A stretch of 64,000 nucleotides of DNA, from the NCBI RefSeq assembly GCF_003387475.1, contig NZ_QUNO01000003.1, positions 434,001-498,000 on the forward strand. The letters run 5' to 3'. Each line of letters opens with the position of its first letter. Position 1 is the stretch's first letter. The notes beneath the pieces were generated by a model. That model searched no databases and was not told where the DNA came from. It worked only from the letters and a program-made list of their open reading frames with translations. Origin of the DNA: Kutzneria buriramensis. GTDB taxonomy: Bacteria > Actinomycetota > Actinomycetes > Mycobacteriales > Pseudonocardiaceae. Position numbers and translations under genes: made by a program. Of this stretch, positions 1-64,000 are shown in pieces.

Positions 1-339
1 ACCACCGCCCGGTTCGTGGACCAGGTGAAGGTGGCCCGCGAGGCGATGGCCGAGTTCGACCGTCCCGACTTCAAGATCGCCAAGCGGGTGTACCTGGCCG
101 TGGACGACGACGCCGCGCGGGCTCGGGACCGTATCGGCGAGGCCCTCGGCGCACTGTACGCGGGATTCCCGCTCGGCGACCTGACGTCCGTGGCGGTCTA
201 CGGCACCCCCGACGACGTCGTGCGCGGGCTGCGCGAGGTCGCCGACGCGGGGGCGGAGACGATCCTGCTCAACCCGATGTTCGACGAGCACGAGCAGATG
301 GAGCGGCTGGTCGCGGAGGTGCTCCCGCAGCTTAACTGA
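1..339 (+). CDS. LLM-class flavin-dependent oxidoreductase, C-terminal part
   Basis: The reading frame is open from the first base, so the 5' part lies outside the window. About 112 residues remain. They resemble the C-terminal end of luciferase-like (bacterial luciferase/F420-dependent) monooxygenases: a segment with YGTPDDVVRGLREVADAGAETILLNP, in which a helix and a final beta strand close the TIM barrel, then a short terminal helix. In this family FMN or F420 binds in the missing N-terminal part, so cofactor and substrate cannot be inferred. A strong hairpin follows 21 bases after the stop. Family confidence is moderate; specific function unknown. Confidence 0.7.
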   Translation, partial: TTARFVDQVKVAREAMAEFDRPDFKIAKRVYLAVDDDAARARDRIGEALGALYAGFPLGDLTSVAVYGTPDDVVRGLREVADAGAETILLNPMFDEHEQMERLVAEVLPQLN

Positions 340-360
340 GCCCCGGCCCGACGCCGCCCT

Positions 361-424
361 CTTTTGCCACATGCGCTTCCTATTTGCGCCCTGGTGACAA
401 GTAGGAAGCGCATGTGGCACAAAA
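361..424. terminator. Long inverted repeat between convergent genes, likely bidirectional terminator
   Basis: The arms at 361-386 and 398-424 are near-perfect inverted repeats of about 26 nt (one two-base bulge and one mismatch) with an 11-nt loop. The left arm begins CTTTTG and the right arm ends CAAAAG, so either strand gives a GC-containing stem followed by a short U-rich tract. It lies between the ends of the oxidoreductase (+) and the CoA-transferase family gene (-). A bidirectional intrinsic terminator is the simplest reading; an intergenic mobile repeat is possible. Confidence 0.6.
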
Positions 425-434
425 GTGGCGGCGG

Positions 435-1541
435 TCAGCTGACGTCGTCTACCGTCAACCCCAACTCCCCCAACACTTCCGCCGTGTGCTCGCCGGAAAA
501 CGCCGGCGGGCCGGGCGTTCCCGACGGGGTGCGGTCGAACCGTGGCGCGGGCGCGGGTTGCACGACGCCGGCCAGCTCCACGAAGTTCTCCCGCGCCTTG
601 TTGTGGGGGTGGTCGGCGGCCTCGTCGGGGGCCAGCACCGGCGCGAGGCAGGCGTCGCTGCCGACCGACAGCGCCGCCCATTCGTCACGGGTGCGCCGCC
701 GCACGGCCTCGGCGATGTGCGCGCGCAGCGCCGGCCAGTTGGCGGGATCGTGCCGATTGGCCGGCAGCGCAGCGGGATCGAGCTCCAGAAGCGTCACCAG
801 TTCGGCGTAGAACTTCTCCTCCAGCGCGCCGATCGCCACGAACTTGTCGTCGGCCGTGACGTACGTGTCGTAGTACGGCGCGCCGCCGTCGAGGAGGTTT
901 CCCCCGCGTGGCAACGACAGCGCGCCGGCAGCCTTGATGCCGTGCACGAAGGTCGCCACCAGCGCGGCGCCGTCGACCATCGCGGCGTCGATCACCTGGC
1001 CGCGTCCGGAGCGCTCGCGTTCGTACAGGGCGGCCAGGACGCCGGTGGCCATCAGCAGCCCGCCGCCGGCGAAGTCGCCCACGAGGTTGAGCGGTGGAAC
1101 CGGGCGACCCCCGTTCTGCCCAATGGGTTCCAGCGAACCGGCGACCGCGATGTAGTCGATGTCGTGCCCGGCGGAGTCGGCGAGCGGACCGTGCTGGCCC
1201 CAGCCCGTCATCCGCGCGTAGACCAGGCGGGGGTTGCGCGCGTGGCAGTCGGCCGGCCCGATGCCCAGCCGTTCCGTCACACCGGGCCGGAACCCTTCCA
1301 CCAGGACGTCGCTGCGTTCCACCAGTCGCAGCACGGCGTCGACGGCCGCCGGCTTCTTGAGGTCCAGCGACACCGAGCGACGGCCGCGGGTCAGCGGATC
1401 GTTCGGCACCGCCGGCGGCGCGCCCGGCCGGTCGATCCGGATCACCTCGGCCCCCATGTCCGCCAACACCATGCAGCCGAACGGGGCCGGCGCGAGCCCG
1501 GCGAGCTCGATGACCCGGAGGCCGGTGAGAGGGCCGCTCAC
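435..1541 (-). CDS. CaiB/BaiF CoA-transferase family protein, alpha-methylacyl-CoA racemase-like
   Basis: A 368-residue protein of the family III CoA-transferase/racemase fold. The N-terminus (GLRVIELAGLAPAPFGCMVL) and RGRRSVSLDLK are typical. The racemase active-site positions appear present: His and Asp in AGHDIDYIAVAG, Asp in LVGDFAGGG, and Glu in ALEEKFYAEL, matching the His/Asp/Glu trio of mycobacterial and human AMACR. It probably epimerises 2-methylacyl-CoA esters in branched-chain or sterol side-chain oxidation. The GTG start overlaps the stop of the upstream acyl-CoA dehydrogenase as GTGA (1538-1541), so the two are translationally coupled and likely act in one acyl-CoA pathway. The open frame continues upstream, but that stretch is antisense-like Arg-rich sequence inside the dehydrogenase gene. 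Confidence 0.85.
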   Translation of the reverse strand: MSGPLTGLRVIELAGLAPAPFGCMVLADMGAEVIRIDRPGAPPAVPNDPLTRGRRSVSLDLKKPAAVDAVLRLVERSDVLVEGFRPGVTERLGIGPADCHARNPRLVYARMTGWGQHGPLADSAGHDIDYIAVAGSLEPIGQNGGRPVPPLNLVGDFAGGGLLMATGVLAALYERERSGRGQVIDAAMVDGAALVATFVHGIKAAGALSLPRGGNLLDGGAPYYDTYVTADDKFVAIGALEEKFYAELVTLLELDPAALPANRHDPANWPALRAHIAEAVRRRTRDEWAALSVGSDACLAPVLAPDEAADHPHNKARENFVELAGVVQPAPAPRFDRTPSGTPGPPAFSGEHTAEVLGELGLTVDDVS

Positions 1542-2686
1542 AACGACCGCCCGATGATTTCCTTCATGATCTCGTTCGTGCCGCCGTAGATCTTCTGCAC
1601 CCGCGCGTCCGCCCAGATCCGCGCGATCGGGTACTCCTTCATGTAGCCGTAGCCGCCGAACAGCTGGAGGCAGCGGTCGGCGACCCGGCAGAGCCGCTCG
1701 CTGGCCCACATCTTGGCCATCGCGGCGGTCGGCACGTCCAGCTTCCCCACCAGGTGCCGCTCGACGCACTGGTCGATGAACGCCCGCGCCACGGCCACCT
1801 CGGTGGCGCACTCGGCCAGCTCGAACTTGGTGTTCTGGAACTTGATCAGCTCCCGGCCGAAGGCCTGCCGCTGCTTGACGTAGTCGAGGGTGAGCTCGAG
1901 CGCCATCTCCATGCCGGCGACGGCCGCCACGGCGATGATCAGACGCTCCTGCGGCAGCTGCTGCATCAGCTGCACGAAGCCCTGCCCCTCCTGCCCGCCG
2001 AGCAGGTTGGACACCGGCACCCGCACGTCGTCGAAGAACAGCTCGGAGGTGTCCTGCCCGGCCAGCCCCAGCTTGTCCAGCACCCGGCCGCGGCGGAAGC
2101 CCTCGACCAGCTCGGTCTCCACCACGATCAGCGAGATGCCGTGCGCGCCCTGGTCGGCGTCGGTCTTGGCGACGACGATGACCAGGTCGGCCTGCGAGCC
2201 GTTGGTGATGAACGTCTTGGCCCCGTTGATCACGTACTCGTCGCCGCTGCGCACGGCTCGGGTCCGCACGGACTGGAGGTCGGAGCCGGCCCCCGGCTCG
2301 CTCATGGCGATCGCGCCGACCAGGTCGCCGCTGGCCAGCCGCGGCAGCCAGCGGTGCTTCTGCTCCTCGGTGCCGTAGTTGAGCAGGTAGTGGGCGACGA
2401 TGCCGCTGTGCACGCTGTTGCCCCAGGAGCTGTCCAGCGCCCGGGCCTGCTCCTCCAGCAGCACGGTCTCGTGCGCGAAGGTGCCGCCCCCGCCGCCGTA
2501 CTCCTCGGGGATGCTGATGCAGACCAGCCCCAGCTCGCCCAGCCGCCGCCACAGGTCGCGGTCGACCGAGTGCTGCTCGGCGAAGCGCTCCTGGTGCGGG
2601 GTCAGCTCCTTGGCGAAGACGTCCCGCGCCAGGCGGCGCAGCTGGTCGAGGTCCTCGGTCATCCAGGACGAGCGGTGCTGGGGCAC
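1538..2686 (-). CDS. Acyl-CoA dehydrogenase family protein
   Basis: A 382-residue flavoprotein predicted to introduce the alpha-beta double bond in acyl-CoA thioesters, passing electrons to ETF. Seen: IAMSEPGAGSD (FAD/substrate loop), VINGAKTFITNGSQAD, the RQAFG motif, and a C-terminal KIYGGTNEIMKEI. The usual short-chain Glu in YEGT is Gly here, as in long-chain/isovaleryl-type enzymes, where the base sits on an earlier helix; GMEMALELT is a candidate. The GTG at 2686 was chosen because GGGAGG lies 8 nt upstream. A longer in-frame TTG start at 2710 would fall inside the palindromic operator. It forms an operon with the racemase-like gene and is probably controlled by the divergent TetR gene. 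Confidence 0.88.
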   Translation of the reverse strand: MPQHRSSWMTEDLDQLRRLARDVFAKELTPHQERFAEQHSVDRDLWRRLGELGLVCISIPEEYGGGGGTFAHETVLLEEQARALDSSWGNSVHSGIVAHYLLNYGTEEQKHRWLPRLASGDLVGAIAMSEPGAGSDLQSVRTRAVRSGDEYVINGAKTFITNGSQADLVIVVAKTDADQGAHGISLIVVETELVEGFRRGRVLDKLGLAGQDTSELFFDDVRVPVSNLLGGQEGQGFVQLMQQLPQERLIIAVAAVAGMEMALELTLDYVKQRQAFGRELIKFQNTKFELAECATEVAVARAFIDQCVERHLVGKLDVPTAAMAKMWASERLCRVADRCLQLFGGYGYMKEYPIARIWADARVQKIYGGTNEIMKEIIGRSL

Positions 2687-2707
2687 GGTGCTGACCTCCC
2701 GAAGAAA

Positions 2708-2747
2708 CAATCAGGGCTGCCGGTAAACTTACCGGCAGCCTGGATTG
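2708..2747. promoter_or_regulatory. Palindromic operator between acyl-CoA dehydrogenase and TetR genes
   Basis: A core of two perfect 10-nt half-sites (CTGCCGGTAA and TTACCGGCAG) around a 2-nt centre occupies 2717-2738. CAATC and GATTG extend the symmetry at 2708-2712 and 2743-2747 about the same centre. It sits between divergent start codons at 2686 and 2777. This is the arrangement expected for a TetR repressor controlling itself and its neighbour. Binding is inferred. Confidence 0.75.
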
Positions 2748-2776
2748 TTTGTGAAGACCTCGCTAGCATCGGCCGT

Positions 2777-3376
2777 GTGACCAGGCCACGACTGACCCAG
2801 CAGGAGCGCACCGAACGCACCCGGGAGCTGCTGCTGGACGCCACCATCGACTGCCTGGTCGAGCTGGGCTACGCCCGCACCTCCACCAACGAGATCTGCC
2901 GCCGTGCCGGCGTGTCGCGGGGCGCCCAGCAGCACCATTTCGCCACGAAGGCGGAGTTGATGGCGCACGCCATCGAGCACCTGGTGACCAAGCTGCTGGC
3001 CCGGATGAGCGAGCAGCCGCCGGCCTCGCTGCCCGGCCCGGACCGGGTCGCGATGGGCATCGACCTGCTCTGGCAGGGCTACTCGGGGTCGCTCTCGACG
3101 GCCGTGATGGAGCTGTGGGTGGCCGCCCGCACCGACCCCGAGCTGCGCGCGGCGATGCACCCCATCGACAAGGCGCTGGCCCGCCGCACGTCCGAGCTGT
3201 TCCGCGACATGCTCGGCGACCAGGTGACCCCGGACCAGCGCGATCTGCCGCTGTGGCTGACCGTGAACCTGATCCGGGGTCTCGCCCTGGACGCGATGAT
3301 CGGCGGCGATCCGGCCCGCCAGGACCAGCTCCTCCAGGAGTGGAAGACCATCGCGGTGAAGACCTACGGCGCCTAG
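2777..3376 (+). CDS. TetR/AcrR family transcriptional regulator
   Basis: 199 residues. The N-terminal HTH (residues about 10-60) reads RTRELLLDATIDCLVELGYARTSTNEICRRAGVSRGAQQHHFATKAEL in part and is a canonical TetR DNA-binding domain; the rest is a helical ligand domain of usual length. The GTG at 2777 is used because the HTH starts directly after it. No Shine-Dalgarno sequence is visible, but a TAGCAT -10-like element ends 7 nt before it, so translation may be leaderless. It is divergent from the acyl-CoA dehydrogenase/racemase operon across a strong palindrome, so its ligand is plausibly an acyl-CoA. Its stop overlaps that of the convergent LCAT-like gene by 4 bp (CTAG, 3373-3376). Confidence 0.9.
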   Translation: MTRPRLTQQERTERTRELLLDATIDCLVELGYARTSTNEICRRAGVSRGAQQHHFATKAELMAHAIEHLVTKLLARMSEQPPASLPGPDRVAMGIDLLWQGYSGSLSTAVMELWVAARTDPELRAAMHPIDKALARRTSELFRDMLGDQVTPDQRDLPLWLTVNLIRGLALDAMIGGDPARQDQLLQEWKTIAVKTYGA

Positions 3377-4620
3377 CAGTGGTGGCTGGGGGCCTTCAGG
3401 GTCGCCAGCAGCCGGTTCAGCACGTTCGGGTTGCTCGGCAGCGAGAAGTGGTCCACGCCGGGGTTGTCGCTGAGCACGTAGCTGTGGCACTTCATCGCCG
3501 ACCACACCCGGTTGGCGTTGTTGGTGATGTCCTCCTGATTGCTGTCGCCGCTGAGGAAGATGAACTGGCTCTGGTCGACCAGCTGCCCCACCTTCAGGTT
3601 CGGCAGCGTCGCGCCGACGATGGTCGGCAGCCCGGAGCCCTTCTCCGCGGTCACGTCCACGTCCGGGAAATACCGTGGCGTTCGGAATTTGACGAATCCG
3701 ATGTAGTACTGGGCGATCTGCCGTTCGGCGGTGAGACCGGCGTCCGAGAGCAGACGGGGCCAGTCGCGCGGCGTGTAACTGCGGCCGGTGGAGGTGTCCT
3801 TGATGACGGTTTCCCGGTCGCCGAACACCGCCGGATCGGAGGCGCTCATGTACGTGGACGGCGCGGTCAGGTACATCCGAGCGCTGCTCACGGCGTTGTC
3901 GACCGTCTTGGGATAGCCGAAATCCGGCACGTTCAGACCCGTGAACAACACCGAATAGAGCAGGCCCTGGCCCGGGAAGTTGCCGGCGAGCGGGGTGAAG
4001 CCGTGGATGTACGTGTCCCGCCACGCCTGGCTGGTGTGGGTGAGCAGGTACTGCGCGTACAGCGGCCCGTTGGAATGCCCGACCAACTGCACCGGCCGGT
4101 TGCCGTTGTCGTGGTACGTCTGCTCGACCAACCGCACGGCCCGCGCCAGGAATCCGCCGAGGTCGGGGGTGAGCCGCGCGTCGTAGCCGGCCACCCGGAT
4201 GTCCTTGTCGCGCTGGTAGCCGGCGGATTCCAGCGTCTTGTACAGCTGCTCGTAGAACGGGGCGCTGTCGGTCCTGCCGTAGTCGATGACGCTGACCCTG
4301 ACGCCCGGCTGCTCGGCGAACCGGAGCGGCATCGGCTTGGTCGGATTCGGGTCGTAGCGCAGGGTTTCCAGCTCGTCCTGGCAGACCTGGCTGAAGGCGC
4401 TGGTCTGCGGGTTCTGGAACCAGTCCTGGAAGCTGCCCGAGCGCGGGCAGTTCGGGTCGGTGGTCTGGTCTCGCACCGTCACCTGGAGCTTGGTGAGGTG
4501 GAACGCCGGGAACAGCACGACCGGCGTCCGCCCCGATGCGGATGCCGCCGCGACGCCCGGCAGCACGGTCAGCGCGAGGGCGGCGGCGACGCCCGCGCGC
4601 AGCAGGAACCTCAGGTTCAT
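3373..4620 (-). CDS. Secreted lecithin:cholesterol acyltransferase-like alpha/beta hydrolase
   Basis: 415 residues, starting with a Sec signal peptide (MNLRFLLRAGVAAALALTVL, cleavage after an Ala-rich stretch). The mature part begins TPVVLFPAFHLTKLQV, as in LCAT/PDAT family proteins, and contains the nucleophile elbow GHSNG with serine, followed by YAQYLL. A late VDHFSLPSNP supplies a candidate catalytic His, and SGDSNQEDI lies in the region of the acid. The family transfers or hydrolyses acyl chains on phospholipids or sterols. Being exported, it would act on extracellular or envelope lipids. The ATG at 4620 directly precedes the signal peptide; a longer frame adds nine residues without support. 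The gene ends face-to-face with the TetR gene. Confidence 0.75.
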   Translation of the reverse strand: MNLRFLLRAGVAAALALTVLPGVAAASASGRTPVVLFPAFHLTKLQVTVRDQTTDPNCPRSGSFQDWFQNPQTSAFSQVCQDELETLRYDPNPTKPMPLRFAEQPGVRVSVIDYGRTDSAPFYEQLYKTLESAGYQRDKDIRVAGYDARLTPDLGGFLARAVRLVEQTYHDNGNRPVQLVGHSNGPLYAQYLLTHTSQAWRDTYIHGFTPLAGNFPGQGLLYSVLFTGLNVPDFGYPKTVDNAVSSARMYLTAPSTYMSASDPAVFGDRETVIKDTSTGRSYTPRDWPRLLSDAGLTAERQIAQYYIGFVKFRTPRYFPDVDVTAEKGSGLPTIVGATLPNLKVGQLVDQSQFIFLSGDSNQEDITNNANRVWSAMKCHSYVLSDNPGVDHFSLPSNPNVLNRLLATLKAPSHHC

Positions 4621-4659
4621 ACCCGCCAACCTAGCGGCGGCCGGCATCGCGAGCGGTGC

Positions 4660-5361
4660 TCAGTGGCTGACCGTGAAGGAAAGCTTGGCACCGCCGATGT
4701 CGTGCGGGCCGTCCGGCGTCACGACGTCGGCCCGCACCCCGCCCTTGCCGCTGATCGTGTCCTGGGCGAAGACGAACCAGTAGCGCAAGGTGACGGACTT
4801 GCCCTTGGGCAGCGGCTGCTGGGCGGTGTAGGCACTGAGGAAGTCCATGCCGCCGCCCGCGTACGAGAGGGGCACGTCGACGTACTTGAGCGTGGCCGGG
4901 TCGTAGCGCTGCACGACGCCGTGGGCGAACGGCAACGGGCCGGCGACGCACGTGCAGTGGTCCAGCACGAGCACGAAACCGACGTTCGGGTAGGAGACCG
5001 GCGAGTTGTTGCACACCGTCATGTCGACCTCGACCGGCGCGCCGTCGACCTTGACCGTGCCCGACGGCGCGCCGCTCAGGCTGACCCGCACCTGGTCCGC
5101 GGCCGGCACCGACCCGTACGGATCCGCGGTGGGCACCGGCGCGGTCGCCGGGTTCGGCTTGCATCCGTTGTCCGAGGCCACGGGGGTCGCGGTGGCGGTC
5201 GTTGTGCTCGCGGGCGTGGCGCTGGTGGTGGTCGTGGTCGGCGCGGCGGCGCTGGCGGCGGTCGTGGTGACCACCGGCGGCGGAGGCGTCGCGACCGACG
5301 GCGAGCAGGCCGTCAGTGCGAGCAGTCCGGCGGGCACGGCAAGAAAAAGGCGCTTGATCAT
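4660..5361 (-). CDS. Putative lipoprotein with Thr/Ala-rich linker
   Basis: 233 residues. A short signal peptide ends in the lipobox LTAC (Cys19), so the protein should be lipid-anchored outside the membrane. Residues about 20-65 are a low-complexity Thr/Ala/Pro/Val tether. The remaining 160 residues form a globular region with Cys in DNGCKPNP, TVCNN and HCTC, and a YWFVFAQD segment suggesting a beta-sandwich. I do not recognise the family. The ATG at 5361 is preceded by an AGGGGG motif; an immediately upstream GTG codon is also possible. It is followed by the LCAT-like gene in the same direction after a 39-bp gap. Confidence 0.7.
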   Translation of the reverse strand: MIKRLFLAVPAGLLALTACSPSVATPPPPVVTTTAASAAAPTTTTTSATPASTTTATATPVASDNGCKPNPATAPVPTADPYGSVPAADQVRVSLSGAPSGTVKVDGAPVEVDMTVCNNSPVSYPNVGFVLVLDHCTCVAGPLPFAHGVVQRYDPATLKYVDVPLSYAGGGMDFLSAYTAQQPLPKGKSVTLRYWFVFAQDTISGKGGVRADVVTPDGPHDIGGAKLSFTVSH

Positions 5362-5448
5362 CACGGTTCTTTTCCCCCTGTCAGGAATCATTGTCCACCA
5401 GAGGACGCCGCCACCGCCAGCCGGTTGCATGGGGAATTCCCTGACCCG

Positions 5449-5850
5449 TCAGGACATTACGATCAGGGTCGTTTCGTGACCGATCACCGAGGCGATGGAC
5501 CACAGCGAACCGGCGCCGGTCGTGCAGCCGGAACCCGGTTCACAGCTGTCGTATCCGGGCAGCTTGAAACAGCCGTCGCCGGCCCCGAACGGATACGAGT
5601 TCGTTGCCACCCGGACGTATTCCGAATATGTGTCGTCGCTCGGACCGGCGACGAACGCGTCGGCCGCGGCGAGCGTCCGCGCCACCGGATGGCTGTCGTC
5701 CCAGCCCTTGTGCCGAAACAGCAGCCGCCCGGCGGCCGCGGTCATTCGCGCCAATTCCACGCGTTCCGGGGTGACGATTTCGTCCTGGCCCATCAGCAGG
5801 CGGTCGTAGTGGCTGATCAATTCCCGTAACCGCGCCGCCGCGTCGCTCAT
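5449..5850 (-). CDS. Hypothetical protein coupled to MocR regulator
   Basis: 133 residues. It begins MSDAAARLRELISHYDRLL, an amphipathic helical segment, and ends in a region with four cysteines (GDGCFKLPGYDSCEPGSGC) and a hydrophobic tail. I recognise no family. Its ATG overlaps the TGA of the upstream MocR gene (ATGA, 5847-5850), so it is almost certainly translated from the same mRNA. No signal peptide is visible. The tight coupling suggests a role connected with the regulator's target pathway, but this is inference only. Confidence 0.6.
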   Translation of the reverse strand: MSDAAARLRELISHYDRLLMGQDEIVTPERVELARMTAAAGRLLFRHKGWDDSHPVARTLAAADAFVAGPSDDTYSEYVRVATNSYPFGAGDGCFKLPGYDSCEPGSGCTTGAGSLWSIASVIGHETTLIVMS

Positions 5851-7271
5851 CGCAGTCTCCGCCCGCCCCGCCACACCGATACCAGTCGCTGCACGCCTTC
5901 CAACACGGTGTCCGGCCCGGCGGCGTAGGACAACCGTATCCGGTCCATCTGCCCGTCGGCCGCGGAGAACACCGATCCCGGCGTGAGGAGCACGCCGGCG
6001 CGCCGCGCGGATTCCACCACCGTCAGGCCGTTCGGCTCCGGCAGCCGCACCCACAGCGACGCGCCGCCGTCCGGCTCCACCCACGTCCAGTCCGGCAGGT
6101 GCGTGACCAGCAGCTCCGCCGTCCATTCGTAACTGGCCCGCAGTTCCCTGGCCCGCGCCCGCCGCGCCCGCGGCACATAGCCGAGCAGCCGCAGCGCCGC
6201 CAGCTGGCTCGGCACCGAACTGCCCATGTCCGCCGACGACCGGTAGGTGGCCAGCTGCCGGACGAAGTCCACAGTGGACCGGATCCAGCCGACCCTGATG
6301 CCGCCCCAGAACAGCTTCGACAGCGACCCGATGGACAGCACCGGCGCGTCCGGGGCGAGCGCGGCCATCGACGGCGGCGGCGGACCCTTGAACAAGGTGT
6401 CCACAGAGGACAGATCCTCGATCAGCGTGGTGCCGGTCTCCGCCACGGCGCTGGCGATCACCTTGGCCACGGCGGGACGCATGGTGACGCCGACGGGATT
6501 GTGCACGGTGGGCACCAGGTACAACAGTCGCGGCCGACGGCTGCGCAGCAGCCGCACCAACACGTCCGCGTCCGGGCCGTCGTCACGCAACGGGATCGTG
6601 CGCAGCCGCGCGCCGCGTTCCCGGAACGCGTCCAGCGCGCCCCAGTTCGTCGGATCCTCCACCAGGACCTCGTCGCCGGGCGCGAGCATCGCGGTGGCGA
6701 TGAGCTGCAACGCCTGCTGCGAACCGCTTGTCACCAGCACCTGATCCGGGTCGGACAGCAGTCCGTCGTCGGTGCAGTGGTTGGCGATCGCCGCGCGCAG
6801 CGCGGGCAGGCCGGCCGGGTAGTAGCCGTGCCCGCGCACCCAGTGCCGCAGATCCTGCGGGCTGACCGCGCCGACCACCTCGGCAACCCAGTCCTGGCCG
6901 GGCAGTGCGGCGCTGGACAGGTCGGCGACGGCGCTGTCGGCCGTGTCGCTCAACGGGTTGAGCCGGGCGGCCGAGCCGGGCAGCCGGGGCTGCGAGTTGC
7001 CGCGGACGCGGGTTCCGCTGCCCTGCCTCGAATCCAGTAAACCCAGTGAGCGCAGTGTGGTGTAAGCGGTGACCAATGTGCCGCGGCTGACCGCGAGTGT
7101 GCTCGCGAGTGCCCGTTCGGACGGAAGCAATGTGCCCGGCGGCAGTTCGCCGGAGGAGATCAACGCGGTCAGCGCGGCGGCGAGCTGCCGGTGCAGCGAC
7201 TCGCGCGCGTCCGTGCACCAGCCGTCCAACAGCCGGGCCAACGCGGTCTCGCCGATTCTGGGGTTGTCCAC
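5847..7271 (-). CDS. MocR/PdxR-type GntR regulator with aminotransferase domain
   Basis: 474 residues with an N-terminal winged helix (about 20-95; LPPGTLLPSERALASTLAVSRGTLVTAY) fused to a fold-type I aminotransferase domain (about 115-470). The PLP lysine is in GSLSKLFWGG, and VPTVHNPVGVTM and SGSQQALQL are family motifs. MocR proteins bind PLP or its adducts and regulate vitamin B6, GABA or amino-acid genes; they rarely catalyse transamination. The start is GTG at 7271. The divergent gene is the prim-pol-like protein at 7400, and a direct repeat of TGTCCAC overlaps the start region. The small gene at 5449-5850 is translationally coupled downstream. Confidence 0.88.
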   Translation of the reverse strand: MDNPRIGETALARLLDGWCTDARESLHRQLAAALTALISSGELPPGTLLPSERALASTLAVSRGTLVTAYTTLRSLGLLDSRQGSGTRVRGNSQPRLPGSAARLNPLSDTADSAVADLSSAALPGQDWVAEVVGAVSPQDLRHWVRGHGYYPAGLPALRAAIANHCTDDGLLSDPDQVLVTSGSQQALQLIATAMLAPGDEVLVEDPTNWGALDAFRERGARLRTIPLRDDGPDADVLVRLLRSRRPRLLYLVPTVHNPVGVTMRPAVAKVIASAVAETGTTLIEDLSSVDTLFKGPPPPSMAALAPDAPVLSIGSLSKLFWGGIRVGWIRSTVDFVRQLATYRSSADMGSSVPSQLAALRLLGYVPRARRARARELRASYEWTAELLVTHLPDWTWVEPDGGASLWVRLPEPNGLTVVESARRAGVLLTPGSVFSAADGQMDRIRLSYAAGPDTVLEGVQRLVSVWRGGRRLR

Positions 7272-7300
7272 GAACGGTGTCCACTTTCACTGAATTGGAC
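7265..7300. promoter_or_regulatory. Candidate MocR binding region (direct and inverted repeats)
   Basis: TGTCCAC occurs twice in the same orientation at 7265-7271 and 7278-7284. A reverse-oriented TGGAC follows at 7296-7300, making GTCCA-N12-TGGAC. MocR regulators typically bind direct repeats near their own start, so this is a reasonable autoregulatory site. The first copy includes the start codon of the regulator gene. Confidence 0.35.
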
Positions 7301-7367
7301 TCACCCAGGCGGCCGTAATCGGGCGAGTCTTGACCATGACGGTATCGCCAACCCCGAGGAGATGATC

Positions 7368-7403
7368 ATGGTGTCCACCGGTCGCGCCGAGACCGGGTCG
7401 TGA
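7368..7403 (+). CDS. Possible 11-residue leader ORF upstream of prim-pol-like gene
   Basis: ATG at 7368 is preceded by GAGGAG (7356-7361) at a 6-nt spacing, the best ribosome site in the area. It encodes MVSTGRAETGS and stops at TGA 7401-7403, which overlaps the GTG start of the next gene as GTGA. The prim-pol-like gene itself has no other Shine-Dalgarno sequence, so this short frame probably delivers ribosomes to it by termination-reinitiation. The peptide has no recognisable motif. Confidence 0.4.
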   Translation: MVSTGRAETGS

Positions 7404-7981
7404 GCGGGTCCCGGCTGCGTCCGGCCGATCCCGGACAGCAGCGGACCCTCAGGCAGGCCGCGCTGTGCTACGCGGCGCAGGGATGGCCGGTTGTGCCGGC
7501 CGCATTCTTCGACGGCACACGGTACGCCTGTGTGCAGGCGGACTGTGTGCAGGACGGTCCGCACCCCGTGTGGCGGCTCTGGCAGGGCCGCGCCAGCTCC
7601 GACCCCGACGTCGTGGCCAGCTGGTACCGGCTCTTCTCGTTCGCGGTGGCCCTGCCCACCGGCGCGGTGTTCGACGTGGTCGAACTCCCCGAGCCGGCCG
7701 CCGTCCGGGTACAGGGGGCGCTGGTCGAACACGGCACACCGACGCCGATCGCGGTGTGGCGGGAACGCGGCGTGCGGCTGTTCTGGGTGAACCCCGGACT
7801 GCCCGCCGACGACCGGCTGACCGCGATGAACGCTCGCATCCGCGGCGAGGGCGGCTGGGTGCCGGCGCCGCCCACACCCACCCGACGCGGACCGATGCAC
7901 TGGGCGCTGCCGCCGGAACAGGCGGAATGGGGGATCCTCGCGCACGAAGACCTGGCCAAGGCCCTGGACGCTGTGTCTTAG
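7400..7981 (+). CDS. Prim-pol (bifunctional DNA primase/polymerase N-terminal)-like protein
   Basis: 193 residues. The beginning, LRQAALCYAAQGWPVVPAAF, followed by a Cys-containing loop, matches the start of the N-terminal prim-pol domain found in archaeal/phage/plasmid primase-polymerases; SSDPDVVASWY corresponds to the region where substrate is bound. The canonical acidic catalytic motif is not obvious: FDVVELPEPAA lies where DxD would be expected. It may be a degenerate or regulatory member; short chromosomal members of this kind are common in actinomycetes. The start GTG overlaps the stop of a short leader ORF. Confidence 0.65.
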   Translation: MSGSRLRPADPGQQRTLRQAALCYAAQGWPVVPAAFFDGTRYACVQADCVQDGPHPVWRLWQGRASSDPDVVASWYRLFSFAVALPTGAVFDVVELPEPAAVRVQGALVEHGTPTPIAVWRERGVRLFWVNPGLPADDRLTAMNARIRGEGGWVPAPPTPTRRGPMHWALPPEQAEWGILAHEDLAKALDAVS

Positions 7982-8098
7982 CCGCGGTCCAGGCGCCGGC
8001 GCGGCCTCGCGGAACCATTTGCACCATCGCAACCGTAGGCACTGGCTTTGTGTTGCCGCTGGGGGCAGAGTGCACCGGGTGACACGGCAGGCGAAGTC

Positions 8099-8515
8099 AT
8101 GAACCGGTCGATCGCCGTCGGGCAGGTGGTGATCGCCGGCCTGATGGTGGCGGCCGCCGCGGCCGGGCCGTTCCCGTCGCCGGTGCCGCTGCTGTTCGTG
8201 GTGGCCGCCGTCGGCACCGGCAACGCGGCGTTCCCGCTGATGCGCACGTTCGGCTCGGCCCTGCTGGGCGGCACCGCGGCCGCGGCGATCGCGCTGGCGA
8301 CGGTGCCGTTCACCACCTGCGCGGCGCCGAAGCCGTCGCCGATGTTCGCGTGCACGGGCGACGCGCCTACCTGGCACCTGACCGGCGCGGTGATCGCGGC
8401 CGGGCTGTGCGGGGCGAGCCTGGTGCTGGCGCGGGTGGCGGCGCAGGCCGAGCAGGCGGCGGCGCTGACCATGGCGCTGGACGACCTGCGTGAGGAAATC
8501 CTGCGCATGCAGTGA
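8099..8515 (+). CDS. Small integral membrane protein, unknown function
   Basis: 138 residues with about three hydrophobic segments (residues about 6-28, 30-65 and 95-115), Ala/Gly/Pro-rich, and a charged amphipathic C-terminus (MALDDLREEILRMQ) likely in the cytoplasm. Two Cys lie in the predicted extracytoplasmic loop (TTCAAPKPSPMFAC). No family recognised. The start ATG at 8099 puts the first membrane helix immediately at the N-terminus; a longer frame from 8048 adds unsupported residues. Confidence 0.55.
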   Translation: MNRSIAVGQVVIAGLMVAAAAAGPFPSPVPLLFVVAAVGTGNAAFPLMRTFGSALLGGTAAAAIALATVPFTTCAAPKPSPMFACTGDAPTWHLTGAVIAAGLCGASLVLARVAAQAEQAAALTMALDDLREEILRMQ

Positions 8516-8648
8516 TCACGGCCTTTGTCAACTACACGATCCAGCGCTCAAGTCACCCGAGGGAAGGGCCGAGACCGCGCACGGAACGTCACTGATCCCC
8601 GGAACGGCTGATTTTCCGGCATCAAGTTGGTAACCGTTCTGGCGGTGC

Positions 8649-8675
8649 TTGTGACCCGTGACCCGGGCATAGGTT
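8649..8675 (+). promoter_or_regulatory. Probable promoter of the nitric oxide synthase gene
   Basis: TTGTGA (8649-8654) and TAGGTT (8670-8675) form a -35/-10 pair with a 15-nt spacer. The -10 ends 8 nt before the ATG at 8684 and no Shine-Dalgarno sequence is present, so the transcript is probably leaderless. A CCGGAA-N9-TTCCGG inverted repeat lies upstream at 8599-8619 and could be an operator. Confidence 0.45.
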
Positions 8676-8683
8676 CACTCGCC

Positions 8684-9949
8684 ATGACCGCCCCCACTGG
8701 CTGCCCCGTCGCCCACGGCCATGCCCCGGAACCGGAGCCGGCGGGCGACATCCGGGCCGAGGCCGAGGAGTTCCTCCGCCTGTTCCACGGCGAGCACCCC
8801 AAGGCCGGCCCCGTCGAGCCGCGCCTGACCCAGGTGCTGGCCGAGATCGACGACACCGGCACGTACCGGCACACCGAGGGCGAGCTGGCCTTCGGCGCGC
8901 GGGTGGCGTGGCGCAACAGCGCCCGCTGCATCGGACGCCTCTACTGGCAGAGCCTGCGGGTGCGGGACATGCGCAGGGTCCGCGACGCCGGCGCGATCGC
9001 CGCGCAGTGCGCCGAGCACCTGCGGTCGGCCACCAACGGCGGCCGGATCCGGCCCACCGTCACAATCTTCGCCCCCGAGACGCCGAAACAGCCCGCGCCA
9101 CGGATCTGGAACGAGCAGCTCATCCGGTACGCCGGCTACTGGGACGCGGAGACCGGCAGCGTGATCGGCGACCCGCGGTACCTGGAGTTCACCGACGTCG
9201 TGACCCGGCTCGGCTGGCAGCCGCCGGCGCAGCGCACGCGGTTCGACGTGCTGCCGCTCGTCGTCGAGACGCCCGAGGAGGGCGTCACCCTGCACGAGCT
9301 GCCGCGGGCCGCGATCCACGAGGTGGAGCTCGGCCACCCCGACCACGGCTGGTTCGCGGGGCTCGGGCTGCGCTGGCACTCGGTGCCGGCGATCAGCAAC
9401 ATGAGGCTGTCCATCGGCGGCGTCTCCTACCCGGCCGCGCCGTTCAACGGCTGGTACATGGGCACCGAGATCGGCGCCCGCAACCTCGCCGACGCCGACC
9501 GGTACGACATGGTCAAGGAGGTCGCCGATCGGCTCGGCCTGGACACCTCCAGCGACCAGACGCTGTGGCGGGACCGGGCGCTGGTCGAGCTGAACCGGGC
9601 CGTGCTGCACTCGTTCGGACGCGCCGAGGTGACGATCACCGACCACCACACCGAATCCGCCCGCTTCCTCACCCACCTCCAGAAGGAGGAGGACGCCGGC
9701 CGCACGTGCCCGGCCGACTGGAGCTGGATCGTGCCGCCGATGTCCGGCGCGCTCACGCCGGTGTTCCACCGCTACTACGACACCGAGCGGCTGCGCCCCG
9801 AGTTCGTGCTGGACGACGACGCCCGGCTGCGCGGCACCACCGGCGCGCCGCGGGCATTCCCCGAGCCGGTCGCGCCCGAACCGCCGAAGCTGCCGCGGAT
9901 CCGGCGGCTGAGCTGGTTCACCCGGCGCACGCCGGTTCCCGTGCCCTGA
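8684..9949 (+). CDS. nos: Bacterial nitric oxide synthase oxygenase
   Basis: 421 residues. It converts L-arginine to citrulline and NO using haem, tetrahydropterin and a separate reductase. The haem-ligating cysteine lies in WRNSARCIGR (Cys82), and the arginine-binding Glu in NGWYMGTEIGARNLAD (about residue 262). RWHSVPAISNMRL, DHHTESARFL and WSWIVPPMSGALTPVFH complete the family signature. Like other bacterial enzymes it lacks a reductase domain, and no dedicated flavodoxin or reductase gene is adjacent. It is longer than typical bNOS (about 360 aa), owing to an N-terminal leader of about 20 residues and an Arg/Pro-rich C-terminal tail. It appears to be a single-gene unit. Confidence 0.95.
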   Translation: MTAPTGCPVAHGHAPEPEPAGDIRAEAEEFLRLFHGEHPKAGPVEPRLTQVLAEIDDTGTYRHTEGELAFGARVAWRNSARCIGRLYWQSLRVRDMRRVRDAGAIAAQCAEHLRSATNGGRIRPTVTIFAPETPKQPAPRIWNEQLIRYAGYWDAETGSVIGDPRYLEFTDVVTRLGWQPPAQRTRFDVLPLVVETPEEGVTLHELPRAAIHEVELGHPDHGWFAGLGLRWHSVPAISNMRLSIGGVSYPAAPFNGWYMGTEIGARNLADADRYDMVKEVADRLGLDTSSDQTLWRDRALVELNRAVLHSFGRAEVTITDHHTESARFLTHLQKEEDAGRTCPADWSWIVPPMSGALTPVFHRYYDTERLRPEFVLDDDARLRGTTGAPRAFPEPVAPEPPKLPRIRRLSWFTRRTPVPVP

Positions 9950-10138
9950 ATCGACCGCCGGCCGCCGATGCTACGGTGATCGTCATCGCGGTTGAGACAC
10001 CAGCCGCAAGCTCCACGCGAGGCGCGGATTCGCGCCCGGGCTTGCTCGCTGGTTCCCTGGCGGCCGCTCCGTGTCCTCGCGCTGTGCAGACGACGGCGAG
10101 AGGTGCGGACCAGTGGCGAGATCGACAGCGGGGCGGGC

Positions 10139-10579
10139 GTGACCGTCGCACCGCCATCCGGGGAAGACCGGCTGCGCGCCCGGATCGCCGAGCTGGAGAG
10201 CGAGATCGACGGGCTGCGCCGCGCGCTGCGGACCAGGACCGTGATCGCGCAGGCGACGGGCCTGCTCGCGGCCGTCGGGGAACAGGGGCCGCAGCAGGGA
10301 TTCCAGCTGCTGGTCGAGCTTTCCCAGCAGTACAACGTCAAGCTGCACACGCTCGCGCAGCAGGTGGTCGACCTGTCCACCGAGCTGGGGCCGCGCCGGG
10401 CGGCGACGCTGGTCGGCGCCGGTCAGGGTCCAGAGCTGCTGGACGCCACCGGGCTGCTGGTGCGGGCGCACCAGCAGCTGGTCAAGGCGGAGGGCACGCC
10501 CGACTGGGATCGCCGGCGGGACGACGTGGTCGCGGCCAGCCGGCAGCTGTGCGAGCGGCTACTGGCCGCGGAGAGCTGA
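10139..10579 (+). CDS. ANTAR-domain protein
   Basis: 146 residues. A short N-terminal helix (RLRARIAELESEIDGLRRAL) looks like a coiled coil leading into an ANTAR domain (about 35-90; TVIAQATGLLAAVGEQGPQQGFQLLVELSQQYNVKLHTLA in part). ANTAR domains bind paired RNA hairpins and act as antiterminators. The C-terminal 50 residues are helical and unassigned. There is no receiver or GAF sensor domain, which is unusual, so activity may depend on a partner. GTG at 10139 is chosen because the coiled coil starts soon after; an earlier GTG at about 10103 is possible. Its 3' end overlaps the convergent serine hydrolase by 21 bp. Confidence 0.75.
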   Translation: MTVAPPSGEDRLRARIAELESEIDGLRRALRTRTVIAQATGLLAAVGEQGPQQGFQLLVELSQQYNVKLHTLAQQVVDLSTELGPRRAATLVGAGQGPELLDATGLLVRAHQQLVKAEGTPDWDRRRDDVVAASRQLCERLLAAES

Positions 10580-11386
10580 CACCTCGGCCAGCACGGCGTC
10601 GTTGAACGGCGGCCACACCTCGGTGGCCCACTGCTCGAACGGCCGGTCGGTCAGCGCGATAGTCGCCACACGGGCCGCCGGATCGACCCATGCAAACGTG
10701 CCGGCGGCGCCGAAATGGCCGAACGTGGCGGGCGAGTTGCGGTCGCCGGTCCAGTGCGGGCATTTCCGGGAGCGGATCTCGAATCCGAGTCCCCAGTCGT
10801 TCGGCCGCTGATTGCCGAATCCCGGCAACACACCATCGAGATTCGGGAAAACGACGCTCGTGGCCGCCGCGAGCGTTTCCGGCGCGACGAGCGTCGGCGC
10901 CTGGAGTTCGACGGCGAACCGGATCAGGTCCGCGCACGACGCCTCCGCGCCGGAGCCGGCCGGGCCGACCAGTTCGGCGGACGTCATCTTCAGCGGCTCG
11001 AAGACGGCTTCCTTGAGGTACTGGGGAAACGCGATGCCGGTGGCGGCCTGGACGGTGTCGGCGAGCACCTCGAAGCCGGCGCTGGAGTAGACGCGGCGGG
11101 TCCCGGGCGCGGCGACCGTCTGGCGGTCGTCGAAGGCCAGCCCGGACGTGTGCGCGAGCAGGTGCCGGACGGTGGCCCCGGGCGGGCCGGCGGGGTCGTC
11201 CAGCTCGACCGCGCCCTCCTCGACGGCGATCAGCACCGCGTACGCGACCAGCGGCTTGGTCACCGACGCGAGCGCGAACCGGTGGTCCAGCGGCCCGTAC
11301 GTGCCCAGGACCGTGCCGTCGGCGTCGACCACGGCGACCGCCGCGTGCTCGGCCGACCAGGTGTCGATCGTCGACAGCGAATCCAT
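10559..11386 (-). CDS. Serine hydrolase, beta-lactamase family (class C/PBP-like)
   Basis: 275 residues. The SxxK motif is ALASVTKPLVAY (active Ser and Lys). VYSSAGFEVL stands where YxN is expected, with Ser in place of Asn, and HFGAAG replaces the KTG/HxG box. HLLAHTSGL is the usual conserved segment. No signal peptide is present, so it is probably cytoplasmic, an esterase or peptidase rather than a resistance enzyme. The ATG at 11386 is back-to-back with the divergent gene at 11397. It converges on, and overlaps, the ANTAR gene. Confidence 0.8.
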   Translation of the reverse strand: MDSLSTIDTWSAEHAAVAVVDADGTVLGTYGPLDHRFALASVTKPLVAYAVLIAVEEGAVELDDPAGPPGATVRHLLAHTSGLAFDDRQTVAAPGTRRVYSSAGFEVLADTVQAATGIAFPQYLKEAVFEPLKMTSAELVGPAGSGAEASCADLIRFAVELQAPTLVAPETLAAATSVVFPNLDGVLPGFGNQRPNDWGLGFEIRSRKCPHWTGDRNSPATFGHFGAAGTFAWVDPAARVATIALTDRPFEQWATEVWPPFNDAVLAEVSALRGQ

Positions 11387-11396
11387 GACGGCGAGT

Positions 11397-11840
11397 ATGT
11401 CACCCGGTCGAGTAGCGCTCGGCACGGGCGTGACCTCGCGTTTTGCCAGCGGCAAGAACCCTTGCCGCGCCGTGTGCCACGCCCGGGACCTGGAGGACAA
11501 GAACCCTGAGCAGGGCAGCAATTCCGCCGGCGCCACCTGCAAGTACCAGGCCTCGTCCGCCGTGGTCGACGTGCTGCTGACCGGCGCCACCGGCGGGCCT
11601 TCCTCCCTGCCCACACAGGTTCCCCGCACGAAGGCCACCGCGGCGAAGCTCGGCGTGCCGCCGTCCCGTATGGAGAGTGCCGGCCCCATGTGCGGGTTCG
11701 CCGCGCAGCTCGTCACCGGGCAGGTCGTGGAGGTCATCTACACGCCGAAGCTCAGCGACCCGTCGACTACGTGCATGCTGGCGCAGGTCGTGTCGTCGGT
11801 GGGTCTGATGAACACGATCGAGGGTTCCACCGCCGAGTAG
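11397..11840 (+). CDS. Hypothetical Cys-containing protein, possibly DUF3558-like and 5'-truncated
   Basis: 147 residues from the ATG at 11397; an alternative ATG at 11385 overlaps the divergent hydrolase start. Cysteines in NPCRAVC, GATCKYQ, GPMCGFA and STTCMLA, with short beta-rich segments between, recall the exported DUF3558 lipoproteins of actinomycetes (low confidence). Those carry a signal peptide and lipobox; this one does not, and the beginning (SPGRVALGTGVTSRF) looks unstructured. It may therefore have lost its 5' end. It converges on the response regulator gene, with 1 bp between stops. Confidence 0.45.
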   Translation: MSPGRVALGTGVTSRFASGKNPCRAVCHARDLEDKNPEQGSNSAGATCKYQASSAVVDVLLTGATGGPSSLPTQVPRTKATAAKLGVPPSRMESAGPMCGFAAQLVTGQVVEVIYTPKLSDPSTTCMLAQVVSSVGLMNTIEGSTAE

Positions 11841-11841
11841 T

Positions 11842-12498
11842 TCAGGCGCGCCACTCGTACTGGTGCTCGGGGCGGCCGGTCAGGCCGTAGCGCAGGCTCA
11901 TCGTCGCCGCGCCCTCCTGGGCCAGCGCCGCCAGATAGCGCTGCGCGGTGGCGCGGGCGATGCCCAGGCCGGCGGCGATCTCGGCGGCCGAGCAGGCGCC
12001 GTCGGCGGTGCGCAGGGCGTCGGCGACCAGCTTGGCGGTCACCGGCGACTGTCCCTTCGGGGCGTGCGGATGATCGCCGTCGTGCAGGGTGCGGACGGCG
12101 CGGTCGATCTCCTCCTGCGTCAGCGCCCGCCCCGGCGACAACTGGTTGTGGTACCGGGAATACGCCATCAGCCGCTCCGCCAGCTGCTCGGCGGTGAACG
12201 GCTTCACCAGGTAGTTCAACGCCCCGGCGGCGAAGGCGGCGCGGACCGACGCCGCCTCCGAGACGGCGGTGAGCATGATCGTGTCGACGGAGATCTCCGC
12301 GAGCAGGTCGACCCCGGACCGGTCCGGCAGGTACGTGTCCAGCAGCACCAGGTCCGGTCTCAGGTCGTCGATCAGCGCCGACGCCTCGGCGGCGGTGCGG
12401 GCCGAGCCGACCACCACGAAGCCGGGCACGCGCTCGGTGAACGCCGAATGCACCTGGGCGACGCGGAAATCGTCCTCCACGACCAGGACTCTGATCAC
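11842..12498 (-). CDS. CitB/DcuR-family response regulator
   Basis: 218 residues: a receiver (about 1-120) with VVEDD at the N-terminus and the phosphoacceptor Asp54 in LVLLDTYLP, then a C-terminal winged HTH (about 150-215; CSAAEIAAGLGIARATAQRYLAAL in part), as in DctR/CitB regulators of C4-dicarboxylate or citrate use. Its ATG overlaps the kinase stop (ATGA, 12495-12498). The pair is divergent from an ABC importer at 14212, the likely target. Confidence 0.92.
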   Translation of the reverse strand: MIRVLVVEDDFRVAQVHSAFTERVPGFVVVGSARTAAEASALIDDLRPDLVLLDTYLPDRSGVDLLAEISVDTIMLTAVSEAASVRAAFAAGALNYLVKPFTAEQLAERLMAYSRYHNQLSPGRALTQEEIDRAVRTLHDGDHPHAPKGQSPVTAKLVADALRTADGACSAAEIAAGLGIARATAQRYLAALAQEGAATMSLRYGLTGRPEHQYEWRA

Positions 12499-14072
12499 GC
12501 CAACACCTCCGGCAGGGTCGCGGCGAACACGGCGCCGTGGTCGGGGCCGCCGGGATCGGCCAGCCGGGCGTCGCCGCCGAGGGCGCGGGCGGCCTGCCGG
12601 GTCAGGGCGAGACCGAGGCCGTGGCCGGGTCCGTCCTTCGTGGACACACCTTCCAGGAACACGTTGTCACGCAGGCGTTCCGGCACGCCGTCGCCGCTGT
12701 CGGCCACCGAGACGTGCAGGGTCGAGCCGTCGGCGACCAGGTCCAGCTCGACGCGGGCGGGCCGCCGGGCGCCGACCCGCGCCGCCTCCACGGCGTTGTC
12801 GACGAGGTTGCCGAGCACGGTCGTGACCTCGACCGGCGCGATCACCTTCGTCGGCACCCAACTCGCCTCGCCGACCTCCAGCGTCACGCCCTTCTCCGCG
12901 GCGGCAACGCCTTTCGCCGACACGAACGCCTGGAGGTACGGATCCGGCACCGCCGAGGGCCCCAGCGGCACGATCGGCGTGTCCGACAGCGCCTGGAGAT
13001 AGTCGACGGCCTCGTTGTGGTGGCCGGTCTGCAACAGCCCGGACAGCGTGTGCAGGCGGTTGGCGAACTCGTGCTGCTGCGCCCGCAACGCGTCCGTCAG
13101 CCGGTGCACCGAGTCCAACTCCCGGGTCAGGGTCTCCAGATCCGTCCGATCCCGCAGCGTCAGCACCATACCGAGGTCGATGTCGTCCCGCCGGACGGGA
13201 CGACAGGTCGCCACCAGCACCCGGTCCCCGGCCACCGCGATCAGGTTGTCCACCGGCGAACCGTCCGCCACCGCCTCGCCGATCCGCGCCGGCAGCTCCA
13301 AAGTGGACATAGCGGTGCCCGGAGACGGCGCGCTGCCAAGGAGTCGCGCCGCCTCGTCGTTGCAGACGGAGACGCGACCGGCGGGATCGACGGCCAGCAC
13401 CCCCTCGCCGATGCCGTGCAGCACGGCCTCCCGCTGCTGCACCAGCTCCGACAGCTCGTGCGGCTCCAGGCCGAGGGTCCGCCGCTTCAGCAACCGGTTG
13501 AGCAACGCCGAACCGGCAACACCCAGAGCCAGCGCCCCGACCAAACCGGCCGCGCAGTACCCAAGTGCCTTCAGCAAAGCGTCCCAGATCGTGCTGGCGT
13601 CGAAGCCGACACTCACCTCGCCGACGATCGCTCCACTGTGGTCTCTCAACGGCACCTTGCCCCGCGCGGAATACCCGAGCGTGCCCTCGTCCATGTTCCA
13701 GACCTCTTTGCCGGCCACGACCTCGCTGAAGTCGGTGCTCACCTCCTCCCCCAGCTCGTCAGGGTTTGGGTGCGAGTACCGGATCCCCTTCCGGTCCGTG
13801 ACCACCACGAACAGCGCCGCGGTACGGACCCGCACGGCCTCGGCGCGCGTCTGCACGACACCGCTCGTGTCGGCCGCGCCGACGGCGTCGCCGACGACCG
13901 GGTCGGCCGCGACCGAGCGGGCCACGGCCAGGGCCCGCTGCTCGTATTGATCGGTCAAGTTGCTGTACAGCAGCCACCCGACCAGGGCAAACCCCACTCC
14001 GACGACCAGCACGACCACGCCGATCTGAAGCAGCAGCACCTGGCGGGCGAACCGCATCCGGGGCGGCGCCAT
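12495..14072 (-). CDS. DcuS/CitA-type sensor histidine kinase
   Basis: 525 residues. TM1 is at about 12-37. An extracytoplasmic PAS-like sensor spans about 38-165 and carries the DcuS/CitA ligand-pocket signature IRYSHPNPDELG. TM2 is at about 170-192, a cytoplasmic PAS at about 215-310, then the phosphoacceptor His334 in QQHEFANRLHTLSGLLQ. The ATPase domain has NLVDNAVEAA (N box) and GHGLGLALTRQAA (G2 box). This family senses small carboxylates. Coupled to the response regulator and divergent from the ABC importer; 139 bp of intergenic DNA would hold both promoters. Confidence 0.93.
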   Translation of the reverse strand: MAPPRMRFARQVLLLQIGVVVLVVGVGFALVGWLLYSNLTDQYEQRALAVARSVAADPVVGDAVGAADTSGVVQTRAEAVRVRTAALFVVVTDRKGIRYSHPNPDELGEEVSTDFSEVVAGKEVWNMDEGTLGYSARGKVPLRDHSGAIVGEVSVGFDASTIWDALLKALGYCAAGLVGALALGVAGSALLNRLLKRRTLGLEPHELSELVQQREAVLHGIGEGVLAVDPAGRVSVCNDEAARLLGSAPSPGTAMSTLELPARIGEAVADGSPVDNLIAVAGDRVLVATCRPVRRDDIDLGMVLTLRDRTDLETLTRELDSVHRLTDALRAQQHEFANRLHTLSGLLQTGHHNEAVDYLQALSDTPIVPLGPSAVPDPYLQAFVSAKGVAAAEKGVTLEVGEASWVPTKVIAPVEVTTVLGNLVDNAVEAARVGARRPARVELDLVADGSTLHVSVADSGDGVPERLRDNVFLEGVSTKDGPGHGLGLALTRQAARALGGDARLADPGGPDHGAVFAATLPEVLA

Positions 14073-14211
14073 GGCGGGACCCTACGCCGCCGACCCCCGT
14101 GAGCAGAACGTGCGAAACACGGGAAACGCGCGATGGACGAACAACCGCGACAAGGGTTCGCACCGTGACGCCGGCCACCTACGGTCCTGCGCCAATGAGA
14201 GGAGCTGGCCA

Positions 14212-15051
14212 ATGACGACCGGACCCGTCATCGAACTGAGGGCCGCGACCAAACGCTTCCGCGGCGCCACCGGCGGCGTGCACACCGCCGTCCGCGAACT
14301 GACCATGTCCGTGCAGCCGGGCGAATTCGTGGCGGTGGTCGGGCCCACCGGCTGCGGCAAGTCCACCACCCTGTCCCTGGTCTCCGGCCTGGAACCGCCG
14401 TCCAGCGGCGTCGCCCTGGTACGGGGCGAGCCCGTGCTGGGCATCCCCGACGGCATCGGCTACATGTTCCAGAACGACGCCGTGCAGCCGTGGCGTTCCG
14501 TGCTGGACAACGTGGCCGCCGGCCCGCGCTACCGGGGCATGACCAAGGCCAAGGCCCGCGAGAAGGCCCGGGCCTGGGTGGACAAGGTGGGGCTGGGCAC
14601 GTTCGCGGGCTACTACCCGCACCAGCTCTCCGGCGGCATGCGCAAGCGCGTCGCGCTGGCGGCGACGCTCGTCAACGAGCCGTCGATCCTGCTGATGGAC
14701 GAGCCGTTCAGCGCCCTGGACGTGCAGACGCGGGCCCTGATGCAGGACGAGCTGCTGCGCCTGTGGTCGGGCTCCAACGCCGATGGATCAACGCTCGACC
14801 CTGCGAGCAGGTCTTCGGTCATCTTCGTCACCCACGACCTGGACGAGGCGATCGCCTTGGCGGACAAGGTGATCGTGATGACGGCGAGCCCGGCGACGAT
14901 CAAGGCCAGCTTCGAGGTGGACCTGCCGCGGCCGCGGCTGGTCGAGGAGATCCGGATGACGCCGGAGTTCCAGCTCATGTACCGGCAGATCTGGGAATCG
15001 TTGCGGGAAGAGGTGGACAAGGCCCGTGAGCGCAGTGTTGTCGCCGGTTGA
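14212..15051 (+). CDS. ABC transporter ATP-binding protein (nitrate/sulfonate/taurine type)
   Basis: 279 residues. Walker A GPTGCGKST, Q-loop YMFQNDAV, signature LSGGMRKRVALA, Walker B ILLMDEPFSALD and the switch His in VTHDLDEA are all intact. The closest family is SsuB/TauB/NrtD. An insertion of about 10-12 residues (SNADGSTLDPASRSS) sits between the helix after Walker B and the H-loop strand, unusual for the family. Start ATG 14212 has GAGAGGAG upstream. Overlaps the permease gene by 26 bp and is part of a three-gene importer operon. Confidence 0.92.
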   Translation: MTTGPVIELRAATKRFRGATGGVHTAVRELTMSVQPGEFVAVVGPTGCGKSTTLSLVSGLEPPSSGVALVRGEPVLGIPDGIGYMFQNDAVQPWRSVLDNVAAGPRYRGMTKAKAREKARAWVDKVGLGTFAGYYPHQLSGGMRKRVALAATLVNEPSILLMDEPFSALDVQTRALMQDELLRLWSGSNADGSTLDPASRSSVIFVTHDLDEAIALADKVIVMTASPATIKASFEVDLPRPRLVEEIRMTPEFQLMYRQIWESLREEVDKARERSVVAG

Positions 15052-15889
15052 CGCGCCGCCGGCCCGGGAGCTGACCGGCGCCGCCACCGCGGCGCGCAAC
15101 CGCCGCATCAAGGTGTGGTCGATCCGGGTCGTGCTGGTGGCGGCCTGGCTGGGCAGCTGGGAGCTGGCCGCCACGTACTGGATCGACCCGTTCTTCTACT
15201 CCAAGCCCAGCCAGGTGTGGTCCAAGCTGGTCGACTGGTTCACCGTCGGCACCAGCCAGGGCTCGATCTGGACGAACATCGCCGCCACCATGCAGGAGGC
15301 CGTGCTCGGCTTCGTGCTGGGGGCGCTGGCCGGCATCGTGCTCGGCGTGCTGCTCGGCCGCAGCCCGCTGCTGTCGGACATCTGCGCGCCGTTCATCAAG
15401 GCGCTCAACGCCGTGCCGCGCATCGTGCTGGCGTCGCTGTTCGTGATCTGGTTCGGCCTCGGCATGCAGTCCAAGATCGCGACGGCCTTCATCCTGGTGT
15501 TCTTCTCGGTCTTCTTCAACGCCTTCCAGGGCGCCCGCGAGGTGGACCGGAACCTGATCAACAACGCCCGGGTGCTGGGCGCCAGCAAGCTCCAGGTGCT
15601 GACCACGATCGTGCTGCCCAGCGCGACGTCCTGGATCCTGGCCTCGCTGCACTCCGCCTTCGGCTTCGCCCTGATCGGCGCCGTCGTCGGCGAGGTCGTC
15701 GGCGCGGAAACCGGCCTCGGCCTGCTCATCTCCCGTTCCCAGGGCAATTTCGACACCCCCGGCATCTACGCCGGCATGATCGTCATCACCGTGCTGGCGC
15801 TGCTGGCCGAGGCGATCCTCACCGCACTCGAGAAGCGGCTGCTCAAGTGGCGGCCGACCGCGGCGCACGAGCAAGGAGCCCAGCTATGA
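15026..15889 (+). CDS. ABC transporter permease (SsuC/TauC family)
   Basis: 287 residues with about six membrane helices after a cytoplasmic N-terminus. The EAA loop is seen in NNARVLGASKLQVLTTIVLPSA, which contacts the ATPase. AVPRIVLASLFVIWFGLG is characteristic of the nitrate/sulfonate/taurine group. The GTG start lies inside the ATPase gene and its stop overlaps the ATG of the binding-protein gene (ATGA, 15886-15889). Confidence 0.92.
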   Translation: MSAVLSPVDAPPARELTGAATAARNRRIKVWSIRVVLVAAWLGSWELAATYWIDPFFYSKPSQVWSKLVDWFTVGTSQGSIWTNIAATMQEAVLGFVLGALAGIVLGVLLGRSPLLSDICAPFIKALNAVPRIVLASLFVIWFGLGMQSKIATAFILVFFSVFFNAFQGAREVDRNLINNARVLGASKLQVLTTIVLPSATSWILASLHSAFGFALIGAVVGEVVGAETGLGLLISRSQGNFDTPGIYAGMIVITVLALLAEAILTALEKRLLKWRPTAAHEQGAQL

Positions 15890-16929
15890 ACCTGCGTACC
15901 CCTGTCACGCTGGTCGTCGCCGCCGCGACCGTGCTCGGCCTGGCCGCGTGCCGCGACTCCCGCACGGACACCGCGTCGGCCGGCGGCGCCGACCACGTGC
16001 GGATCATGGTCGGCGGCATCGACAAGGTCATCTACCTGCCGGCCAAGCTGGCCGACCAGCTCGGCTACTTCAAGGAGCAGGGCGTCACCGTCGATCTGGC
16101 CACCCAGCAGGCCGGCGTCAGCGCCGAGAACTCGCTGATCTCCGGCGACGTGCAGGGCGTGGTCGGCTTCTACGACCACACCATCGACCTCCAGACCAAG
16201 GGCAAGTGCCTGGAGAGCGTGGTGCAGCTGGCCAACATCCCCGGCGAGGTCGAGATGGTGTCGCCGGCGCAGGCCGGCACGATCAAGTCCGCGGCCGACT
16301 TCAAGGGCCGCAAGCTCGGCGTGACCGACCTCGGCTCGTCCACCGACTTCCTCACCCAGTACCTGGGACAGCGGCAGGGTCTGCACGCCGGCACCGACTA
16401 CACGGAGGTGAAGGCGGGCGCCGGCTCGACTTTTGTCGCCTCGCTGGAAAACGGCCAAATTGACGCCGGCATGACGACGGACCCGACCGTCGCCCAGCTG
16501 GTGGCCACCGGCAAGGGCAAGGTGATGTTGGACATGCGCACCGAGGAGGGCACCACGGCGGCGCTGGGCGGGCTGTACCCGGCCAGTTCGCTGTACATGA
16601 GCTGCGATTACGTCAACGCGCACAAGCCGGTCGTGCAGAAGCTGGCCAACGCGCTGGTCAAGACGCTCCAGTACATCGGGTCGCACTCGGGGGCGGAGAT
16701 CGCCGCCAAGATGCCCGCCGACTACGCCGGCAGCGACAAGTCCCTGTACGAGAAGGCCATCTCGGACACCAAGTCCATGTTCAACAGCGATGGCAAGATG
16801 CCTGCCGACGGGGCCGCGAACGTGCTCAAGGTGCTGAGCCAGTTCTCCCCCAACGTCAAGGGCAAGCAGGACAGCGTGCGGCTGACTGAGACCTACACCA
16901 CCGAGTTCGTGGCCAAGGCGACGCCCTGA
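15886..16929 (+). CDS. ABC transporter substrate-binding lipoprotein (NMT1/THI5-like)
   Basis: 347 residues. Signal peptide with lipobox GLAAC (Cys22). The mature protein begins RIMVGGIDKVIYLPAKLADQLGYFKEQGV, the start of the NMT1/THI5/SsuA fold, and continues with DFKGRKLGVTDLGSSTDF and GQIDAGMTTDPTVAQL. Ligands of the family include sulfonates, nitrate, pyrimidine precursors and aromatic acids; the sequence does not decide among them. Together with the DcuS-type kinase, an organic acid is plausible. The SD is GCAAGGAG before ATG 15886. Confidence 0.92.
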   Translation: MNLRTPVTLVVAAATVLGLAACRDSRTDTASAGGADHVRIMVGGIDKVIYLPAKLADQLGYFKEQGVTVDLATQQAGVSAENSLISGDVQGVVGFYDHTIDLQTKGKCLESVVQLANIPGEVEMVSPAQAGTIKSAADFKGRKLGVTDLGSSTDFLTQYLGQRQGLHAGTDYTEVKAGAGSTFVASLENGQIDAGMTTDPTVAQLVATGKGKVMLDMRTEEGTTAALGGLYPASSLYMSCDYVNAHKPVVQKLANALVKTLQYIGSHSGAEIAAKMPADYAGSDKSLYEKAISDTKSMFNSDGKMPADGAANVLKVLSQFSPNVKGKQDSVRLTETYTTEFVAKATP

Positions 16930-17043
16930 CGCCTTCAGCCCAGGACTTGACCGGCCGACTAGCTTATGGGGAGTCGTGACGTACCAAGCGGTAACTCCGC
17001 TCGGCGCACTGTCGGCTCAATCCTGGGGTGCAAGGGAGGATCG

Positions 17044-17394
17044 GTGGTTCGCGCGTTGGTGGCGTCGTCGGCCGTCGCGGTCGGCGCGTCGGCGCTCGTC
17101 GGATGTTTACTCGGCGCCTACCTGCACGAGCTGGATGCCAAGGCGGACCCGGCGCCGACCGTCGTGTCGTCCGTGCCGGCCACGGTGAGCACCCAGGTGT
17201 CCACCGTGGTCGTCACGGTCACGCCGACCACCACGACCACGACGACCACGACGGCGCCGGTGGACACCCACCAGAACACGCCGACCAAGAACCCGCCGCC
17301 GACCACGAAGACCACCGTGCCGCCGCCGCGGACGACCACGGCGCCGCCGCCGGCGACCACCACCACGACGTGCCTGATCTTCTGCACCCACTGA
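17044..17394 (+). CDS. Membrane-anchored Thr/Pro-rich surface protein
   Basis: 116 residues. A single N-terminal hydrophobic helix (VRALVASSAVAVGASALVGC) acts as a signal anchor, followed by a long Thr/Pro/Val tract with runs of consecutive Thr, ending in CLIFCTH with a CxxxC pair. Such low-complexity tails span the cell wall. The GTG at 17044 is chosen because GGGAGG lies just before it (short 4-nt spacing) and the TM helix begins at once; an ATG at 16966 would add 26 residues. Function unknown. Confidence 0.5.
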   Translation: MVRALVASSAVAVGASALVGCLLGAYLHELDAKADPAPTVVSSVPATVSTQVSTVVVTVTPTTTTTTTTTAPVDTHQNTPTKNPPPTTKTTVPPPRTTTAPPPATTTTTCLIFCTH

Positions 17395-17446
17395 GGTCTC
17401 ACGCCACCGAAACCGGTCGGAAACAGCGCGCGGGCAGGGTGGGGTC

Positions 17447-18526
17447 ATGGCCACTTCCACATGGCGACTGCGAGTGCGGCTGGTCGACAGCCCGGGCGTG
17501 CTGGCCCGGTTGACGGTCCGGCTGGCCGACCAGAACTGCAACGTGCTGGCGCTTTCCGTGCTGCCCGTGCCCGACGGCGTGGTCGACGAGCTCGTCGTCG
17601 CCGCTCCTGACCGCTTGCAGCCGGCGGACATCGTGTCGCTGGTGCACGGCGAGGGCGCCCGGGACGTGTCCATCGCCCCCGCCGAGATGCACGACCTCGT
17701 CGACGACCGGGCGGCCGCGCTGCGGGCCGCCGGCCGGGTGCTGGCCGATCCCGCCGAGCTGGCGTCGGCGCTGCGGTCCGTGCTGGGCGCGGATTCCGTC
17801 TCTCCGGTGACATCCGGCCCGGAAATGGCCGGCTGGGGTGTGTCGGCGCTCGACCCTCACCAGTTCGTGGTCAGCTTTCCGGGTGGCGGCGCCCTTCTCG
17901 TACGCCGAGAGTGGGCACCCTTCACCGACTCCGAGCTGGCCCGGGCGTTCGCGCTGCTGGAGGTGCTCCGTACGGCCGGTGTGCCGACGCCCAGGGCCGT
18001 CGTCACGTCCGACGGCGCCGGGCTCGTGCTGCGGCTCGGGCAGCCGTCCGACGCCGACGCAGTCGCCGCCCTGCACCAGCGCTGCTCGATGCGGACCCTG
18101 TTCGCCCGCTACCACGCCGGCGTGCGGACCGTGCCGCGTCGATGGCTGCACCGGTTGCTCAGCCCGCCACGAGGTACCACCTTCGTGGCGTTGGCCGGCC
18201 GCGAGGTCATCGCAATCGGGCAGCTGATCGGCACCACCACTCCCCGCGTCGCCGAGGTATCCCTGCTCGTCGAGGACGCCTGGCAGCGCCGTGGCGTCGG
18301 CGCCGCGCTGCTGACGCACCTGGCCGCCGTGGCACGCGGAGGAGACTTCGACGAGCTCGTGGGCTGGTGCCTGCCGGCCGAGGACGCGCTCGTCCGAACG
18401 GCCGCCCGGGCCGGCCTCGCTTCGCGACAGCGGGTGGAGGACGGGTTGCTCAGGGTGGCGGTGACACTCCGCAGAACCGGTTCAGTAACCCGTGTGAGCG
18501 CTTCCACGGACCCCTTCTCGCGTTAA
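17447..18526 (+). CDS. ACT domain-GNAT acetyltransferase fusion
   Basis: 359 residues. Residues about 7-75 form an ACT-like fold (RLRVRLVDSPGVLARLTVRLADQNCNVLALS in part), which normally binds amino acids. Residues about 185-345 are a GNAT domain with the acetyl-CoA loop VEDAWQRRGVGAALLTHL. The middle (about 80-180) is unassigned. The architecture suggests an acetyltransferase, possibly acting on a protein or amino acid and allosterically controlled by an amino acid; this is inference. Its last codons contain a LacI-type operator that probably serves the next gene. Confidence 0.8.
   Translation: MATSTWRLRVRLVDSPGVLARLTVRLADQNCNVLALSVLPVPDGVVDELVVAAPDRLQPADIVSLVHGEGARDVSIAPAEMHDLVDDRAAALRAAGRVLADPAELASALRSVLGADSVSPVTSGPEMAGWGVSALDPHQFVVSFPGGGALLVRREWAPFTDSELARAFALLEVLRTAGVPTPRAVVTSDGAGLVLRLGQPSDADAVAALHQRCSMRTLFARYHAGVRTVPRRWLHRLLSPPRGTTFVALAGREVIAIGQLIGTTTPRVAEVSLLVEDAWQRRGVGAALLTHLAAVARGGDFDELVGWCLPAEDALVRTAARAGLASRQRVEDGLLRVAVTLRRTGSVTRVSASTDPFSR
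18494..18507. promoter_or_regulatory. LacI-type operator upstream of lacI-family gene
   Basis: GTGAGCGCTTCCAC is a near-palindrome centred on AGCGCT, the usual core for LacI/BglR-type regulators, about 70 nt before the GTG of the LacI gene and inside the end of the GNAT gene. The same core occurs twice before the GH1 gene. A small hairpin (AGCCGCCA/TGGCGGCT, 18540-18560) lies between the site and the start. Confidence 0.6.
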
Positions 18527-18574
18527 GCTTCTTGACGAAAGCCGCCAGTCTGTGGCGGCTCGTGAGGAGCAGAC

Positions 18575-19603
18575 GTGGTCGTGCACCGCCCCAACTCCCG
18601 TCCCACCTTGGAGGATGTGGCGGCCAAGGCCGGCGTGTCCAGGGCGACCGCGTCCCGGGTGCTCAACGGCTCGCCCAAGGTGAGCCCCTCGGCCCTGGAG
18701 TCGGTCAACTCCGCCGTGCTGGAGCTGGGCTACCAGCCCAACCAGGCCGCCCGGACCCTCGTCACGCGGCGGACCGGCGCGGTGGCCGTGCTCATCTCCG
18801 AGCCCCAGCCCAAGATCTTCAACGACCCGCACTTCGCCGGCCTGGTCAAGTACGCCGCGATGACGCTCGGCGCGCGGGACTCCCAGATGGTCCTCGTCCT
18901 CGTGCACACCCCCGAGGACCAGCTGCGGGCCCAGCGGTTCCTCGCCGGCGGGCACGTCGACGGCGCCCTGCTGTTCACGCCGCACCAGGACGACCCCCTG
19001 CCCACCTCCGTCCGCAAGCTCTCCCTGCCCGTCGTGTTCGGCGGCCGGCCGTGGGGGTCCCTGCGGGGTCTGCACACCGTCGACAACGACAACGAGAACG
19101 GCGCCGCCATGGCCACCCGGTACCTGGCCGAGCGCGGCTGCCGGCAGATCGTCAGCGTCACCGGTCCCGTCGACGAGCTCGCCGCCACCGATCGCCTCGC
19201 CGGCTTCCGCGCCGCCACCGGCGCCGACGACCGCCGGCTCGCCGAGATCACCGAGTGCGGGTTCTTCAACCGCGAGGGCGGGGAGCGGGCCATGACCGCC
19301 CTGCTCTCGCGGGTTCCCGACCTCGACGGCGTCTTCGCCGCCAACGACCTCATGGCCGCCGGCGCGATGGCCGCGCTGCGGGCCGCCGGAAAGCGTGTTC
19401 CACAGGACGTCGCCGTGGTCGGTTTCGACGACGACGAGTCCGTGGCCCCGCACACCGACCCGCCGCTGACCTCCGTCCGTCAGGACATCGGCCGTCAGGT
19501 GCAGGCCATGGTCGACCGCCTGGACTCCCTCATCCGCGGCGAGGAGCCCCGCCACCGTCACCAGATGCTCCCCGTGGAACTGGTGCACCGCCAGTCGGCC
19601 TGA
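18575..19603 (+). CDS. LacI family transcriptional regulator
   Basis: 342 residues. N-terminal HTH and hinge (about 10-65): PTLEDVAAKAGVSRATASRVL and YQPNQAARTLVTRRTGA. The C-terminal part is a periplasmic-binding-protein-like effector domain with DGVFAANDLMAAGAM and VAVVGFDDDESVAPHTDPPLTSV. The GTG at 18575 has GAGGAG upstream. It converges with a GH1 gene whose promoter carries two matching operators; it most likely represses that gene and itself, with a sugar as inducer. Confidence 0.92.
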   Translation: MVVHRPNSRPTLEDVAAKAGVSRATASRVLNGSPKVSPSALESVNSAVLELGYQPNQAARTLVTRRTGAVAVLISEPQPKIFNDPHFAGLVKYAAMTLGARDSQMVLVLVHTPEDQLRAQRFLAGGHVDGALLFTPHQDDPLPTSVRKLSLPVVFGGRPWGSLRGLHTVDNDNENGAAMATRYLAERGCRQIVSVTGPVDELAATDRLAGFRAATGADDRRLAEITECGFFNREGGERAMTALLSRVPDLDGVFAANDLMAAGAMAALRAAGKRVPQDVAVVGFDDDESVAPHTDPPLTSVRQDIGRQVQAMVDRLDSLIRGEEPRHRHQMLPVELVHRQSA

Positions 19604-19607
19604 CTCG

Positions 19608-19660
19608 GGCGTGTGCCTCAGACCTGCATTCGGTGTGCCTGTGAGCGCGACTCGCGGGGG
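19608..19660 (+). repeat. Dispersed 50-nt intergenic repeat, copy 1
   Basis: Contains AGACCTGCATTCGGTGTG followed by GAGCGCGACTCGCGGGGGTT. The same unit occurs twice, as an inverted pair, at 37431-37540. In this copy the GGGGGT end abuts the stop codon of the GH1 gene at 19661, exactly as the copy at 37490-37540 abuts the SARP stop at 37541. Confidence 0.7.
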
Positions 19661-20593
19661 TTAGACGGCGACTGCGGCGGGGTGGCGGGCGGTCTGCTCG
19701 GTGACCATGAGCGGGAGCTCGGGGTAGTCGATGGACAGCCGGAGCATGAGGTCGGCGAAGGACTCGCCGAGCGGCTCGCCGTAGGAGGGGGCCAGGAGGC
19801 GGACGCCGCGAAGGCCGGGGTGGGCGCCGCCGGTGACCGAAGCGGGGTCGTCGGCGGGGGCGACGCGGGTGGGGCCGTAGTAGGTGACGCCGTACCAGTT
19901 GACGGGTTCGGCGATCAGGGAGAGGTCGCCCGGCAGGACGACGTCCTGCCAGCGGCCGAGCCACGCGGTGTCGGCGACGACGTCGGCGGGATAGCCGCGG
20001 CCGAAGAGGGGGTCGAGGAAGAAGCGGTTGCGCAGGCCGTCGACCTTGCGGAAGACGGTGGCGTGCGGCTGGTCGTCGCGGTCGACGACCACGGTCGTCA
20101 GGTTGAGGACGATGGAGACCTCGTGCTCGGGCGACTGCTCGCGGATCGCGGACACGGCGAGGCCGTGCCCGAGCAGCAGGTGGTGCGCCGACCGCAGCGC
20201 GGCGACGGGGTCGTGCGCGTAGCCGAGGAACGCCGCGCGCGACGGCTCGTCGAGAGTGGTCCACAGCCGCACACGGTCGCCCAGCGCGCCGTGCACGGCC
20301 GTGGTGTATTCGGCGAACCGGAGGGCCGTCTCACGGTTCGTCCAGCCGCCGGCCTCGTCCAGCGACTGCGGCAGGTCCCACTGGTAGAGGGTGGCGATCG
20401 GGGTGACGCCCTTGTCCAGCAGGCGGTCCACGAGCCGGTCGTAGAAGGCCAGGCACGCCCGCGGCGCTGCGCCGCGTCCCTCTGGCTGCACACCCGCCCA
20501 GGCCACCGGGAACCGGTAGGCCGGCCGGCCGAAGCCGGCGAAGGTGTCCCAGCAGCCGTCGGCGGTGGCGGCGACCGTCCGGCTTCTGCCCAT
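19661..20593 (-). CDS. Shortened glycoside hydrolase family 1 protein (beta-glucosidase-like)
   Basis: 310 residues, against about 450-480 for normal GH1. Recognisable: YRFPVAWAGVQPEGRG, VTPIATLYQWDLPQSLDEAGGW, TTLDEPSRAAFLGY (acid/base Glu116, usual NEP altered to DEP), NWYGVTYYGPTR, and LPLMVTEQT (nucleophile Glu299, usual TENG altered to TEQT). Missing: most of the first barrel strand region between WDTFAG and YRF, and everything after the nucleophile, including the Trp-rich aglycone loop. The TIM barrel would be incomplete, so this is probably inactive or on its way to a pseudogene. GAGGAGG 8 nt before the ATG and two LacI operators upstream show the expression signals are intact. Confidence 0.75.
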   Translation of the reverse strand: MGRSRTVAATADGCWDTFAGFGRPAYRFPVAWAGVQPEGRGAAPRACLAFYDRLVDRLLDKGVTPIATLYQWDLPQSLDEAGGWTNRETALRFAEYTTAVHGALGDRVRLWTTLDEPSRAAFLGYAHDPVAALRSAHHLLLGHGLAVSAIREQSPEHEVSIVLNLTTVVVDRDDQPHATVFRKVDGLRNRFFLDPLFGRGYPADVVADTAWLGRWQDVVLPGDLSLIAEPVNWYGVTYYGPTRVAPADDPASVTGGAHPGLRGVRLLAPSYGEPLGESFADLMLRLSIDYPELPLMVTEQTARHPAAVAV

Positions 20594-20619
20594 CGTCCGT
20601 CCTCCTCGACGCGCGCGTG

Positions 20620-20662
20620 GGTGAGAGCGCTCTCACCTTGACCGTGACAGCGCTCACTGTCA
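20620..20662. promoter_or_regulatory. Two LacI-type operators upstream of the GH1 gene
   Basis: GGTGAGAGCGCTCTCACC (20620-20637) is a perfect 18-bp palindrome. GTGACAGCGCTCAC (20644-20657) is an imperfect one with the same AGCGCT core, embedded in TGACAG-N6-CTGTCA (20645-20662). The sites are 27-69 nt upstream of the GH1 start and also upstream of the divergent mgtA leader. They match the site before the LacI gene at 18494-18507. Confidence 0.8.
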
Positions 20663-20738
20663 AGGCGTTGACAAGAATCGCGGCCAGTCGCAGCCGTGCC
20701 GCTACCCTGACCGAGGGTGACGAGAGGAGGTGGTCGCG

Positions 20739-20795
20739 GTGAGTACCGACGGAAGTAGTCGCAGCTCCGCGGCCGCCCGGTACCTGTCTGCCTGA
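20739..20795 (+). CDS. 18-residue leader peptide ORF upstream of mgtA
   Basis: GTG at 20739 is preceded by a perfect AGGAGG (20725-20730) with an 8-nt spacing, stronger than the ribosome site of mgtA itself. The frame encodes MSTDGSSRSSAAARYLSA and stops at TGA 20793-20795, 44 nt before mgtA. Its 3' half can pair with the sequence just after its stop. Position, size and signal fit a regulatory leader peptide of the mgtL type, though no sequence similarity to enterobacterial MgtL is visible. Confidence 0.6.
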   Translation: MSTDGSSRSSAAARYLSA

Positions 20796-20822
20796 CCAGT
20801 GCCGCGTGGCCATCGCCCACGC
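20768..20822 (+). promoter_or_regulatory. Mutually exclusive RNA pairings in the mgtA leader
   Basis: CGCGGC inside the leader ORF (20768-20773) is complementary to GCCGCG just after its stop (20801-20806). GCGTGG (20804-20809) is also complementary to CCACGC (20817-20822), and the two pairings share bases 20804-20806. Ribosome position on the leader ORF could switch between them, affecting access to the weak mgtA ribosome site (GGGAG, about 20828-20832). No U-run is evident, so translational or Rho-type control is likelier than intrinsic attenuation. Confidence 0.35.
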
Positions 20823-20839
20823 CCACTGGGAGTCTTGTC

Positions 20840-23233
20840 ATGACCAGGACGACGCACGCCGTCGCCGCGACGCTCACCGAACTCGCGTCGATGGACGCCG
20901 GCACGCTGATCCGCCACCTCGGCGCGAGCCCGGCCGGCCTGACCAGCCTCGAACGCGACGCCCGGCTGTCCCGCCACGGCCGCAACCGCATCGCCGGGGC
21001 GGACGGCCCGCGCTGGACCGGCCGCCTGCTGCGCTGCGTGCGCAGCCCCTTCGTCGGCCTGCTGCTGGGCCTGGACCTGGTGCTGGCGCTGACCGCCAAC
21101 ATCGCCGGCGCGGTCACCGTCGGCGTGATGGTGCTGGTCGGCGTGCTGCTCCGGTGCTGGCAGGAACACCGCTCCGACCAGGCCGCCAAACGTTTGCGGG
21201 CCCTCGTCGCGACCACCGCCACCGTGGCCCGGCGCGGCAGCCGCTCGCCGCGACGGTTCGCCGGCCCGCCCGGGACGGTCACCACCGAACTGCCGGTGGA
21301 GCTGCTGGTGCCCGGCGACGTCGTGCACCTCAAGGCGGGCGACCTGGTGCCGGCCGACTGCCGGCTGCTCACCGCCAACAACCTGGTCGTCGAGCAGGCG
21401 ACGCTGTCCGGCGAGTCGCTGCCGGTGCGCAAGACGGTGACGACGGACCACATCGCCGGCAACGTGCTCGACTCGCCGGTGTTCTGCTTCCTCGGCTCCA
21501 CGGTGGTCGGCGGCTCGGCGACGGCGGTGGTGGTCGGCACCGGCGCCGAGACCTACCTGGGCGCCATCGCCGAGCGGCTGACCCAGCCGGACCGCGACGC
21601 CGACGCCGGCATGCGGTCGGTGAGCTGGACCCTGATCCGGTTCACACTGGTGTTGGCGCCGATCGTGCTGGCGGTCAGCGGCCTCACCCACGGCGACTGG
21701 GCCGAGGCGGCGCTGTTCGCGGTCTCGGTCGCCGTCGGCCTGACGCCGGAGATGCTGCCGGTGATCGTCACGACCAACCTCGCCAAGGGCGCCGTCGAGC
21801 TGTCCGAGCGGCAGGTGATCGTGAAGCGGCTGCGGGCCGTGCACGAATTCGGCCAGCTGGACGTGCTGTGCGTGGACAAGACCGGCACGCTCACCGACGA
21901 CCGGATCACACTCGAGCACACCGACGACCGGACGCTGGAGCTCGCCTACCTCAACTCCGCGTTGCAGACGGGCCTGCGCAACCCCTTCGACCGGGCGGTG
22001 ATCGACGCCGTGGAGCCGGACCACCGGCTCATCCTCGAGGCGGGCTGGCGGCTGGTCGACGAGCTGCCCTTCGACCACGAGCGCCGCCGGATGTCGGTGA
22101 TCGTCCGAGACACCGAGGGTCGGCACCTGCTCGTCACCAAGGGCGCCGTCGACCACGCACAAGCCGAGCACGGCACGAGGGTGCTGGGCCTGTGGTGCAA
22201 GGAGATCGAGCCCCGCGAGATCTACCAGCTCGCCGACGAGGACGGCGCCGAGCTGGTCGGCCACCTGTTCTTCCGGGACCCGCCGAAGGAGTCCGCCGCG
22301 ACGGCGATCCAGCAGCTGACCGAGCTGGGCGTCCGCATCGTCGTCGTCACCGGCGACAACGAGCGCGTCGCCCGCAAGGTCTGCCGCGACATCGGCATCC
22401 CGGACGCCACCGTGCACGCGCGGGCGACGCCGCCCCGCAAGGCGGAGATCGTCCGCGAGTTGAAGGAAGCCGGCCACACCGTCGGCTTCCTCGGCGACGG
22501 CGTGAACGACGCCCTCGCGCTGCGCGAGGCCGACCTGGCGATCTCCGTCGGCGGCGCGGTGCCGGTCGCGCGGGACATCGCCGAGGTGATCCTGCTGCAC
22601 AAGGACCTCACCGTGCTGGCCCAGGGCGTCCTTGCCGGCCGGCGCACCTTCGCCAACACCATGAAGTACGTGAAGCTGACCGCCAGCTCCAACTTCGGCA
22701 ACGTGCTGAGCGTGCTCGCGGCGGCCGTGTTCCTGCCGTTCCTGCCGATGCTGCCGGTGCAGCTGCTGGTCCAGAACCTGGCGTATGACGTAGCTCAACT
22801 GGCGATCCCGTGGGATGGCGTGGATCGTGAGCAGGTGAGCTCTCCTCGCAAGTGGGCCGGCGGCGACCTCGCCCGGTTCATGCTCCTGGTCGGCCCGCTC
22901 AGTTCCCTGTTCGACCTCGTCCTGTTCGCGGCGATGAGCCACTACGACCCCGCGACCTTCCAGACCGGCTGGTTCGTCGAGGGACTGCTGTCGCAGCTGC
23001 TGATCGTGCACGTCATCCGCACGCAACGGCGCTCCCGGGCCGCCCTGCCGGTGATCGTCGCGACGGCCGCGGCCGCCGCGATCGGGCTGGCGCTGCCGTT
23101 CACGGGGCTTTTCGGTCTGGTACAGCTGCCCGCCACCTACTTCCCCTGGCTGGCCGCCACACTCGTGGGCTACTGCGCGCTGGTGCAGGCCGTGAAGACC
23201 TTCTACGTACGCAAGTTCGCCACCTGGCTGTGA
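20840..23233 (+). CDS. mgtA: Magnesium-transporting P-type ATPase
   Basis: 797 residues. A P3B-type ATPase importing Mg2+ at the cytoplasmic membrane. The phosphorylation motif is DKTGT (Asp346); LSGES in the actuator domain replaces TGES; the subfamily signature GLTPEMLPVIVTTNLAKGA sits in the TM4 region; VVTGDN and GDGVNDALALREADLAISV form the P-domain hinge. The nucleotide-binding domain is shorter than in enterobacterial MgtA (about 900 aa). ATG 20840 has GGGAG at 8 nt. It is followed 9 nt later by mgtC. A short leader ORF upstream suggests post-initiation control. Confidence 0.92.
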   Translation: MTRTTHAVAATLTELASMDAGTLIRHLGASPAGLTSLERDARLSRHGRNRIAGADGPRWTGRLLRCVRSPFVGLLLGLDLVLALTANIAGAVTVGVMVLVGVLLRCWQEHRSDQAAKRLRALVATTATVARRGSRSPRRFAGPPGTVTTELPVELLVPGDVVHLKAGDLVPADCRLLTANNLVVEQATLSGESLPVRKTVTTDHIAGNVLDSPVFCFLGSTVVGGSATAVVVGTGAETYLGAIAERLTQPDRDADAGMRSVSWTLIRFTLVLAPIVLAVSGLTHGDWAEAALFAVSVAVGLTPEMLPVIVTTNLAKGAVELSERQVIVKRLRAVHEFGQLDVLCVDKTGTLTDDRITLEHTDDRTLELAYLNSALQTGLRNPFDRAVIDAVEPDHRLILEAGWRLVDELPFDHERRRMSVIVRDTEGRHLLVTKGAVDHAQAEHGTRVLGLWCKEIEPREIYQLADEDGAELVGHLFFRDPPKESAATAIQQLTELGVRIVVVTGDNERVARKVCRDIGIPDATVHARATPPRKAEIVRELKEAGHTVGFLGDGVNDALALREADLAISVGGAVPVARDIAEVILLHKDLTVLAQGVLAGRRTFANTMKYVKLTASSNFGNVLSVLAAAVFLPFLPMLPVQLLVQNLAYDVAQLAIPWDGVDREQVSSPRKWAGGDLARFMLLVGPLSSLFDLVLFAAMSHYDPATFQTGWFVEGLLSQLLIVHVIRTQRRSRAALPVIVATAAAAAIGLALPFTGLFGLVQLPATYFPWLAATLVGYCALVQAVKTFYVRKFATWL

Positions 23234-23242
23234 GGAATTCTC

Positions 23243-23977
23243 GTGAACACCCTGGAGATGTCGCTGCGCCTGCTGGCGGGCGTCGGCCTCGGCGCCGCGA
23301 TCGGCTTCGAGCGGCAGTACCGGGCCCGGATGGCCGGGCTGCGGACCAACGCGCTGGTCGCCGCGGGCGCCACGCTGTTCGTGCTGCTGTCCGGGTACGG
23401 CTTCGACGCCGTGCCCGGGCACGCCAGCGCGGACCCGACCCGGGTCGCGGCGCAGATCGTGTCCGGCATCGGCTTCCTCGGCGCCGGCGTGATCATGCGC
23501 GACGGCCTGAACGTGCGGGGCCTGAACACCGCCGCCACGCTCTGGTGCTCCGCCGCCGTCGGCGCGCTGGCCGGCGCCGGCCTGTACCAGCCGGCGGTGG
23601 CCGGCACGGTGGTGGTGCTGGTGGCCAACGTGGTGCTGCGGTGGGTCGGCCGGGCGGTGGACCGCACGCCGGCCTCCGGCGAGGAGACCACGACTTCGTA
23701 CACCTTCATGGCCGTCACCAAGGACGAGGCCGAGGCGCACATCCGCGCGCTGCTGGTGCAGTCCATGACCGGCACCTCGTTCCAGTTGCAGTCGGTGTCC
23801 AGCCGCAACAGCACGGCCGAGGGCTACGTCGAGGTGCGTGCCGACCTGCTCACGGACAGTCGCGACGACAAGCAGATGGAGTCGGCGGTGTCGCGGCTGA
23901 GCATGGAGCCACAGGTGACGAGCGTGCGCTGGACGGCGCGCGCCACCCGTAACGGTGCTTCTCGGGACGACGACTGA
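23243..23977 (+). CDS. mgtC: MgtC/SapB family membrane protein
   Basis: 244 residues. An N-terminal membrane domain of about five helices carries the MgtC signatures GLGAAIGFERQYRARMAGLRTNALVAAGA (in part) and QIVSGIGFLGAGVIMRDG. A C-terminal cytoplasmic domain of about 90 residues (from about 150) with beta-alpha-beta character resembles the ACT-like domain of MgtC proteins. MgtC inhibits the F-type ATP synthase and supports growth at low Mg2+. The GTG start has GAGGAA at 6 nt. In operon with mgtA, as in many bacteria. Confidence 0.92.
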   Translation: MNTLEMSLRLLAGVGLGAAIGFERQYRARMAGLRTNALVAAGATLFVLLSGYGFDAVPGHASADPTRVAAQIVSGIGFLGAGVIMRDGLNVRGLNTAATLWCSAAVGALAGAGLYQPAVAGTVVVLVANVVLRWVGRAVDRTPASGEETTTSYTFMAVTKDEAEAHIRALLVQSMTGTSFQLQSVSSRNSTAEGYVEVRADLLTDSRDDKQMESAVSRLSMEPQVTSVRWTARATRNGASRDDD

Positions 23978-24022
23978 CGTGGATTGGTAGGGTGCCGCGA
24001 CGGCGAGGAGCAGGGGGTACAC

Positions 24023-25198
24023 GTGGGCCTGATCGACAAGATCAAGGGCGAGTTCATCGACATCATCGAGTGGACCGACGACAGTCGGGACACCATCGTC
24101 TGGCGGTTCCCCCGCTACGACAACGAGATCAAGATGAACGCCAAGTTGACGGTGCGTGAGTCGCAGGCGGCGGTGTTCGTCAACGAGGGCCAGATCGCCG
24201 ACGCGTTCCCGCCCGGCATGTACACCCTCCAGACGCAGAACATGCCGATCCTGTCCACGCTCAAGGGCTGGAAGTACGGCTTCAACTCGCCGTTCAAGGC
24301 CGAGGTGTACTTCGTCAACACCCGGCAGTTCACCGACTTCAAGTGGGGCACGCAGAACCCGGTCATCCTGCGCGACCCGGAGTTCGGCATGGTCCGGCTG
24401 CGCGCCTTCGGCGCGTTCGCGATCCGGGTGATCGACCCGCCGGCCCTGCTGCGCGAGCTGGCCGGCACCGACCCGCAGTTCCGCACCGAGGAGGTCGGCG
24501 ACTACCTCAAGCAGATCATCGTCAGCCGGCTGGGCACCGCGCTGGCCACCGCCGGCGTGCCGATGCTCGACCTGGCCACCCAGCAGGGCACCATCGGCGA
24601 CCGGCTGGCCCCGGCGCTGAGCCAGGAGCTGGCGTCGGTCGGCATCGCGATCACCAAGTTCGTCATCGAGAACATCTCGCTGCCGCCCGAGGTCGAGGCC
24701 GCGCTGGACAAGCGCACCCAGATGGGCATCGTCGGCGACCTCAACCAGTACACCCAGTTCCAGGCCGCGAACGCGATCCAGGACGCCGCCAACAACCCCG
24801 GCGGCGCCGGCGAGGGCCTCGGCGTCGGCCTGGGCATGGCGCTGGGCCAGCGGGTCGGGCAGCAGTTCCAGCAGCCCGGCTACCAGCAGCCTGGCTACCA
24901 GCAGCCCGGTTACCAGCAGCCGCAGCAGGGCTACCCCCAGCAGGGCTACCAGCAGGCCCCGCCGCCGGCCGGCCCGCCGCCGCTGCCGCCGCAGATCCAG
25001 TGGTACGTCGGCGCGAACGGCCAGCAGCTCGGCCCGTTCGAGCCGGCCGCGCTCGCCCAGCAGGTGAGCTCCGGCGTGCTGACGCCGCAGTCCCTGGTGT
25101 GGCACCAGGGCATGGGCCAGTGGACGCCGGCCGCGCAGGTGCCGGAGCTGGCGTCGCTGTTCGGCGCCACCCCGCCGCCGCTGCCCCCGCAGGCGTGA
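24023..25198 (+). CDS. SPFH-domain protein with C-terminal GYF_2 domain
   Basis: 391 residues. Residues about 1-250 form the SPFH/YdjI-type ('virion core protein') domain: VWRFPRYDNEIKMNAKLTVRESQ, FVNEGQIADAFPPGMYTL and ITKFVIENISLPPEVEAALDKRTQMG in part. A Gln/Pro/Gly/Tyr-rich linker with tandem GYQQP repeats (about 280-310) leads to a C-terminal GYF_2-like domain (about 330-380; WYVGANGQQLGPFEPAALAQ). Such proteins form membrane-associated scaffolds. GTG at 24023 puts VGLIDKIKGEF at the N-terminus as in relatives. A TAGGGT element at about 23987 may give it its own promoter. Four nt separate it from the zinc-ribbon gene. Confidence 0.85.
   Translation: MGLIDKIKGEFIDIIEWTDDSRDTIVWRFPRYDNEIKMNAKLTVRESQAAVFVNEGQIADAFPPGMYTLQTQNMPILSTLKGWKYGFNSPFKAEVYFVNTRQFTDFKWGTQNPVILRDPEFGMVRLRAFGAFAIRVIDPPALLRELAGTDPQFRTEEVGDYLKQIIVSRLGTALATAGVPMLDLATQQGTIGDRLAPALSQELASVGIAITKFVIENISLPPEVEAALDKRTQMGIVGDLNQYTQFQAANAIQDAANNPGGAGEGLGVGLGMALGQRVGQQFQQPGYQQPGYQQPGYQQPQQGYPQQGYQQAPPPAGPPPLPPQIQWYVGANGQQLGPFEPAALAQQVSSGVLTPQSLVWHQGMGQWTPAAQVPELASLFGATPPPLPPQA
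24869..24922 (+). repeat. 15-nt tandem repeat encoding GYQQP units
   Basis: Three and a half copies of a 15-nt unit (CAGCAGCCCGGCTAC with synonymous changes) encode a QQPGY repeat in the linker of the SPFH protein. The unit is in frame, so copy number could change linker length without disrupting the gene. Confidence 0.8.
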
Positions 25199-25202
25199 CC
25201 CG

Positions 25203-26348
25203 ATGACCGGACCGATCACCCCCGGTGGCACCGTCACCCCCGGGGCGTTCCCCTGTGGCGGTTGCGGCGCCCGTGTCGAGTTCGCGCCCGGCACCACGGC
25301 GATGCGCTGCCCGTACTGCGGGTACGAGCAGCAGATCGCCGTCGGCGACCGGCAGATCCGCGAGCACGCCTTAGCCGAGCTCGCCACCCTGCCGCGCAAG
25401 CCGGTCGCGCAGCTCGGCGCGTACGTGTACGTGTGCCAGCGCTGCGCGGCGCAGACCCAGAGCAACGAGTCCGCGACCCTGTGCCAGTTCTGCGGCTCGC
25501 CGCTGGTGATGGATCCCAACGCCAGCGGGCAGATCGCGCCCGAGGCCGTGCTGCCGTTCGTGTTGGACCGCAACGGCGTGCGCGAGGCGCTGCGCGGCTG
25601 GATCAAGTCGCGGTGGTTCGCGCCCAACGCGCTGAAGAAGGTCAGCGAGGCCGAGTCCACCCGGGGCACCTACGTGCCGCACTGGACGTACGACTCGCAG
25701 ACGTACTCCAGCTACTCCGGCGCGCGCGGCGAGCACTACTACGTCACCGAGACGTTCACCAACAGCGAGGGCCGGACCGAGACCAGACAGGTGCAGAAGA
25801 CCCGCTGGTACCCGGTTTCCGGGCAGGTCAGCCGGTTCTTCGACGACGTCCTGGTGCCGGCCAGCATGGTCGTGCCGCCGGCGAAGGTCGACGCCATCGC
25901 GCCGTGGCCGCTGCCGGACGCCGCGCCGTACCAGCCGCAGTACCTGGCCGGCCTGCACGCGCTGCGCTACGACATCGAGCCGGAGACCGGCCTCGACGAG
26001 GCCAAGCGGCGGATGGACTCGGTGATCCGGGACGACTGCCGGCGCGACATCGGCGGCGACGAGCAGCGGGTCGACGGCGTCAACACCAACTACACGGCGC
26101 TGACGTTCAAGCTGATGCTGCTGCCGATCTGGATCGCCTGCTACCTCTACGGCGGCAAGTCCTGGCAGATCCTGGTCAACGGCCGCACCGGGCAGGTGCA
26201 CGGCGAGCGCCCGTACAGCAAGATGAAGATCTTCCTGTTCGTGCTGGCGTGCATCGTCGTGCTCATCGTCGCCCTGTACCTCTGGCTGCACGGCCATTCC
26301 AGCGGCCCCGGCGTCGTCACCCACACGACGCCGACAAAACATCATTGA
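25203..26348 (+). CDS. Zinc-ribbon membrane protein paired with SPFH protein
   Basis: 381 residues. Two treble-clef/zinc-ribbon pairs: CGGCGARV with CPYCGYEQQ (about 18-42), and CQRCAAQ with CQFCGSP (about 79-101). A middle domain of about 200 residues (VPHWTYDSQTYSSYSG, RWYPVSGQVSRFFDDVLVPAS) follows, then a C-terminal membrane part with hydrophobic stretches (LTFKLMLLPIWIACYLY and IFLFVLACIVVLIVALYLWL) and a His tail. It resembles bacterial TFIIB-like zinc-ribbon proteins that travel with SPFH genes. It may recruit or tether the SPFH scaffold; enzymatic motifs are absent. Confidence 0.75.
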   Translation: MTGPITPGGTVTPGAFPCGGCGARVEFAPGTTAMRCPYCGYEQQIAVGDRQIREHALAELATLPRKPVAQLGAYVYVCQRCAAQTQSNESATLCQFCGSPLVMDPNASGQIAPEAVLPFVLDRNGVREALRGWIKSRWFAPNALKKVSEAESTRGTYVPHWTYDSQTYSSYSGARGEHYYVTETFTNSEGRTETRQVQKTRWYPVSGQVSRFFDDVLVPASMVVPPAKVDAIAPWPLPDAAPYQPQYLAGLHALRYDIEPETGLDEAKRRMDSVIRDDCRRDIGGDEQRVDGVNTNYTALTFKLMLLPIWIACYLYGGKSWQILVNGRTGQVHGERPYSKMKIFLFVLACIVVLIVALYLWLHGHSSGPGVVTHTTPTKHH

Positions 26349-26355
26349 CGCGAGG

Positions 26356-26387
26356 AAAGGGCATCCCGAAGGGGTGCCCTTTCCTTA
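26356..26387. terminator. Intrinsic terminator between convergent genes
   Basis: A 12-bp stem (AAAGGGCATCCC at 26356-26367 with GGGGTGCCCTTT at 26371-26382, one G-U pair), loop GAA, and a CCTTA tail on the + strand. It lies 8 nt after the zinc-ribbon stop and reaches the stop of the convergent AfsR-like gene. Confidence 0.75.
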
Positions 26388-29300
26388 TGCCCCAAGCAAC
26401 GCCTTCAGCCGCGGGGGTTCGGGTGCGTGGCAGCGGGCGTACAGGTCCCGGGCCTCGCGCCAGTGCGGCGGGGCGGCGCCCGGGCCGACGCTGGCCCGTA
26501 AAGCGATGCCCAGCACGCACAGTGTCGCCGCGACGCCGAGCCGGTCTCCACACCGCCGCTGCACGGACAACGCCTCCGTCGCCAGGTCGACGGCCCGCCA
26601 GGAATGCGTTCCCCGCAAGGCGATGTCGGCCAGCACGGACAGCGCCCGCCCCTCCAGCGCCCCGTAGCCGACGTCGCGAGCGATGCTCACGGCGTGTTGC
26701 GCGTACAGGGTCGCCTGCTCCAGCCCGCCGACCGGCACCAGGTTGACGGCCATGGTGATCAAGGCCTCGCACTCGTCGTACCGCGCGCCGATGGACCGGG
26801 CGAGGGCGACGGCCCGCTCGCATTCCACGGTGCCGCCGAGGATCGCGCCGAGCACGGTCCACGCGCACGCCTCCGTGCGCAGGTCGGCGATGTCGGCGCC
26901 GATCTCGATGGCGGCGCGGGCGGCGGCCAGCGCCTCGTCACGGCGTCCGGCGGCGTGCTGGATCTTGGCGATGGTCACCTGCGAGTGGGCTTCGTCGTTG
27001 CGGGCGCCGATCTCCCGGCTGCCGGCCAGCCCGGCGACGCAGCTGGCCAACGCCTCGTCCAGGTCCCCGTGCAGGCACAGCGCCGCCCCGAGGTAGACCA
27101 GCACCGTGCCCTCGCCGCGCGGGTTGATCTCCCTCTGCACGGTCAGAGCGCGCCGGTAGAAGTCCACCGACCGCTCCGACTCCCCGCGGGCCTGGCACAC
27201 CATGCCGAGGTTGACCAGCGCCATCTCCTCGGTGAACCGGTTTCCCAGCCGCAGGCCGATCCGCAGCGCCTGCTCGTAGTGCGCGGCGGCCTGCGCCAGC
27301 TCGCCGGTGGACTCGCTGATCAGGCCGAGGTTGTTCCGCACGCACGCCTGCCCGTAGAGCCAGCCCGTCTCCTTGCACAGCTCCAGCGCGGACGTGCAGA
27401 GCTCGATCGCCTCCGCGTACTGGTTCACGGCGTAGTGCGCGGTGCCGAGGCTGAACAGCGCCGCCGCCTTGGCCCGAGGGTTCTCGGCCGACAACGTGAG
27501 CGCGAGGCGGGCGGTGGCGAACCAGTCGGCGATCTCGCCGCGCGCGTACAGGTAACCGCGAATGGCGTCGGCGAGCAGCCACGCCTGCTCACGGAGCCCC
27601 GCGCGCGCCGCGTGGTGGACGGCGGCGACCATGCCGGCTCGTTCCGCGTCCAGCCACGCCAGCGCGGACGCGAAGTCGTCGAACAGCTTCTCGGTGGGCG
27701 AAACCAGTTGCAGCACATGGGGATACAGCACGCCGACGGCCGCGCGGGCGTGCCGGAGGTAGTGCTCCAGCAGCCGGCACAGCACGCTTTCCCGCTCCTC
27801 GGCGCTGTCCTGCTCGCCGGACCGTTCGCGGGCGTAGTGCCGCAACAGGTCGTGGCACGTGTAGCGGCCGGGCTCCGGCTGGTCGACGAGGTGCGCGGCG
27901 GCCAACCGGTCCAGCAGCGCCGCGGCGTCGTGGGGAGTCGCCTCGATCAGCACCGCCGCGGACTCGGCGCTCACGTCCGGACCCGGCACCAAACCCAAGC
28001 GGCGGAACAGTTCCTGGGCGTCCGGCTTCAAACCGGAGTACGACAGGTCGAAGGCGGCGCGGACGGCGCTGTGCTCGTCGTCGTCGATACGCAGCGACGC
28101 CAGCACGTCACCCTGGTCCAGGGCGGCGACGTGATCGGCGATCTGCCGCCACGGGTGGCTCGCCAGCTGCGCCCCGGTGATCCGCAGCGCCAGCGGCAGA
28201 TGCGCGCAGGTGGCGGCCAGCGACGCCGCGGCGGCGGGGTCGGCGTCGACGCGTTCGCCGCCGATCATGTTGCGCAGCAAGGAGATCGCCTCGTCGGGTG
28301 ACAGCACGTCCAGCGCGAGGCGCTGTGCGCCGTCCATCGCGACCAGCCCGTCCAGGCGGGACCGGCTGGTGATCACGACCTGGCAGCCGGGGCCGGCCGG
28401 CAGCAGCGGCCGCACCTGCTCGCCGCTGACGGCATTGTCCAGCAGCACCACCATTTTCCGGTCGGCCAGCAGCGACCGGTACATGCCGGTGGCCTCGGCG
28501 AGGTCGACCGGCACCCGGTCGGGCTGCACGCCGACCGCGCGCAGGAACTGCGACAGCGCCTGCAACGGCTGCACCGGCGGGCCGACCGAGTAGCCGTTGA
28601 GGTTGACGTAGAGCTGGCCGTCCGGGAACTTCGCCCGCACCCGGTGCGCCCACTGCACCGCCAGGGCCGTCTTGCCGACGCCGGCCGTGCCGACGACCAG
28701 CTTCACCGCGCCGGCCTCGTCCAGGGCCGCGAACTGGTCCTCCCGGCCGGTGAAGTCGCCGATCGCCGGCGGCAGCAGCGCCGGCGCGGTCAGCTCCACC
28801 CGCGGCTGGGCGCGGCTGGCCGTCAGGGTCGGGTCGTTGCGCAGGATCGCCAGCTCCAGCCGGCTGAGGTCTTCGCTCGGGTCGATGCCCAGCTCCTCGG
28901 CGAGCAGCGCCCGGGTCCGCCGCGACACCGCCAGCGCCCGGCTGGTCTGGCCGCCCCGGTGCAGGGCCAGCATCAGCTGCCCGACCAGGCGTTCCCGGGT
29001 CGGGTGCAGGTCGACGAGCGTGGGCAGCTCGCTCAGCGCCTCCTGGTGCCGGCCGAGCCGCAGCAGGATGTCGAACCGGTCCTCCTGGGCCGTCAGCCGC
29101 GTCTCGGTGACGCCGCCGACCAGTTCGTCGACGATCTCCGGGTCGGCCGTGTCGACCAGCGCCGGGCCCCGCCACAGCGCCAGCGCCTCGTCCAGCAGGG
29201 CCAGCCGGGACGGGTCGTCGGCGCCGTCCCTCGACCGGGCGACCAGCGCCTGGAACCGGTGCACGTCGATCAGCATCGGGTCGGCCCGCAGCTGGTAGCC

Positions 29301-29570
29301 GGAGCCGCGCGTGACGACCGTCAGTTCGTCCGGGTCGACCTGGGCCTCCGAGAGCAGCGCCCGGATGCTCGACACCGACACCCGCACCGCGTGCGCGGCC
29401 GTGCGCGGCGCGCGCACCGGCCACACCAGCTCCACCAGCCGGTCCACCGGGACCAGCCGGTTCACCTCCATCGCGAGCACCGCCAGCACGAGCCGGCGCT
29501 GCCGCGGCCCGAGGTCGACGGTCGCGTCGCCGATCCTCGCCTGCACCGGTCCGAGCAGCCGGAGCTCCAT
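26385..29570 (-). CDS. AfsR/SARP-family regulator (BTAD, NB-ARC, TPR)
   Basis: 1061 residues. An OmpR-like winged helix (about 1-95; LGPRQRRLVLAVLAMEVN) and a BTAD domain (about 96-245) form the SARP DNA-binding unit. A STAND/NB-ARC ATPase follows (Walker A VGTAGVGKT at about 293-301; VVLLDNA; VVITSRSRLDGL), then a long TPR array (about 690-1040). SARP proteins bind direct repeats near -35 regions and activate specialised metabolite clusters. No biosynthetic genes lie nearby, so the target is elsewhere or pleiotropic, as for AfsR. ATG 29570 has GGGGGA at 4-5 nt. No Ser/Thr kinase gene is adjacent. Confidence 0.9.
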   Translation of the reverse strand: MELRLLGPVQARIGDATVDLGPRQRRLVLAVLAMEVNRLVPVDRLVELVWPVRAPRTAAHAVRVSVSSIRALLSEAQVDPDELTVVTRGSGYQLRADPMLIDVHRFQALVARSRDGADDPSRLALLDEALALWRGPALVDTADPEIVDELVGGVTETRLTAQEDRFDILLRLGRHQEALSELPTLVDLHPTRERLVGQLMLALHRGGQTSRALAVSRRTRALLAEELGIDPSEDLSRLELAILRNDPTLTASRAQPRVELTAPALLPPAIGDFTGREDQFAALDEAGAVKLVVGTAGVGKTALAVQWAHRVRAKFPDGQLYVNLNGYSVGPPVQPLQALSQFLRAVGVQPDRVPVDLAEATGMYRSLLADRKMVVLLDNAVSGEQVRPLLPAGPGCQVVITSRSRLDGLVAMDGAQRLALDVLSPDEAISLLRNMIGGERVDADPAAAASLAATCAHLPLALRITGAQLASHPWRQIADHVAALDQGDVLASLRIDDDEHSAVRAAFDLSYSGLKPDAQELFRRLGLVPGPDVSAESAAVLIEATPHDAAALLDRLAAAHLVDQPEPGRYTCHDLLRHYARERSGEQDSAEERESVLCRLLEHYLRHARAAVGVLYPHVLQLVSPTEKLFDDFASALAWLDAERAGMVAAVHHAARAGLREQAWLLADAIRGYLYARGEIADWFATARLALTLSAENPRAKAAALFSLGTAHYAVNQYAEAIELCTSALELCKETGWLYGQACVRNNLGLISESTGELAQAAAHYEQALRIGLRLGNRFTEEMALVNLGMVCQARGESERSVDFYRRALTVQREINPRGEGTVLVYLGAALCLHGDLDEALASCVAGLAGSREIGARNDEAHSQVTIAKIQHAAGRRDEALAAARAAIEIGADIADLRTEACAWTVLGAILGGTVECERAVALARSIGARYDECEALITMAVNLVPVGGLEQATLYAQHAVSIARDVGYGALEGRALSVLADIALRGTHSWRAVDLATEALSVQRRCGDRLGVAATLCVLGIALRASVGPGAAPPHWREARDLYARCHAPEPPRLKALLGA

Positions 29571-29654
29571 GTGTCCCCCAGGACGTTCGCCACCTGGGTT
29601 TCAGGAGAGCGCCGCCCTACCGTGGATACACCACGCGGTTACACGAACACGAAT

Positions 29655-29682
29655 GGCGCTCGTCCCCCGACGGACGAGCGCC
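29655..29682. terminator. Hairpin downstream of the MacB-type permease gene
   Basis: Perfect 11-bp stem (GGCGCTCGTCC/GGACGAGCGCC) with a 6-nt loop. It begins 27 nt after the permease stop on the minus strand and upstream of the AfsR-like gene. Likely the terminator of the ABC transporter operon; no long U-tract. Confidence 0.6.
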
Positions 29683-29709
29683 ACCCGGCCTGGAAATTAG
29701 CTTCGTGGA

Positions 29710-32235
29710 TCAGGCTTCGGCCATGCCGGCGACGATCGACATCCGCGCCGCGCGCCGGGCCGGCATCAGCGCCGCCAACACCGCGGCGATCACCGCCGCG
29801 AGCAGCAGCACGCCCAGCTGGCCGCCCGGGATCGCCAGCCCGAGCTGGAGCTCCGGGTTCGACAGGGCCTCGATCAGCACCCAGGCGAACGCGCCGCCCA
29901 GGACCACGCCGATCAGGGCGCCCATCACGCCCATCAGCACCGACTCGATCACCAGCATCAGCCGCAGCTGGCCCTTGGTCAGGCCCAGCGCCCGCAGCAG
30001 CGCCGACTCACGGGTCCGCTCCAGCACCGACAGGCCCAGGGTGTTGGCGATGCCGAACAGCGCGATCACCACCGCCAGCCCGATCAGCGCCCACATCAGC
30101 CCGAGCAGGCTGTCGATCTGGCTGTTGAGCTGGTCCTTGGTCGCGGCCGCGCTGGTCACGTCGGCCACCGCGATGTTCGCGGTCGCCTGGTCCATCACGG
30201 CCTGGCCGTCGGCCGTGCTGACGCCCGGCTTCACCTTGACCAGGATCTGGTAGTAGCCGGTGGCCTTCGGCGCGACCGAGGTGAGCGTGTCCAGCGTGAC
30301 CAGGACGTCCGTGAGCTGCTGCGCGTCGTAGACCGCGACGAGCTTGAGCGTCTTGTTGCCGTCCGGGGTGCTGACCACCAGCTGGTCGCCCAGCTTGACC
30401 GTGCCCGCGGCCTGCTTGTTCAGTGCCACCGTGCCCGGTCCGAGCTGGTGCAGGTCGCCGCTGACCATCTTCGGGTTGACCATGGTGCCGATCGCCGACG
30501 GGTCGATGCCGGTGGCCTCCTCGTCGCCGATCTGGCCGACGTTGACCGCCGCCATCTGGCTGGGGGCGACCTGGGCGATCTTGCCGTTCGAGCGGAGATT
30601 GGTGGCCAGGTCGGCGGGCAGCGCGTGGTCGTACACCGAGGACTTCACCACGAAGTCGGCCGGGAACCGCTTGTCCACCTGCGCGGCCGCCGCCTGCTTG
30701 CCGCTGTTGGCCACCACCGTCACCATCGTCACGATCGTCACGCCGATGACCAGCGCTGCGGTCGTGGCGGCGGTGCGCCGCGGATTGCGGCCGGCGTTGG
30801 CCGTGGCCAGCTTCGCCGGCACCCCGAACAGCAGGCTGGGCAGCGCGCCCAGCAGCTTGTTGACCGGGCCGACGATGAGCGGCCCCAGCACGATCACGCC
30901 GAGCAGCATCACCATGGTGCCGCCGCCGACCGTGAACAGCGTCGCGTTCGGCTGGTCCTTCAGGCCCATGCCCAGACCGATGATGCCCGCGCCGCCGAGC
31001 AGCAGCACCGCGGCGCTGATGATGCGCAGCACGCCGGTGCGGCGGACGTCGTCGTGGGTGTCGAGCTGGCTGCGCAGGGCCGCGAGCGGGGCGACCTTGG
31101 TGGCGCGCAGCGCCGGCAGGACCGCCGACACGACCGTCACCAGCACGCCGATCGCGAAGGCCGCGATCACCACGCTCGCCGTCATCGGCACGCTCACCGA
31201 CGTCGCCGAGCCGTCGATCCAGCCGATCGCCTTCTCCAGCAGGGCGGCCAGGCCGATGCCGGCGGCCAGGCCGATCACCGAGGCGACCAGGCCCATCACG
31301 AAGGCCTCCAGCAGCACGCTGCCGAACACCTGGCGGCGTTCCGCGCCGATGCAGCGCAGCAGCGCCAGCTCCCGGGTGCGCTGGGCCACCAGGATGGTGA
31401 AGGTGTTGTAGATGACCATCGACGCGACCACCAGCGAGATCAGCGCGAAGATCAGCATGAACTGGGTCAGGCCGCCGCTGCCCTGGCCGGCGTGCTGGAG
31501 CGTGTCCTGGGTGAACGCGTCACCGGTCTGCACCGAGAAGGCCTTGCCCAGCTGGGCCGAGATGCGGTCGGCCAGCTCCTGCTGGCTCACGCCCGGGGCC
31601 GCGGCCGCCACGATCTGGTAGAGGCCGGACTGCTTGTCCAGCTTGGACAGCGCCGACGGGGTCAGCAGCACCTGCATGTCCGACAGCGACAGGGAGTTGC
31701 TGCCCTGGCTGTAGGTGCCGGACACGGTCAGCGGCACGGGCTTGTCGTCCGGGCCGAGCACCGAGATCTTCTGGCCGACGCCCAGCCCGAGGCTCTTGGC
31801 CGTCCGCTCGTCGAGGCCGATCTCGTTGTCCGCCTTGGGGAAGGCGCCCGAGACCAGGTCGAACTCCTGGAGCTGCGGCGTGCTCTCGATGGTGGCGACG
31901 AAGGCCGAGGCCGCCTTGCCGTTCGGCTTGATCACCGCGATGTCGCCGCCGCCGCGGGCGTCCGCGCCGGCGACGCCCGGGATCTTGCGGACGGAGTCGA
32001 TGGTGTCCTGGGTGATCTTCGTGTTGTCGCCGGCGTTGGTGGCGTGGCTGATGCCGACCGAGACGTCGACGCCCTTGGCCTGGCGGGCGAACTCGTCGTG
32101 CACCTGCTGGTTGAGGGCGTTGCCCAGGATCAGCGTGCCGCTGACGAAGGCGACGCCGAGGATGATCGCTATCGAGGACAGCACCATCCGCGCCGTGCGG
32201 GCGCGCAGACCCGCGAGCGTGGCCCGGAACATCAC
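29710..32235 (-). CDS. ABC transporter permease, FtsX/MacB family
   Basis: 841 residues with two FtsX-type halves. The N-terminal TM (about 15-38) is followed by a large extracytoplasmic MacB-PCD domain (about 40-255) and three TMs; TM, another MacB-PCD domain (about 510-690) and three final TMs follow. ALLRCIGAERRQVF and ALLRALGLTKGQLRLM are the paired cytoplasmic coupling loops. Members export antimicrobial peptides or lipids, or sense envelope stress. The start GTG-ATG overlaps the stop of the ATPase gene (GTGA, 32232-32235). Confidence 0.9.
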   Translation of the reverse strand: MMFRATLAGLRARTARMVLSSIAIILGVAFVSGTLILGNALNQQVHDEFARQAKGVDVSVGISHATNAGDNTKITQDTIDSVRKIPGVAGADARGGGDIAVIKPNGKAASAFVATIESTPQLQEFDLVSGAFPKADNEIGLDERTAKSLGLGVGQKISVLGPDDKPVPLTVSGTYSQGSNSLSLSDMQVLLTPSALSKLDKQSGLYQIVAAAAPGVSQQELADRISAQLGKAFSVQTGDAFTQDTLQHAGQGSGGLTQFMLIFALISLVVASMVIYNTFTILVAQRTRELALLRCIGAERRQVFGSVLLEAFVMGLVASVIGLAAGIGLAALLEKAIGWIDGSATSVSVPMTASVVIAAFAIGVLVTVVSAVLPALRATKVAPLAALRSQLDTHDDVRRTGVLRIISAAVLLLGGAGIIGLGMGLKDQPNATLFTVGGGTMVMLLGVIVLGPLIVGPVNKLLGALPSLLFGVPAKLATANAGRNPRRTAATTAALVIGVTIVTMVTVVANSGKQAAAAQVDKRFPADFVVKSSVYDHALPADLATNLRSNGKIAQVAPSQMAAVNVGQIGDEEATGIDPSAIGTMVNPKMVSGDLHQLGPGTVALNKQAAGTVKLGDQLVVSTPDGNKTLKLVAVYDAQQLTDVLVTLDTLTSVAPKATGYYQILVKVKPGVSTADGQAVMDQATANIAVADVTSAAATKDQLNSQIDSLLGLMWALIGLAVVIALFGIANTLGLSVLERTRESALLRALGLTKGQLRLMLVIESVLMGVMGALIGVVLGGAFAWVLIEALSNPELQLGLAIPGGQLGVLLLAAVIAAVLAALMPARRAARMSIVAGMAEA

Positions 32236-32984
32236 GCTCCCAGGTGCTTGAGGGCCGACAGCACGGAGTCGGCGGTGGGCTGGTTGATCTCGCCGGCGAG
32301 CCGGCCGTCCGCGAGCAGCACCACGCGGTCCGCGTAGGAGGCGGCGACCGGGTCGTGCGTCACCATGATCACCGTCTGGCCGAGCTTGCGCACCGACATG
32401 CGCAGGAAGTCCAGCACCTCCGCGCCGGAGCGGGAGTCCAGGTTGCCCGTCGGCTCGTCCGCGAAGACCACCTCCGGCCGGGCCACCAGGGCGCGGGCGC
32501 AGGCCACCCGCTGCTGCTGGCCGCCCGACAGCTCGCTCGGCTTGTGGCTCAGCCGCTGGCGCAGGCCGATCGTGTCGACGATCGTGTCGTACCAGGCGCG
32601 GTCCGGCTTCTTGCCGGCCAGTTCCAGGCCCAGCAGGATGTTCTGCTCGGCCGTCAGGGTGGGCAGCAGGTTGAACGACTGGAACACGAAGCCCACCCGG
32701 TCCCGGCGCAGGCGGGTCAGGTCCCGGTCCGACAGCTTCGTGATGTCGGTCTGTCCGATGTAGACCTGGCCGTTGTCCACCGAGTCCAGGCCGGCCAAGC
32801 AGTGCATCAGGGTCGACTTGCCCGAGCCGGACGGCCCCATGATCGCCGTGAACCGGCCGGCCGCGAAGGCCACACTCACCCCGTCGAGCGCGCGGACCGC
32901 CGTGTCGCCCCGGCCGTAGACCTTCACCAGCTCACGGGCCTGGACCGCGGTACGGAGTCCGACGTCGGACGCCACAGCAGACAT
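32232..32984 (-). CDS. ABC transporter ATP-binding protein, LolD/MacB type
   Basis: 250 residues. Walker A GPSGSGKST, Q-loop FVFQSFNLLPTLTA, signature LSGGQQQRVACARAL, Walker B VVFADEPTGNLD and VTHDP. The SFNLLPTLTAEQN motif is typical of the LolD/MacB group that pairs with FtsX-type permeases. GAGGAG precedes the ATG at 32984. The upstream stretch to 33351 has no intact gene. Confidence 0.92.
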   Translation of the reverse strand: MSAVASDVGLRTAVQARELVKVYGRGDTAVRALDGVSVAFAAGRFTAIMGPSGSGKSTLMHCLAGLDSVDNGQVYIGQTDITKLSDRDLTRLRRDRVGFVFQSFNLLPTLTAEQNILLGLELAGKKPDRAWYDTIVDTIGLRQRLSHKPSELSGGQQQRVACARALVARPEVVFADEPTGNLDSRSGAEVLDFLRMSVRKLGQTVIMVTHDPVAASYADRVVLLADGRLAGEINQPTADSVLSALKHLGA

Positions 32985-33169
32985 GCTTGCTCCTCACCTG
33001 GAAGTCGATGAGGCAGAACCTATGGCGCGGCGGCCCGCGTCAACATCCACTCGGGGGCGGGAACCGGCGTCGTACCCGAGGCTGACCGACGTCATCCCGA
33101 AGGCGTACAACCCCAGCTCGCGCCGCACGTCACCGGCCACAACCCGCCACGATCACGGCACATTTCACG

Positions 33170-33277
33170 GGCTACCGGCCACGACTTCAGGTACGTGTCG
33201 ATGTCCTCGTCAAGGCCCAGCACACCTTGATCGACCAGCCGGAGCGCGCCGACGGCCGCCACGTGCTTGCCGGTCCC
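33170..33277 (-). pseudogene. Remnant of a beta-lactamase-family serine hydrolase
   Basis: On the minus strand, 36 codons from 33277 read GTGKHVAAVGALRLVDQ then GVLGLDEDIDTYLKSWPVA, which is the SxxK region and following helix of class C beta-lactamase-like hydrolases (compare SISKxVTALGALRLVDEG). The catalytic Ser is replaced by Thr/Gly and no start codon or downstream domain is in frame. The 5' side runs into a 22-bp inverted repeat at 33282-33338. A second short protein-like stretch in another frame at about 33050-33125 was not identified. Confidence 0.55.
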
Positions 33278-33281
33278 GGCA

Positions 33282-33338
33282 ATGCAGGGAAGGACGCCTT
33301 ACCCTCGTTGAACGCAGGTAAGGCGTCCTTCCCTGCAT
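33282..33338. repeat. 22-bp perfect inverted repeat (hairpin), also a likely terminator
   Basis: Arms 33282-33303 and 33317-33338 are exact complements of 22 nt (ATGCAGGGAAGGACGCCTTA plus CC, and its reverse complement), with a 13-nt loop. It starts 14 nt after the stop of the minus-strand protease gene, so it probably ends that transcript, but its length and exactness also fit a mobile intergenic repeat. It directly borders the serine-hydrolase remnant. Confidence 0.75.
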
Positions 33339-33351
33339 CGAGACCCCACCG

Positions 33352-34140
33352 TCACGCCATTTGCTGACGGATCCAGTTGGCTACGACGTCGAGGCGGGCG
33401 ACGACCTCCAGGCCGGCCTGGGGGCAGGAGGGGCCGTTGTTGACGATGGCGACAAGGGTGCCGGTGCGGTCGTCGGAGGAGACGAAGAAGGGGCCGCCGG
33501 AGTCGTCGGGGCAGGGGCTGTTCTCCACGGTGCGGGCGACGGTGGGGGCGGCGTCGAGGGTGTACGAGTGGAGCGCGGCCACGGTGAAGGTGCCGCGTTT
33601 GAGGTGGTCGGACGGGGCGACGACGGTCGGCGAGGTGGAACCCCAGCCGGCGAACTGCAGGGGCTCGCCGACGGTGGGTGGGCCGGTGGGCAGCGCGAGG
33701 GGGACGATGTCGGTGATGGTGTGGTCGAGGCGCACCACGGCGAGGTCGTTGACCGGGGACTGGCGGACGTCGACGACCTGGGCGGTGTCGCCGCCGGGGT
33801 CGCTGTCCTTGAGCTTCCCGAGCGTGACGGTCATGTGGTACCGAGGCGGCCCGCTGTCGGGAGTGCCGACGATGCTGTGGAAGCAGTGCCCGGCGGTGAC
33901 GACCCACTGCGGCGCGATGAGGGAGCCGCTGCACGCGCCGCTGCGGACGCTGCCGTCGAGCTGCGGAATGTCGTGAGACGTCAGCTTCGCGTTGAACGGC
34001 AGCACGTGCGAGAGAACGGGCTTGGCAACCACGTGGTGTTCCGGCGCGGGCGCGCGGTGCGCGAAGACGTGGGCGCACGCGCCGCCGGCGCCCAGGACGG
34101 CGGCGAGCGCCAGCACGCCAAGGCGCGAAGACCTCTTCAT
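33352..34140 (-). CDS. Secreted trypsin-like serine protease (S1 family)
   Basis: 262 residues. A signal peptide (MKRSSRLGVLALAAVLGAGG) with likely cleavage at ACA-H. The triad is visible: His in VVTAGHC, Asp in NDLAVVRL, Ser in PDDSGGPFF. The usual GDSGGP has Asp in place of Gly (DDSGGP). Cys pairs are in SGACSGS, AGHCFHS, NSPCPDD and GPSCPQA. ATG 34140 starts the signal peptide. It lies 43 bp downstream of the LAL regulator gene in the same direction and may share its transcript. Confidence 0.88.
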   Translation of the reverse strand: MKRSSRLGVLALAAVLGAGGACAHVFAHRAPAPEHHVVAKPVLSHVLPFNAKLTSHDIPQLDGSVRSGACSGSLIAPQWVVTAGHCFHSIVGTPDSGPPRYHMTVTLGKLKDSDPGGDTAQVVDVRQSPVNDLAVVRLDHTITDIVPLALPTGPPTVGEPLQFAGWGSTSPTVVAPSDHLKRGTFTVAALHSYTLDAAPTVARTVENSPCPDDSGGPFFVSSDDRTGTLVAIVNNGPSCPQAGLEVVARLDVVANWIRQQMA

Positions 34141-34183
34141 AGCCCTGATACGCGCCAGCGCCGGCGGCCGTTGCACCCGACGG

Positions 34184-37114
34184 TCAGGAGTCCAGCAAAC
34201 CCCGGTCATACGCGGTGGCAACGGCCTCGGCACGGCGGCTGGCGCCGAGTTTGGCCATGACGCGCGACAAATGCACACTGACGGTCTTCTCGCTGATGAA
34301 CAGCTCCTCGCCGACCTCGCGGTTGGTACGGCCCATGGCGACCAGGGCCAGCACCGACCGTTCACGGGGCGTGAGCACGTCGACGGTGTCGCGGGGCTCG
34401 GTCTCGCCGAGTTGGATGCGGCCACGCTTGGCGAGCTCGGTGACGGCGGTGCTCAGCGGCACGGCCCCGAGCCGGTCGGCGGTCTCGGCGGCGAGCCGTA
34501 GCTGTTGGGCGGCCTCGTCCTTGTCGTCGTCGGCGAGCAGCGCGCCGGCCAGCCGCCAGCGGGCCAGGGCCCGCTCGTACGCGTGCCCGTAGCCGAAGGC
34601 GTCGACAACCCGCCGCCACGCCTGCGGATCGCCGGTGCCGTCGTCGAGCCGGGTGATCTCGGCGGCGAGCCGGGTCTGCCACGCGAGCCCCTCGGGCCCG
34701 AGCTTTCCGCTGCGGGGCTTGGACTTCCCGGCGATCGCGCCGAGGTCGGCGAACCGCTGGGCGGTCGCCAGGGCGGCGGACTCCGCGTCGGTGTCCCGGC
34801 GGCGCCGGGCCCGCCGGGCGACGTCGGCGGCGGCGGAGATGCCGAGCGCGGCGACGCGGATCTCGGCGGTCAGGCCGGGCTCGAAGGACTCCATCGTGTC
34901 CAGGCCGTCCTGGGCGGCGGCCATGGCGAGATCGGGACGGCCGCGCCAGTGGTGCAGCTCGATCGCGGCGGCGGTGCAGAACAGCGGCAGCTGGTAGTCG
35001 CGCCGCCATTCGGGACGGAGTCGTTGCAGCAGCTGCTCGGCGTGGTCGAAGCGGCCGGCGCCGACGGCGGTCAGCAGGCCGGAGGAGGCGACGATGGCGT
35101 TGCCGATGTTGGCGACGGGATCGCCGGGCAGCCGCGCCGCCTCGGCGCTGCCGACCCAGTCGCCGGCCACGTAGCGGGCGATCGCCAGCAGCGCCCGGAG
35201 TTGGAAACCCGAAGGGCCCCAGGACAGTCCGTTCTGCTCGGACCGGCGCAGCCCCTCGCCGAAGACCTTCACGGCCTCGCCGATCAGGCCCTGCTCGTAC
35301 CGGTTGATGCCGAGGTTGAACCAGGCCCGCAGCTCCACGTTCAGCGCGCCGGCCTCGATCGCGCGATCCCGGGCGATGATCAGCCGCGAGCACGCGTCGT
35401 CGACGCGGCCCTCCTTCTCGTCCAGCACGGCGATCGTGATCAGGGTGTCGGCCTCGGCGCTGCGGGAGCCGGTCTCCACGGCGACGCGGACGGCGGCGTC
35501 GGCAGCCGCCCGGGCGTCGGGCAGACAGACGACGCGCAGCATCCGGGCCCGGACGGCCATCACCCATGCCTTGTTCACCGACGGCGGCTCGTCCCGCACG
35601 AGTTCCCAGGCCTGCGCGATGACGTCGGCGGCCTCGCGCTCCTTGCCGTCCAAATTGGCCAGTGCCATCGCCAGGCGCCGCAGCGCTTCGATCTTCGCCT
35701 CGCCCTCGGCGACGCGAACGGTCTGACGGGCGAAGGCGACGCCGCGCTCCAGTTCGCCGGCACTGATCGCGAACATGCTCGCGAGCTTGGTCAGCTTGAC
35801 CTCGCTGATGCCGGCGTGCGACTCGGGGTCGGGCACCGCGCCCCAGATCTTCATCGCCTGCTCGGTGAAACCCAGTGCCTCGCTCGGCGCGCCGGCCTCG
35901 TCGGCCTCGCGGGCGGCCTGCACGTACGCGGCCAGCGCCTGCGGCAACGCGTGGCTTTCCATGCTGTGGTAGGCAAGCTTGGCGGCCGCGCCGCGAATTC
36001 CCAGCTCCCCCATGACCTGCTTCGCGTACGCCGCGTGCAGCCGGACCCGTTCGCCGGGCAGCAGGTCGGTGTAGATCGCCTCGCGCAGCAGGGCGTGCCG
36101 GAACGCGTAGTGCTCGTCGACGTCGATCGTCTGCAACACGTTGTGCTGCACGGCTTCCCTCAGCGCCTCCTCCAGCTCGGCGGGCGCCATGTCGGCGACC
36201 TCGTGCAGCCGCGCGTAGCGGACCCGTCGACCGCCGGCCGACGCCGCGCGCAGCACCTGCTGCGTCTGCGGGCTGAGGCGTTCGATCCTGGCGAGCAACA
36301 CGTCCACGAGCGCGGTCGGCATGCCAGGCTCGCCGCAGTCGGCACAGCTGGCGAGCAGCTCCTCGGCGAAGAAGGCGTTGCCCTCGGAGCGTTCCGCGAT
36401 GCGCTGCACCATCGTCTCGGCGACGTCGTCGTCCGCGAGTGACCGGACGAACAGCACCGCGTCCTCCTTGTTGAACGGCGTCAGATCGAGCCGTTCCACC
36501 GCGGACAGCCGCACGAGCTCCGCCAGCACCGGCCGCAGCGGGTGGCGCCGGTGCAGTTCGTCGGCACGGTAGGTGATCACGACGAGCAGCCGCTGGGTGC
36601 TCAGCCGGGACAGCAGGAAGGTCAGCAGGTTCCGCGAGGACGAGTCGGCCCAGTGCACGTCCTCGATGGTCAGCAGCACGGTCCGCTCGGTCGACAGCTC
36701 GGTGAGCAGGCTGTGCACGGCGTCGAACAGCTGGAGCTGCCCCAGCTCGGCGTCGTCCTCACGGCTCGGCGGGCGCACCGCCAGGTCGGGCAGCAGCCGG
36801 GCCAGCGCCGGACGGCTGTGCAGGGCGTCGTGGTGGTCGGCGCGCAGCTGCGCCAGCACGTCGGCGATCGGCAGGTAGGGCAGGCCCGCGGCCGAGCCCA
36901 CGCACCGTCCCGTGAGGACCAGCGCGCCGGCCCGCTCGGCCGTCGCGGCCAGATCCGTGACCAGGCGGGTCTTGCCGACGCCGGCGTCCCCCGACACCAG
37001 CACGGCGTTGGCCTGTCCCTGCTCGGCGCGCGCGAAGGCGGCACGCAGGCGGCCGATCTCCGCGCTGCGTGCCACCAGCGGAATTCCCGATCCCAGGCGC
37101 GGCACGGTGGGCAT
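34184..37114 (-). CDS. LAL-type LuxR regulator (AAA/STAND ATPase with LuxR HTH)
   Basis: 976 residues. N-terminal AAA_16-type ATPase: Walker A SGDAGVGKTR (about 41-50), Walker B VLLTIEDVHWADSSS, then helical/TPR-like repeats (about 350-890). The C-terminal LuxR HTH (about 910-970) has LTPRERSVLALVAMGRTNREVGEELFISEKTVSVHLSR in part. LAL regulators (MalT-like) activate metabolite or catabolic operons on binding a ligand. ATG 37114 has GAGGTG upstream. A 58-aa gene ends 11 bp upstream in the same direction, so the two form an operon with the protease gene downstream. Confidence 0.9.
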   Translation of the reverse strand: MPTVPRLGSGIPLVARSAEIGRLRAAFARAEQGQANAVLVSGDAGVGKTRLVTDLAATAERAGALVLTGRCVGSAAGLPYLPIADVLAQLRADHHDALHSRPALARLLPDLAVRPPSREDDAELGQLQLFDAVHSLLTELSTERTVLLTIEDVHWADSSSRNLLTFLLSRLSTQRLLVVITYRADELHRRHPLRPVLAELVRLSAVERLDLTPFNKEDAVLFVRSLADDDVAETMVQRIAERSEGNAFFAEELLASCADCGEPGMPTALVDVLLARIERLSPQTQQVLRAASAGGRRVRYARLHEVADMAPAELEEALREAVQHNVLQTIDVDEHYAFRHALLREAIYTDLLPGERVRLHAAYAKQVMGELGIRGAAAKLAYHSMESHALPQALAAYVQAAREADEAGAPSEALGFTEQAMKIWGAVPDPESHAGISEVKLTKLASMFAISAGELERGVAFARQTVRVAEGEAKIEALRRLAMALANLDGKEREAADVIAQAWELVRDEPPSVNKAWVMAVRARMLRVVCLPDARAAADAAVRVAVETGSRSAEADTLITIAVLDEKEGRVDDACSRLIIARDRAIEAGALNVELRAWFNLGINRYEQGLIGEAVKVFGEGLRRSEQNGLSWGPSGFQLRALLAIARYVAGDWVGSAEAARLPGDPVANIGNAIVASSGLLTAVGAGRFDHAEQLLQRLRPEWRRDYQLPLFCTAAAIELHHWRGRPDLAMAAAQDGLDTMESFEPGLTAEIRVAALGISAAADVARRARRRRDTDAESAALATAQRFADLGAIAGKSKPRSGKLGPEGLAWQTRLAAEITRLDDGTGDPQAWRRVVDAFGYGHAYERALARWRLAGALLADDDKDEAAQQLRLAAETADRLGAVPLSTAVTELAKRGRIQLGETEPRDTVDVLTPRERSVLALVAMGRTNREVGEELFISEKTVSVHLSRVMAKLGASRRAEAVATAYDRGLLDS

Positions 37115-37125
37115 GGTCGCACACC

Positions 37126-37302
37126 TCAGGCGGCCAGGCGGGTCACTTTCGCGTCGGACTGGTCACTCTCCCGACGCCGGTGGTGGAACAGCCGCGACAC
37201 CCAGGACGGCTGCTCCCAGGAGTGGCGGGTGAGCTCCCGGGCCCGGGCCTGGCGGTACTCGACCTCGGCGCGGATGGACTCGGGGGCGCTGTACTCCAAC
37301 AT
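37126..37302 (-). CDS. 58-residue protein encoded ahead of the LAL regulator
   Basis: The ATG at 37302 has an excellent ribosome site (GAGGAGGAAACC before ATG). The protein begins MLEYSAPESIRAEVEYRQAR, an acidic/basic helical stretch, passes through SWVSRLFHHRRRES (Trp and basic residues) and ends DQSDAKVTRLAA. No signal peptide or TM. No family recognised. It lies 11 bp before the LAL regulator start, so it is cotranscribed and could modulate the regulator, but that is speculation. Confidence 0.65.
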   Translation of the reverse strand: MLEYSAPESIRAEVEYRQARARELTRHSWEQPSWVSRLFHHRRRESDQSDAKVTRLAA

Positions 37303-37430
37303 GGTTTCCTCCTCGTTGTTCGACGAGAAGGAGATTCGTCCTGAGGCCTGCCCCCGGACATCGGACGAACACCTACGCCATCCCTTACCCGCCCCCTTAC
37401 CCACGCCTGAGGCCCAGGTAAGGCCCCTCA

Positions 37431-37540
37431 GCCCCCGTGAGTCGCGCCGTCGAGCACACCGAATGCAGGTCTCGGGCACATCCAGTCAGGTGTGCCCGAG
37501 ACCTGCATTCGGTGTGTCTGAGCGCGCGACTCACGGGGGT
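37431..37540. repeat. Inverted pair of the dispersed 50-nt repeat (copies 2 and 3)
   Basis: Copy 3 (37490-37540, + orientation) and copy 2 (37431-37482, reverse) are near-identical and form an inverted repeat of about 50-nt arms around an 8-nt centre. Shared core: GAGACCTGCATTCGGTGTG; ends: GCGCGACTCACGGGGG. Copy 3 ends directly at the SARP stop (37541). A further hairpin, CTGAGGCC/GGCCcCTCAG, lies at 37407-37431. As RNA the pair would form a very stable terminator-like structure for the SARP gene. Confidence 0.8.
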
Positions 37541-40372
37541 TCACGCGGGGGTTCTGACGGTGACTCGGGCGCGGGCCAGGCGGGTGCGGACGGCGTCGGC
37601 CTCGGGGGCGTTGAGGTTGGTGAGCACGGTCAGGGAGCGCTGCCAGTGGGGCAGCGCCGACTGGTCGCCGAGGAAGTCGAGGGCCTGGGCGATGCGGTCG
37701 TGGGCAATGCCCTGGTGGTAGACGCTGCTGGCCTCGACGGCGACCTCCAGCGACCGCTTGGCCGCGGTCAACGCCTCGGCCCCCTCGCCCAGCGCGATGA
37801 GCGACTCGGCCAGCGTGCTCAGCCCGGCCGTCTCTCCGACGGAGTCGCCGAGCTGCCGGTAGATCTCCAGCGCCGCGCTCAGCTGCGTGACGGCCTCGGT
37901 GTGCCGCTGCTCCCCGGCGTACAGCACGGCCAGGTTGTGCAGGTTGTTGGCCTCGGCGAACTGCGCGCCGGTGCGCTTGCTGATCTCGGCGGCCCGGAGG
38001 TACTGCACCTCGGCCTCGTGCGCGCGGCCGGTGGACTGGAGGATGTTGGCGATCGACGTGTACGCCCGCGCCTGCCACTCGCCGTGGCCTTGCCGCCGGC
38101 TCACGGAAAGCGCTTCCCGTTCCGCCTCCAGAGCCTCGTCGAATCGCTCGTGCAACGTGAGGACCACACCGAGGTTGTGCAGGGTCACGAACTGCGCCAA
38201 CGGATCCTTCAGCCGCCGCACGACCGGCGTGGCGGCCTCGTGCGTCGTCAGCCACGAGTCCCGGTCGGCCAGCAGCCAGAACAACCGGCTCAGCGTGTAC
38301 GGCAGCTGCCACGCGTGCACCGGCCAGTCGTGCGTGACCGCGTAGCCGGCGGCGGCGAGCAGATTGACGCGCTCGGACTCCAGCCACGCCATGGCCGTGG
38401 CGGCCGAGTCGATCACGGGGATCTCGGCCGGCGGGTGCTCCGGCGAGATCTCGACGGTCCCCCGCGTGATCGGCAGCAGCCCGTCCGCCAGGTCGGCGCA
38501 GTACAGGTAGTAGTCGAGCATCCGGCCGGCGACCGCCCGCTGCTCGTCCTCGCTGAGCTCCTCGCCGGCCAGCGTCACGCAGTAGGCCCGCATCAGGTCG
38601 TGCGGCAGGAACCGGCCGGGTTCGGTCACGGTGAGCAGGTGCGCCGCCTCCATGGCGTCCAGCGCCCGCATGGCGTCACACAGCCGCACCTCCGCCAGCG
38701 CCGCGACGAGGTGCGGGGTGATGTCGTGACCGGGGTGCAGGCCCAGCAACGCCAGCAGCCGCGCGGGCAGCGGCGGCAACGCGCGGCGCGAGGCGTCGAA
38801 CGCGGACCGCACGGCGCTGGCGCCACCCTCCAGGCCCAGGGCGGCGAGCCGCCCCTGCTCGTCGTCCAGCTCCGACACCAGCGCCGCCACGGGCTGCCTG
38901 GGCGCGACGGCCAGCCGCGCGGCGGCGATGCGCAGCGCCAGCGGCAGCCGGTCGCACAGCGACGCCAGCCGCGCCACCTGCGCCGGCTCCTCCCGCAGGC
39001 GGGCGCTGCCGGCGATCCGGCCGAGCAGGTCCACGGCGTCGTCGTCGCTGAGCATGTCGACGTCGACCAGCTTGGCGTCGGCGTGCGCGACCAGCCCGTC
39101 CAGCCGACGCCGGCTGGTCACCAGCACACAGCAGCCGGAGCCGGCCAGCAGCGGCATCAGCTCCTCGGAGCCGCGGGCGTTGTCCAACATGATGATCATT
39201 CGACGGTCGGAGACCATCGTCCGGAACAGCGCCGCGCGCTCGTCCACGGTCGCCGGCACCTCGCCCGCCACCACGCCCAGCGCGCGCAGGAACCGCCGCA
39301 GCACCTCGTTGGCGTCCAGCGGGTCCCGCTGCGGGTCGTAGCCGTGCAGGTCGACGTGCAGCTGGCCGTCGGGGAAGTCGGCCCGCACGCGGTGCGCCCA
39401 GTGCGTGGCCAGCGCCGTCTTGCCGACGCCGGCCGGGCCGGTGATCGCCACGACCAGGCCGTTGGGCGTCTCGGCCCGCAGCTCGTCGAGGCGGTCCAGC
39501 AGGTCCTGCCGGCCGACGAAGGTGGCCGGATCGGGCGGCAGCTGCCCCGGCACCGCGGCCGCGACGACCACCGGCGGCCGCTGCTCGCCGGGGCCGGTCA
39601 GGTCCTCGCCGGCCAGCACGGCCTGGTGCAGCCGCTGGAGCTCGGGCCCGGGCTCCACGCCCAGCTCGTCGATCAGCATCTGCCGGGCGGTGCGGTAGGT
39701 GGCCAGCGCCTCGGCCTGCCGGCCGGTCTGGCACAGGGCGCGCATGGTCATGCCGTAGAGGCGCTCGCGCAGCGGATACTCGTCGACCAGCCGGGACAGC
39801 TCGGCCACCACGTCCGCGCCGCGGCCCAGCGCGAGCCGGATCTCGGCCCGCTCCTCCAGGACGGTCAGCCGGCGCTCGACCAGCCGGCTGCGCTCGACCT
39901 CGGCGAACAGGCCCGGCAGCCCGCCGAGCGGGTCGCCCTGCCAGAGGGCCAGGGCGGCGTCCAACTCGTCGGCGGCGGTGGTCAGGTCGCCGGCGGCCCG
40001 CAGGCGGCCGGCGGCGGCGGTGCGGAGGTCGAAGACGTCCAGGTCGACCCACGCGGGGTCGAGGCGGAGCTGGTAGCCGTCGCCGGAGGAGCGCAGCAGG
40101 TCGCCCTGCGACCGGCTGGCCCGGCTGGGCTCCAGCGCGCGGCGCAGGCCGGCCACGTACGTGTGCACGACATTGACCGCGCTGCTCGGGGCGCTCTCGC
40201 CCCACAGCGCGTCGATGATCTGGTCCCGGCCCACGACCGTGTTGCGCCCCAGCACCAGGGCCGCGAACACGACCCGCTGCTTGGGCGCCCCCAGCGCCAC
40301 GTCCTGGCCGTCCCGGCTGGCGCGCAGCGCGCCCAGCACCTCGAACCACCAGGGCAATCCACCGTCCGACAA
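37541..40372 (-). CDS. AfsR/SARP-family regulator (second copy)
   Basis: 943 residues. Winged helix (about 5-105; FEVLGALRASRDGQDVALGAPKQR in part), BTAD (about 110-255), NB-ARC ATPase with Walker A GPAGVGKTAL (about 312-321), IIMLDNARGSEEL and VLVTSRRRLDGLVA, then TPRs (about 700-930) including ARAYTSIANILQSTGRAHEAE. Same architecture as the protein at 26385-29570 but clearly diverged. The TTG start at 40372 has GGAGGG 8-9 nt upstream and places the wHTH at the N-terminus. It ends against a large inverted repeat. Probable activator of specialised metabolism; targets not in this window. Confidence 0.88.
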   Translation of the reverse strand: MSDGGLPWWFEVLGALRASRDGQDVALGAPKQRVVFAALVLGRNTVVGRDQIIDALWGESAPSSAVNVVHTYVAGLRRALEPSRASRSQGDLLRSSGDGYQLRLDPAWVDLDVFDLRTAAAGRLRAAGDLTTAADELDAALALWQGDPLGGLPGLFAEVERSRLVERRLTVLEERAEIRLALGRGADVVAELSRLVDEYPLRERLYGMTMRALCQTGRQAEALATYRTARQMLIDELGVEPGPELQRLHQAVLAGEDLTGPGEQRPPVVVAAAVPGQLPPDPATFVGRQDLLDRLDELRAETPNGLVVAITGPAGVGKTALATHWAHRVRADFPDGQLHVDLHGYDPQRDPLDANEVLRRFLRALGVVAGEVPATVDERAALFRTMVSDRRMIIMLDNARGSEELMPLLAGSGCCVLVTSRRRLDGLVAHADAKLVDVDMLSDDDAVDLLGRIAGSARLREEPAQVARLASLCDRLPLALRIAAARLAVAPRQPVAALVSELDDEQGRLAALGLEGGASAVRSAFDASRRALPPLPARLLALLGLHPGHDITPHLVAALAEVRLCDAMRALDAMEAAHLLTVTEPGRFLPHDLMRAYCVTLAGEELSEDEQRAVAGRMLDYYLYCADLADGLLPITRGTVEISPEHPPAEIPVIDSAATAMAWLESERVNLLAAAGYAVTHDWPVHAWQLPYTLSRLFWLLADRDSWLTTHEAATPVVRRLKDPLAQFVTLHNLGVVLTLHERFDEALEAEREALSVSRRQGHGEWQARAYTSIANILQSTGRAHEAEVQYLRAAEISKRTGAQFAEANNLHNLAVLYAGEQRHTEAVTQLSAALEIYRQLGDSVGETAGLSTLAESLIALGEGAEALTAAKRSLEVAVEASSVYHQGIAHDRIAQALDFLGDQSALPHWQRSLTVLTNLNAPEADAVRTRLARARVTVRTPA

Positions 40373-40530
40373 GCGATCAGCCCTCCATGCCGCCCACGCG
40401 GCGATCGAAGCCTAATCGGGCCTCCAGACGTACTCCAGAGGAACTGTGGACGGTTCAGTAATCATTGTTACCAGTTCCACCCGATGGAACCAGAACACGG
40501 AGCCCGCAAGCTCCCCACAGACGACGCGGG

Positions 40531-40661
40531 CCGATCGATGTGCAGAGGGCAACAGCCCGCGGCGGCGGAACATCGATCGGTTCGCGTCCCCCATTGCCCC
40601 GACCCCGGACGCCACGCGTCCGGGGTTGTCGGCGCGCCGCGGGGATTGTGTCCCCACGGCG
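40531..40661. other. Three consecutive hairpins in the 308-bp gap before DUF397
   Basis: The gap 40373-40680 has no convincing gene. It contains CCGATCGATGT/ACATCGATCGG (40531-40541 and 40570-40580) enclosing GGGC-AACA-GCCC; CCCCGGACGC-CAC-GCGTCCGGGG (40603-40625); and CGCCG.GGGGA-TTGTG-TCCCC.CGGCG (40635-40661). The last two are positioned as terminators for the minus-strand DUF397 gene; the first is nearer the SARP start at 40372 and could be an operator or leader RNA. Confidence 0.5.
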
Positions 40662-40680
40662 CCGACGGCTCGTGGCGGGC

Positions 40681-40887
40681 TCAGTCCCGCCGGAACCCCT
40701 CACCGCGGGCGGCGGTCAGGAACCGCCGCCAGCTCGACTCGCCGACGAGCAGCGAGCCGCCGGCCGGGTTCTTCGAGTCGCGGACGGCGGTGTCCGCGCC
40801 GGCGAAGGCGATCTCAACGCAGCAGACGTCGCGGGGACCGCTGTAGCTGCTCTTGCGCCAGGTCAGGTCGGCCTGGGTTTCGATCAC
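40681..40887 (-). CDS. DUF397 domain protein
   Basis: 68 residues, whole length DUF397: TWRKSSYSGPRDVCCVEIAF, AVRDSKNPAGGSLLVGESSW, RRFLTAAR. These small proteins are partners of XRE-DUF5753 regulators in actinomycetes (WhiJ/BldB-associated), thought to antagonise the regulator. The GTG at 40887 is chosen because AAGGAG lies 9 nt upstream. Lies 62 bp downstream of its XRE partner in the same direction. Confidence 0.9.
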   Translation of the reverse strand: MIETQADLTWRKSSYSGPRDVCCVEIAFAGADTAVRDSKNPAGGSLLVGESSWRRFLTAARGEGFRRD

Positions 40888-40949
40888 GACAGCACACTCC
40901 TTGGTTGCAGCCCCGTCGCCCGCCGCCTGCCGCACGGCCCGGCCGGGGC

Positions 40950-41792
40950 CTAGTCGAATTGAGAGGCCGCGTCCGCGATGAAGGCGATCGAGTCCTTGGG
41001 GCTCAGCCCCGCGGCGACCAGATGCCCCCACAGCATCGAGTAGTAGTCGACCTCATCGGCGTTCTCCTGGAACGTCCCGTCGACCGTTCCTTCGACGTAG
41101 ACCACGTCGCGGTCGGCGGGATCGGGGAATTCCATGATCACGAATGACGCGCCCATACCGGGGTACGAGCGGTGCGCGAAAGGGATCACCTGGAAGGTGA
41201 CGTTCGGCCGGGTGGACAGATCCACCAGGTGGTCCAGCTGGGTCCGCATCACCTCGGGGCCGCCGACCGGACGGCGCAGCACGGCCTCGTCGAGCACGAA
41301 GGAGACCCGCGGCGGGTCCTCCCGCTCCAGGATCCGCTTGCGCGTCAGGCGCATCGTGATCCGGCGTTCCGCCTCGTCCGGCGACATGTCCGGCGCACCC
41401 TCGGCGATCAGCGCCCGGATGTAGGCCTCGCTCTGCGCGAGTCCGGGCACCAGCATCGCGTTGTAGGTACGCAGGATCGCGGCCTCGGCCTCGAAGCCGA
41501 GGAAGGCTCCGCGACCGACGTCGCCGAAGGACTCCCACCAGCCCTTGATCCGGGCCTCGCGGGCGATCTGCACGAGGTACTCGCGCTGTTCCTCCGGCAC
41601 CCCGTAGAGCAGCAGCATGTCGCGCACGTCCCGGGGCGTGACCCCGACCCGCAGCGTCTCGATGCGACTGATCTTGGACGGCGAGCACTCCAATTTCTCG
41701 CCGACGTCCTCGATGGTCAGCCCGGCCGCCTCTCGCAGCCGGCGCAGCTCACTGGCGAGACGACGCTTGCGAACCGTGGGGCTCGGTTGCAT
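40950..41792 (-). CDS. XRE-family regulator with DUF5753 domain
   Basis: 280 residues. N-terminal HTH (about 8-65; LRRLREAAGLTIEDVGEKLECSPSKISRIE in part) and a C-terminal DUF5753 domain (about 95-275; YNAMLVPGLAQSEAYIRALI, FVLDEAVLRRPVGG, VTFQVIPF, VVYVEGTVDG). WhiJ-like regulators of this type influence development and antibiotic production. ATG 41792 has AGGTG 5 nt upstream; a GTG two codons earlier is possible. It is divergent from two small genes, with TGCAACTTGCA in between. Confidence 0.93.
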   Translation of the reverse strand: MQPSPTVRKRRLASELRRLREAAGLTIEDVGEKLECSPSKISRIETLRVGVTPRDVRDMLLLYGVPEEQREYLVQIAREARIKGWWESFGDVGRGAFLGFEAEAAILRTYNAMLVPGLAQSEAYIRALIAEGAPDMSPDEAERRITMRLTRKRILEREDPPRVSFVLDEAVLRRPVGGPEVMRTQLDHLVDLSTRPNVTFQVIPFAHRSYPGMGASFVIMEFPDPADRDVVYVEGTVDGTFQENADEVDYYSMLWGHLVAAGLSPKDSIAFIADAASQFD

Positions 41793-41877
41793 GGTCACCT
41801 GTCAACCGCCTTTCGCACGAAACTCAGTGTGGAACGGGACTTGAGAGCCGGCAAAGACCTGTCATCCAATCGTGTAG

Positions 41878-41888
41878 TGCAACTTGCA
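41878..41888. promoter_or_regulatory. Palindrome TGCAACTTGCA in the divergent XRE promoter
   Basis: An 11-bp perfect palindrome (TGCAA-C-TTGCA) lies 86 nt before the XRE start and 92 nt before the gene at 41980. A short AT-richer patch surrounds it. A site for the XRE regulator is plausible; no experimental basis. Confidence 0.4.
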
Positions 41889-41979
41889 GAAACCCGGCGG
41901 ACGGTCGCAGGCTGCTAGCCGACACGCCGCACCGGGGACCTCAAGCGGGTGCCACCCACCAACCGTGGAAGGACCAGGG

Positions 41980-42198
41980 ATGACCGAGCTCACCGGACGT
42001 CGTTGGGACATCGCCTGCCTGGACGCGCTGGACCGGAAGCGACAGGTGCACGTGTGGTCCTGCCCCGGCCGGATCGTCATGATCTCACCGCCCGCCGAGA
42101 CCTCCAGCCTGACGATCGCCGAGGCGACGCAGCTGCGCAAGAGCCTGGAACGCGCCATCGAGGAAGCAACGGCCCTGCTCGTGAATCGGGCGGGGTGA
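41980..42198 (+). CDS. Small hypothetical protein of the XRE/DUF397 neighbourhood
   Basis: 72 residues: MTELTGRRWDIACLDALDRK, VHVWSCPGRIVMISPPAET, then a helix TIAEATQLRKSLERAIEEAT. Predicted short beta sheet followed by a helix. It is 9 bp upstream of the next gene. Proteins like this accompany XRE/DUF397 pairs in Pseudonocardiales; no function is known to me. The ATG at 41980 has GGA-rich sequence (AAGGACCAGGG) just before it. Confidence 0.65.
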   Translation: MTELTGRRWDIACLDALDRKRQVHVWSCPGRIVMISPPAETSSLTIAEATQLRKSLERAIEEATALLVNRAG

Positions 42199-42207
42199 CC
42201 CACCGAC

Positions 42208-42546
42208 ATGCCCACCAGCGTGTTCAGTCAACTCGACAAGTCCCTGCACGAACATCTGTCCGACCTGATGCGTCTGGCCGCCAAGGCTGACGACCGTACC
42301 GCGATCGGCCTGGCCCGGGCCGAGCTACCCCGCATGGTGAGCGCGCTCAAGGCACTGCTGGACGAGCACCAACCCGACGAGAACGGCCGCTGCCCGACCT
42401 GCCGCACCCGCCGCTTCAGCCGGCGACTCCCCTCCCCGTGCCGCGCCTACCTGGCCGCGCACCTCTGCCTGACGATCACTCGCGACGAACAGCGCGCAGC
42501 CTCCGGCGATGGGTCCGCCCGCAGGCATCTGCGCAGCGCCGGCTGA
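42208..42546 (+). CDS. Small Cys-rich hypothetical protein
   Basis: 112 residues. The N-terminal half is helical (MPTSVFSQLDKSLHEHLSDL, ARAELPRMVSALKALLDEH). The C-terminal half has GRCPTCRTRRFSRRLPSPCRAYLAAHLCL, with CxxC plus two more Cys that could bind zinc. It follows the 72-aa gene after 9 bp and completes the XRE/DUF397 module. No known activity. Confidence 0.65.
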   Translation: MPTSVFSQLDKSLHEHLSDLMRLAAKADDRTAIGLARAELPRMVSALKALLDEHQPDENGRCPTCRTRRFSRRLPSPCRAYLAAHLCLTITRDEQRAASGDGSARRHLRSAG

Positions 42547-42646
42547 GGGTCCAGCCGGACAACCCCAGGACGACACGGGCCCCGAGTCCGTGCTCGAGCC
42601 GGGTGGCGCATCACCCCCGTACGCCCCCTCCCCGCGCCGCCCGGGA

Positions 42647-42701
42647 CACACACGCGATCCCCGCCCACTCCCAAACCATCGCCGGGCGGGGATCGTGTGT
42701 G
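42647..42701. terminator. Bidirectional terminator between convergent genes
   Basis: Stem of about 18 bp: CACACACGCGATCCCCGCCC (42647-42666) with GGGCGGGGATCGTGTGTG (42684-42701), one bulged G, loop 17 nt. It lies between the Cys-rich gene (+) and the monooxygenase fragment (-, stop at 42713). Confidence 0.65.
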
Positions 42702-42712
42702 TTCACAGAAGT

Positions 42713-43882
42713 TCACTCGATCGAGTGAGAGAACCATCGGCTCACCGCGGCGGCCGGGTCGCCGTCGCCGGCCCAGGCCACCACGCCGTCCGGGCGCACC
42801 AGCAGCGGCTCGTCGCCTTCGACGAAGATCAGCCCGTACTTTGTTGCGAGGCCAACGAGTTCCGGATCTCCGACCAGCAGGCCGCGACCGTCGCGACAGC
42901 GCTCGGCCAGCCGCGAGCCGTCACCGAGATCCACATCCCGCACCAGTGAAGATCGCCAGACGCCCGCGATGTGTTTGACCACGTAGGTGGTGGCGTCCAC
43001 GGTGTCGAGCATCTCTCGCATCACCGCCCGCAGCGCCCGGCTGCGCGGATCCGGCCGCAGCAGGGCGACCTGCGCCATCGTCCAGTCCTGGACCCACTTG
43101 CCCGCCGGGTGCCGCTCCTCCTGATACGTGTCGAGCAGGCCGTCCGGCGCCGTGCCGCGGATCGTCGCCGCGAGCTTCCAGCCGAGGTTGACCGCGTCGC
43201 CGATACCGAGATTCATGCCCTGGCCGCCGAACGGCGGGTGCACGTGGGCGGCGTCGCCGGCGAGCAGCACCCGCCCGTGCCGGTACTCGGCGGCCTGCCG
43301 GGTCGTGTCCGAGTAGCGGGAACCGTGGTGCAGCGCGGTGACCGTCACCTCCCGCCCGCTGACCCGACGAAGGCTCGCCTCGAGTTCCTCGGCCGTCACG
43401 GGCTCGTCCCGGTACGGCAGTTCCGACACGAACTCGGTGCATCCGACGAGGAGCCCGCCCTGCGGCATCTCGCCGTGCATGTAGAAGCCGGTCTCGGTCA
43501 TGTCGCCGTCGGGCAGCTCACCGTCGATGTCCACAATGGCCTGATACGACAGCTGTTCCGGGTCCACGCCGGGAAAGTCGGCGCCGACGAGCCGCCGCAC
43601 GACACTGCGCGCGCCGTCGCAGCCGACCAGCCAGCCCGCGCGGATCCGCTCGTCGCCGACGTGCACCGCCACGCCGTCGGCATCGGCGTCGAAGCCGGTG
43701 ACCCCGGCGTCGTACCGGATCTCGACACCCAGCTCGCGGGCCTTCGCCGCCAGCACGTCCACCAACTCGGCGCGGTGCACGAACCCGCCGCCGTTGACCG
43801 CGCGATGCCCGCGCAGGTCCGGGTCGTCCGGGTCGACCAGCGTCGCCTTGGCGAAGATCAGCGAGAAGTGGCCGAGGTTCAC
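42713..43882 (-). CDS. FAD-dependent monooxygenase, C-terminal part (split gene)
   Basis: 389 residues from a GTG at 43882. Contains the substrate/FAD region of aromatic hydroxylases (PF01494 type): the DG motif VGCDGARSVVRRLVG, the GD motif RVLLAGDAAHVHPPFGGQGMN and GIGDAVNLGWKLA, then a C-terminal thioredoxin-like tail (LLVRPDGVVAWAGDG). The N-terminal Rossmann motif is in the other frame at 43879-44139; the stop of that piece overlaps this start as GTGA. Either a single-base indel has split one gene or the two halves are coupled. Alone this part cannot bind FAD normally. Confidence 0.75.
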   Translation of the reverse strand: MNLGHFSLIFAKATLVDPDDPDLRGHRAVNGGGFVHRAELVDVLAAKARELGVEIRYDAGVTGFDADADGVAVHVGDERIRAGWLVGCDGARSVVRRLVGADFPGVDPEQLSYQAIVDIDGELPDGDMTETGFYMHGEMPQGGLLVGCTEFVSELPYRDEPVTAEELEASLRRVSGREVTVTALHHGSRYSDTTRQAAEYRHGRVLLAGDAAHVHPPFGGQGMNLGIGDAVNLGWKLAATIRGTAPDGLLDTYQEERHPAGKWVQDWTMAQVALLRPDPRSRALRAVMREMLDTVDATTYVVKHIAGVWRSSLVRDVDLGDGSRLAERCRDGRGLLVGDPELVGLATKYGLIFVEGDEPLLVRPDGVVAWAGDGDPAAAVSRWFSHSIE

Positions 43883-44139
43883 CGCCTTGCCGCCCTCGTC
43901 CGCCCGAACAGCGTGGGCGCGCCCGCCTGCGCCTTGCGCACCGCCGGCAACAGGCCGCGGCGGTCCAGGTGCTCGACCGTCGGCACGTTCATCGCCCGGT
44001 AGCCCATCGGGCCGTCGACCTCGCGCTGCCCATCCCGCGTCAACCGCTCCAGCACCAGCACGTCCAGGCCGGCCAGGCCCAGCTCCACGGCCAGTGTCAG
44101 GCCGACCGGCCCGCCGCCGGCGATCGCCACGTCCCTCAT
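43879..44139 (-). pseudogene. FAD-dependent monooxygenase, N-terminal fragment
   Basis: 86 residues from ATG 44139 (GAGGGGG upstream): MRDVAIAGGGPVGLTLAVEL is the GxGxxG dinucleotide-binding motif, followed by GLDVLVLERL and YRAMNVPTVEHLDRRGLLPAV. After GAPTLFG the frame runs into RTRAARR and stops, while homologous-looking sequence (DEGGKAVNLGHFSLIF) continues in the next frame. The shift lies within about 43885-43910. Promoter and ribosome site look intact. Confidence 0.7.
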
Positions 44140-44181
44140 GTCGCCCCCCTCATTGAGTACAGCGTTCGCCGCCTTTCCACG

Positions 44182-44364
44182 GTAGCGATCACCGACGCCG
44201 AGGACGTCGAGGCCGTGTCGATGCGAGGGACAGCGGCCTTTGACCCGAGGCTCCCTCGATACCGGATGAAGGCGACCACTTCTCATGTTCCCGACCGCGA
44301 CGAGCGGACGTTCGAGCAGGGCTTGACCTCGGTCATCGACGGTTTCGACGCGCGACTCCGCTGA
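44182..44364 (+). pseudogene. C-terminal remnant of a TetR-family regulator
   Basis: An open frame ends at 44364 with VPDRDERTFEQGLTSVIDGF then DARLR, which looks like the C-terminal helices of TetR/AcrR proteins (compare FEFGLxxLLDGLxAR). Only about 50-60 residues remain and no HTH is found upstream before the divergent monooxygenase. An ATG at 44221 exists, but the product would be 47 residues. Most likely the 3' end of a deleted regulator that once controlled the divergent monooxygenase. Confidence 0.5.
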
Positions 44365-44414
44365 CGTCACCCGAAAGTGGGTGATCGCGGCCACTTCTCC
44401 GGCTCCAGCTGAGG

Positions 44415-44430
44415 GTAAAGTAATATTTAC
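44415..44430. promoter_or_regulatory. AT-rich promoter/operator before the SulP fusion gene
   Basis: GTAAA-N6-TTTAC (44415-44430) overlaps TAATAT (44421-44426), a strong -10-like hexamer and the most AT-rich patch in this region. It would place transcription start near 44433, upstream of all candidate start codons of the SulP gene. The symmetric arms could bind a repressor. Confidence 0.45.
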
Positions 44431-44512
44431 ACACCGTTGACTGACCCTCGACGTGACTCTCGGCATCATGGAGATCACGGAAACGTCAACGACCGAGTCT
44501 GGGGAGTCTCGC

Positions 44513-46771
44513 TTGTCCGTCGCAGATCAGCGCACGAAGAAGTCGCATGCCGGTGAACACACCACCGCCGGCCCGCCCACCGGGCTGCGCACCGTGCTCC
44601 GCTTCGACCTACCCGCGTCCTTCGTCGTCTTCCTGGTGGCAGTCCCGCTGTCGCTGGGCATCGCGGCCGCCTCCGGCGCGCCGCTGATCGCCGGCCTGAT
44701 CGCCGCCGTCGTCGGCGGTGTGGTCGGCGGCCTGCTGAGCGGGGCCCCGCTCCAGGTCGCGGGCCCGGCCGCCGGCCTGACCGTCATCGTCGCCGGCCTC
44801 GTCGCCCAGTTCGGCTGGGCCGCCACCGCCGCCATCACCGTCGGCGCCGGCCTGGTCCAGCTGCTGCTGGGGTTGAGCCGCGTCGGCCGCCTCGCGCTCT
44901 CGCTGTCCCCCGCCGTCGTGCACGGCATGCTCGCCGGCATCGGCGTCACCATCGCCATCGGCCAGCTGCACGTGATGCTGGGCGGCACCAACCAGGGCTC
45001 GGTGCTCGACAACGTCACCGAGCTGCCGGGCCAGATCGCCGGCCTGAACCCCGGCGCACTCCTCGTCGGCGCGCTCACCATCGCGGTGATGCTGCTCTGG
45101 CCCAAGATCCCCAAGGTCAACGTCGTGCCCGCCCCGCTGGTCGCGGTGGCCCTGGGCACCGCCGTCGCCGCCGGCTTCCGGCTCGACCTGGTCCGCGTCT
45201 CCCTTCCGTCCGACATCATCAACGAGGTCGTGCTGCCGCAGCTGCCCAGCGGCCCGGTGCTGGCGATCATCGGCGGCATCCTCACCGTCGCGCTGGTGGC
45301 CAGCGTGGAGTCGCTGCTGTCGGCGGTGGCCGTGGACAAGCTGCACGACGGCCCGCGGGCCAACCTGGACAAGGAACTGCTGGCGCAGGGCGCGGCCAAC
45401 ATGGTGTCCGGCGCGCTCGGCGGCCTGCCGGTGACCGGCGTGATCGTGCGCAGCTCCACCAACGTCGCCGCCGGCGCGAAGACCCGCTGGTCCACGATCC
45501 TGCACGGCATCTGGATGCTGCTGGCCGTGCTGCTGCTGGCCAGTGTGCTGCGGATGATCCCGATGGCCGCGCTGGCCGCGGTGCTGGTGGTGATCGGCAT
45601 CCGGCTCGTCAGCGTCGCTCACATGAAGCAGCTGTGGCGGCACCGCGAGATGGTCGTGTACGCGGCGACGCTGCTCGGCGTGATCGGGTTCGGCCTGGTC
45701 GAGGGCGTGCTGGTGGGTCTGGCCGTGGCGCTGCTGAGCGCCTTCTACCGGCTAACCCACTCCACTGTGGAGGTTCAACAGGCCGACGGCCGCTGGTGGG
45801 TGACCGTGCGCGGCTCGCTGGTGTTCCTCGGCGCCGGCCGGCTGGTGCGGGAGCTGCGGGCGATCCCGTTGCGCGAGCAGGTGGTGCTGGAGCTGCACGT
45901 CGACTTCATGGACCACGGCGTGTTCGAGGCGATCAACGACTGGCGCGTCGGCTACGAGCGCACCGGCGGCCGCGTGCGCGTCGACGAGGTCCTGGACAGC
46001 TGGTACCACCGGGCCATCGGCGGTCGGCCGGAGCGACGCAAGTCGGTGCGCGGCAACGTGCCGCCCCGCTGGTTCGCGCCGTGGTCGCACTGGCAGCGCG
46101 CGGAGCCGGCGGACGTCGAGCTGGCCGACGTCGATCTGGCCGCGCAGGCCGACGATTCCGACCACCTGATCGCCGGCGTCCGGGCGTTCGACAAGCACGC
46201 CGCCGAGCTCGTGCGGCCGTTCCTGAGCGAGCTCGCCGAGCACGGCCAGCGGCCCAAGCAGCTGTTCATCACCTGCTCGGACTCGCGGGTGCTGCCCAAT
46301 CTGTTCACCAGCAGCGGCCCCGGCGACCAGTTCAGCCTGCGCAACGTCGGCAACCTGGTGCCGGGCTTCGGCGAGGACGCGTCGGTCGGCTCGGCCGTCG
46401 AGTACGCGGTGGACGTGCTGTCCGTGCAGGAGATCGTGGTCTGCGGGCACTCCGACTGCGGCGCGATGAAGGCCGTGCTGGCGCAGTCGGTGGCCGAGGG
46501 CTCCGCGCTGCACGACTGGCTCCGGCACGCCGAACCGAGCCTGCTGCGGCTGGCCGCCACCACCGGCGAGGACGCCAAGATGCCGGCCAACGAGCGCCTG
46601 TGCCTGGCCAACATCGCCCAACAGCTGACCAACCTGCTCAGCTACCCCAACGTCGCCGCCGCGGTGGCGGCCGGCAAGGTGAAGCTGGTCGGCATGTACT
46701 TCGACATCGCCGCCGCCAAGGCCTTCCTGGTCGACCCCGACCGCCGGGCCCTGCGCGACATCACGGTCTGA
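44513..46771 (+). CDS. SulP-family transporter fused to beta-carbonic anhydrase
   Basis: About 752 residues from the TTG at 44513, chosen for GGGGAG just upstream; ATG 44468 and GTG 44453 are in-frame alternatives. N-terminal SulP membrane domain (about 10-12 helices; FVVFLVAVPLSLGIAAASGAP, LSPAVVHGMLAGIG, ALGGLPVTGVIVRSSTNVAAGAKTR in part), a STAS domain (about 420-520; LVFLGAGRLVRELRAI, LHVDFMDHGVFEAI), then a beta-carbonic anhydrase (about 560-750) with zinc motif CSDSR and HSDCGAMK. Such fusions couple bicarbonate transport to CO2 hydration. Several SulP-CA proteins are annotated as sulfate transporters; bicarbonate is more likely here. Confidence 0.9.
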   Translation: MSVADQRTKKSHAGEHTTAGPPTGLRTVLRFDLPASFVVFLVAVPLSLGIAAASGAPLIAGLIAAVVGGVVGGLLSGAPLQVAGPAAGLTVIVAGLVAQFGWAATAAITVGAGLVQLLLGLSRVGRLALSLSPAVVHGMLAGIGVTIAIGQLHVMLGGTNQGSVLDNVTELPGQIAGLNPGALLVGALTIAVMLLWPKIPKVNVVPAPLVAVALGTAVAAGFRLDLVRVSLPSDIINEVVLPQLPSGPVLAIIGGILTVALVASVESLLSAVAVDKLHDGPRANLDKELLAQGAANMVSGALGGLPVTGVIVRSSTNVAAGAKTRWSTILHGIWMLLAVLLLASVLRMIPMAALAAVLVVIGIRLVSVAHMKQLWRHREMVVYAATLLGVIGFGLVEGVLVGLAVALLSAFYRLTHSTVEVQQADGRWWVTVRGSLVFLGAGRLVRELRAIPLREQVVLELHVDFMDHGVFEAINDWRVGYERTGGRVRVDEVLDSWYHRAIGGRPERRKSVRGNVPPRWFAPWSHWQRAEPADVELADVDLAAQADDSDHLIAGVRAFDKHAAELVRPFLSELAEHGQRPKQLFITCSDSRVLPNLFTSSGPGDQFSLRNVGNLVPGFGEDASVGSAVEYAVDVLSVQEIVVCGHSDCGAMKAVLAQSVAEGSALHDWLRHAEPSLLRLAATTGEDAKMPANERLCLANIAQQLTNLLSYPNVAAAVAAGKVKLVGMYFDIAAAKAFLVDPDRRALRDITV

Positions 46772-46783
46772 CGCCACGGAAAC

Positions 46784-46818
46784 GGTGGCGCGGGCGACAG
46801 CCGCGCGCCCGCGCCACC
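46784..46818. terminator. Terminator hairpin between SulP fusion and LuxR-family gene
   Basis: A perfect 13-bp stem: GGTGGCGCGGGCG (46784-46796) with CGCCCGCGCCACC (46806-46818), loop 9 nt. It fills the 52-bp gap between convergent genes. Confidence 0.7.
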
Positions 46819-46823
46819 CTCCG

Positions 46824-47462
46824 TCAGATCAGGCCCTCCCGCACGGCGAAGGCCACCGCGTGCGAGCGGTTGCGCAGCTCGAAGCGGACCGTCACGTCGT
46901 GCAGCAGGCTCTTGACCGTCCGCTCCGAGTAGCAGAGCTTCTTGGCGATCTCCCGGGTGCTCAGCCCCTGGGCGATCAGCCGCAGCACGTCCGTCTCCCG
47001 CGCGGAGATGCCCGACATCTTCAGCCCCCGCGGCTCGAGCACCTTCGTCTGGAGCCGGCCGACCCGGTCCAGCAGGCGGCCCAGCAGGTCCGGCGGCATG
47101 GAGCCCTCGCCGGCCTGGGCCGAGTTGATCAGGCGGACCAGCGCGTCGGCGTCGATCTGGCTGCGCCGGGCCACCGAGCAGACCCCCGACTGCACGGCGG
47201 CCAGCACCTCGTTGTCGTCGATGGCGCCGGCCAGCAGCACTATTCGCCGATAGCCGCGGGCCCGCATCCGGCGCAGCAGCGCCATGACGCGCTCGTCGAA
47301 GCGGTCCCCCACGGCCAGCGCGACGGTGCGCGCGGGCTCGGCGTTGGCGTCGTCGACGAGCTGGATCTCCGGTCGCCCGCGCAGTGCGAGCACGATGCCG
47401 CCACGCAGGATCGGATCGGTCGCGCACACGAGCACCGCGGTGCGTGTCATGGTGTTGAGCAC
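46824..47462 (-). CDS. LuxR/NarL-family response regulator with atypical receiver
   Basis: 212 residues. The C-terminal LuxR HTH (about 145-205) is intact: ISARETDVLRLIAQGLSTREIAKKL, YSERTVKSLL. The N-terminal half folds like a receiver (TAVLVCATDPILRGGIVLAL, GYRRIVLLAGAIDDNEVLAAVQSGVCSVARR), but the acidic pair near the N-terminus is reduced and beta-3 (VALAVGD) lacks Asp in the usual place, so phosphorylation is doubtful. No kinase gene is adjacent. GTG 47462 has AGGGGA at 5 nt; ATG 47450 is also possible. Confidence 0.82.
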   Translation of the reverse strand: MLNTMTRTAVLVCATDPILRGGIVLALRGRPEIQLVDDANAEPARTVALAVGDRFDERVMALLRRMRARGYRRIVLLAGAIDDNEVLAAVQSGVCSVARRSQIDADALVRLINSAQAGEGSMPPDLLGRLLDRVGRLQTKVLEPRGLKMSGISARETDVLRLIAQGLSTREIAKKLCYSERTVKSLLHDVTVRFELRNRSHAVAFAVREGLI

Positions 47463-47636
47463 GAGATTCCCCTGCCTCCCCATCAGGCGCGCCCACATAC
47501 GGCGCGCCGTGTGACCAAGATGCCCCTTCGGGCTTCCCGGCCGCATGGGTGCAGGTTCCCGACATCCCGGGACGCGCACCCATTTTTTGGGTCACGGCAG
47601 GGTAACGGCACCGTCGCGTTCGGACTCGGACGCGAC

Positions 47637-47670
47637 GACGCCGCCCCCGCCGGGCGGCGGGGGCGGCGTC
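47637..47670. terminator. GC hairpin downstream of the carboxypeptidase gene
   Basis: A perfect 16-bp stem (GACGCCGCCCCCGCCG, 47637-47652, with its complement 47655-47670). It lies 12 bp after the stop of the minus-strand PBP4 gene. A T-rich patch (CATTTTTTGG, about 47580-47589) lies further downstream. Confidence 0.65.
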
Positions 47671-47682
47671 ACCATCGGGCAA

Positions 47683-49266
47683 TCAGCAGGTGTGCGTCCA
47701 GGAGCACTCCAGGCCGGCCCGGCGGTCGGTCGCCTTGCCGGTGCGGGCGTGCGGGGCGAGCCGCTGCGCCGGCTGGCGCGCGGTGTCGGCCGACCCGTCG
47801 TACTGGGCCAGCCGGACCGCGACCGCGTCCTCCACGTCCTTCACCGTGGCGGGCAGGAAGTTGTTCGACACCATGGAGAACACCAGGTGCTCGCCGTCGG
47901 CGGCGGTGACGTAACCGGACAGGGCGCTGACGCCGGTCAACGAGCCGGTCTTGCCGTGCAGGTTGTTCGCGGCCGGCGTGCCGGCCATCCGGTGCGCCAG
48001 CGTGCCGCCGATCGCCGGGTCGCTGTTGCCGGCCACCGGCAGCGCGTCGTACCAGCTCTGGAACCACGGCCGCGACTTGGCGTTGATCAGCAGCTGGGCG
48101 ATCTGGGCCGGGCTGACGATGTCCATCCTGGACAGACCGGAGCCGTCGAACTGGTTGTACTGGTTGGGATCGATGCCCAGGTCGCCGAGCTTGGTGGTGA
48201 GCGCGTTCACGCCGCCGGCGAAGGTGCCCGAGGCGAGCCGCTCCTGGCCGGCCGACTTGGTCAGTGTCTCGGCGATCATGTTGTTGCTCTGCTTGAGGAA
48301 CGTCGGCAGCAGCTGGCCGAGGGTGGCCGAGGTGTGGCTGGCCACGGTCGGCAGGCCCGTCGGCATCTTCTGGAACGCGTTCGCGCCCGTGACGGACACG
48401 CCGGCGTCCGACAGCGCCTTGCGGAACAGCGACGCCACGAACGCCGTCGGGTTGTCCACCGACATCCGCTCGGTGTCGGGCTGCGCGCCGGCGGCGATCG
48501 TGCCGGCGACGGTGATCGTGTTCGTGCCGTGCACGCGGTTCACCGACAGGGCCGTCGCGCTGCCGGTCGTCGCGGTGTTCTGGATGGTGATGTAGCTGTT
48601 CGGCGGGTTCATCGTCACGGTCGCCGGCTGTCCCGCCGCGGCGGGCGTGATCACGACGTTCACCGAGCCGGCGTTGGCGTTGGCGTCCGGGGCGACGGTC
48701 AGCGCCGAGACCTGGGCGTCGTAGTAGTAGGGCTCGTCGTCCCACGCCCAGTCCGGGCCCAGCCGAGTGCTGTCGTACCAGGTGTCGTCGGCGACGAGGC
48801 GGCCGGTGACGCTGGTGATGCCGGCCTGGCGCACCTGGGCGGCCATCGCCTGGTAGTCGGCCAGCGTGGTGGTCGGGTCGCCGAAGCCCTTGAGGTAGAG
48901 GTCGCCGTTGACGGTGCCGTTGGTGAGGGAGCCGGTGTAGCGGACGATCGTGTCGAAGGAGTAGTCCGTGCCGAGCAGGTCGAGCGCCGCGGTCGAGGTC
49001 ACCAGCTTCTCGTTGGACCCCGGCGTCAGCAGGCTGTCGCCGAGGCGCGAGTACAGGGTGTCGCCGGTGTCGGCGTTGCGGACGACCAGGCCCGCGGTGG
49101 CGCCGCCCAGTTCGGCGCTGCCCAGCAGGGAGTCGAGGTCCTGGCCGAGGGCTGACGCGTTGGCCGAGCCCGCGCTGGCCGCCGCCGGCAGCGCGAGCAG
49201 GGCGGCCGCGACGCAGCCGATCGCGATGTTGCGCGAAGAGGTTCTCACGCACACTTGACGAGTCAC
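47683..49266 (-). CDS. dacB: D-alanyl-D-alanine carboxypeptidase/endopeptidase (PBP4, S13 family)
   Basis: 527 residues. Sec signal peptide (NIAIGCVAAALLALPAAASA). Penicillin-binding motifs: SxxK as PGSNEKL (Ser84, Lys87), SxN as KQSNNMIAE, KTG as HGKTGSLTG. The long insert between SxxK and SxN (about 100-320) is the S13 domain II/III insertion. It trims pentapeptide stems or cleaves cross-links in the cell wall. The C-terminal 40 residues after the enzyme domain are Arg/Ala-rich and end ECSWTHTC. Several GTG codons near 49266 are possible starts. A 70-bp gap separates it from gnd upstream. Confidence 0.9.
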   Translation of the reverse strand: MTRQVCVRTSSRNIAIGCVAAALLALPAAASAGSANASALGQDLDSLLGSAELGGATAGLVVRNADTGDTLYSRLGDSLLTPGSNEKLVTSTAALDLLGTDYSFDTIVRYTGSLTNGTVNGDLYLKGFGDPTTTLADYQAMAAQVRQAGITSVTGRLVADDTWYDSTRLGPDWAWDDEPYYYDAQVSALTVAPDANANAGSVNVVITPAAAGQPATVTMNPPNSYITIQNTATTGSATALSVNRVHGTNTITVAGTIAAGAQPDTERMSVDNPTAFVASLFRKALSDAGVSVTGANAFQKMPTGLPTVASHTSATLGQLLPTFLKQSNNMIAETLTKSAGQERLASGTFAGGVNALTTKLGDLGIDPNQYNQFDGSGLSRMDIVSPAQIAQLLINAKSRPWFQSWYDALPVAGNSDPAIGGTLAHRMAGTPAANNLHGKTGSLTGVSALSGYVTAADGEHLVFSMVSNNFLPATVKDVEDAVAVRLAQYDGSADTARQPAQRLAPHARTGKATDRRAGLECSWTHTC

Positions 49267-49336
49267 GCTCGCCAGAAGTTGCCCGGAAGGGCCGCCGCCT
49301 CATTAACAGAGTTGGCGACCCCTCCCCGATGTCAAC

Positions 49337-50782
49337 TCAGGCGTCCTGCTCGGTGCGGTCGCCGCTCCACAGCGTGTGGAAGCTGGCGTCGCCGCGGTCC
49401 ACGCGCCGGTAGGTGTGCGCGCCGAAGAAGTCCCGCAGGCCCTGGATCAGCGCCGCCGGCAGCCGCTCGGCCCGCAGCGCGTCGTAGTAGGCCAACGCCG
49501 ACGAGAAGCCCGGGGCCGGCACGCCGGCGCCGGCGGCCGCGACGACGACCCGCCGCCACGCCTCCTGCGCCTTGATCACGGCGTCCGCGAAGTACTCGTC
49601 GACCAGCAGCGACGGCAGGCTGCCGTCCTTGTCGTAGGCCTCCTTGATCCGGTTCAGGAACTGGGCGCGGATGATGCAGCCGCCGCGCCAGATGGTGGCC
49701 ATCGAGCCGAGGTCGATCTGCCAGCCGTAGGTGTCGGCGGCGGTGCGGATCTCGTCGAAGCCCTGCGCGTAGGCGACGACCTTGGACGCGTACAGCGCCT
49801 GCCGGACGTCCTCGACGAACGCGTCCCGGTCGGCGACCGCGGGCTTGCTCGACGGCCCGGGCAGCGCCTTCTGCGCGGCGGCGCGCTGGCCGACGTGGCC
49901 GGACAGGGACCGCGCGAACACCGCCTCGGCGATGCCGGTCACCGGCACGCCCAGCTCCAGCGCCTCCTGCACGGTCCAGCGGCCGGTGCCCTTCTGCTCG
50001 GCCTGGTCGGCGATGATCTCCACGAACGGCCGGCCGGTGGCCGCGTCGACGTGCCCGAGCACCTCGGCGGTGATCTCCACCAGGTACGACTCCAGGTCGC
50101 CGGTGTTCCAGCCGCGGAACACGTCGGCGATCTCCGTCGGCGCCATGCCCGCGACGTTGGTCAGCAGGTCGAACGCCTCGGCGATGAGCTGCATGTCGGC
50201 GTACTCGATGCCGTTGTGCACCATCTTCACGAAGTGGCCGGCGCCGTCCTCGCCGACGTGCGTGCAGCACGGCACGCCGTCGACCTGCGCCGCGATCGCC
50301 TCCAGCACCGGGCCGAGGTGCTGGTACGACTCCGCCGAGCCGCCCGGCATGATGCTGGGGCCGTTGAGCGCGCCCTCCTCGCCGCCGGAGATGCCGGTGC
50401 CGACGAAGTGCAGGCCGCGCTCCTTGAGCGCCTTCTCGCGCCGGCGGGTGTCGGCGAAGTGCGCGTTGCCGCCGTCGACGATCATGTCGCCGGGCTCCAT
50501 CAGCTCGGCCAGCTCGTCGATCACGGCATCGGTCGGCCCGCCCGCCTTGACCATGATGATCACCTGGCGCGGCTTGGCCAGGGACTGCACGAACTCCGCG
50601 GTGGTCTCCGACGCCACGAAGTCGCCCTCGGAGCCGTACTGCTCGACCAGGGCCTTGGTGCGGGCGGCGGACCTGTTGTGCACGGCGACCCGGAAACCGT
50701 GACGAGCGAGGTTGCGAGCCAGGTTGCTGCCCATCACGGCCAGGCCCGTGACGCCGATCCGAGCCTTCTCTTCAGTTGCCAT
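49337..50782 (-). CDS. gnd: 6-phosphogluconate dehydrogenase, NADP-dependent, decarboxylating
   Basis: 481 residues, standard length for the long (GndA) form of the oxidative pentose phosphate pathway; converts 6-phosphogluconate to ribulose 5-phosphate, CO2 and NADPH. NADP motif GVTGLAVMGSNLARNLA, HNRSAARTKAL; substrate motif GTGISGGEEGALNGPSIMPGG; catalytic Lys/Asn in HFVKMVHNGIEYADMQ; C-terminal IWRGGCIIRAQFL. ATG 50782 starts just before the Rossmann motif, with no clear Shine-Dalgarno sequence. The MarR gene upstream ends 45 bp before it. Confidence 0.96.
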   Translation of the reverse strand: MATEEKARIGVTGLAVMGSNLARNLARHGFRVAVHNRSAARTKALVEQYGSEGDFVASETTAEFVQSLAKPRQVIIMVKAGGPTDAVIDELAELMEPGDMIVDGGNAHFADTRRREKALKERGLHFVGTGISGGEEGALNGPSIMPGGSAESYQHLGPVLEAIAAQVDGVPCCTHVGEDGAGHFVKMVHNGIEYADMQLIAEAFDLLTNVAGMAPTEIADVFRGWNTGDLESYLVEITAEVLGHVDAATGRPFVEIIADQAEQKGTGRWTVQEALELGVPVTGIAEAVFARSLSGHVGQRAAAQKALPGPSSKPAVADRDAFVEDVRQALYASKVVAYAQGFDEIRTAADTYGWQIDLGSMATIWRGGCIIRAQFLNRIKEAYDKDGSLPSLLVDEYFADAVIKAQEAWRRVVVAAAGAGVPAPGFSSALAYYDALRAERLPAALIQGLRDFFGAHTYRRVDRGDASFHTLWSGDRTEQDA

Positions 50783-50826
50783 ACACCAAGCCTGCCTGGC
50801 CTGGCGCTCAACTTCCAGCCGGGAGG

Positions 50827-51270
50827 CTAAATCGATCCGGCGGGCTTGCCGCACGGATCCAGCCGCAGCAGCACGGCCAGCAGCTGCTCGCGCTCGGCCG
50901 GCTCCAGCGCGCCGAACATCTCCTCGGCGGCGCCGCGCTTGGCGTCGTCGATCCGGGTCAGCAGCAGCCGGCCGGCCTCGGTGAGGCCCACCAGCATCGA
51001 CCGGCGGTCGCCTGGATCCGGCCGGCGCAGCACCAGGCCGGCCTCCTCCAGCCCGTCCACCACGGAGGTGGCCGAGCGGGGCACGATGTCCAGCCGGCTG
51101 GCCAGCTCGGCCATCCGGATGCCGTCGCCGGCGCGCGCCACCACGCCCAGCGCGCGGCCCTGGCCGGGGGTGAGGCCCAGCGGCGCCAGCTGCTGCATCC
51201 AGCAGCCGCGCATGCGCTTGGCGACGTGCATGAAGGCGTCTGCGAGCCGCGCGGTCGTGGCGTCGGTCAC
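50827..51270 (-). CDS. MarR family transcriptional regulator
   Basis: 147 residues. Winged helix: LGLTPGQGRALGVVARAGDG, MAELASRLDIVPRSATSVVDGLEEAGLVLR in part, wing RRPDPGDRRSMLVGLTEAG. GTG 51270 has GGGAGG at 5 nt. It is divergent from the DUF2218 gene, the likely regulated partner, and upstream of gnd in the same direction. No clear palindrome was identified in the 47-bp gap. Confidence 0.9.
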   Translation of the reverse strand: MTDATTARLADAFMHVAKRMRGCWMQQLAPLGLTPGQGRALGVVARAGDGIRMAELASRLDIVPRSATSVVDGLEEAGLVLRRPDPGDRRSMLVGLTEAGRLLLTRIDDAKRGAAEEMFGALEPAEREQLLAVLLRLDPCGKPAGSI

Positions 51271-51317
51271 GTGAACCTCCCGTTGCCGGCATCTGAATAC
51301 TGACCTAGCCTCACTAT

Positions 51318-51626
51318 ATGACAGGCTCATCATTCACGACGCAGGCGCTGGTCGCGACCGATCGGCCCTCTCGCTACCTGGTCCAGCTGTGCAAGCACTT
51401 CGGCCACAAGATCCAGACCGTGTGGACCGAGCACGAGGGCGAGCTGCACTTCGACTTCGGCACGGCCCGGCTGTACGCGCAGCCCGACGGCCTGCGCATG
51501 ACCGTCACCGCCGGCGACGCCGAGGCGCTGGACCGCCTCGCCGACGTCGTCGCCCGCCACCTGGTGCGGTTCGGCGCCAAGGACGAGCTGGTGGTGGCCT
51601 GGACCTCGACGGGTCAGGCCGCCTGA
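51318..51626 (+). CDS. DUF2218 family protein
   Basis: 102 residues, whole-length DUF2218: SRYLVQLCKHFGHKIQTVW, LHFDFGTARLYAQPDGLRM, VARHLVRFGAKDEL. Small proteins of this family occur next to siderophore or MarR genes; the name is only a domain of unknown function. TAGCCT ends 6 nt before ATG 51318 and there is no Shine-Dalgarno sequence, so leaderless expression is likely. Divergent from the MarR gene. Confidence 0.85.
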   Translation: MTGSSFTTQALVATDRPSRYLVQLCKHFGHKIQTVWTEHEGELHFDFGTARLYAQPDGLRMTVTAGDAEALDRLADVVARHLVRFGAKDELVVAWTSTGQAA

Positions 51627-51642
51627 CATAGGGTTCGCCGGC

Positions 51643-52458
51643 ATGGAGCTGCCTGACTGGGTGCCGGCGACGATGGACGTCAGCAGGCCGAGCCCCGCCC
51701 GGATGTACGACTACTACCTGGGCGGAACCCACAACTTCGAGGTCGACCGGGACGCCGCCGAGCGGGCCATCGCCGCGATGCCGTACACGATCCAGGGCGC
51801 CCGGGGGAACCGCGACTACCTGCGGCGCGCGGTCCGGCTGCTGGTCGACTCCGGCATCCGGCAACTGCTCGACCTCGGCTCGGGCATCCCCACCGTGGGC
51901 AACGTGCACGAGGTCGCGCAGCGCCGCGATCCCACCACGCGCGTGGTGTACGTGGACATCGACCCCGTCGCCGTCGCGCACAGCACCGCCATCCTGCGGC
52001 ACAACCCGCTGGCCGCCGTCGTGCAGGCCGACATGCGGGACGTGGACGCCGTGCTGGGCAACCCCGAGGTGCGAGGGCTGATCGATTTCGACGAGCCGGT
52101 CGGCCTGATCATGGCGTCCGTGCTGCACTTCGTGCCGGACTCCTCGCGCCCGGCCGAGATCGTCGCCGCCTACCGGGACGCCGTGCCCGCCGGCAGCCAC
52201 CTGGCCCTGTCCCACATCGGATCCAACGAGGCGCCCGACAACAGCACGGGCATGCTGGCCGACTTCAAGGCCGTGTACCAGAACACCACCAACCCGGTCG
52301 TGCTGCGCACCCGGGCGCAGATCGAGTCCCTGTTCGCCGGCTTCGACCTGCTGGAGCCGGGCGTCGTGCTGGTGCACCAGTGGCGGCCGGACACCGATCA
52401 GGAGATGCCGGCCAAGCTGCCGCCCGGCTACGGCGGGGTCGGGGTGAAGCGGGAGTGA
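51643..52458 (+). CDS. SAM-dependent methyltransferase, DUF574 family
   Basis: 271 residues. SPARMYDYYLGGTHNFEVDRDAAER is the N-terminal signature of PF04672; LLDLGSGIPTVGNVHEVAQ is the SAM-binding glycine loop; VVYVDIDPVAVAHS binds the adenosine. The family is expanded in actinomycetes, with mostly unknown substrates. TAGGGT lies 8 nt before ATG 51643, so it is probably leaderless with its own promoter. Confidence 0.92.
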   Translation: MELPDWVPATMDVSRPSPARMYDYYLGGTHNFEVDRDAAERAIAAMPYTIQGARGNRDYLRRAVRLLVDSGIRQLLDLGSGIPTVGNVHEVAQRRDPTTRVVYVDIDPVAVAHSTAILRHNPLAAVVQADMRDVDAVLGNPEVRGLIDFDEPVGLIMASVLHFVPDSSRPAEIVAAYRDAVPAGSHLALSHIGSNEAPDNSTGMLADFKAVYQNTTNPVVLRTRAQIESLFAGFDLLEPGVVLVHQWRPDTDQEMPAKLPPGYGGVGVKRE

Positions 52459-52568
52459 GCAACCCGGTAGGACCGAATCACCCACCGTTCATCTAGGGTT
52501 CACCGAACTCGTCACGGCACCCCCTACGGTGCCGCAGGAACCCCGCAGTCACCCCCGGAAGGCGTTTG

Positions 52569-53555
52569 ATGTCGGACCTGAGCTACGTCGAGGCCATCGC
52601 CGTCGGACTGCTCCAGGGGGTGAGCGAGCTGTTCCCGGTCTCCAGCCTGGGACACAGCGTGCTGCTACCGGCGCTGGCCGGCGGCCAGTGGGCCAAGGAC
52701 CTCAGCCTGAGCGGCAAGGAGACGCCGTACCTGGCCGTGCTGGTCGCGATGCACGTGGCGACCGCGCTGGCGCTGGTGGTGTTCTACTGGCGGGACTGGG
52801 TGCGCATCATCCGCGGCCTGTGGACGTCCATCCTCACCCGGAAGATCGAGAACTCCGAGCAGCGGCTGGGCTGGCTGCTGGTCGTGGGCACCATTCCCGT
52901 CGGCATCGCCGGCATCGCGCTGGACAGCCTGGTCCGCAACTTCCTCGGCAAGCCGGTGCCGACCGCGATCTTCCTGGCGCTCAACGGGTTGGTGCTGTTC
53001 GCGGTGGAGCGGTTGCAGCACCGCCGCCGGGAGACCGAGGAGTACGTGTCCCCGGACCAGACGATGGTCATCCCCAACGCGGCCTTCTCCTCCGGCGACA
53101 CCGCGCCGCTGAACGCGATCACCGCCGAGCCGCTGTCGGAGGACGAGGCGTCCGAGCGGCGGCTGTCCAAGTTGCAGTGGAAGGAAGCCGCCCTGATCGG
53201 CGGCGCCCAGGCGCTGGCCCTGCTGCCCGGCATCAGCCGCTCCGGCATCACCATCGTCGCCGGCCTCACCCGCGGCCTCCGCCACGTCGACGCCGCCCGG
53301 TTCGCGTTCCTCCTGGCGACGCCGGTCATCCTCGGCGCGGGCGTGTTCAAGATGCCGGAGCTGTTCAAGCCGGAGGTGCACGGCTCGCTGGGCCCGGCCC
53401 TGGTCGGCAGCGTCGTCGCCGGCGTCGCCGCCTACGTGTCGGCGCGGTTCCTGGCCTCCTACTTCGAAACCCGCACGCTCAACCCGTTCGCCATCTACTG
53501 CATGGTCGCCGGCATCGGCTCCCTGGCGTACTTCGTGCTCGCCGGCATCAACTGA
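52569..53555 (+). CDS. uppP: Undecaprenyl-diphosphatase
   Basis: 328 residues. A membrane enzyme with about eight helices that regenerates undecaprenyl phosphate for peptidoglycan synthesis and confers some bacitracin tolerance. Catalytic motifs: QGVSELFPVSSLGHS and LPGISRSGITIVAGL. It is longer than E. coli UppP (273 aa) because of a cytoplasmic loop at about 155-200 with acidic residues (AEPLSEDEASERRLS). ATG 52569 has GGAAGG at 6 nt. Followed by a strong terminator. Confidence 0.95.
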   Translation: MSDLSYVEAIAVGLLQGVSELFPVSSLGHSVLLPALAGGQWAKDLSLSGKETPYLAVLVAMHVATALALVVFYWRDWVRIIRGLWTSILTRKIENSEQRLGWLLVVGTIPVGIAGIALDSLVRNFLGKPVPTAIFLALNGLVLFAVERLQHRRRETEEYVSPDQTMVIPNAAFSSGDTAPLNAITAEPLSEDEASERRLSKLQWKEAALIGGAQALALLPGISRSGITIVAGLTRGLRHVDAARFAFLLATPVILGAGVFKMPELFKPEVHGSLGPALVGSVVAGVAAYVSARFLASYFETRTLNPFAIYCMVAGIGSLAYFVLAGIN

Positions 53556-53569
53556 CGGCTGTGGGGAAG

Positions 53570-53607
53570 AAGGGGCGCGGCCGTGTTGGCCGCGCCCCTT
53601 TTCCTTA
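53570..53607. terminator. Intrinsic terminator after uppP, shared with tesB
   Basis: A perfect 13-bp stem (AAGGGGCGCGGCC, 53570-53582, with GGCCGCGCCCCTT, 53588-53600), loop GTGTT, then TTTTCCTTA on the + strand. The tail reaches the stop codon of the convergent thioesterase gene. Confidence 0.9.
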
Positions 53608-54552
53608 CGGCAGAACCCTCAGCAGGCCCTCCTGCACCACCGTGGCGACCAGCTTGCCGTCGCGGGTGAAGAAGCGGCCCTGGGCCAGGCCCCTCGCGTT
53701 GGAGGCGCTGGGCGAAACGCAGTCGTAGAGGAACCACTCGTCCGCGCGGAACGGGCGGTGGAACCACATCGCGTGGTCCAGGCTGGCGCCGAGCACCTTG
53801 TCGGTGCCCCAGTAGACGCCGTGCCGGGAGAGCACCGAGTCCAGCAGCGTCATGTCCGAGGCGTAGGCCAGCACGCACACGTGCAGCAGGTCGTCGTCGG
53901 GCAGCTTGCCGTCGGCGCGCATCCACACCTGGTTGCGGGCCTCGTGCGGGCCGCTCTCGCGGGTGATCCACGGCGGGTCGGTGACGTAGCGGACGTCGAT
54001 CGGCCGCTGCCGGTCCCGGCCCAGCTTCTCGCGGTCGGCGCCGAGCTGCTCCAGCCGCTCGCCGAAGGTGGGCAGCGACTCCGGGTCCGGCACCTGCGGC
54101 ATCGGCTCCGCGTGCTCCATGCCCGGCTCGATCAGCTGGAACGACGCCGACAGGGAGAAGATCGCCTTGCCGTGCTGGACGGCGATCACCCGGCGGGTCG
54201 TGAACGAGCGGCCGTCACGGATGCGGTCCACCTCGTACACGATCGGGACGCGCGGGTCGCCGGGCCGTATGAAGTACGCGTGCAGCGAGTGCACCTTGCG
54301 CTCCTCCGGCACGGTGCGGCCCGCGGCGACGAGCGCCTGGCCGGCGACCTGGCCGCCGAACACCCGGACCGAGGAGTCGGCCGGGCTGACCCCGCGGAAG
54401 ATGTTCTCCTCGATCTTCTCCAGGTCCAGCAGCGCGACCAGGCGGTCGAGGACCGGCTGGCCGTGCGGGACGCCGTCGAGCGTCAACGGCACCGACCCCG
54501 GAGCCTGGGAGGCTCCGGGGTCGGCGGCCGCGGCGCGAGCCGCTTCAGTCAA
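53605..54552 (-). CDS. tesB: Acyl-CoA thioesterase II
   Basis: 315 residues. Double hot-dog thioesterase hydrolysing acyl-CoA to free acid and CoA. RVFGGQVAGQALVAAGRTV, VHSLHAYFIRPGD and SLDHAMWFHRPFRADEWFLYDCVSPSASNARGLAQG in part are family signatures, including the Asp and Gln/Ser-Thr active-site network. TTG 54552 (AGGAG at 5 nt) is preferred over the GTG at 54558. It starts 8 bp after the pyruvate kinase stop, so the two form an operon. Confidence 0.93.
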   Translation of the reverse strand: MTEAARAAAADPGASQAPGSVPLTLDGVPHGQPVLDRLVALLDLEKIEENIFRGVSPADSSVRVFGGQVAGQALVAAGRTVPEERKVHSLHAYFIRPGDPRVPIVYEVDRIRDGRSFTTRRVIAVQHGKAIFSLSASFQLIEPGMEHAEPMPQVPDPESLPTFGERLEQLGADREKLGRDRQRPIDVRYVTDPPWITRESGPHEARNQVWMRADGKLPDDDLLHVCVLAYASDMTLLDSVLSRHGVYWGTDKVLGASLDHAMWFHRPFRADEWFLYDCVSPSASNARGLAQGRFFTRDGKLVATVVQEGLLRVLP

Positions 54553-54560
54553 GGCCACTC

Positions 54561-55985
54561 CTAGGCGTGATCGTCCTCGCCCAACCGGTGCACCCGGATG
54601 AGGTTGGTCGACCCGACGGTGCCGGGCGGCGAGCCGGCCACGATGACCACGAGGTCACCGGGCTGGTAGCGGCCGATGGACAGCATGGAGATGTCCACCT
54701 GGCGGACCATCTGGTCGGTGGAGTCCACCTTAGGCACCAGGAAGGTCTCCGTGCCCCAGGTGAGAGCAAGCTGACTCAGCACGTCGGGCTCCGGCGTGAA
54801 GGCCAGCAGCGGCAGGTGGGTGTGCAGGCGGGCCAGGCGGCGGACCGTGTCACCGGACTGGGTGAACGCGACCAGGGCCTTGGCGTTGAGGCGCTCGCCG
54901 ATGTCGCGGGCCGCGTAGGAGATGACGCCCCGCTTGGTGCGCGGCACGTGGGTCAGCGGCGGCACCACGGTGGACTCGCTCTCCACCGCCGTGATGATCT
55001 TCGCCATCGTCTCCACGGACTCGATCGCGTACCGGCCGACGCTGGTCTCGCCGGACAGCATCAGCGCGTCCGCGCCGTCCAGGACGGCGTTGGCCACGTC
55101 CGAGGCCTCGGCCCGGGTGGGCCGGGAGTTGGTGATCATCGAGTCCAGCATCTGGGTCGCCACGATGACCGGCTTGGCGTTCTCGCGGGAGATCTGGATG
55201 GCGCGCTTCTGGACCAGCGGCACCTGCTCCAGCGGCAGCTCCACGCCCAGGTCGCCGCGGGCCACCATGACGCCGTCGAAGGCGAGCACGATGGCTTCCA
55301 GGTTGTCGACGGCCTCCGGCTTCTCGATCTTGGCGACCACCGGCAGCCGGCCCTTGCCCGCCCGGTCCATCACCTGGTGCACCAGGTCGATGTCGGCCGG
55401 GGAGCGGACGAAGGACAGGGCGATGAAGTCCACGCCCAGGCTGAGGGCGAACTCCAGGTCCTCGATGTCCTTCTCCGACAGCGCCGGCACGGAGACGTCC
55501 ATGCCGGGCAGCGAGAGGCCCTTGTTGTTGCTGACCGGGCCGCCCTCGGTCACCTCGCAGACCACGTCCTGGCCCTCGACGGCGGTGACCACCAGGCCGA
55601 CCTTGCCGTCGTCGACCAGCAGCCGGTCGCCGACCCTGGCGTCCTTGGCCAGGTTCTTGTACGTGGTGGACACCCGGTCGTGGGTGCCGGCGACGTCGTC
55701 GACGGTGACCCGCACGACGTCGCCCGTCCGCCACTCCACAGGGCCGCCCGCGAACGTGCCGAGGCGGATCTTGGGGCCCTGCAGGTCAGCCAGGATGCCG
55801 ACCGCGCGGCCCGACTCGGCGGCGGTGGTCCGCACCAGGTCGTACACCTGCTTGTGGTCGGCGTGGCTGCCGTGGCTGAAGTTCATCCGGGCCACGTCCA
55901 TGCCCGCCGCGACCAGGTCGCGCATCTTCTCCGGGGTGGACGTCGCTGGCCCGAGGGTACAGACGATCTTCGCTCGTCGGCTCAC
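54561..55985 (-). CDS. pyk: Pyruvate kinase
   Basis: 474 residues. Glycolytic enzyme making pyruvate and ATP from phosphoenolpyruvate and ADP. KIVCTLGPATSTPEKMRDLV and MDVARMNFSHG open the A domain; the B domain lies at about 70-170; catalytic VVAKIEKPEAVDN, metal-binding MVARGDLGVELPLEQVP, and ATQMLDSMITNSRPTRAEASDVANAVLDG in part. The C-terminal allosteric domain is complete. GTG at 55985. Upstream noncoding DNA holds two DnaA boxes. Confidence 0.96.
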   Translation of the reverse strand: MSRRAKIVCTLGPATSTPEKMRDLVAAGMDVARMNFSHGSHADHKQVYDLVRTTAAESGRAVGILADLQGPKIRLGTFAGGPVEWRTGDVVRVTVDDVAGTHDRVSTTYKNLAKDARVGDRLLVDDGKVGLVVTAVEGQDVVCEVTEGGPVSNNKGLSLPGMDVSVPALSEKDIEDLEFALSLGVDFIALSFVRSPADIDLVHQVMDRAGKGRLPVVAKIEKPEAVDNLEAIVLAFDGVMVARGDLGVELPLEQVPLVQKRAIQISRENAKPVIVATQMLDSMITNSRPTRAEASDVANAVLDGADALMLSGETSVGRYAIESVETMAKIITAVESESTVVPPLTHVPRTKRGVISYAARDIGERLNAKALVAFTQSGDTVRRLARLHTHLPLLAFTPEPDVLSQLALTWGTETFLVPKVDSTDQMVRQVDISMLSIGRYQPGDLVVIVAGSPPGTVGSTNLIRVHRLGEDDHA

Positions 55986-56141
55986 GTTCCAGCAGCTTAG
56001 ACCGCCGCACTGGACCGATCCCGAACTACCCGGCAGTAACGTGTGGCAACACCCTAGAAACGGTCCCGCAACCCCCGATTTTCAACGCACGGTCACCGTT
56101 CACTCACTCCTCGTTCACCGATTCGACCGCTCGCCCCGAGG

Positions 56142-56168
56142 TTGTCCACAGCCTCCGAGTTGTCCACA
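56142..56168 (+). promoter_or_regulatory. Two perfect actinobacterial DnaA boxes upstream of pyk
   Basis: TTGTCCACA occurs exactly at 56142-56150 and 56160-56168 in the same orientation, 18 bp apart. This is the consensus DnaA box of Streptomyces and mycobacteria. They lie in the noncoding gap between pyk and the gene at 56251, about 160 nt from the pyk start. They may be a DnaA titration or regulatory site; there are too few boxes for an origin. Confidence 0.55.
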
Positions 56169-56183
56169 CGTGGATCACGCCCA

Positions 56184-56206
56184 GGCCCGCAGGCATCCTG
56201 CGGGCC
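56184..56206. terminator. Hairpin downstream of the 192-aa conserved gene
   Basis: A perfect 10-bp stem (GGCCCGCAGG-CAT-CCTGCGGGCC), 44 bp after the stop of the minus-strand gene at 56251. A second GC-rich fold (GTCCCCCC...GGGTGGGGGC, about 56224-56250) lies nearer the stop. Probable terminator region. Confidence 0.5.
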
Positions 56207-56250
56207 GTAGACTGGGTCGGGGTCGTCCCCCCGGTGAGGGTGGGGGCTGC

Positions 56251-56829
56251 TTAGGCCTCGTCAGTCGCTTCGGAGATCGCCTCGGCGGGCTTCGCGACGG
56301 CCGCGCGCTCCTCGACCAGCTCTTCCAGGCCGTAGCGGGCGACCATCTCCGGGTCGGCCAGGTCGATCACCCGCAGGCCCTCGCCGGCCAGCCGCTCGTT
56401 CACCGAGTCGAAGTGGTCCCGGATGATCTGCTTCTCGGCGTCGTTGACCTTGCCGCGGTGCGGCTTGCCGGCGTGCTCCAGGCTGCCGTAGTTGATCTTG
56501 GGCTCGCCGGTGGACTTGGCCCGGGCCGGCTTGGCGTAGGACTTCTTGGCCGCCTTGAGCACCACATCCATCGGGTCGTCGGTGGCCAGCTTGTCGAACT
56601 CGGCCAGCGGCATCACCACCGACCGCGGCTCCTCGCCCGGCGCGAACACCTCGAAGCTGACCACGTCGATCGACTGGTCGTCGATGGCCGCCAGCTCGGC
56701 GGGCGCCGCCTCGATCTCGACCGGGCCGTCGAGCAGGGCGGGGTGCTGGGTGACGACGATCTTGACCAGCTCGCCGTCCTCGACGATCTTGCCGCTCAGG
56801 TCCGAGAACAGCACAACCTTCTGGCCCAT
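56251..56829 (-). CDS. Conserved actinobacterial protein, unknown function
   Basis: 192 residues. It opens with a beta-rich segment (GQKVVLFSDLSGKIVEDGEL, VKIVVTQHPALLDGPVEIEA), followed by a linker and a C-terminal helical region (KVNDAEKQIIRDHFDSVNER, GLRVIDLADPEMVARYGLEE) and a Glu/Ala tail. The middle has basic KKSYAKPARAK, possibly nucleic-acid binding. I know the pattern as a conserved hypothetical family in actinomycetes but not its function. ATG 56829 has GAGAGGAAA upstream at a slightly long spacing. Confidence 0.7.
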   Translation of the reverse strand: MGQKVVLFSDLSGKIVEDGELVKIVVTQHPALLDGPVEIEAAPAELAAIDDQSIDVVSFEVFAPGEEPRSVVMPLAEFDKLATDDPMDVVLKAAKKSYAKPARAKSTGEPKINYGSLEHAGKPHRGKVNDAEKQIIRDHFDSVNERLAGEGLRVIDLADPEMVARYGLEELVEERAAVAKPAEAISEATDEA

Positions 56830-56989
56830 GGCCGGTATTTCCTCTCGTCGTGGCGGACGCGGACTAGGGCCGGAGTCTGCCACAGACGGGCCGCCGACCC
56901 CGTCCCGCGACACGCTGGTTTAGAACGGGTGTTCGATCCTAGCGCGTGTCGACCCCTCGATGTCGTGCCCGGCGGCCTAGGTTCGACGT

Positions 56990-57766
56990 ATGGGCATGGA
57001 GACAGTCACTTCGAAGGACGGCACCTCGATCGCGTACGAGCGGACCGGGCAGGGACCGGCGCTCGTCCTGGTCGGCGGCGCGTTCATGACACGACAGTCG
57101 TTCGGGCCACTGGCCGAGGCCCTGGCCGGCGAGTTCGAGGCCGTCAGCTACGACCGGCGCGGGCGCGTCGACAGCACCGACACCCTGCCCTATTCCGTCG
57201 AGCGGGAACTGGAGGACCTCACCGCCGTGCTCGAAGCCGTCGGCGGCTCCTTCGTGTACGGCATGTCCTCCGGCGCCGCGCTCGCGCTCCTCGCCGCCGG
57301 CTCCGGCGTGCCCGTGCGGCGCGTGGCCGGCATGGAGCCGCCCTACCGGGTGGAGGGAGCCCCTCCCGTCGACCCGACCTACGGGCCGGTCCTCGAGTCC
57401 CTCCTCGCCGAGGGCCGCCGGGGCGACGCCGTCGCCCACTTCGTGACCAAGGCCGTCGGCCAGCCCGCCGAGGTCGTCGACCAGATGAAGGCCAGCCCCA
57501 TGTGGGACGGCCTCGTCGCCGTCGCCCCCACCCTCGCGTACGACAACGCCATCATGGGCGACGGCGAGCCGCCCGCTCTGCTCGCCAACATCGCCGTACC
57601 CGCCCTCATCATCAGCTCCACCGGCTCCAGCCCCTGGCTCCAAGCCGGCGCGGCCGGCGCTGCCGCCGCCCTGCCCGACGCCCGCCACGTCCAGCGCGAC
57701 GGCGGTTTCCACGACCTCCCGGTCGAGGTGCTCGCCGCCGTGTTGACCGAGTTCTTCAAGGCCTGA
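56990..57766 (+). CDS. Alpha/beta-fold hydrolase
   Basis: 258 residues. ALVLVGGAFMTRQSFGPLAEAL (oxyanion-hole region) in part, AVSYDRRGRVDS, nucleophile elbow VYGMSSGAALAL (Ser), and a late His in DGGFHDLPVEVL. An Asp candidate lies near PALIISSTGSSP, but the usual Gly-x-x-Asp is replaced, so the acid is uncertain. TAGGTT ends 6 nt before ATG 56990, indicating leaderless expression; a second ATG at 56996 is possible. Substrate unknown. Confidence 0.85.
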   Translation: MGMETVTSKDGTSIAYERTGQGPALVLVGGAFMTRQSFGPLAEALAGEFEAVSYDRRGRVDSTDTLPYSVERELEDLTAVLEAVGGSFVYGMSSGAALALLAAGSGVPVRRVAGMEPPYRVEGAPPVDPTYGPVLESLLAEGRRGDAVAHFVTKAVGQPAEVVDQMKASPMWDGLVAVAPTLAYDNAIMGDGEPPALLANIAVPALIISSTGSSPWLQAGAAGAAAALPDARHVQRDGGFHDLPVEVLAAVLTEFFKA

Positions 57767-57771
57767 CCACC

Positions 57772-57810
57772 AGCGGCGCGTTCCCGGCGAATGTGCGGGA
57801 ACGCGCCGCT
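57772..57810. terminator. Bidirectional terminator between hydrolase and NUDIX genes
   Basis: A perfect 15-bp stem (AGCGGCGCGTTCCCG, 57772-57786, with CGGGAACGCGCCGCT, 57796-57810), loop 9 nt, followed by ATTCT. Lies between convergent stops at 57766 and 57837. Confidence 0.8.
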
Positions 57811-57836
57811 ATTCTCCGTCCGCGCGGGACGACAGC

Positions 57837-58340
57837 TCATCCGGTTCCGGCCGCGAGATCCCGGACCGCGGCCGTCACGTCGGTGAAGGCGAGGTCCGGG
57901 ATCTCGCCGAAGCCGAACCATCCGTGCTCGGAGTTCTCCCCCGACAAGGTGATCACCGCTTCGTCGGCGATTCGGCACGTGAAGGCGATGCCGATGGTTG
58001 TCAGGCCGGTGTCGCCGTACACCGAGGAATACGTGCCGGCCGGGCGGAGGTCGACGACCTGACAGCCGATCTCCTCCCACGCCTCACGAACCAGGTTCTC
58101 CTCGGCTGTTTCGCCGCCGGACAGGAAGCCGCCGACGGTGTCCCAACTGCCGACCGCCGGCTCGTGGGCGCGGCGCAGGAGCAGGATGGAACGGCCGCGG
58201 CAGATGAGGCCGATGGTGGTGGGTAAGGGATTGTCGTACTTGACGAACCCGCAACCGCCGCAGGACGCGTGGCGCTCGGGGCCGTCGCCGACGAGAGCCA
58301 GGCCGGCCCCGCAGCGGGGGCAGAATCTCCAGTCGTTCAC
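57837..58340 (-). CDS. NUDIX hydrolase with N-terminal zinc ribbon
   Basis: 167 residues. A zinc ribbon CPRCG...CGGCG (about 7-31) precedes the NUDIX fold. The NUDIX box reads GGFLSGGETAEENLV then REAWEEIG, with all consensus residues present. Family members hydrolyse nucleoside diphosphate derivatives; ribbon-bearing forms resemble NudC-like NADH pyrophosphatases but lack their other signatures. GTG 58340 overlaps the stop of the DUF2461 gene (GTGA, 58337-58340). Confidence 0.9.
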   Translation of the reverse strand: MNDWRFCPRCGAGLALVGDGPERHASCGGCGFVKYDNPLPTTIGLICRGRSILLLRRAHEPAVGSWDTVGGFLSGGETAEENLVREAWEEIGCQVVDLRPAGTYSSVYGDTGLTTIGIAFTCRIADEAVITLSGENSEHGWFGFGEIPDLAFTDVTAAVRDLAAGTG

Positions 58341-58999
58341 CGGGCGGGCTTCTCGCTGACGCCGACATGGTCGGCGGCCCACTCGTTGAAGGGGCGGAGC
58401 TGCCGCCAGGCCTTGCGGACCCGGTCGAAGCTGCCGCGCTCGTGCAGCACGTCGTCGGGCTCCCAGGTCATCGACGCGTACAGCGACTTGTGCCGCAGGA
58501 GCTCGATACGGGGGTGGTCGACGTCGTAGCCACGGGGCTTGGTCTTCAGCTGCTCGCCCTTGATCTCGAAACCGGCCTTGGCGAGCTTGGCGATGATCTT
58601 CTCCAGCTCGCCGCCGCGGCGGTCGTCGTCGATGGCGACGCGGAAGCGGGCCAGCTGGTCGGCCTCAAGGTGGAAGCAGCCGCCGCCGACGGTGAGGCCG
58701 GCGGGTCCCACCTGGACGTAGTACGCCCCGCCGCCCCGGCCCTGCTCGATGACACCGCCGCAGTGCGTCTTGTACGGGGTCTTCTCCTTGGAGAACCGCA
58801 CATCCCGGTACGGGCGGAACACCTTGGGCTCCCCCAGCCCGCCGAACTCGGGCTCCAACTCGGCCAGCAGCGTCTCCATCGGCGCCCGCACGTCGCCCTG
58901 GTACAGGTGCTTGTTGGCGTCCCAGTAGACCTTGGAGTTGTCGGCCTCCAGGCCGTCGTAGAAGTCGATGGCGTGCTCGCCGAATCCGTGGAACTTCAC
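58337..58999 (-). CDS. DUF2461 family protein
   Basis: 220 residues. Whole-length DUF2461: IDFYDGLEADNSKVYWDANK, VFRPYRDVRFSKEKTPYKTH, AYYVQVGPAGLTVGGGCFHL, DHPRIELLRHKSLYAS. Structural function unknown (TIGR02453 group). The GTG at 58999 overlaps the stop of the MmcQ-like gene as GTGA (58996-58999), and its own stop overlaps the NUDIX start, making a tightly coupled three-gene operon. Confidence 0.92.
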   Translation of the reverse strand: MKFHGFGEHAIDFYDGLEADNSKVYWDANKHLYQGDVRAPMETLLAELEPEFGGLGEPKVFRPYRDVRFSKEKTPYKTHCGGVIEQGRGGGAYYVQVGPAGLTVGGGCFHLEADQLARFRVAIDDDRRGGELEKIIAKLAKAGFEIKGEQLKTKPRGYDVDHPRIELLRHKSLYASMTWEPDDVLHERGSFDRVRKAWRQLRPFNEWAADHVGVSEKPAR

Positions 59000-59352
59000 G
59001 CGTCCAACTGTGCCACCAGCGTCCTCGGGGCCACAGCGCGGTAGGCGTCGGTGACGATCTCGGCGATCTCGGCCCAGTCCTGGGGCACGTCGAGGTACAC
59101 ACCGAGCCAGCCGCGGTGGCCCACATAGGGCGGCACGAAGAATCGGACGGGGTCGGCGGCGACGAGCTCGGCCTGGGCGCCGGGGGCGGCGGCGCACCAG
59201 AAGCCGACGCGGTCGTCGTGGTGGTGGTCGCGGTAGGCGACGAAGTTCTTCTTGTCCCGCACGAACCACGACGGCTCGCCATGGCTGAGCCGCTCGGTGG
59301 TCTCGGGCAGACCCAGGCACAGCCGCCGCAGCCGTGGGAGGGGATCGGGCAT
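58996..59352 (-). CDS. MmcQ/YjbR family protein
   Basis: 118 residues. CLGLPETTERLSHGEPSWFV, FVAYRDHHHDDRVGFWCAA and WLGVYLDVPQDWAEIAEIVTDAYRAVAP in part match the MmcQ/YjbR (CyaY-like fold) family of DNA-binding-like proteins of unknown role. The ATG at 59352 follows a TACCCT element. First gene of the MmcQ-DUF2461-NUDIX operon. Confidence 0.9.
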   Translation of the reverse strand: MPDPLPRLRRLCLGLPETTERLSHGEPSWFVRDKKNFVAYRDHHHDDRVGFWCAAAPGAQAELVAADPVRFFVPPYVGHRGWLGVYLDVPQDWAEIAEIVTDAYRAVAPRTLVAQLDA

Positions 59353-59468
59353 GCCCGCCAGGGTAGGCGCAGACTGATCGCCTCGCCTTATCCCGGTAGG
59401 GCCCGGCAACGACGTCGTAGCGCGCGACGGTCCACAAAGGAGATCGCGGAGGAGCTGGTGGGCCCGTC

Positions 59469-60233
59469 TCAGGTGAGCCGGGCCAGCGCGGAGTCGAAGG
59501 CGTCCGGCCCGATGTTGGCGCCGCCGTTGAACGGGTCCTGAAGCTGGTAGATGGCGAACAGCAGCAGGGTCATGGTGGCCGCCAGCACGCCGACGATCAC
59601 CACGTGGGCGATCAGCTTCGGGCCGCCGAACATGTACGTGAAGGTCATGGCGAGCACGCTGCCGACGATGAGCGCGAACCAGGTCACCGCGTTGACCCCG
59701 CTGCCGTCGGCGGCGTCCAGCCGCTGCTGCCGGGACTGGTAGACCTGCCAGAGCTGGTTGGAGGCCTCGGTCTTGCGGTCCTTGAGCCAGTCGTCGCCGT
59801 TGTCGTTGGCCTTGTCGATCGCGTCGTGGATCTGCGACAGGTACTGCGCCCCCGGCCCGGTGACGGCGTCGCCGGCCTGCATCTGCGGCCACTCCTGGTC
59901 CCGCACGGCGGTGGCGTACTTGCGGGCCAGGTCGTGCACCTCGGTTCGGGTGGCCTCGGGCAGCGAGTCGGCGGCCCAGGTGACGGCGACCAGGCTGTTG
60001 GCCTCCTGCTGGGCGTTGTCCTGGGCGGAGGAGACCGCGTCGAACAGCGAGATCAGCACGAAGGCGACGAGCACCGCCTGGAGGCCGCCGACAATCACGA
60101 ACACGTTGCCGGCCGACTCGTTGTTGCTGGACCTCCCGTCACCGGAGGTGAGGCGGTGGATCAGGACGGTCAGCGCGCCGGCGACAATCGCCACGCCGAG
60201 CACCCACACGAGCCCCTGTAGGTAGATGTCCAT
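59469..60233 (-). CDS. DUF4239 membrane protein
   Basis: 254 residues. Four membrane helices: about 5-25, 42-65, 178-198 and 203-225. The extracytoplasmic or cytosolic loop (about 70-170) has EANSLVAVTWAADSLPEATR and the Gln/Asp-rich helices typical of DUF4239 (bestrophin-like). Some relatives are proposed ion channels; unproven. AGGAG precedes the ATG at 60233. Divergent from the secreted protein gene at 60324. Confidence 0.82.
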   Translation of the reverse strand: MDIYLQGLVWVLGVAIVAGALTVLIHRLTSGDGRSSNNESAGNVFVIVGGLQAVLVAFVLISLFDAVSSAQDNAQQEANSLVAVTWAADSLPEATRTEVHDLARKYATAVRDQEWPQMQAGDAVTGPGAQYLSQIHDAIDKANDNGDDWLKDRKTEASNQLWQVYQSRQQRLDAADGSGVNAVTWFALIVGSVLAMTFTYMFGGPKLIAHVVIVGVLAATMTLLLFAIYQLQDPFNGGANIGPDAFDSALARLT

Positions 60234-60323
60234 TCACTCTCCTATGTGCTGACAGCCGATTCAAGCACCGTCTACGGTGGGGACCGTATCCGCCAACTCG
60301 TTGAAACAGGAAATCGGTGCCGC

Positions 60324-61442
60324 GTGACCAGGATTCTGCGCATGACGGGTGTTCTATTACCCGTTCTAGCGATAACGGCGCTCTTTTCTCCCCGATCGGA
60401 CGCGGTAACGCCCACGGTGTGTGAGGCAATCCTGGTGCGAACGGGTGAGCACGGTCTGGGCACCACCCTTTCGAGGGTCGACCTGCCGAGTGGCGGGGAG
60501 ACGGTGCTGCGCGCCGTTCCGTACGAGATGAACGCGCTGGGTTACGTGCCGTCACAGGATCTGGTGTACGGCATCGGCGCCCACGGTCACGTCCTGCGCA
60601 TCGACCGATCGGGTGGAGTCGCCGACCTCGGCTACCCGGCCGGGGTGCCCCGGGACGACCTCGAGCTGGCCACCGCCGGCGCGGTGGTGAACGGGGCGCT
60701 GGTGGTCCGGCTCGACGACCGGCTGTTCACGATCGACGTCACCCCGTCGAGCCGGACGTACCTCAGCGTGACCCGGGTCGTGCGGATGCGGCCGGAGGCC
60801 GACGGTCTGGACGACTTCGCCGTCGACCCGGTCGACGGCCTGCTCTACGGGGTGGACTCCGCGCACGGGGCGCCGGTCGTGGTCAGCGTCGACCCGTCCA
60901 GCGGCGCGGTGCGCATCGTGGCCGTCCCGGCCGGTCTGCCGCACGGCTCCAGCTTCGGGTCGGCGGTGATCGACTCGGCCCGCACGCTGTACGTCCTCAA
61001 CAACAACGACGGTCACCAGAGCCGGCTGTACGCCATCCCGCGCGGCGGCGCGGCCCAGCTCCTCTCGTCGGCGGCGCCGGTCGCGTCGTCGGATGCGGCC
61101 GGCTGCCTCAGCACGCCCAAGCCGCCTCCGCCCCCGCCTCCGCCGCCACCGCCTCCCCCGACGACCACAACCACCGTGCCGCCGCCGGTGGTGACCACCC
61201 CTCCGCCACTGCCACCCACGCCGGCCCCCGTTGTCGTGCCTCCACCCCCGGCACCGCAACGGCCCGTAGTCAATCCTCCGCCGCCGACGACCAAGCACGC
61301 CCAGCCGCTGGCGACCCCGGCGGTCAAGCCCGTCGACAACGAGGAGCGGACCAGACAGCGCCGTTGGGCCCTGACCGCGGTGATCCTTCTGGTCGGCGGC
61401 GGGGCCGCCACGCACGCCGCCGCACGGGCCAGGCCCCGGTAG
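60324..61442 (+). CDS. Secreted/wall-associated protein with Pro-rich linker and C-terminal TM
   Basis: 372 residues. Signal peptide (MTGVLLPVLAITALF region), then a globular part (about 35-265) with repeated beta-strand units (LVYGIGAHGHVLRIDRSGGV, LLYGVDSAHGAPVVVSVDP, LYVLNNNDGHQSRLYAIPRG) like a small beta-propeller (DUF6923-like). A Pro/Thr tract including a run of 13 Pro follows (about 270-345). The end has a TM helix (WALTAVILLVGGGAATHAA) and RARPR, like a sorting signal, but no LPxTG is present. Start GTG 60324 uses AGGAAA at a long spacing. Confidence 0.7.
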   Translation: MTRILRMTGVLLPVLAITALFSPRSDAVTPTVCEAILVRTGEHGLGTTLSRVDLPSGGETVLRAVPYEMNALGYVPSQDLVYGIGAHGHVLRIDRSGGVADLGYPAGVPRDDLELATAGAVVNGALVVRLDDRLFTIDVTPSSRTYLSVTRVVRMRPEADGLDDFAVDPVDGLLYGVDSAHGAPVVVSVDPSSGAVRIVAVPAGLPHGSSFGSAVIDSARTLYVLNNNDGHQSRLYAIPRGGAAQLLSSAAPVASSDAAGCLSTPKPPPPPPPPPPPPPTTTTTVPPPVVTTPPPLPPTPAPVVVPPPPAPQRPVVNPPPPTTKHAQPLATPAVKPVDNEERTRQRRWALTAVILLVGGGAATHAAARARPR

Positions 61443-61478
61443 TCCACCCGAATTCCGGCGAATTGTCCGTGAACAACA

Positions 61479-61513
61479 GAATGGGTGGGACCGGAGCCCG
61501 GTCCCACCCATTC
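61479..61513. terminator. Bidirectional terminator hairpin
   Basis: A perfect 16-bp stem (GAATGGGTGGGACCGG, 61479-61494, with its complement 61498-61513), loop AGC. It lies between the secreted protein gene and the frameshifted small gene at 61517, whose stop follows within 4 bp. Confidence 0.8.
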
Positions 61514-61516
61514 ACG

Positions 61517-61839
61517 TTATTGACGAGTCAAGCACTCAGGAAAGCCCGGGCCCCTTTCCGCCGCGACCTCGTCCTCGGCCCAGACGGCCCACCTACTGCC
61601 GTCGTTTGCGAACACCTTCGCGAATGTCCGCCACAGATGAACGCGGAAGCCGTCACCCTGCCACCACGATTCGGTGTCGATGGAAAGTCCGTACTGCGCC
61701 GCCGCCACGACGGCATCACGCTCGTCCTCGAGCGGATTGTGGCGGAACGTCTGCCACTTCGCATCGCGTCGAAGGAACTCCGCGGCAGGGAAGTCAGCCC
61801 GTCCAGCACGGCACCGGCGTCCTCCGCGAAGTCGTCCAT
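61517..61839 (-). pseudogene. Small gene broken by a frameshift
   Basis: Two frames on the minus strand together read as one protein of about 107 aa. From ATG 61839: MDDFAEDAGAVLDGLTSLP, then in the next frame AEFLRRDAKWQTFRHNPLED, ERDAVVAAAQYGLSIDTESW and WAVWAEDEVAAERGPGFPEC, ending LTRQ. Each frame turns Arg/Ser-rich on the other side of about 61775-61790, so a single indel near CTTCCCTGCCGCGG is the simplest explanation (mutation or sequencing error). The C-terminal frame alone could start only at a GTG at 61708. Family not recognised; Trp-rich. Confidence 0.6.
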
Positions 61840-61982
61840 GCGCGCCCGTCCCCCGGCTCGGCCGATGTCGAGGTCAGGCTACGGCCGACAGCAACCTCAC
61901 CAAGGCAACCGCGCGGCGCGGGCGCACCACGCAACACAAAGCAACGGGCTGCCGGGCGGGAGACCGCCCGGCAGCCGGTGCG

Positions 61983-63480
<1,498 letters not shown>

Positions 63481-63488
<8 letters not shown>

Positions 63489-64000
63489 GGGACGCCTCCA
63501 TGATCGCCTCGTCGACGTCGCGGCCCTGGGCGCGGGCCAGTCGCATCGCCTCCAACACACGCTGGTAGTCGCTCGGCATCACCTTGGTGAAGCCGGCCGA
63601 CCGCCGCGGCCAGTCGCCCAGCAGCGACGCGGCCACCGCGGAACCGGTGAGCTTGTGGTGCCGCTCCACGATCTCGCGCAGCCACCGCAGGTCGTCGGCG
63701 CTGGGCCGTTGCAGCTCGACCATGTCGGTGTTGACCAGCATCGGGTCCAGCTCCAGCACGTACGCGATGCCGCCGGACATGCCGGCCGCGAGGTTGCGGC
63801 CGGTGGGCCCGAGCACGACGGCGCGACCGCCGGTCATGTACTCGAACGCGTGGTCGCCGACGCCCTCGGACACCGCGACCATGCCGGAGTTGCGGACGCA
63901 GAACCGCTCACCGACCCGCCCACGCAGGAAGATCTCGCCGGCGGTCGCGCCGTAGCCGATCACGTTGCCGGCGATCACCTGCCGCTCGGCGGCGAACGGC
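63481..64000 (-). CDS. gltB: Glutamate synthase large (alpha) subunit, C-terminal part
   Basis: The last 172 residues of the large subunit; the rest lies beyond the right edge. The C-terminal beta-helix domain is recognisable: NVIGYGATAGEIFLRGRVGE, RFCVRNSGMVAVSEGVGDHA, FEYMTGGRAVVLGPTGRNLAAGMSGG in part. The end (RVLEAMRLARAQGRDVDEAI) is typical of actinobacterial GltB. The amidotransferase and synthase domains cannot be judged here. Confidence 0.93.

Follow-up and report, generated by a model that had tools for sequence, protein, structure and literature searches.

A conserved short reading frame before mgtA–mgtC in Pseudonocardiaceae, a probable leader-peptide attenuator related to the reading frames behind M-boxes

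In this study, we asked whether a short upstream open reading frame (uORF) in front of an mgtA–mgtC gene pair is a chance reading frame or a regulatory leader, and how it relates to known leaders of Mg2+ genes. The window, by which we mean the whole analysed DNA stretch of 64,000 nucleotides, contains the elements collected in Table 1. The original prediction had described the 18-codon uORF, its well-spaced AGGAGG and the gap of 44 nt to the ATG of mgtA at position 20840, all of which we could confirm from the letters. It had also ranked the ribosome site of the uORF above that of mgtA; the AGGAGG lies 8 nt before the GTG, and the GGGAG of mgtA is reasonable as well. By itself, a uORF with an AGGAGG could have arisen by chance, since AGGAGG followed by ATG or GTG 5–10 nt further on occurs seven times when both strands of the window are counted, three times opening an ORF of 5–30 aa; it is the conservation of the uORF that lifts it above chance. 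We consider it fairly probable that we are dealing with an attenuator of the mgtA–mgtC unit that works in cis through a leader peptide, a kind of element that M-box leaders also contain but that operates by itself here.

Table 1. Elements of the mgtA–mgtC leader and its surroundings, in window coordinates.
Feature	Positions	Strand	Basis
Inverted repeat TGACAG-N6-CTGTCA, possible operator 5' of the leader	20645..20662	.	Letters; also in divergent relative L087/L098
-10-like TACCCT (relatives TACCAT or TACACT), putative promoter 5' of the uORF	20703..20708	+	Leaders aligned by eye, inferred
AGGAGG, Shine-Dalgarno (SD) of the uORF, 8 nt before GTG	20725..20730	+	Letters; kept in relatives
Start-codon hairpin CGGT-GAGT-ACCG	20737..20748	+	Window form by eye; family form GCCGG-NTGA-CCGGC from RNAalifold
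Leader-peptide uORF VSTDGSSRSSAAARYLSA, 18 codons, GTG...TGA	20739..20795	+	Letters re-read; conservation; best M-box uORF profile match in the window
Core codons GAC GGA AGT AGT (D/E-G-S-S), with rare AGT	20748..20759	+	Codon tally against usage in downstream genes
P3 helix, 5' strand (uORF side)	20768..20783	+	Letters; assignment to family helix by eye; family covariation
P3 helix, 3' strand (post-uORF)	20799..20811	+	Letters; family covariation
Alternative hairpin GCGTGG/CCACGC, exclusive with P3	20804..20822	+	Letters
GGGAG, Shine-Dalgarno of mgtA	20828..20832	+	Letters
mgtA-like P-type cation ATPase, 797 aa	20840..23233	+	Pfam E1-E2_ATPase, Hydrolase, Cation_ATPase_N, Cation_ATPase_C
mgtC, 244 aa	23243..23977	+	Pfam MgtC, MgtC_SapB_C

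A sigma-70 consensus scan of the leader region (20594–20900) returned no promoter-like site, and no terminator-like site was found on its plus strand. The sole terminator-like site of the region lies on the minus strand at 20681–20696 and points to the divergent gene. The TGACAG-N6-CTGTCA repeat might be an operator for mgtA or for the neighbouring gene. Directly 5' of the divergent gene (19661–20593), which we take to be a family-1 glycosidase, a perfect 18-bp palindrome GGTGAGAGCGCTCTCACC at 20620–20637 could represent a LacI-type operator; the nearby gene at 18575–19603 is presumably LacI-like.

The 251-base leader stretch has a single match in the host genome (G000; 11.97 Mb in 65 contigs), in which a second mgtA on contig C13 (L149) is preceded by a related leader, MTGDGSSSPHHAAARVRQA. 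Matches to the window's mgtA were obtained in six of seven genomes of the genus, and the uORF precedes all six orthologues, the window's own counted. The encoded peptides (VSTDGSSRSSAAARYLSA in the window, where Pro is absent, VSTDGSSRSSTAARHPSA, VSSDGSSRSSAAAPMH, VSSDGSSSSCPTAARYPSV, VSTDGSSRSSTAARRMV and LSTDGSSPLAAPLPRA) share a constant N-terminus, while the C-terminus varies. The C-terminal ARYLSA, proposed as an arrest motif, belongs to this variable part (HPSA, RMV, RYPSV, APMH and PLPRA in the nearest relatives), and we do not retain this proposal.

The conserved leader block was also found beyond the genus by DNA search. Throughout the family, matches to a sequence pattern were obtained in 35 of 390 genomes from 9 of 46 genera, with two matches for the reversed pattern. 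From 40 distinct matches, L126 and L148 were dropped as false for having no stop codon nearby, leaving 38 confirmed uORF copies in 33 genomes and 8 genera. All 38 lie upstream of a gene on the same strand, and they encode 16–23 aa. The strict pattern matched the host genome alone among 394 genomes of the class, indicating that the GGNAGTAGT form is narrow; the looser M-box form described below occurs elsewhere. With six of six orthologues in the genus and 38 copies in the family, the original reading as a leader-peptide ORF of Mg2+ genes with neither Pro runs nor an M-box is supported, and the ORF is conserved.

A pattern-free protein search of 190 genomes yielded 20 mgtA places, of which 11 bear the uORF, seven in the strict form (L159 being counted through L149) and four in relaxed forms (VTGDRSS... 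twice, MTDLSDATDPTGSP... and MTDDGSP...). No uORF was found at the nine remaining places of this search (L156–L158, L165 and L167–L171), which indicates that the leader is dispensable. In L156, L157 and L158, mgtA closely follows another gene, which in L157 we take to be corA-like. L167–L170 are distant mgtA homologues (48–49% identity); their short, uORF-less leaders contain a palindrome of the TTACGCAACTG type where the promoter is presumed to lie, and a seemingly ArsR-like gene lies divergently alongside, both judged by eye. L171, the second mgtA of genome G017, is preceded by a leader that looks decayed and contains no uORF. L165 (G042:C1, mgtA at 4994918–4997455, minus strand) is a natural leader deletion, which retains the presumed promoter and the start of mgtA but has lost the entire leader; its relatives L163 and L164 have the uORF.

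Across the 38 copies the N-terminus reads M-[TS]-x-[DE]-G-S-S. The start codon is GTG in 27, ATG in 10 and TTG in one, and position 4 is E in 26 and D in 12, with all four GAN codons in use. Codon 6 is AGT in 37 of the 38 copies and codon 7 in every one, compared to 32 of 962 Ser codons (3.3%) in the downstream genes, and GGA is codon 5 in 36 of 38, compared to 91 of 1822 Gly codons; it should be noted that the search pattern required GA, GG and AGY AGY, so that identity at these positions is partly imposed, but T in place of C was not demanded by the final pattern. Relatives found without the pattern are laxer in the core, with R5 in L161 and L162 and a single Ser in L163 and L164. Despite length changes, a later GCGG block remains in frame with the start codon in 34 of 35 aligned leaders. 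The uORF is conserved and under coding constraint.

We compared the uORF leader with the M-box riboswitch (RF00380), likewise a leader of Mg2+ genes. No RF00380 match above 44 bits is present in the window or in the whole host genome. A search of 26 hand-picked genomes, ten of them picked for having the leader, identified 20 M-boxes in 8 genomes, and 19 of the 20 are followed by a GGAGG-led uORF located 60–127 nt past the aptamer. Its peptides begin with MSPGDSP, MSSSDSP, MSPDDSP, MSTDDYH and others, and AGT is found at codon 2 in 18 and at codon 6 in 16 of the 19; exceptions are L182, which has no uORF start codon, and the divergent L179 (MPEGNSQ). In L145, the M-box (138 bits) lies directly 5' of a uORF reading MSPDGSS.... 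Outside the mycobacterial genus, the combination of M-box and uORF was observed in L145/L184, L177, L178, L185, L190, L192 and L193. In G017 (L137, L171), an M-box with the uORF MSTDDYH lies within about 1 kb of both mgtA genes, in divergent orientation.

For a quantitative comparison, a profile was built from 13 M-box uORF copies from 5 genomes of one genus, probably Mycobacterium, an assignment resting on what we take to be PPE genes behind four of the copies. In 64 kb on both strands, position 20739 ranks first on this profile (22.9 vs 10.9), with 15.7 contributed by the SD; scored without the SD, 2 of 127958 positions reach as high, the window's uORF itself included. Type-2 leaders, the form that makes up the family alignment discussed below, score a mean of -11.5 on the same profile, with a better match elsewhere in the locus for 27 of 40. 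An M-box-type pattern gave two matches in 12 further genomes (none when reversed), both behind M-boxes (L192 and L193), and one of these two uORFs precedes a presumably CorA-like frame. In a Streptomyces mgtA locus (L004) that has no M-box, MSPDRSPCRALAG is located about 490 nt ahead of mgtA, and in a Nakamurella mgtA locus (L066) an M-box is present with a weakly similar uORF. Judged by this resemblance of sequences, the element in the window is an M-box-type uORF leader standing without an M-box, real and conserved. The independent actinobacterial origin suggested initially looks wrong, since in mycobacteria and other Actinobacteria the M-boxes are followed by a uORF which the one in the window resembles.

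A uORF in this position has been described: PMC12810186 (2026) reports uORF2 (Rv1805A) behind mycobacterial M-boxes with a conserved N-terminus and Pro at position 7, and calls it mycobacteria-specific and its role unclear, suggesting a regulatory or structural peptide. As far as titles and abstract openings tell, we found no account of such a leader outside mycobacteria. The mycobacterial uORF2 (Rv1805A/Rv1535A/Rv0115A) resembles the window's uORF in its GAGGAGGTG SD, its start and its AGT-rich N-terminus (M-S-x-x-D-S-P compared to M-S-T-D-G-S-S in the window), is found mostly close to genes for Mg2+ or metal transport and is, like the window's leader family, conserved mainly in its N-terminus. 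It differs in lying 3' of an M-box, which the window's uORF does not, and in residue 7, which is Pro in 12 of the 13 profile copies and Ser in the window; the mgtA leader L164 (MTDDGSP) has Pro7. From position, N-terminus and Pro7 we infer that the 13 profile copies are this uORF2.

Behind the 38 confirmed copies we found mgtA in 35 cases, recognised by an [STH]P[KSA]GLT motif that these proteins share near their beginning rather than by individual full searches, and in one case each mgtC (L110/L151), an NRMT-like transporter and an ABC transporter. The gene downstream in L145 is a member of the Nramp family, whose best solved relative is 7qia (E 5e-58; next Nramp 1.5e-15). This accession is named in the paper on the Mg2+ transporter EleNRMT (PMC8806188), which makes EleNRMT the closest solved relative of the L145 protein, a likeness of the target gene and not of the regulator. 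Nramp-family frames that are 71% and 62% identical to the one of L145 lie behind M-boxes in L186 and L178, about 340–390 nt after the uORF. In L150, the uORF is followed by a two-domain ABC permease and then by an ATPase with AAA_assoc_C, and the M-box of L179 precedes an ABC permease that shares 58% identity with the one of L150 across 380 residues; the two-domain permease is a candidate Mg2+ transporter. Target genes of the same kinds, ABC and Nramp, are thus found behind the uORF leader and behind the M-box. Because of this gene company and the link to M-boxes, Mg2+ is the signal that we would expect.

We next consider RNA structure, where the original prediction had named two pairings, 20768–20773 with 20801–20806 (CGCGGC/GCCGCG) and 20804–20809 with 20817–20822 (GCGTGG/CCACGC), which indeed overlap and are mutually exclusive. 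In an alignment of 35 type-2 leaders (A1, imperfect in places, at L150, L161 and L162), which does not include the window and its type-1 kin, RNAalifold detected two helices only: P2, whose loop contains the start codon of the uORF (columns 83–95), which is almost invariant and hence shows little covariation, and P3, between the uORF and the segment after it. For P3, 87.6% of cells are paired, compared to 27–52% in slid copies, and both sides changed in 27 cells compared to 6.0±2.9 in shuffles (0 of 500); one of five measures, the number of further pair types, was not unusual (100 of 500 shuffles). The two richest pairs comprise A–U 11, G–C 11, G–U 10 and other 2, and A–U 10, G–C 10, G–U 7 and other 8. 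In an alignment-free swap of partners between 11 clusters, P3 was equalled in 52 of 20000 swaps, a signal that comes from five clusters, since the other six natives, including the window's, were matched by at least five of ten swapped partners (seven of ten for the window). Four other region pairs gave no signal among the 11 clusters, the complementarity between the post-uORF segment and the SD region of mgtA showed no covariation (4350 of 20000 swaps as good), and the same test on 14 of the 19 M-box uORFs was weak (749 of 20000).

In the window, P3 would correspond by eye either to the first predicted pairing or to a longer 12-pair form nearby, composed of GGCCGC (20771–20776) and CGGTAC (20778–20783) on the uORF side and GTGCCG (20799–20804) and GTGGCC (20806–20811) on the other. 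The first pairing thus fits a helix that covaries in the family, albeit in an alignment to which the window does not belong, while the second has no covariation support: by eye, it is unchanged in L083, L084 and L086, has one mismatch in L085 and may be replaced by a different hairpin in L087. With P3 starting at uORF nt 26–32 in 34 of 35 aligned leaders, the helix begins about where a ribosome pausing on codons 5–6 would end, roughly one ribosome reach past the core codons, which suits pausing at the core. A simple switch masking the SD of mgtA was not supported, since partition-function folding with the ribosome positioned on the core or on the stop codon did not open or close this SD consistently (opener when paused in 9 and opener at the stop in 14 of 42). 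Such uORFs are found in other families before mgtA, mgtC, NRMT-like and ABC genes and in the absence of an M-box, and their coding bases can pair with the leader; this speaks for a regulator acting in cis.

Comparable known short ORFs encode MgtL and MgtP, the Pro-rich leader peptides of mgtA and mgtCBR in enterobacteria; their translation appears to select one of several RNA folds, with Mg2+-dependent pausing or drop-off switching Rho termination. They share with the window's leader the placement of a short ORF before mgtA or mgtC; no sequence likeness was seen, and the RNA is different. For the window's leader, comparison establishes the uORF, how conserved it is, which genes it accompanies, its resemblance to the uORFs of M-box leaders and, for the family, helix P3; the model that we propose adds the following steps, beginning with translation of the uORF. 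A ribosome would start at 20739 and cross the acidic-Gly-Ser-Ser stretch with its rare AGT codons. If it pauses or drops off at this core, presumably in response to Mg2+, the remaining uORF could pair with the post-stop segment to form P3, whereas a ribosome reaching the stop codon would melt P3 and leave the post-stop segment free for other pairings. The choice of fold, with a sign that we assign only provisionally, would then set the output of mgtA, via translation of mgtA or via Rho. The latter is a candidate output step, as in the mycobacterial M-box leader according to PMC12810186. A similar uORF lies between M-box and gene in mycobacteria and other Actinobacteria; in the genus and family of the window it is employed without the M-box.

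Among the alternatives, a passive role of the uORF survives best, although we regard it as unlikely: the uORF would keep the transcript covered as a translation-coupling or anti-Rho device, while a DNA-binding repressor at the promoter regulates. Palindromes near the presumed promoters, of ACTTGCGCAAGT type ahead of the type-2 leaders and, in the window, TGACAG-N6-CTGTCA (by eye), would suit such a repressor, as would the ArsR-like frame seemingly divergent beside L167–L170 (by eye) and the persistence of presumed promoter and mgtA start in L165 after loss of the whole leader. Yet a passive device leaves the rare AGT codons, the acidic position and P3 unexplained, as well as the presence of such a uORF behind M-boxes. 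Clearly less probable is that the uORF encodes a small protein acting in trans, which would partner or regulate Mg2+ transporters in the way proposed for Rv1805A; the conserved N-terminal peptide speaks for this, as does the regulatory or structural peptide suggested by the authors of PMC12810186. Such a protein would hardly be expected to vary between 16 and 25 aa with an unconserved C-terminal half, to have AGT fixed at synonymous sites, to have coding bases that form pairs with the leader further downstream, as seen in the family, or to be encoded upstream of a gene on the same strand in 38 of 38 copies. Least probable of all is an RNA or DNA element, for example a protein-binding site, that merely resembles an ORF, since the conservation of GGAAGTAGT at wobble positions is outweighed by the exchange of ATG, GTG and TTG at a near-fixed SD spacing, the interchange of D and E at codon 4, where all four GAN codons occur, and length changes that stay in frame in 34 of 35 leaders.

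Returning to the leader-peptide attenuator, we tentatively extend it to a wider proposal, which we hold with much less confidence than the attenuator itself. An actinobacterial family of leader peptides may sense Mg2+ via the ribosome alone, with an acidic-Gly-Ser-Ser stretch and rare AGT codons instead of the Pro motif of MgtL. It might form the second half of a two-sensor device in M-box leaders, might have replaced the riboswitch before mgtA in Pseudonocardiaceae, and could mark the two-domain ABC transporter with its AAA_assoc_C ATPase as a Mg2+ transporter. With uORFs of this kind in other families, the role of the uORF behind mycobacterial M-boxes becomes testable in soil actinomycetes, and the leader uORF could serve as a marker for Mg2+ transport genes. 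The leaders compared here may further represent an evolutionary series, leading from riboswitch and uORF together over the uORF alone to none, as in L165.
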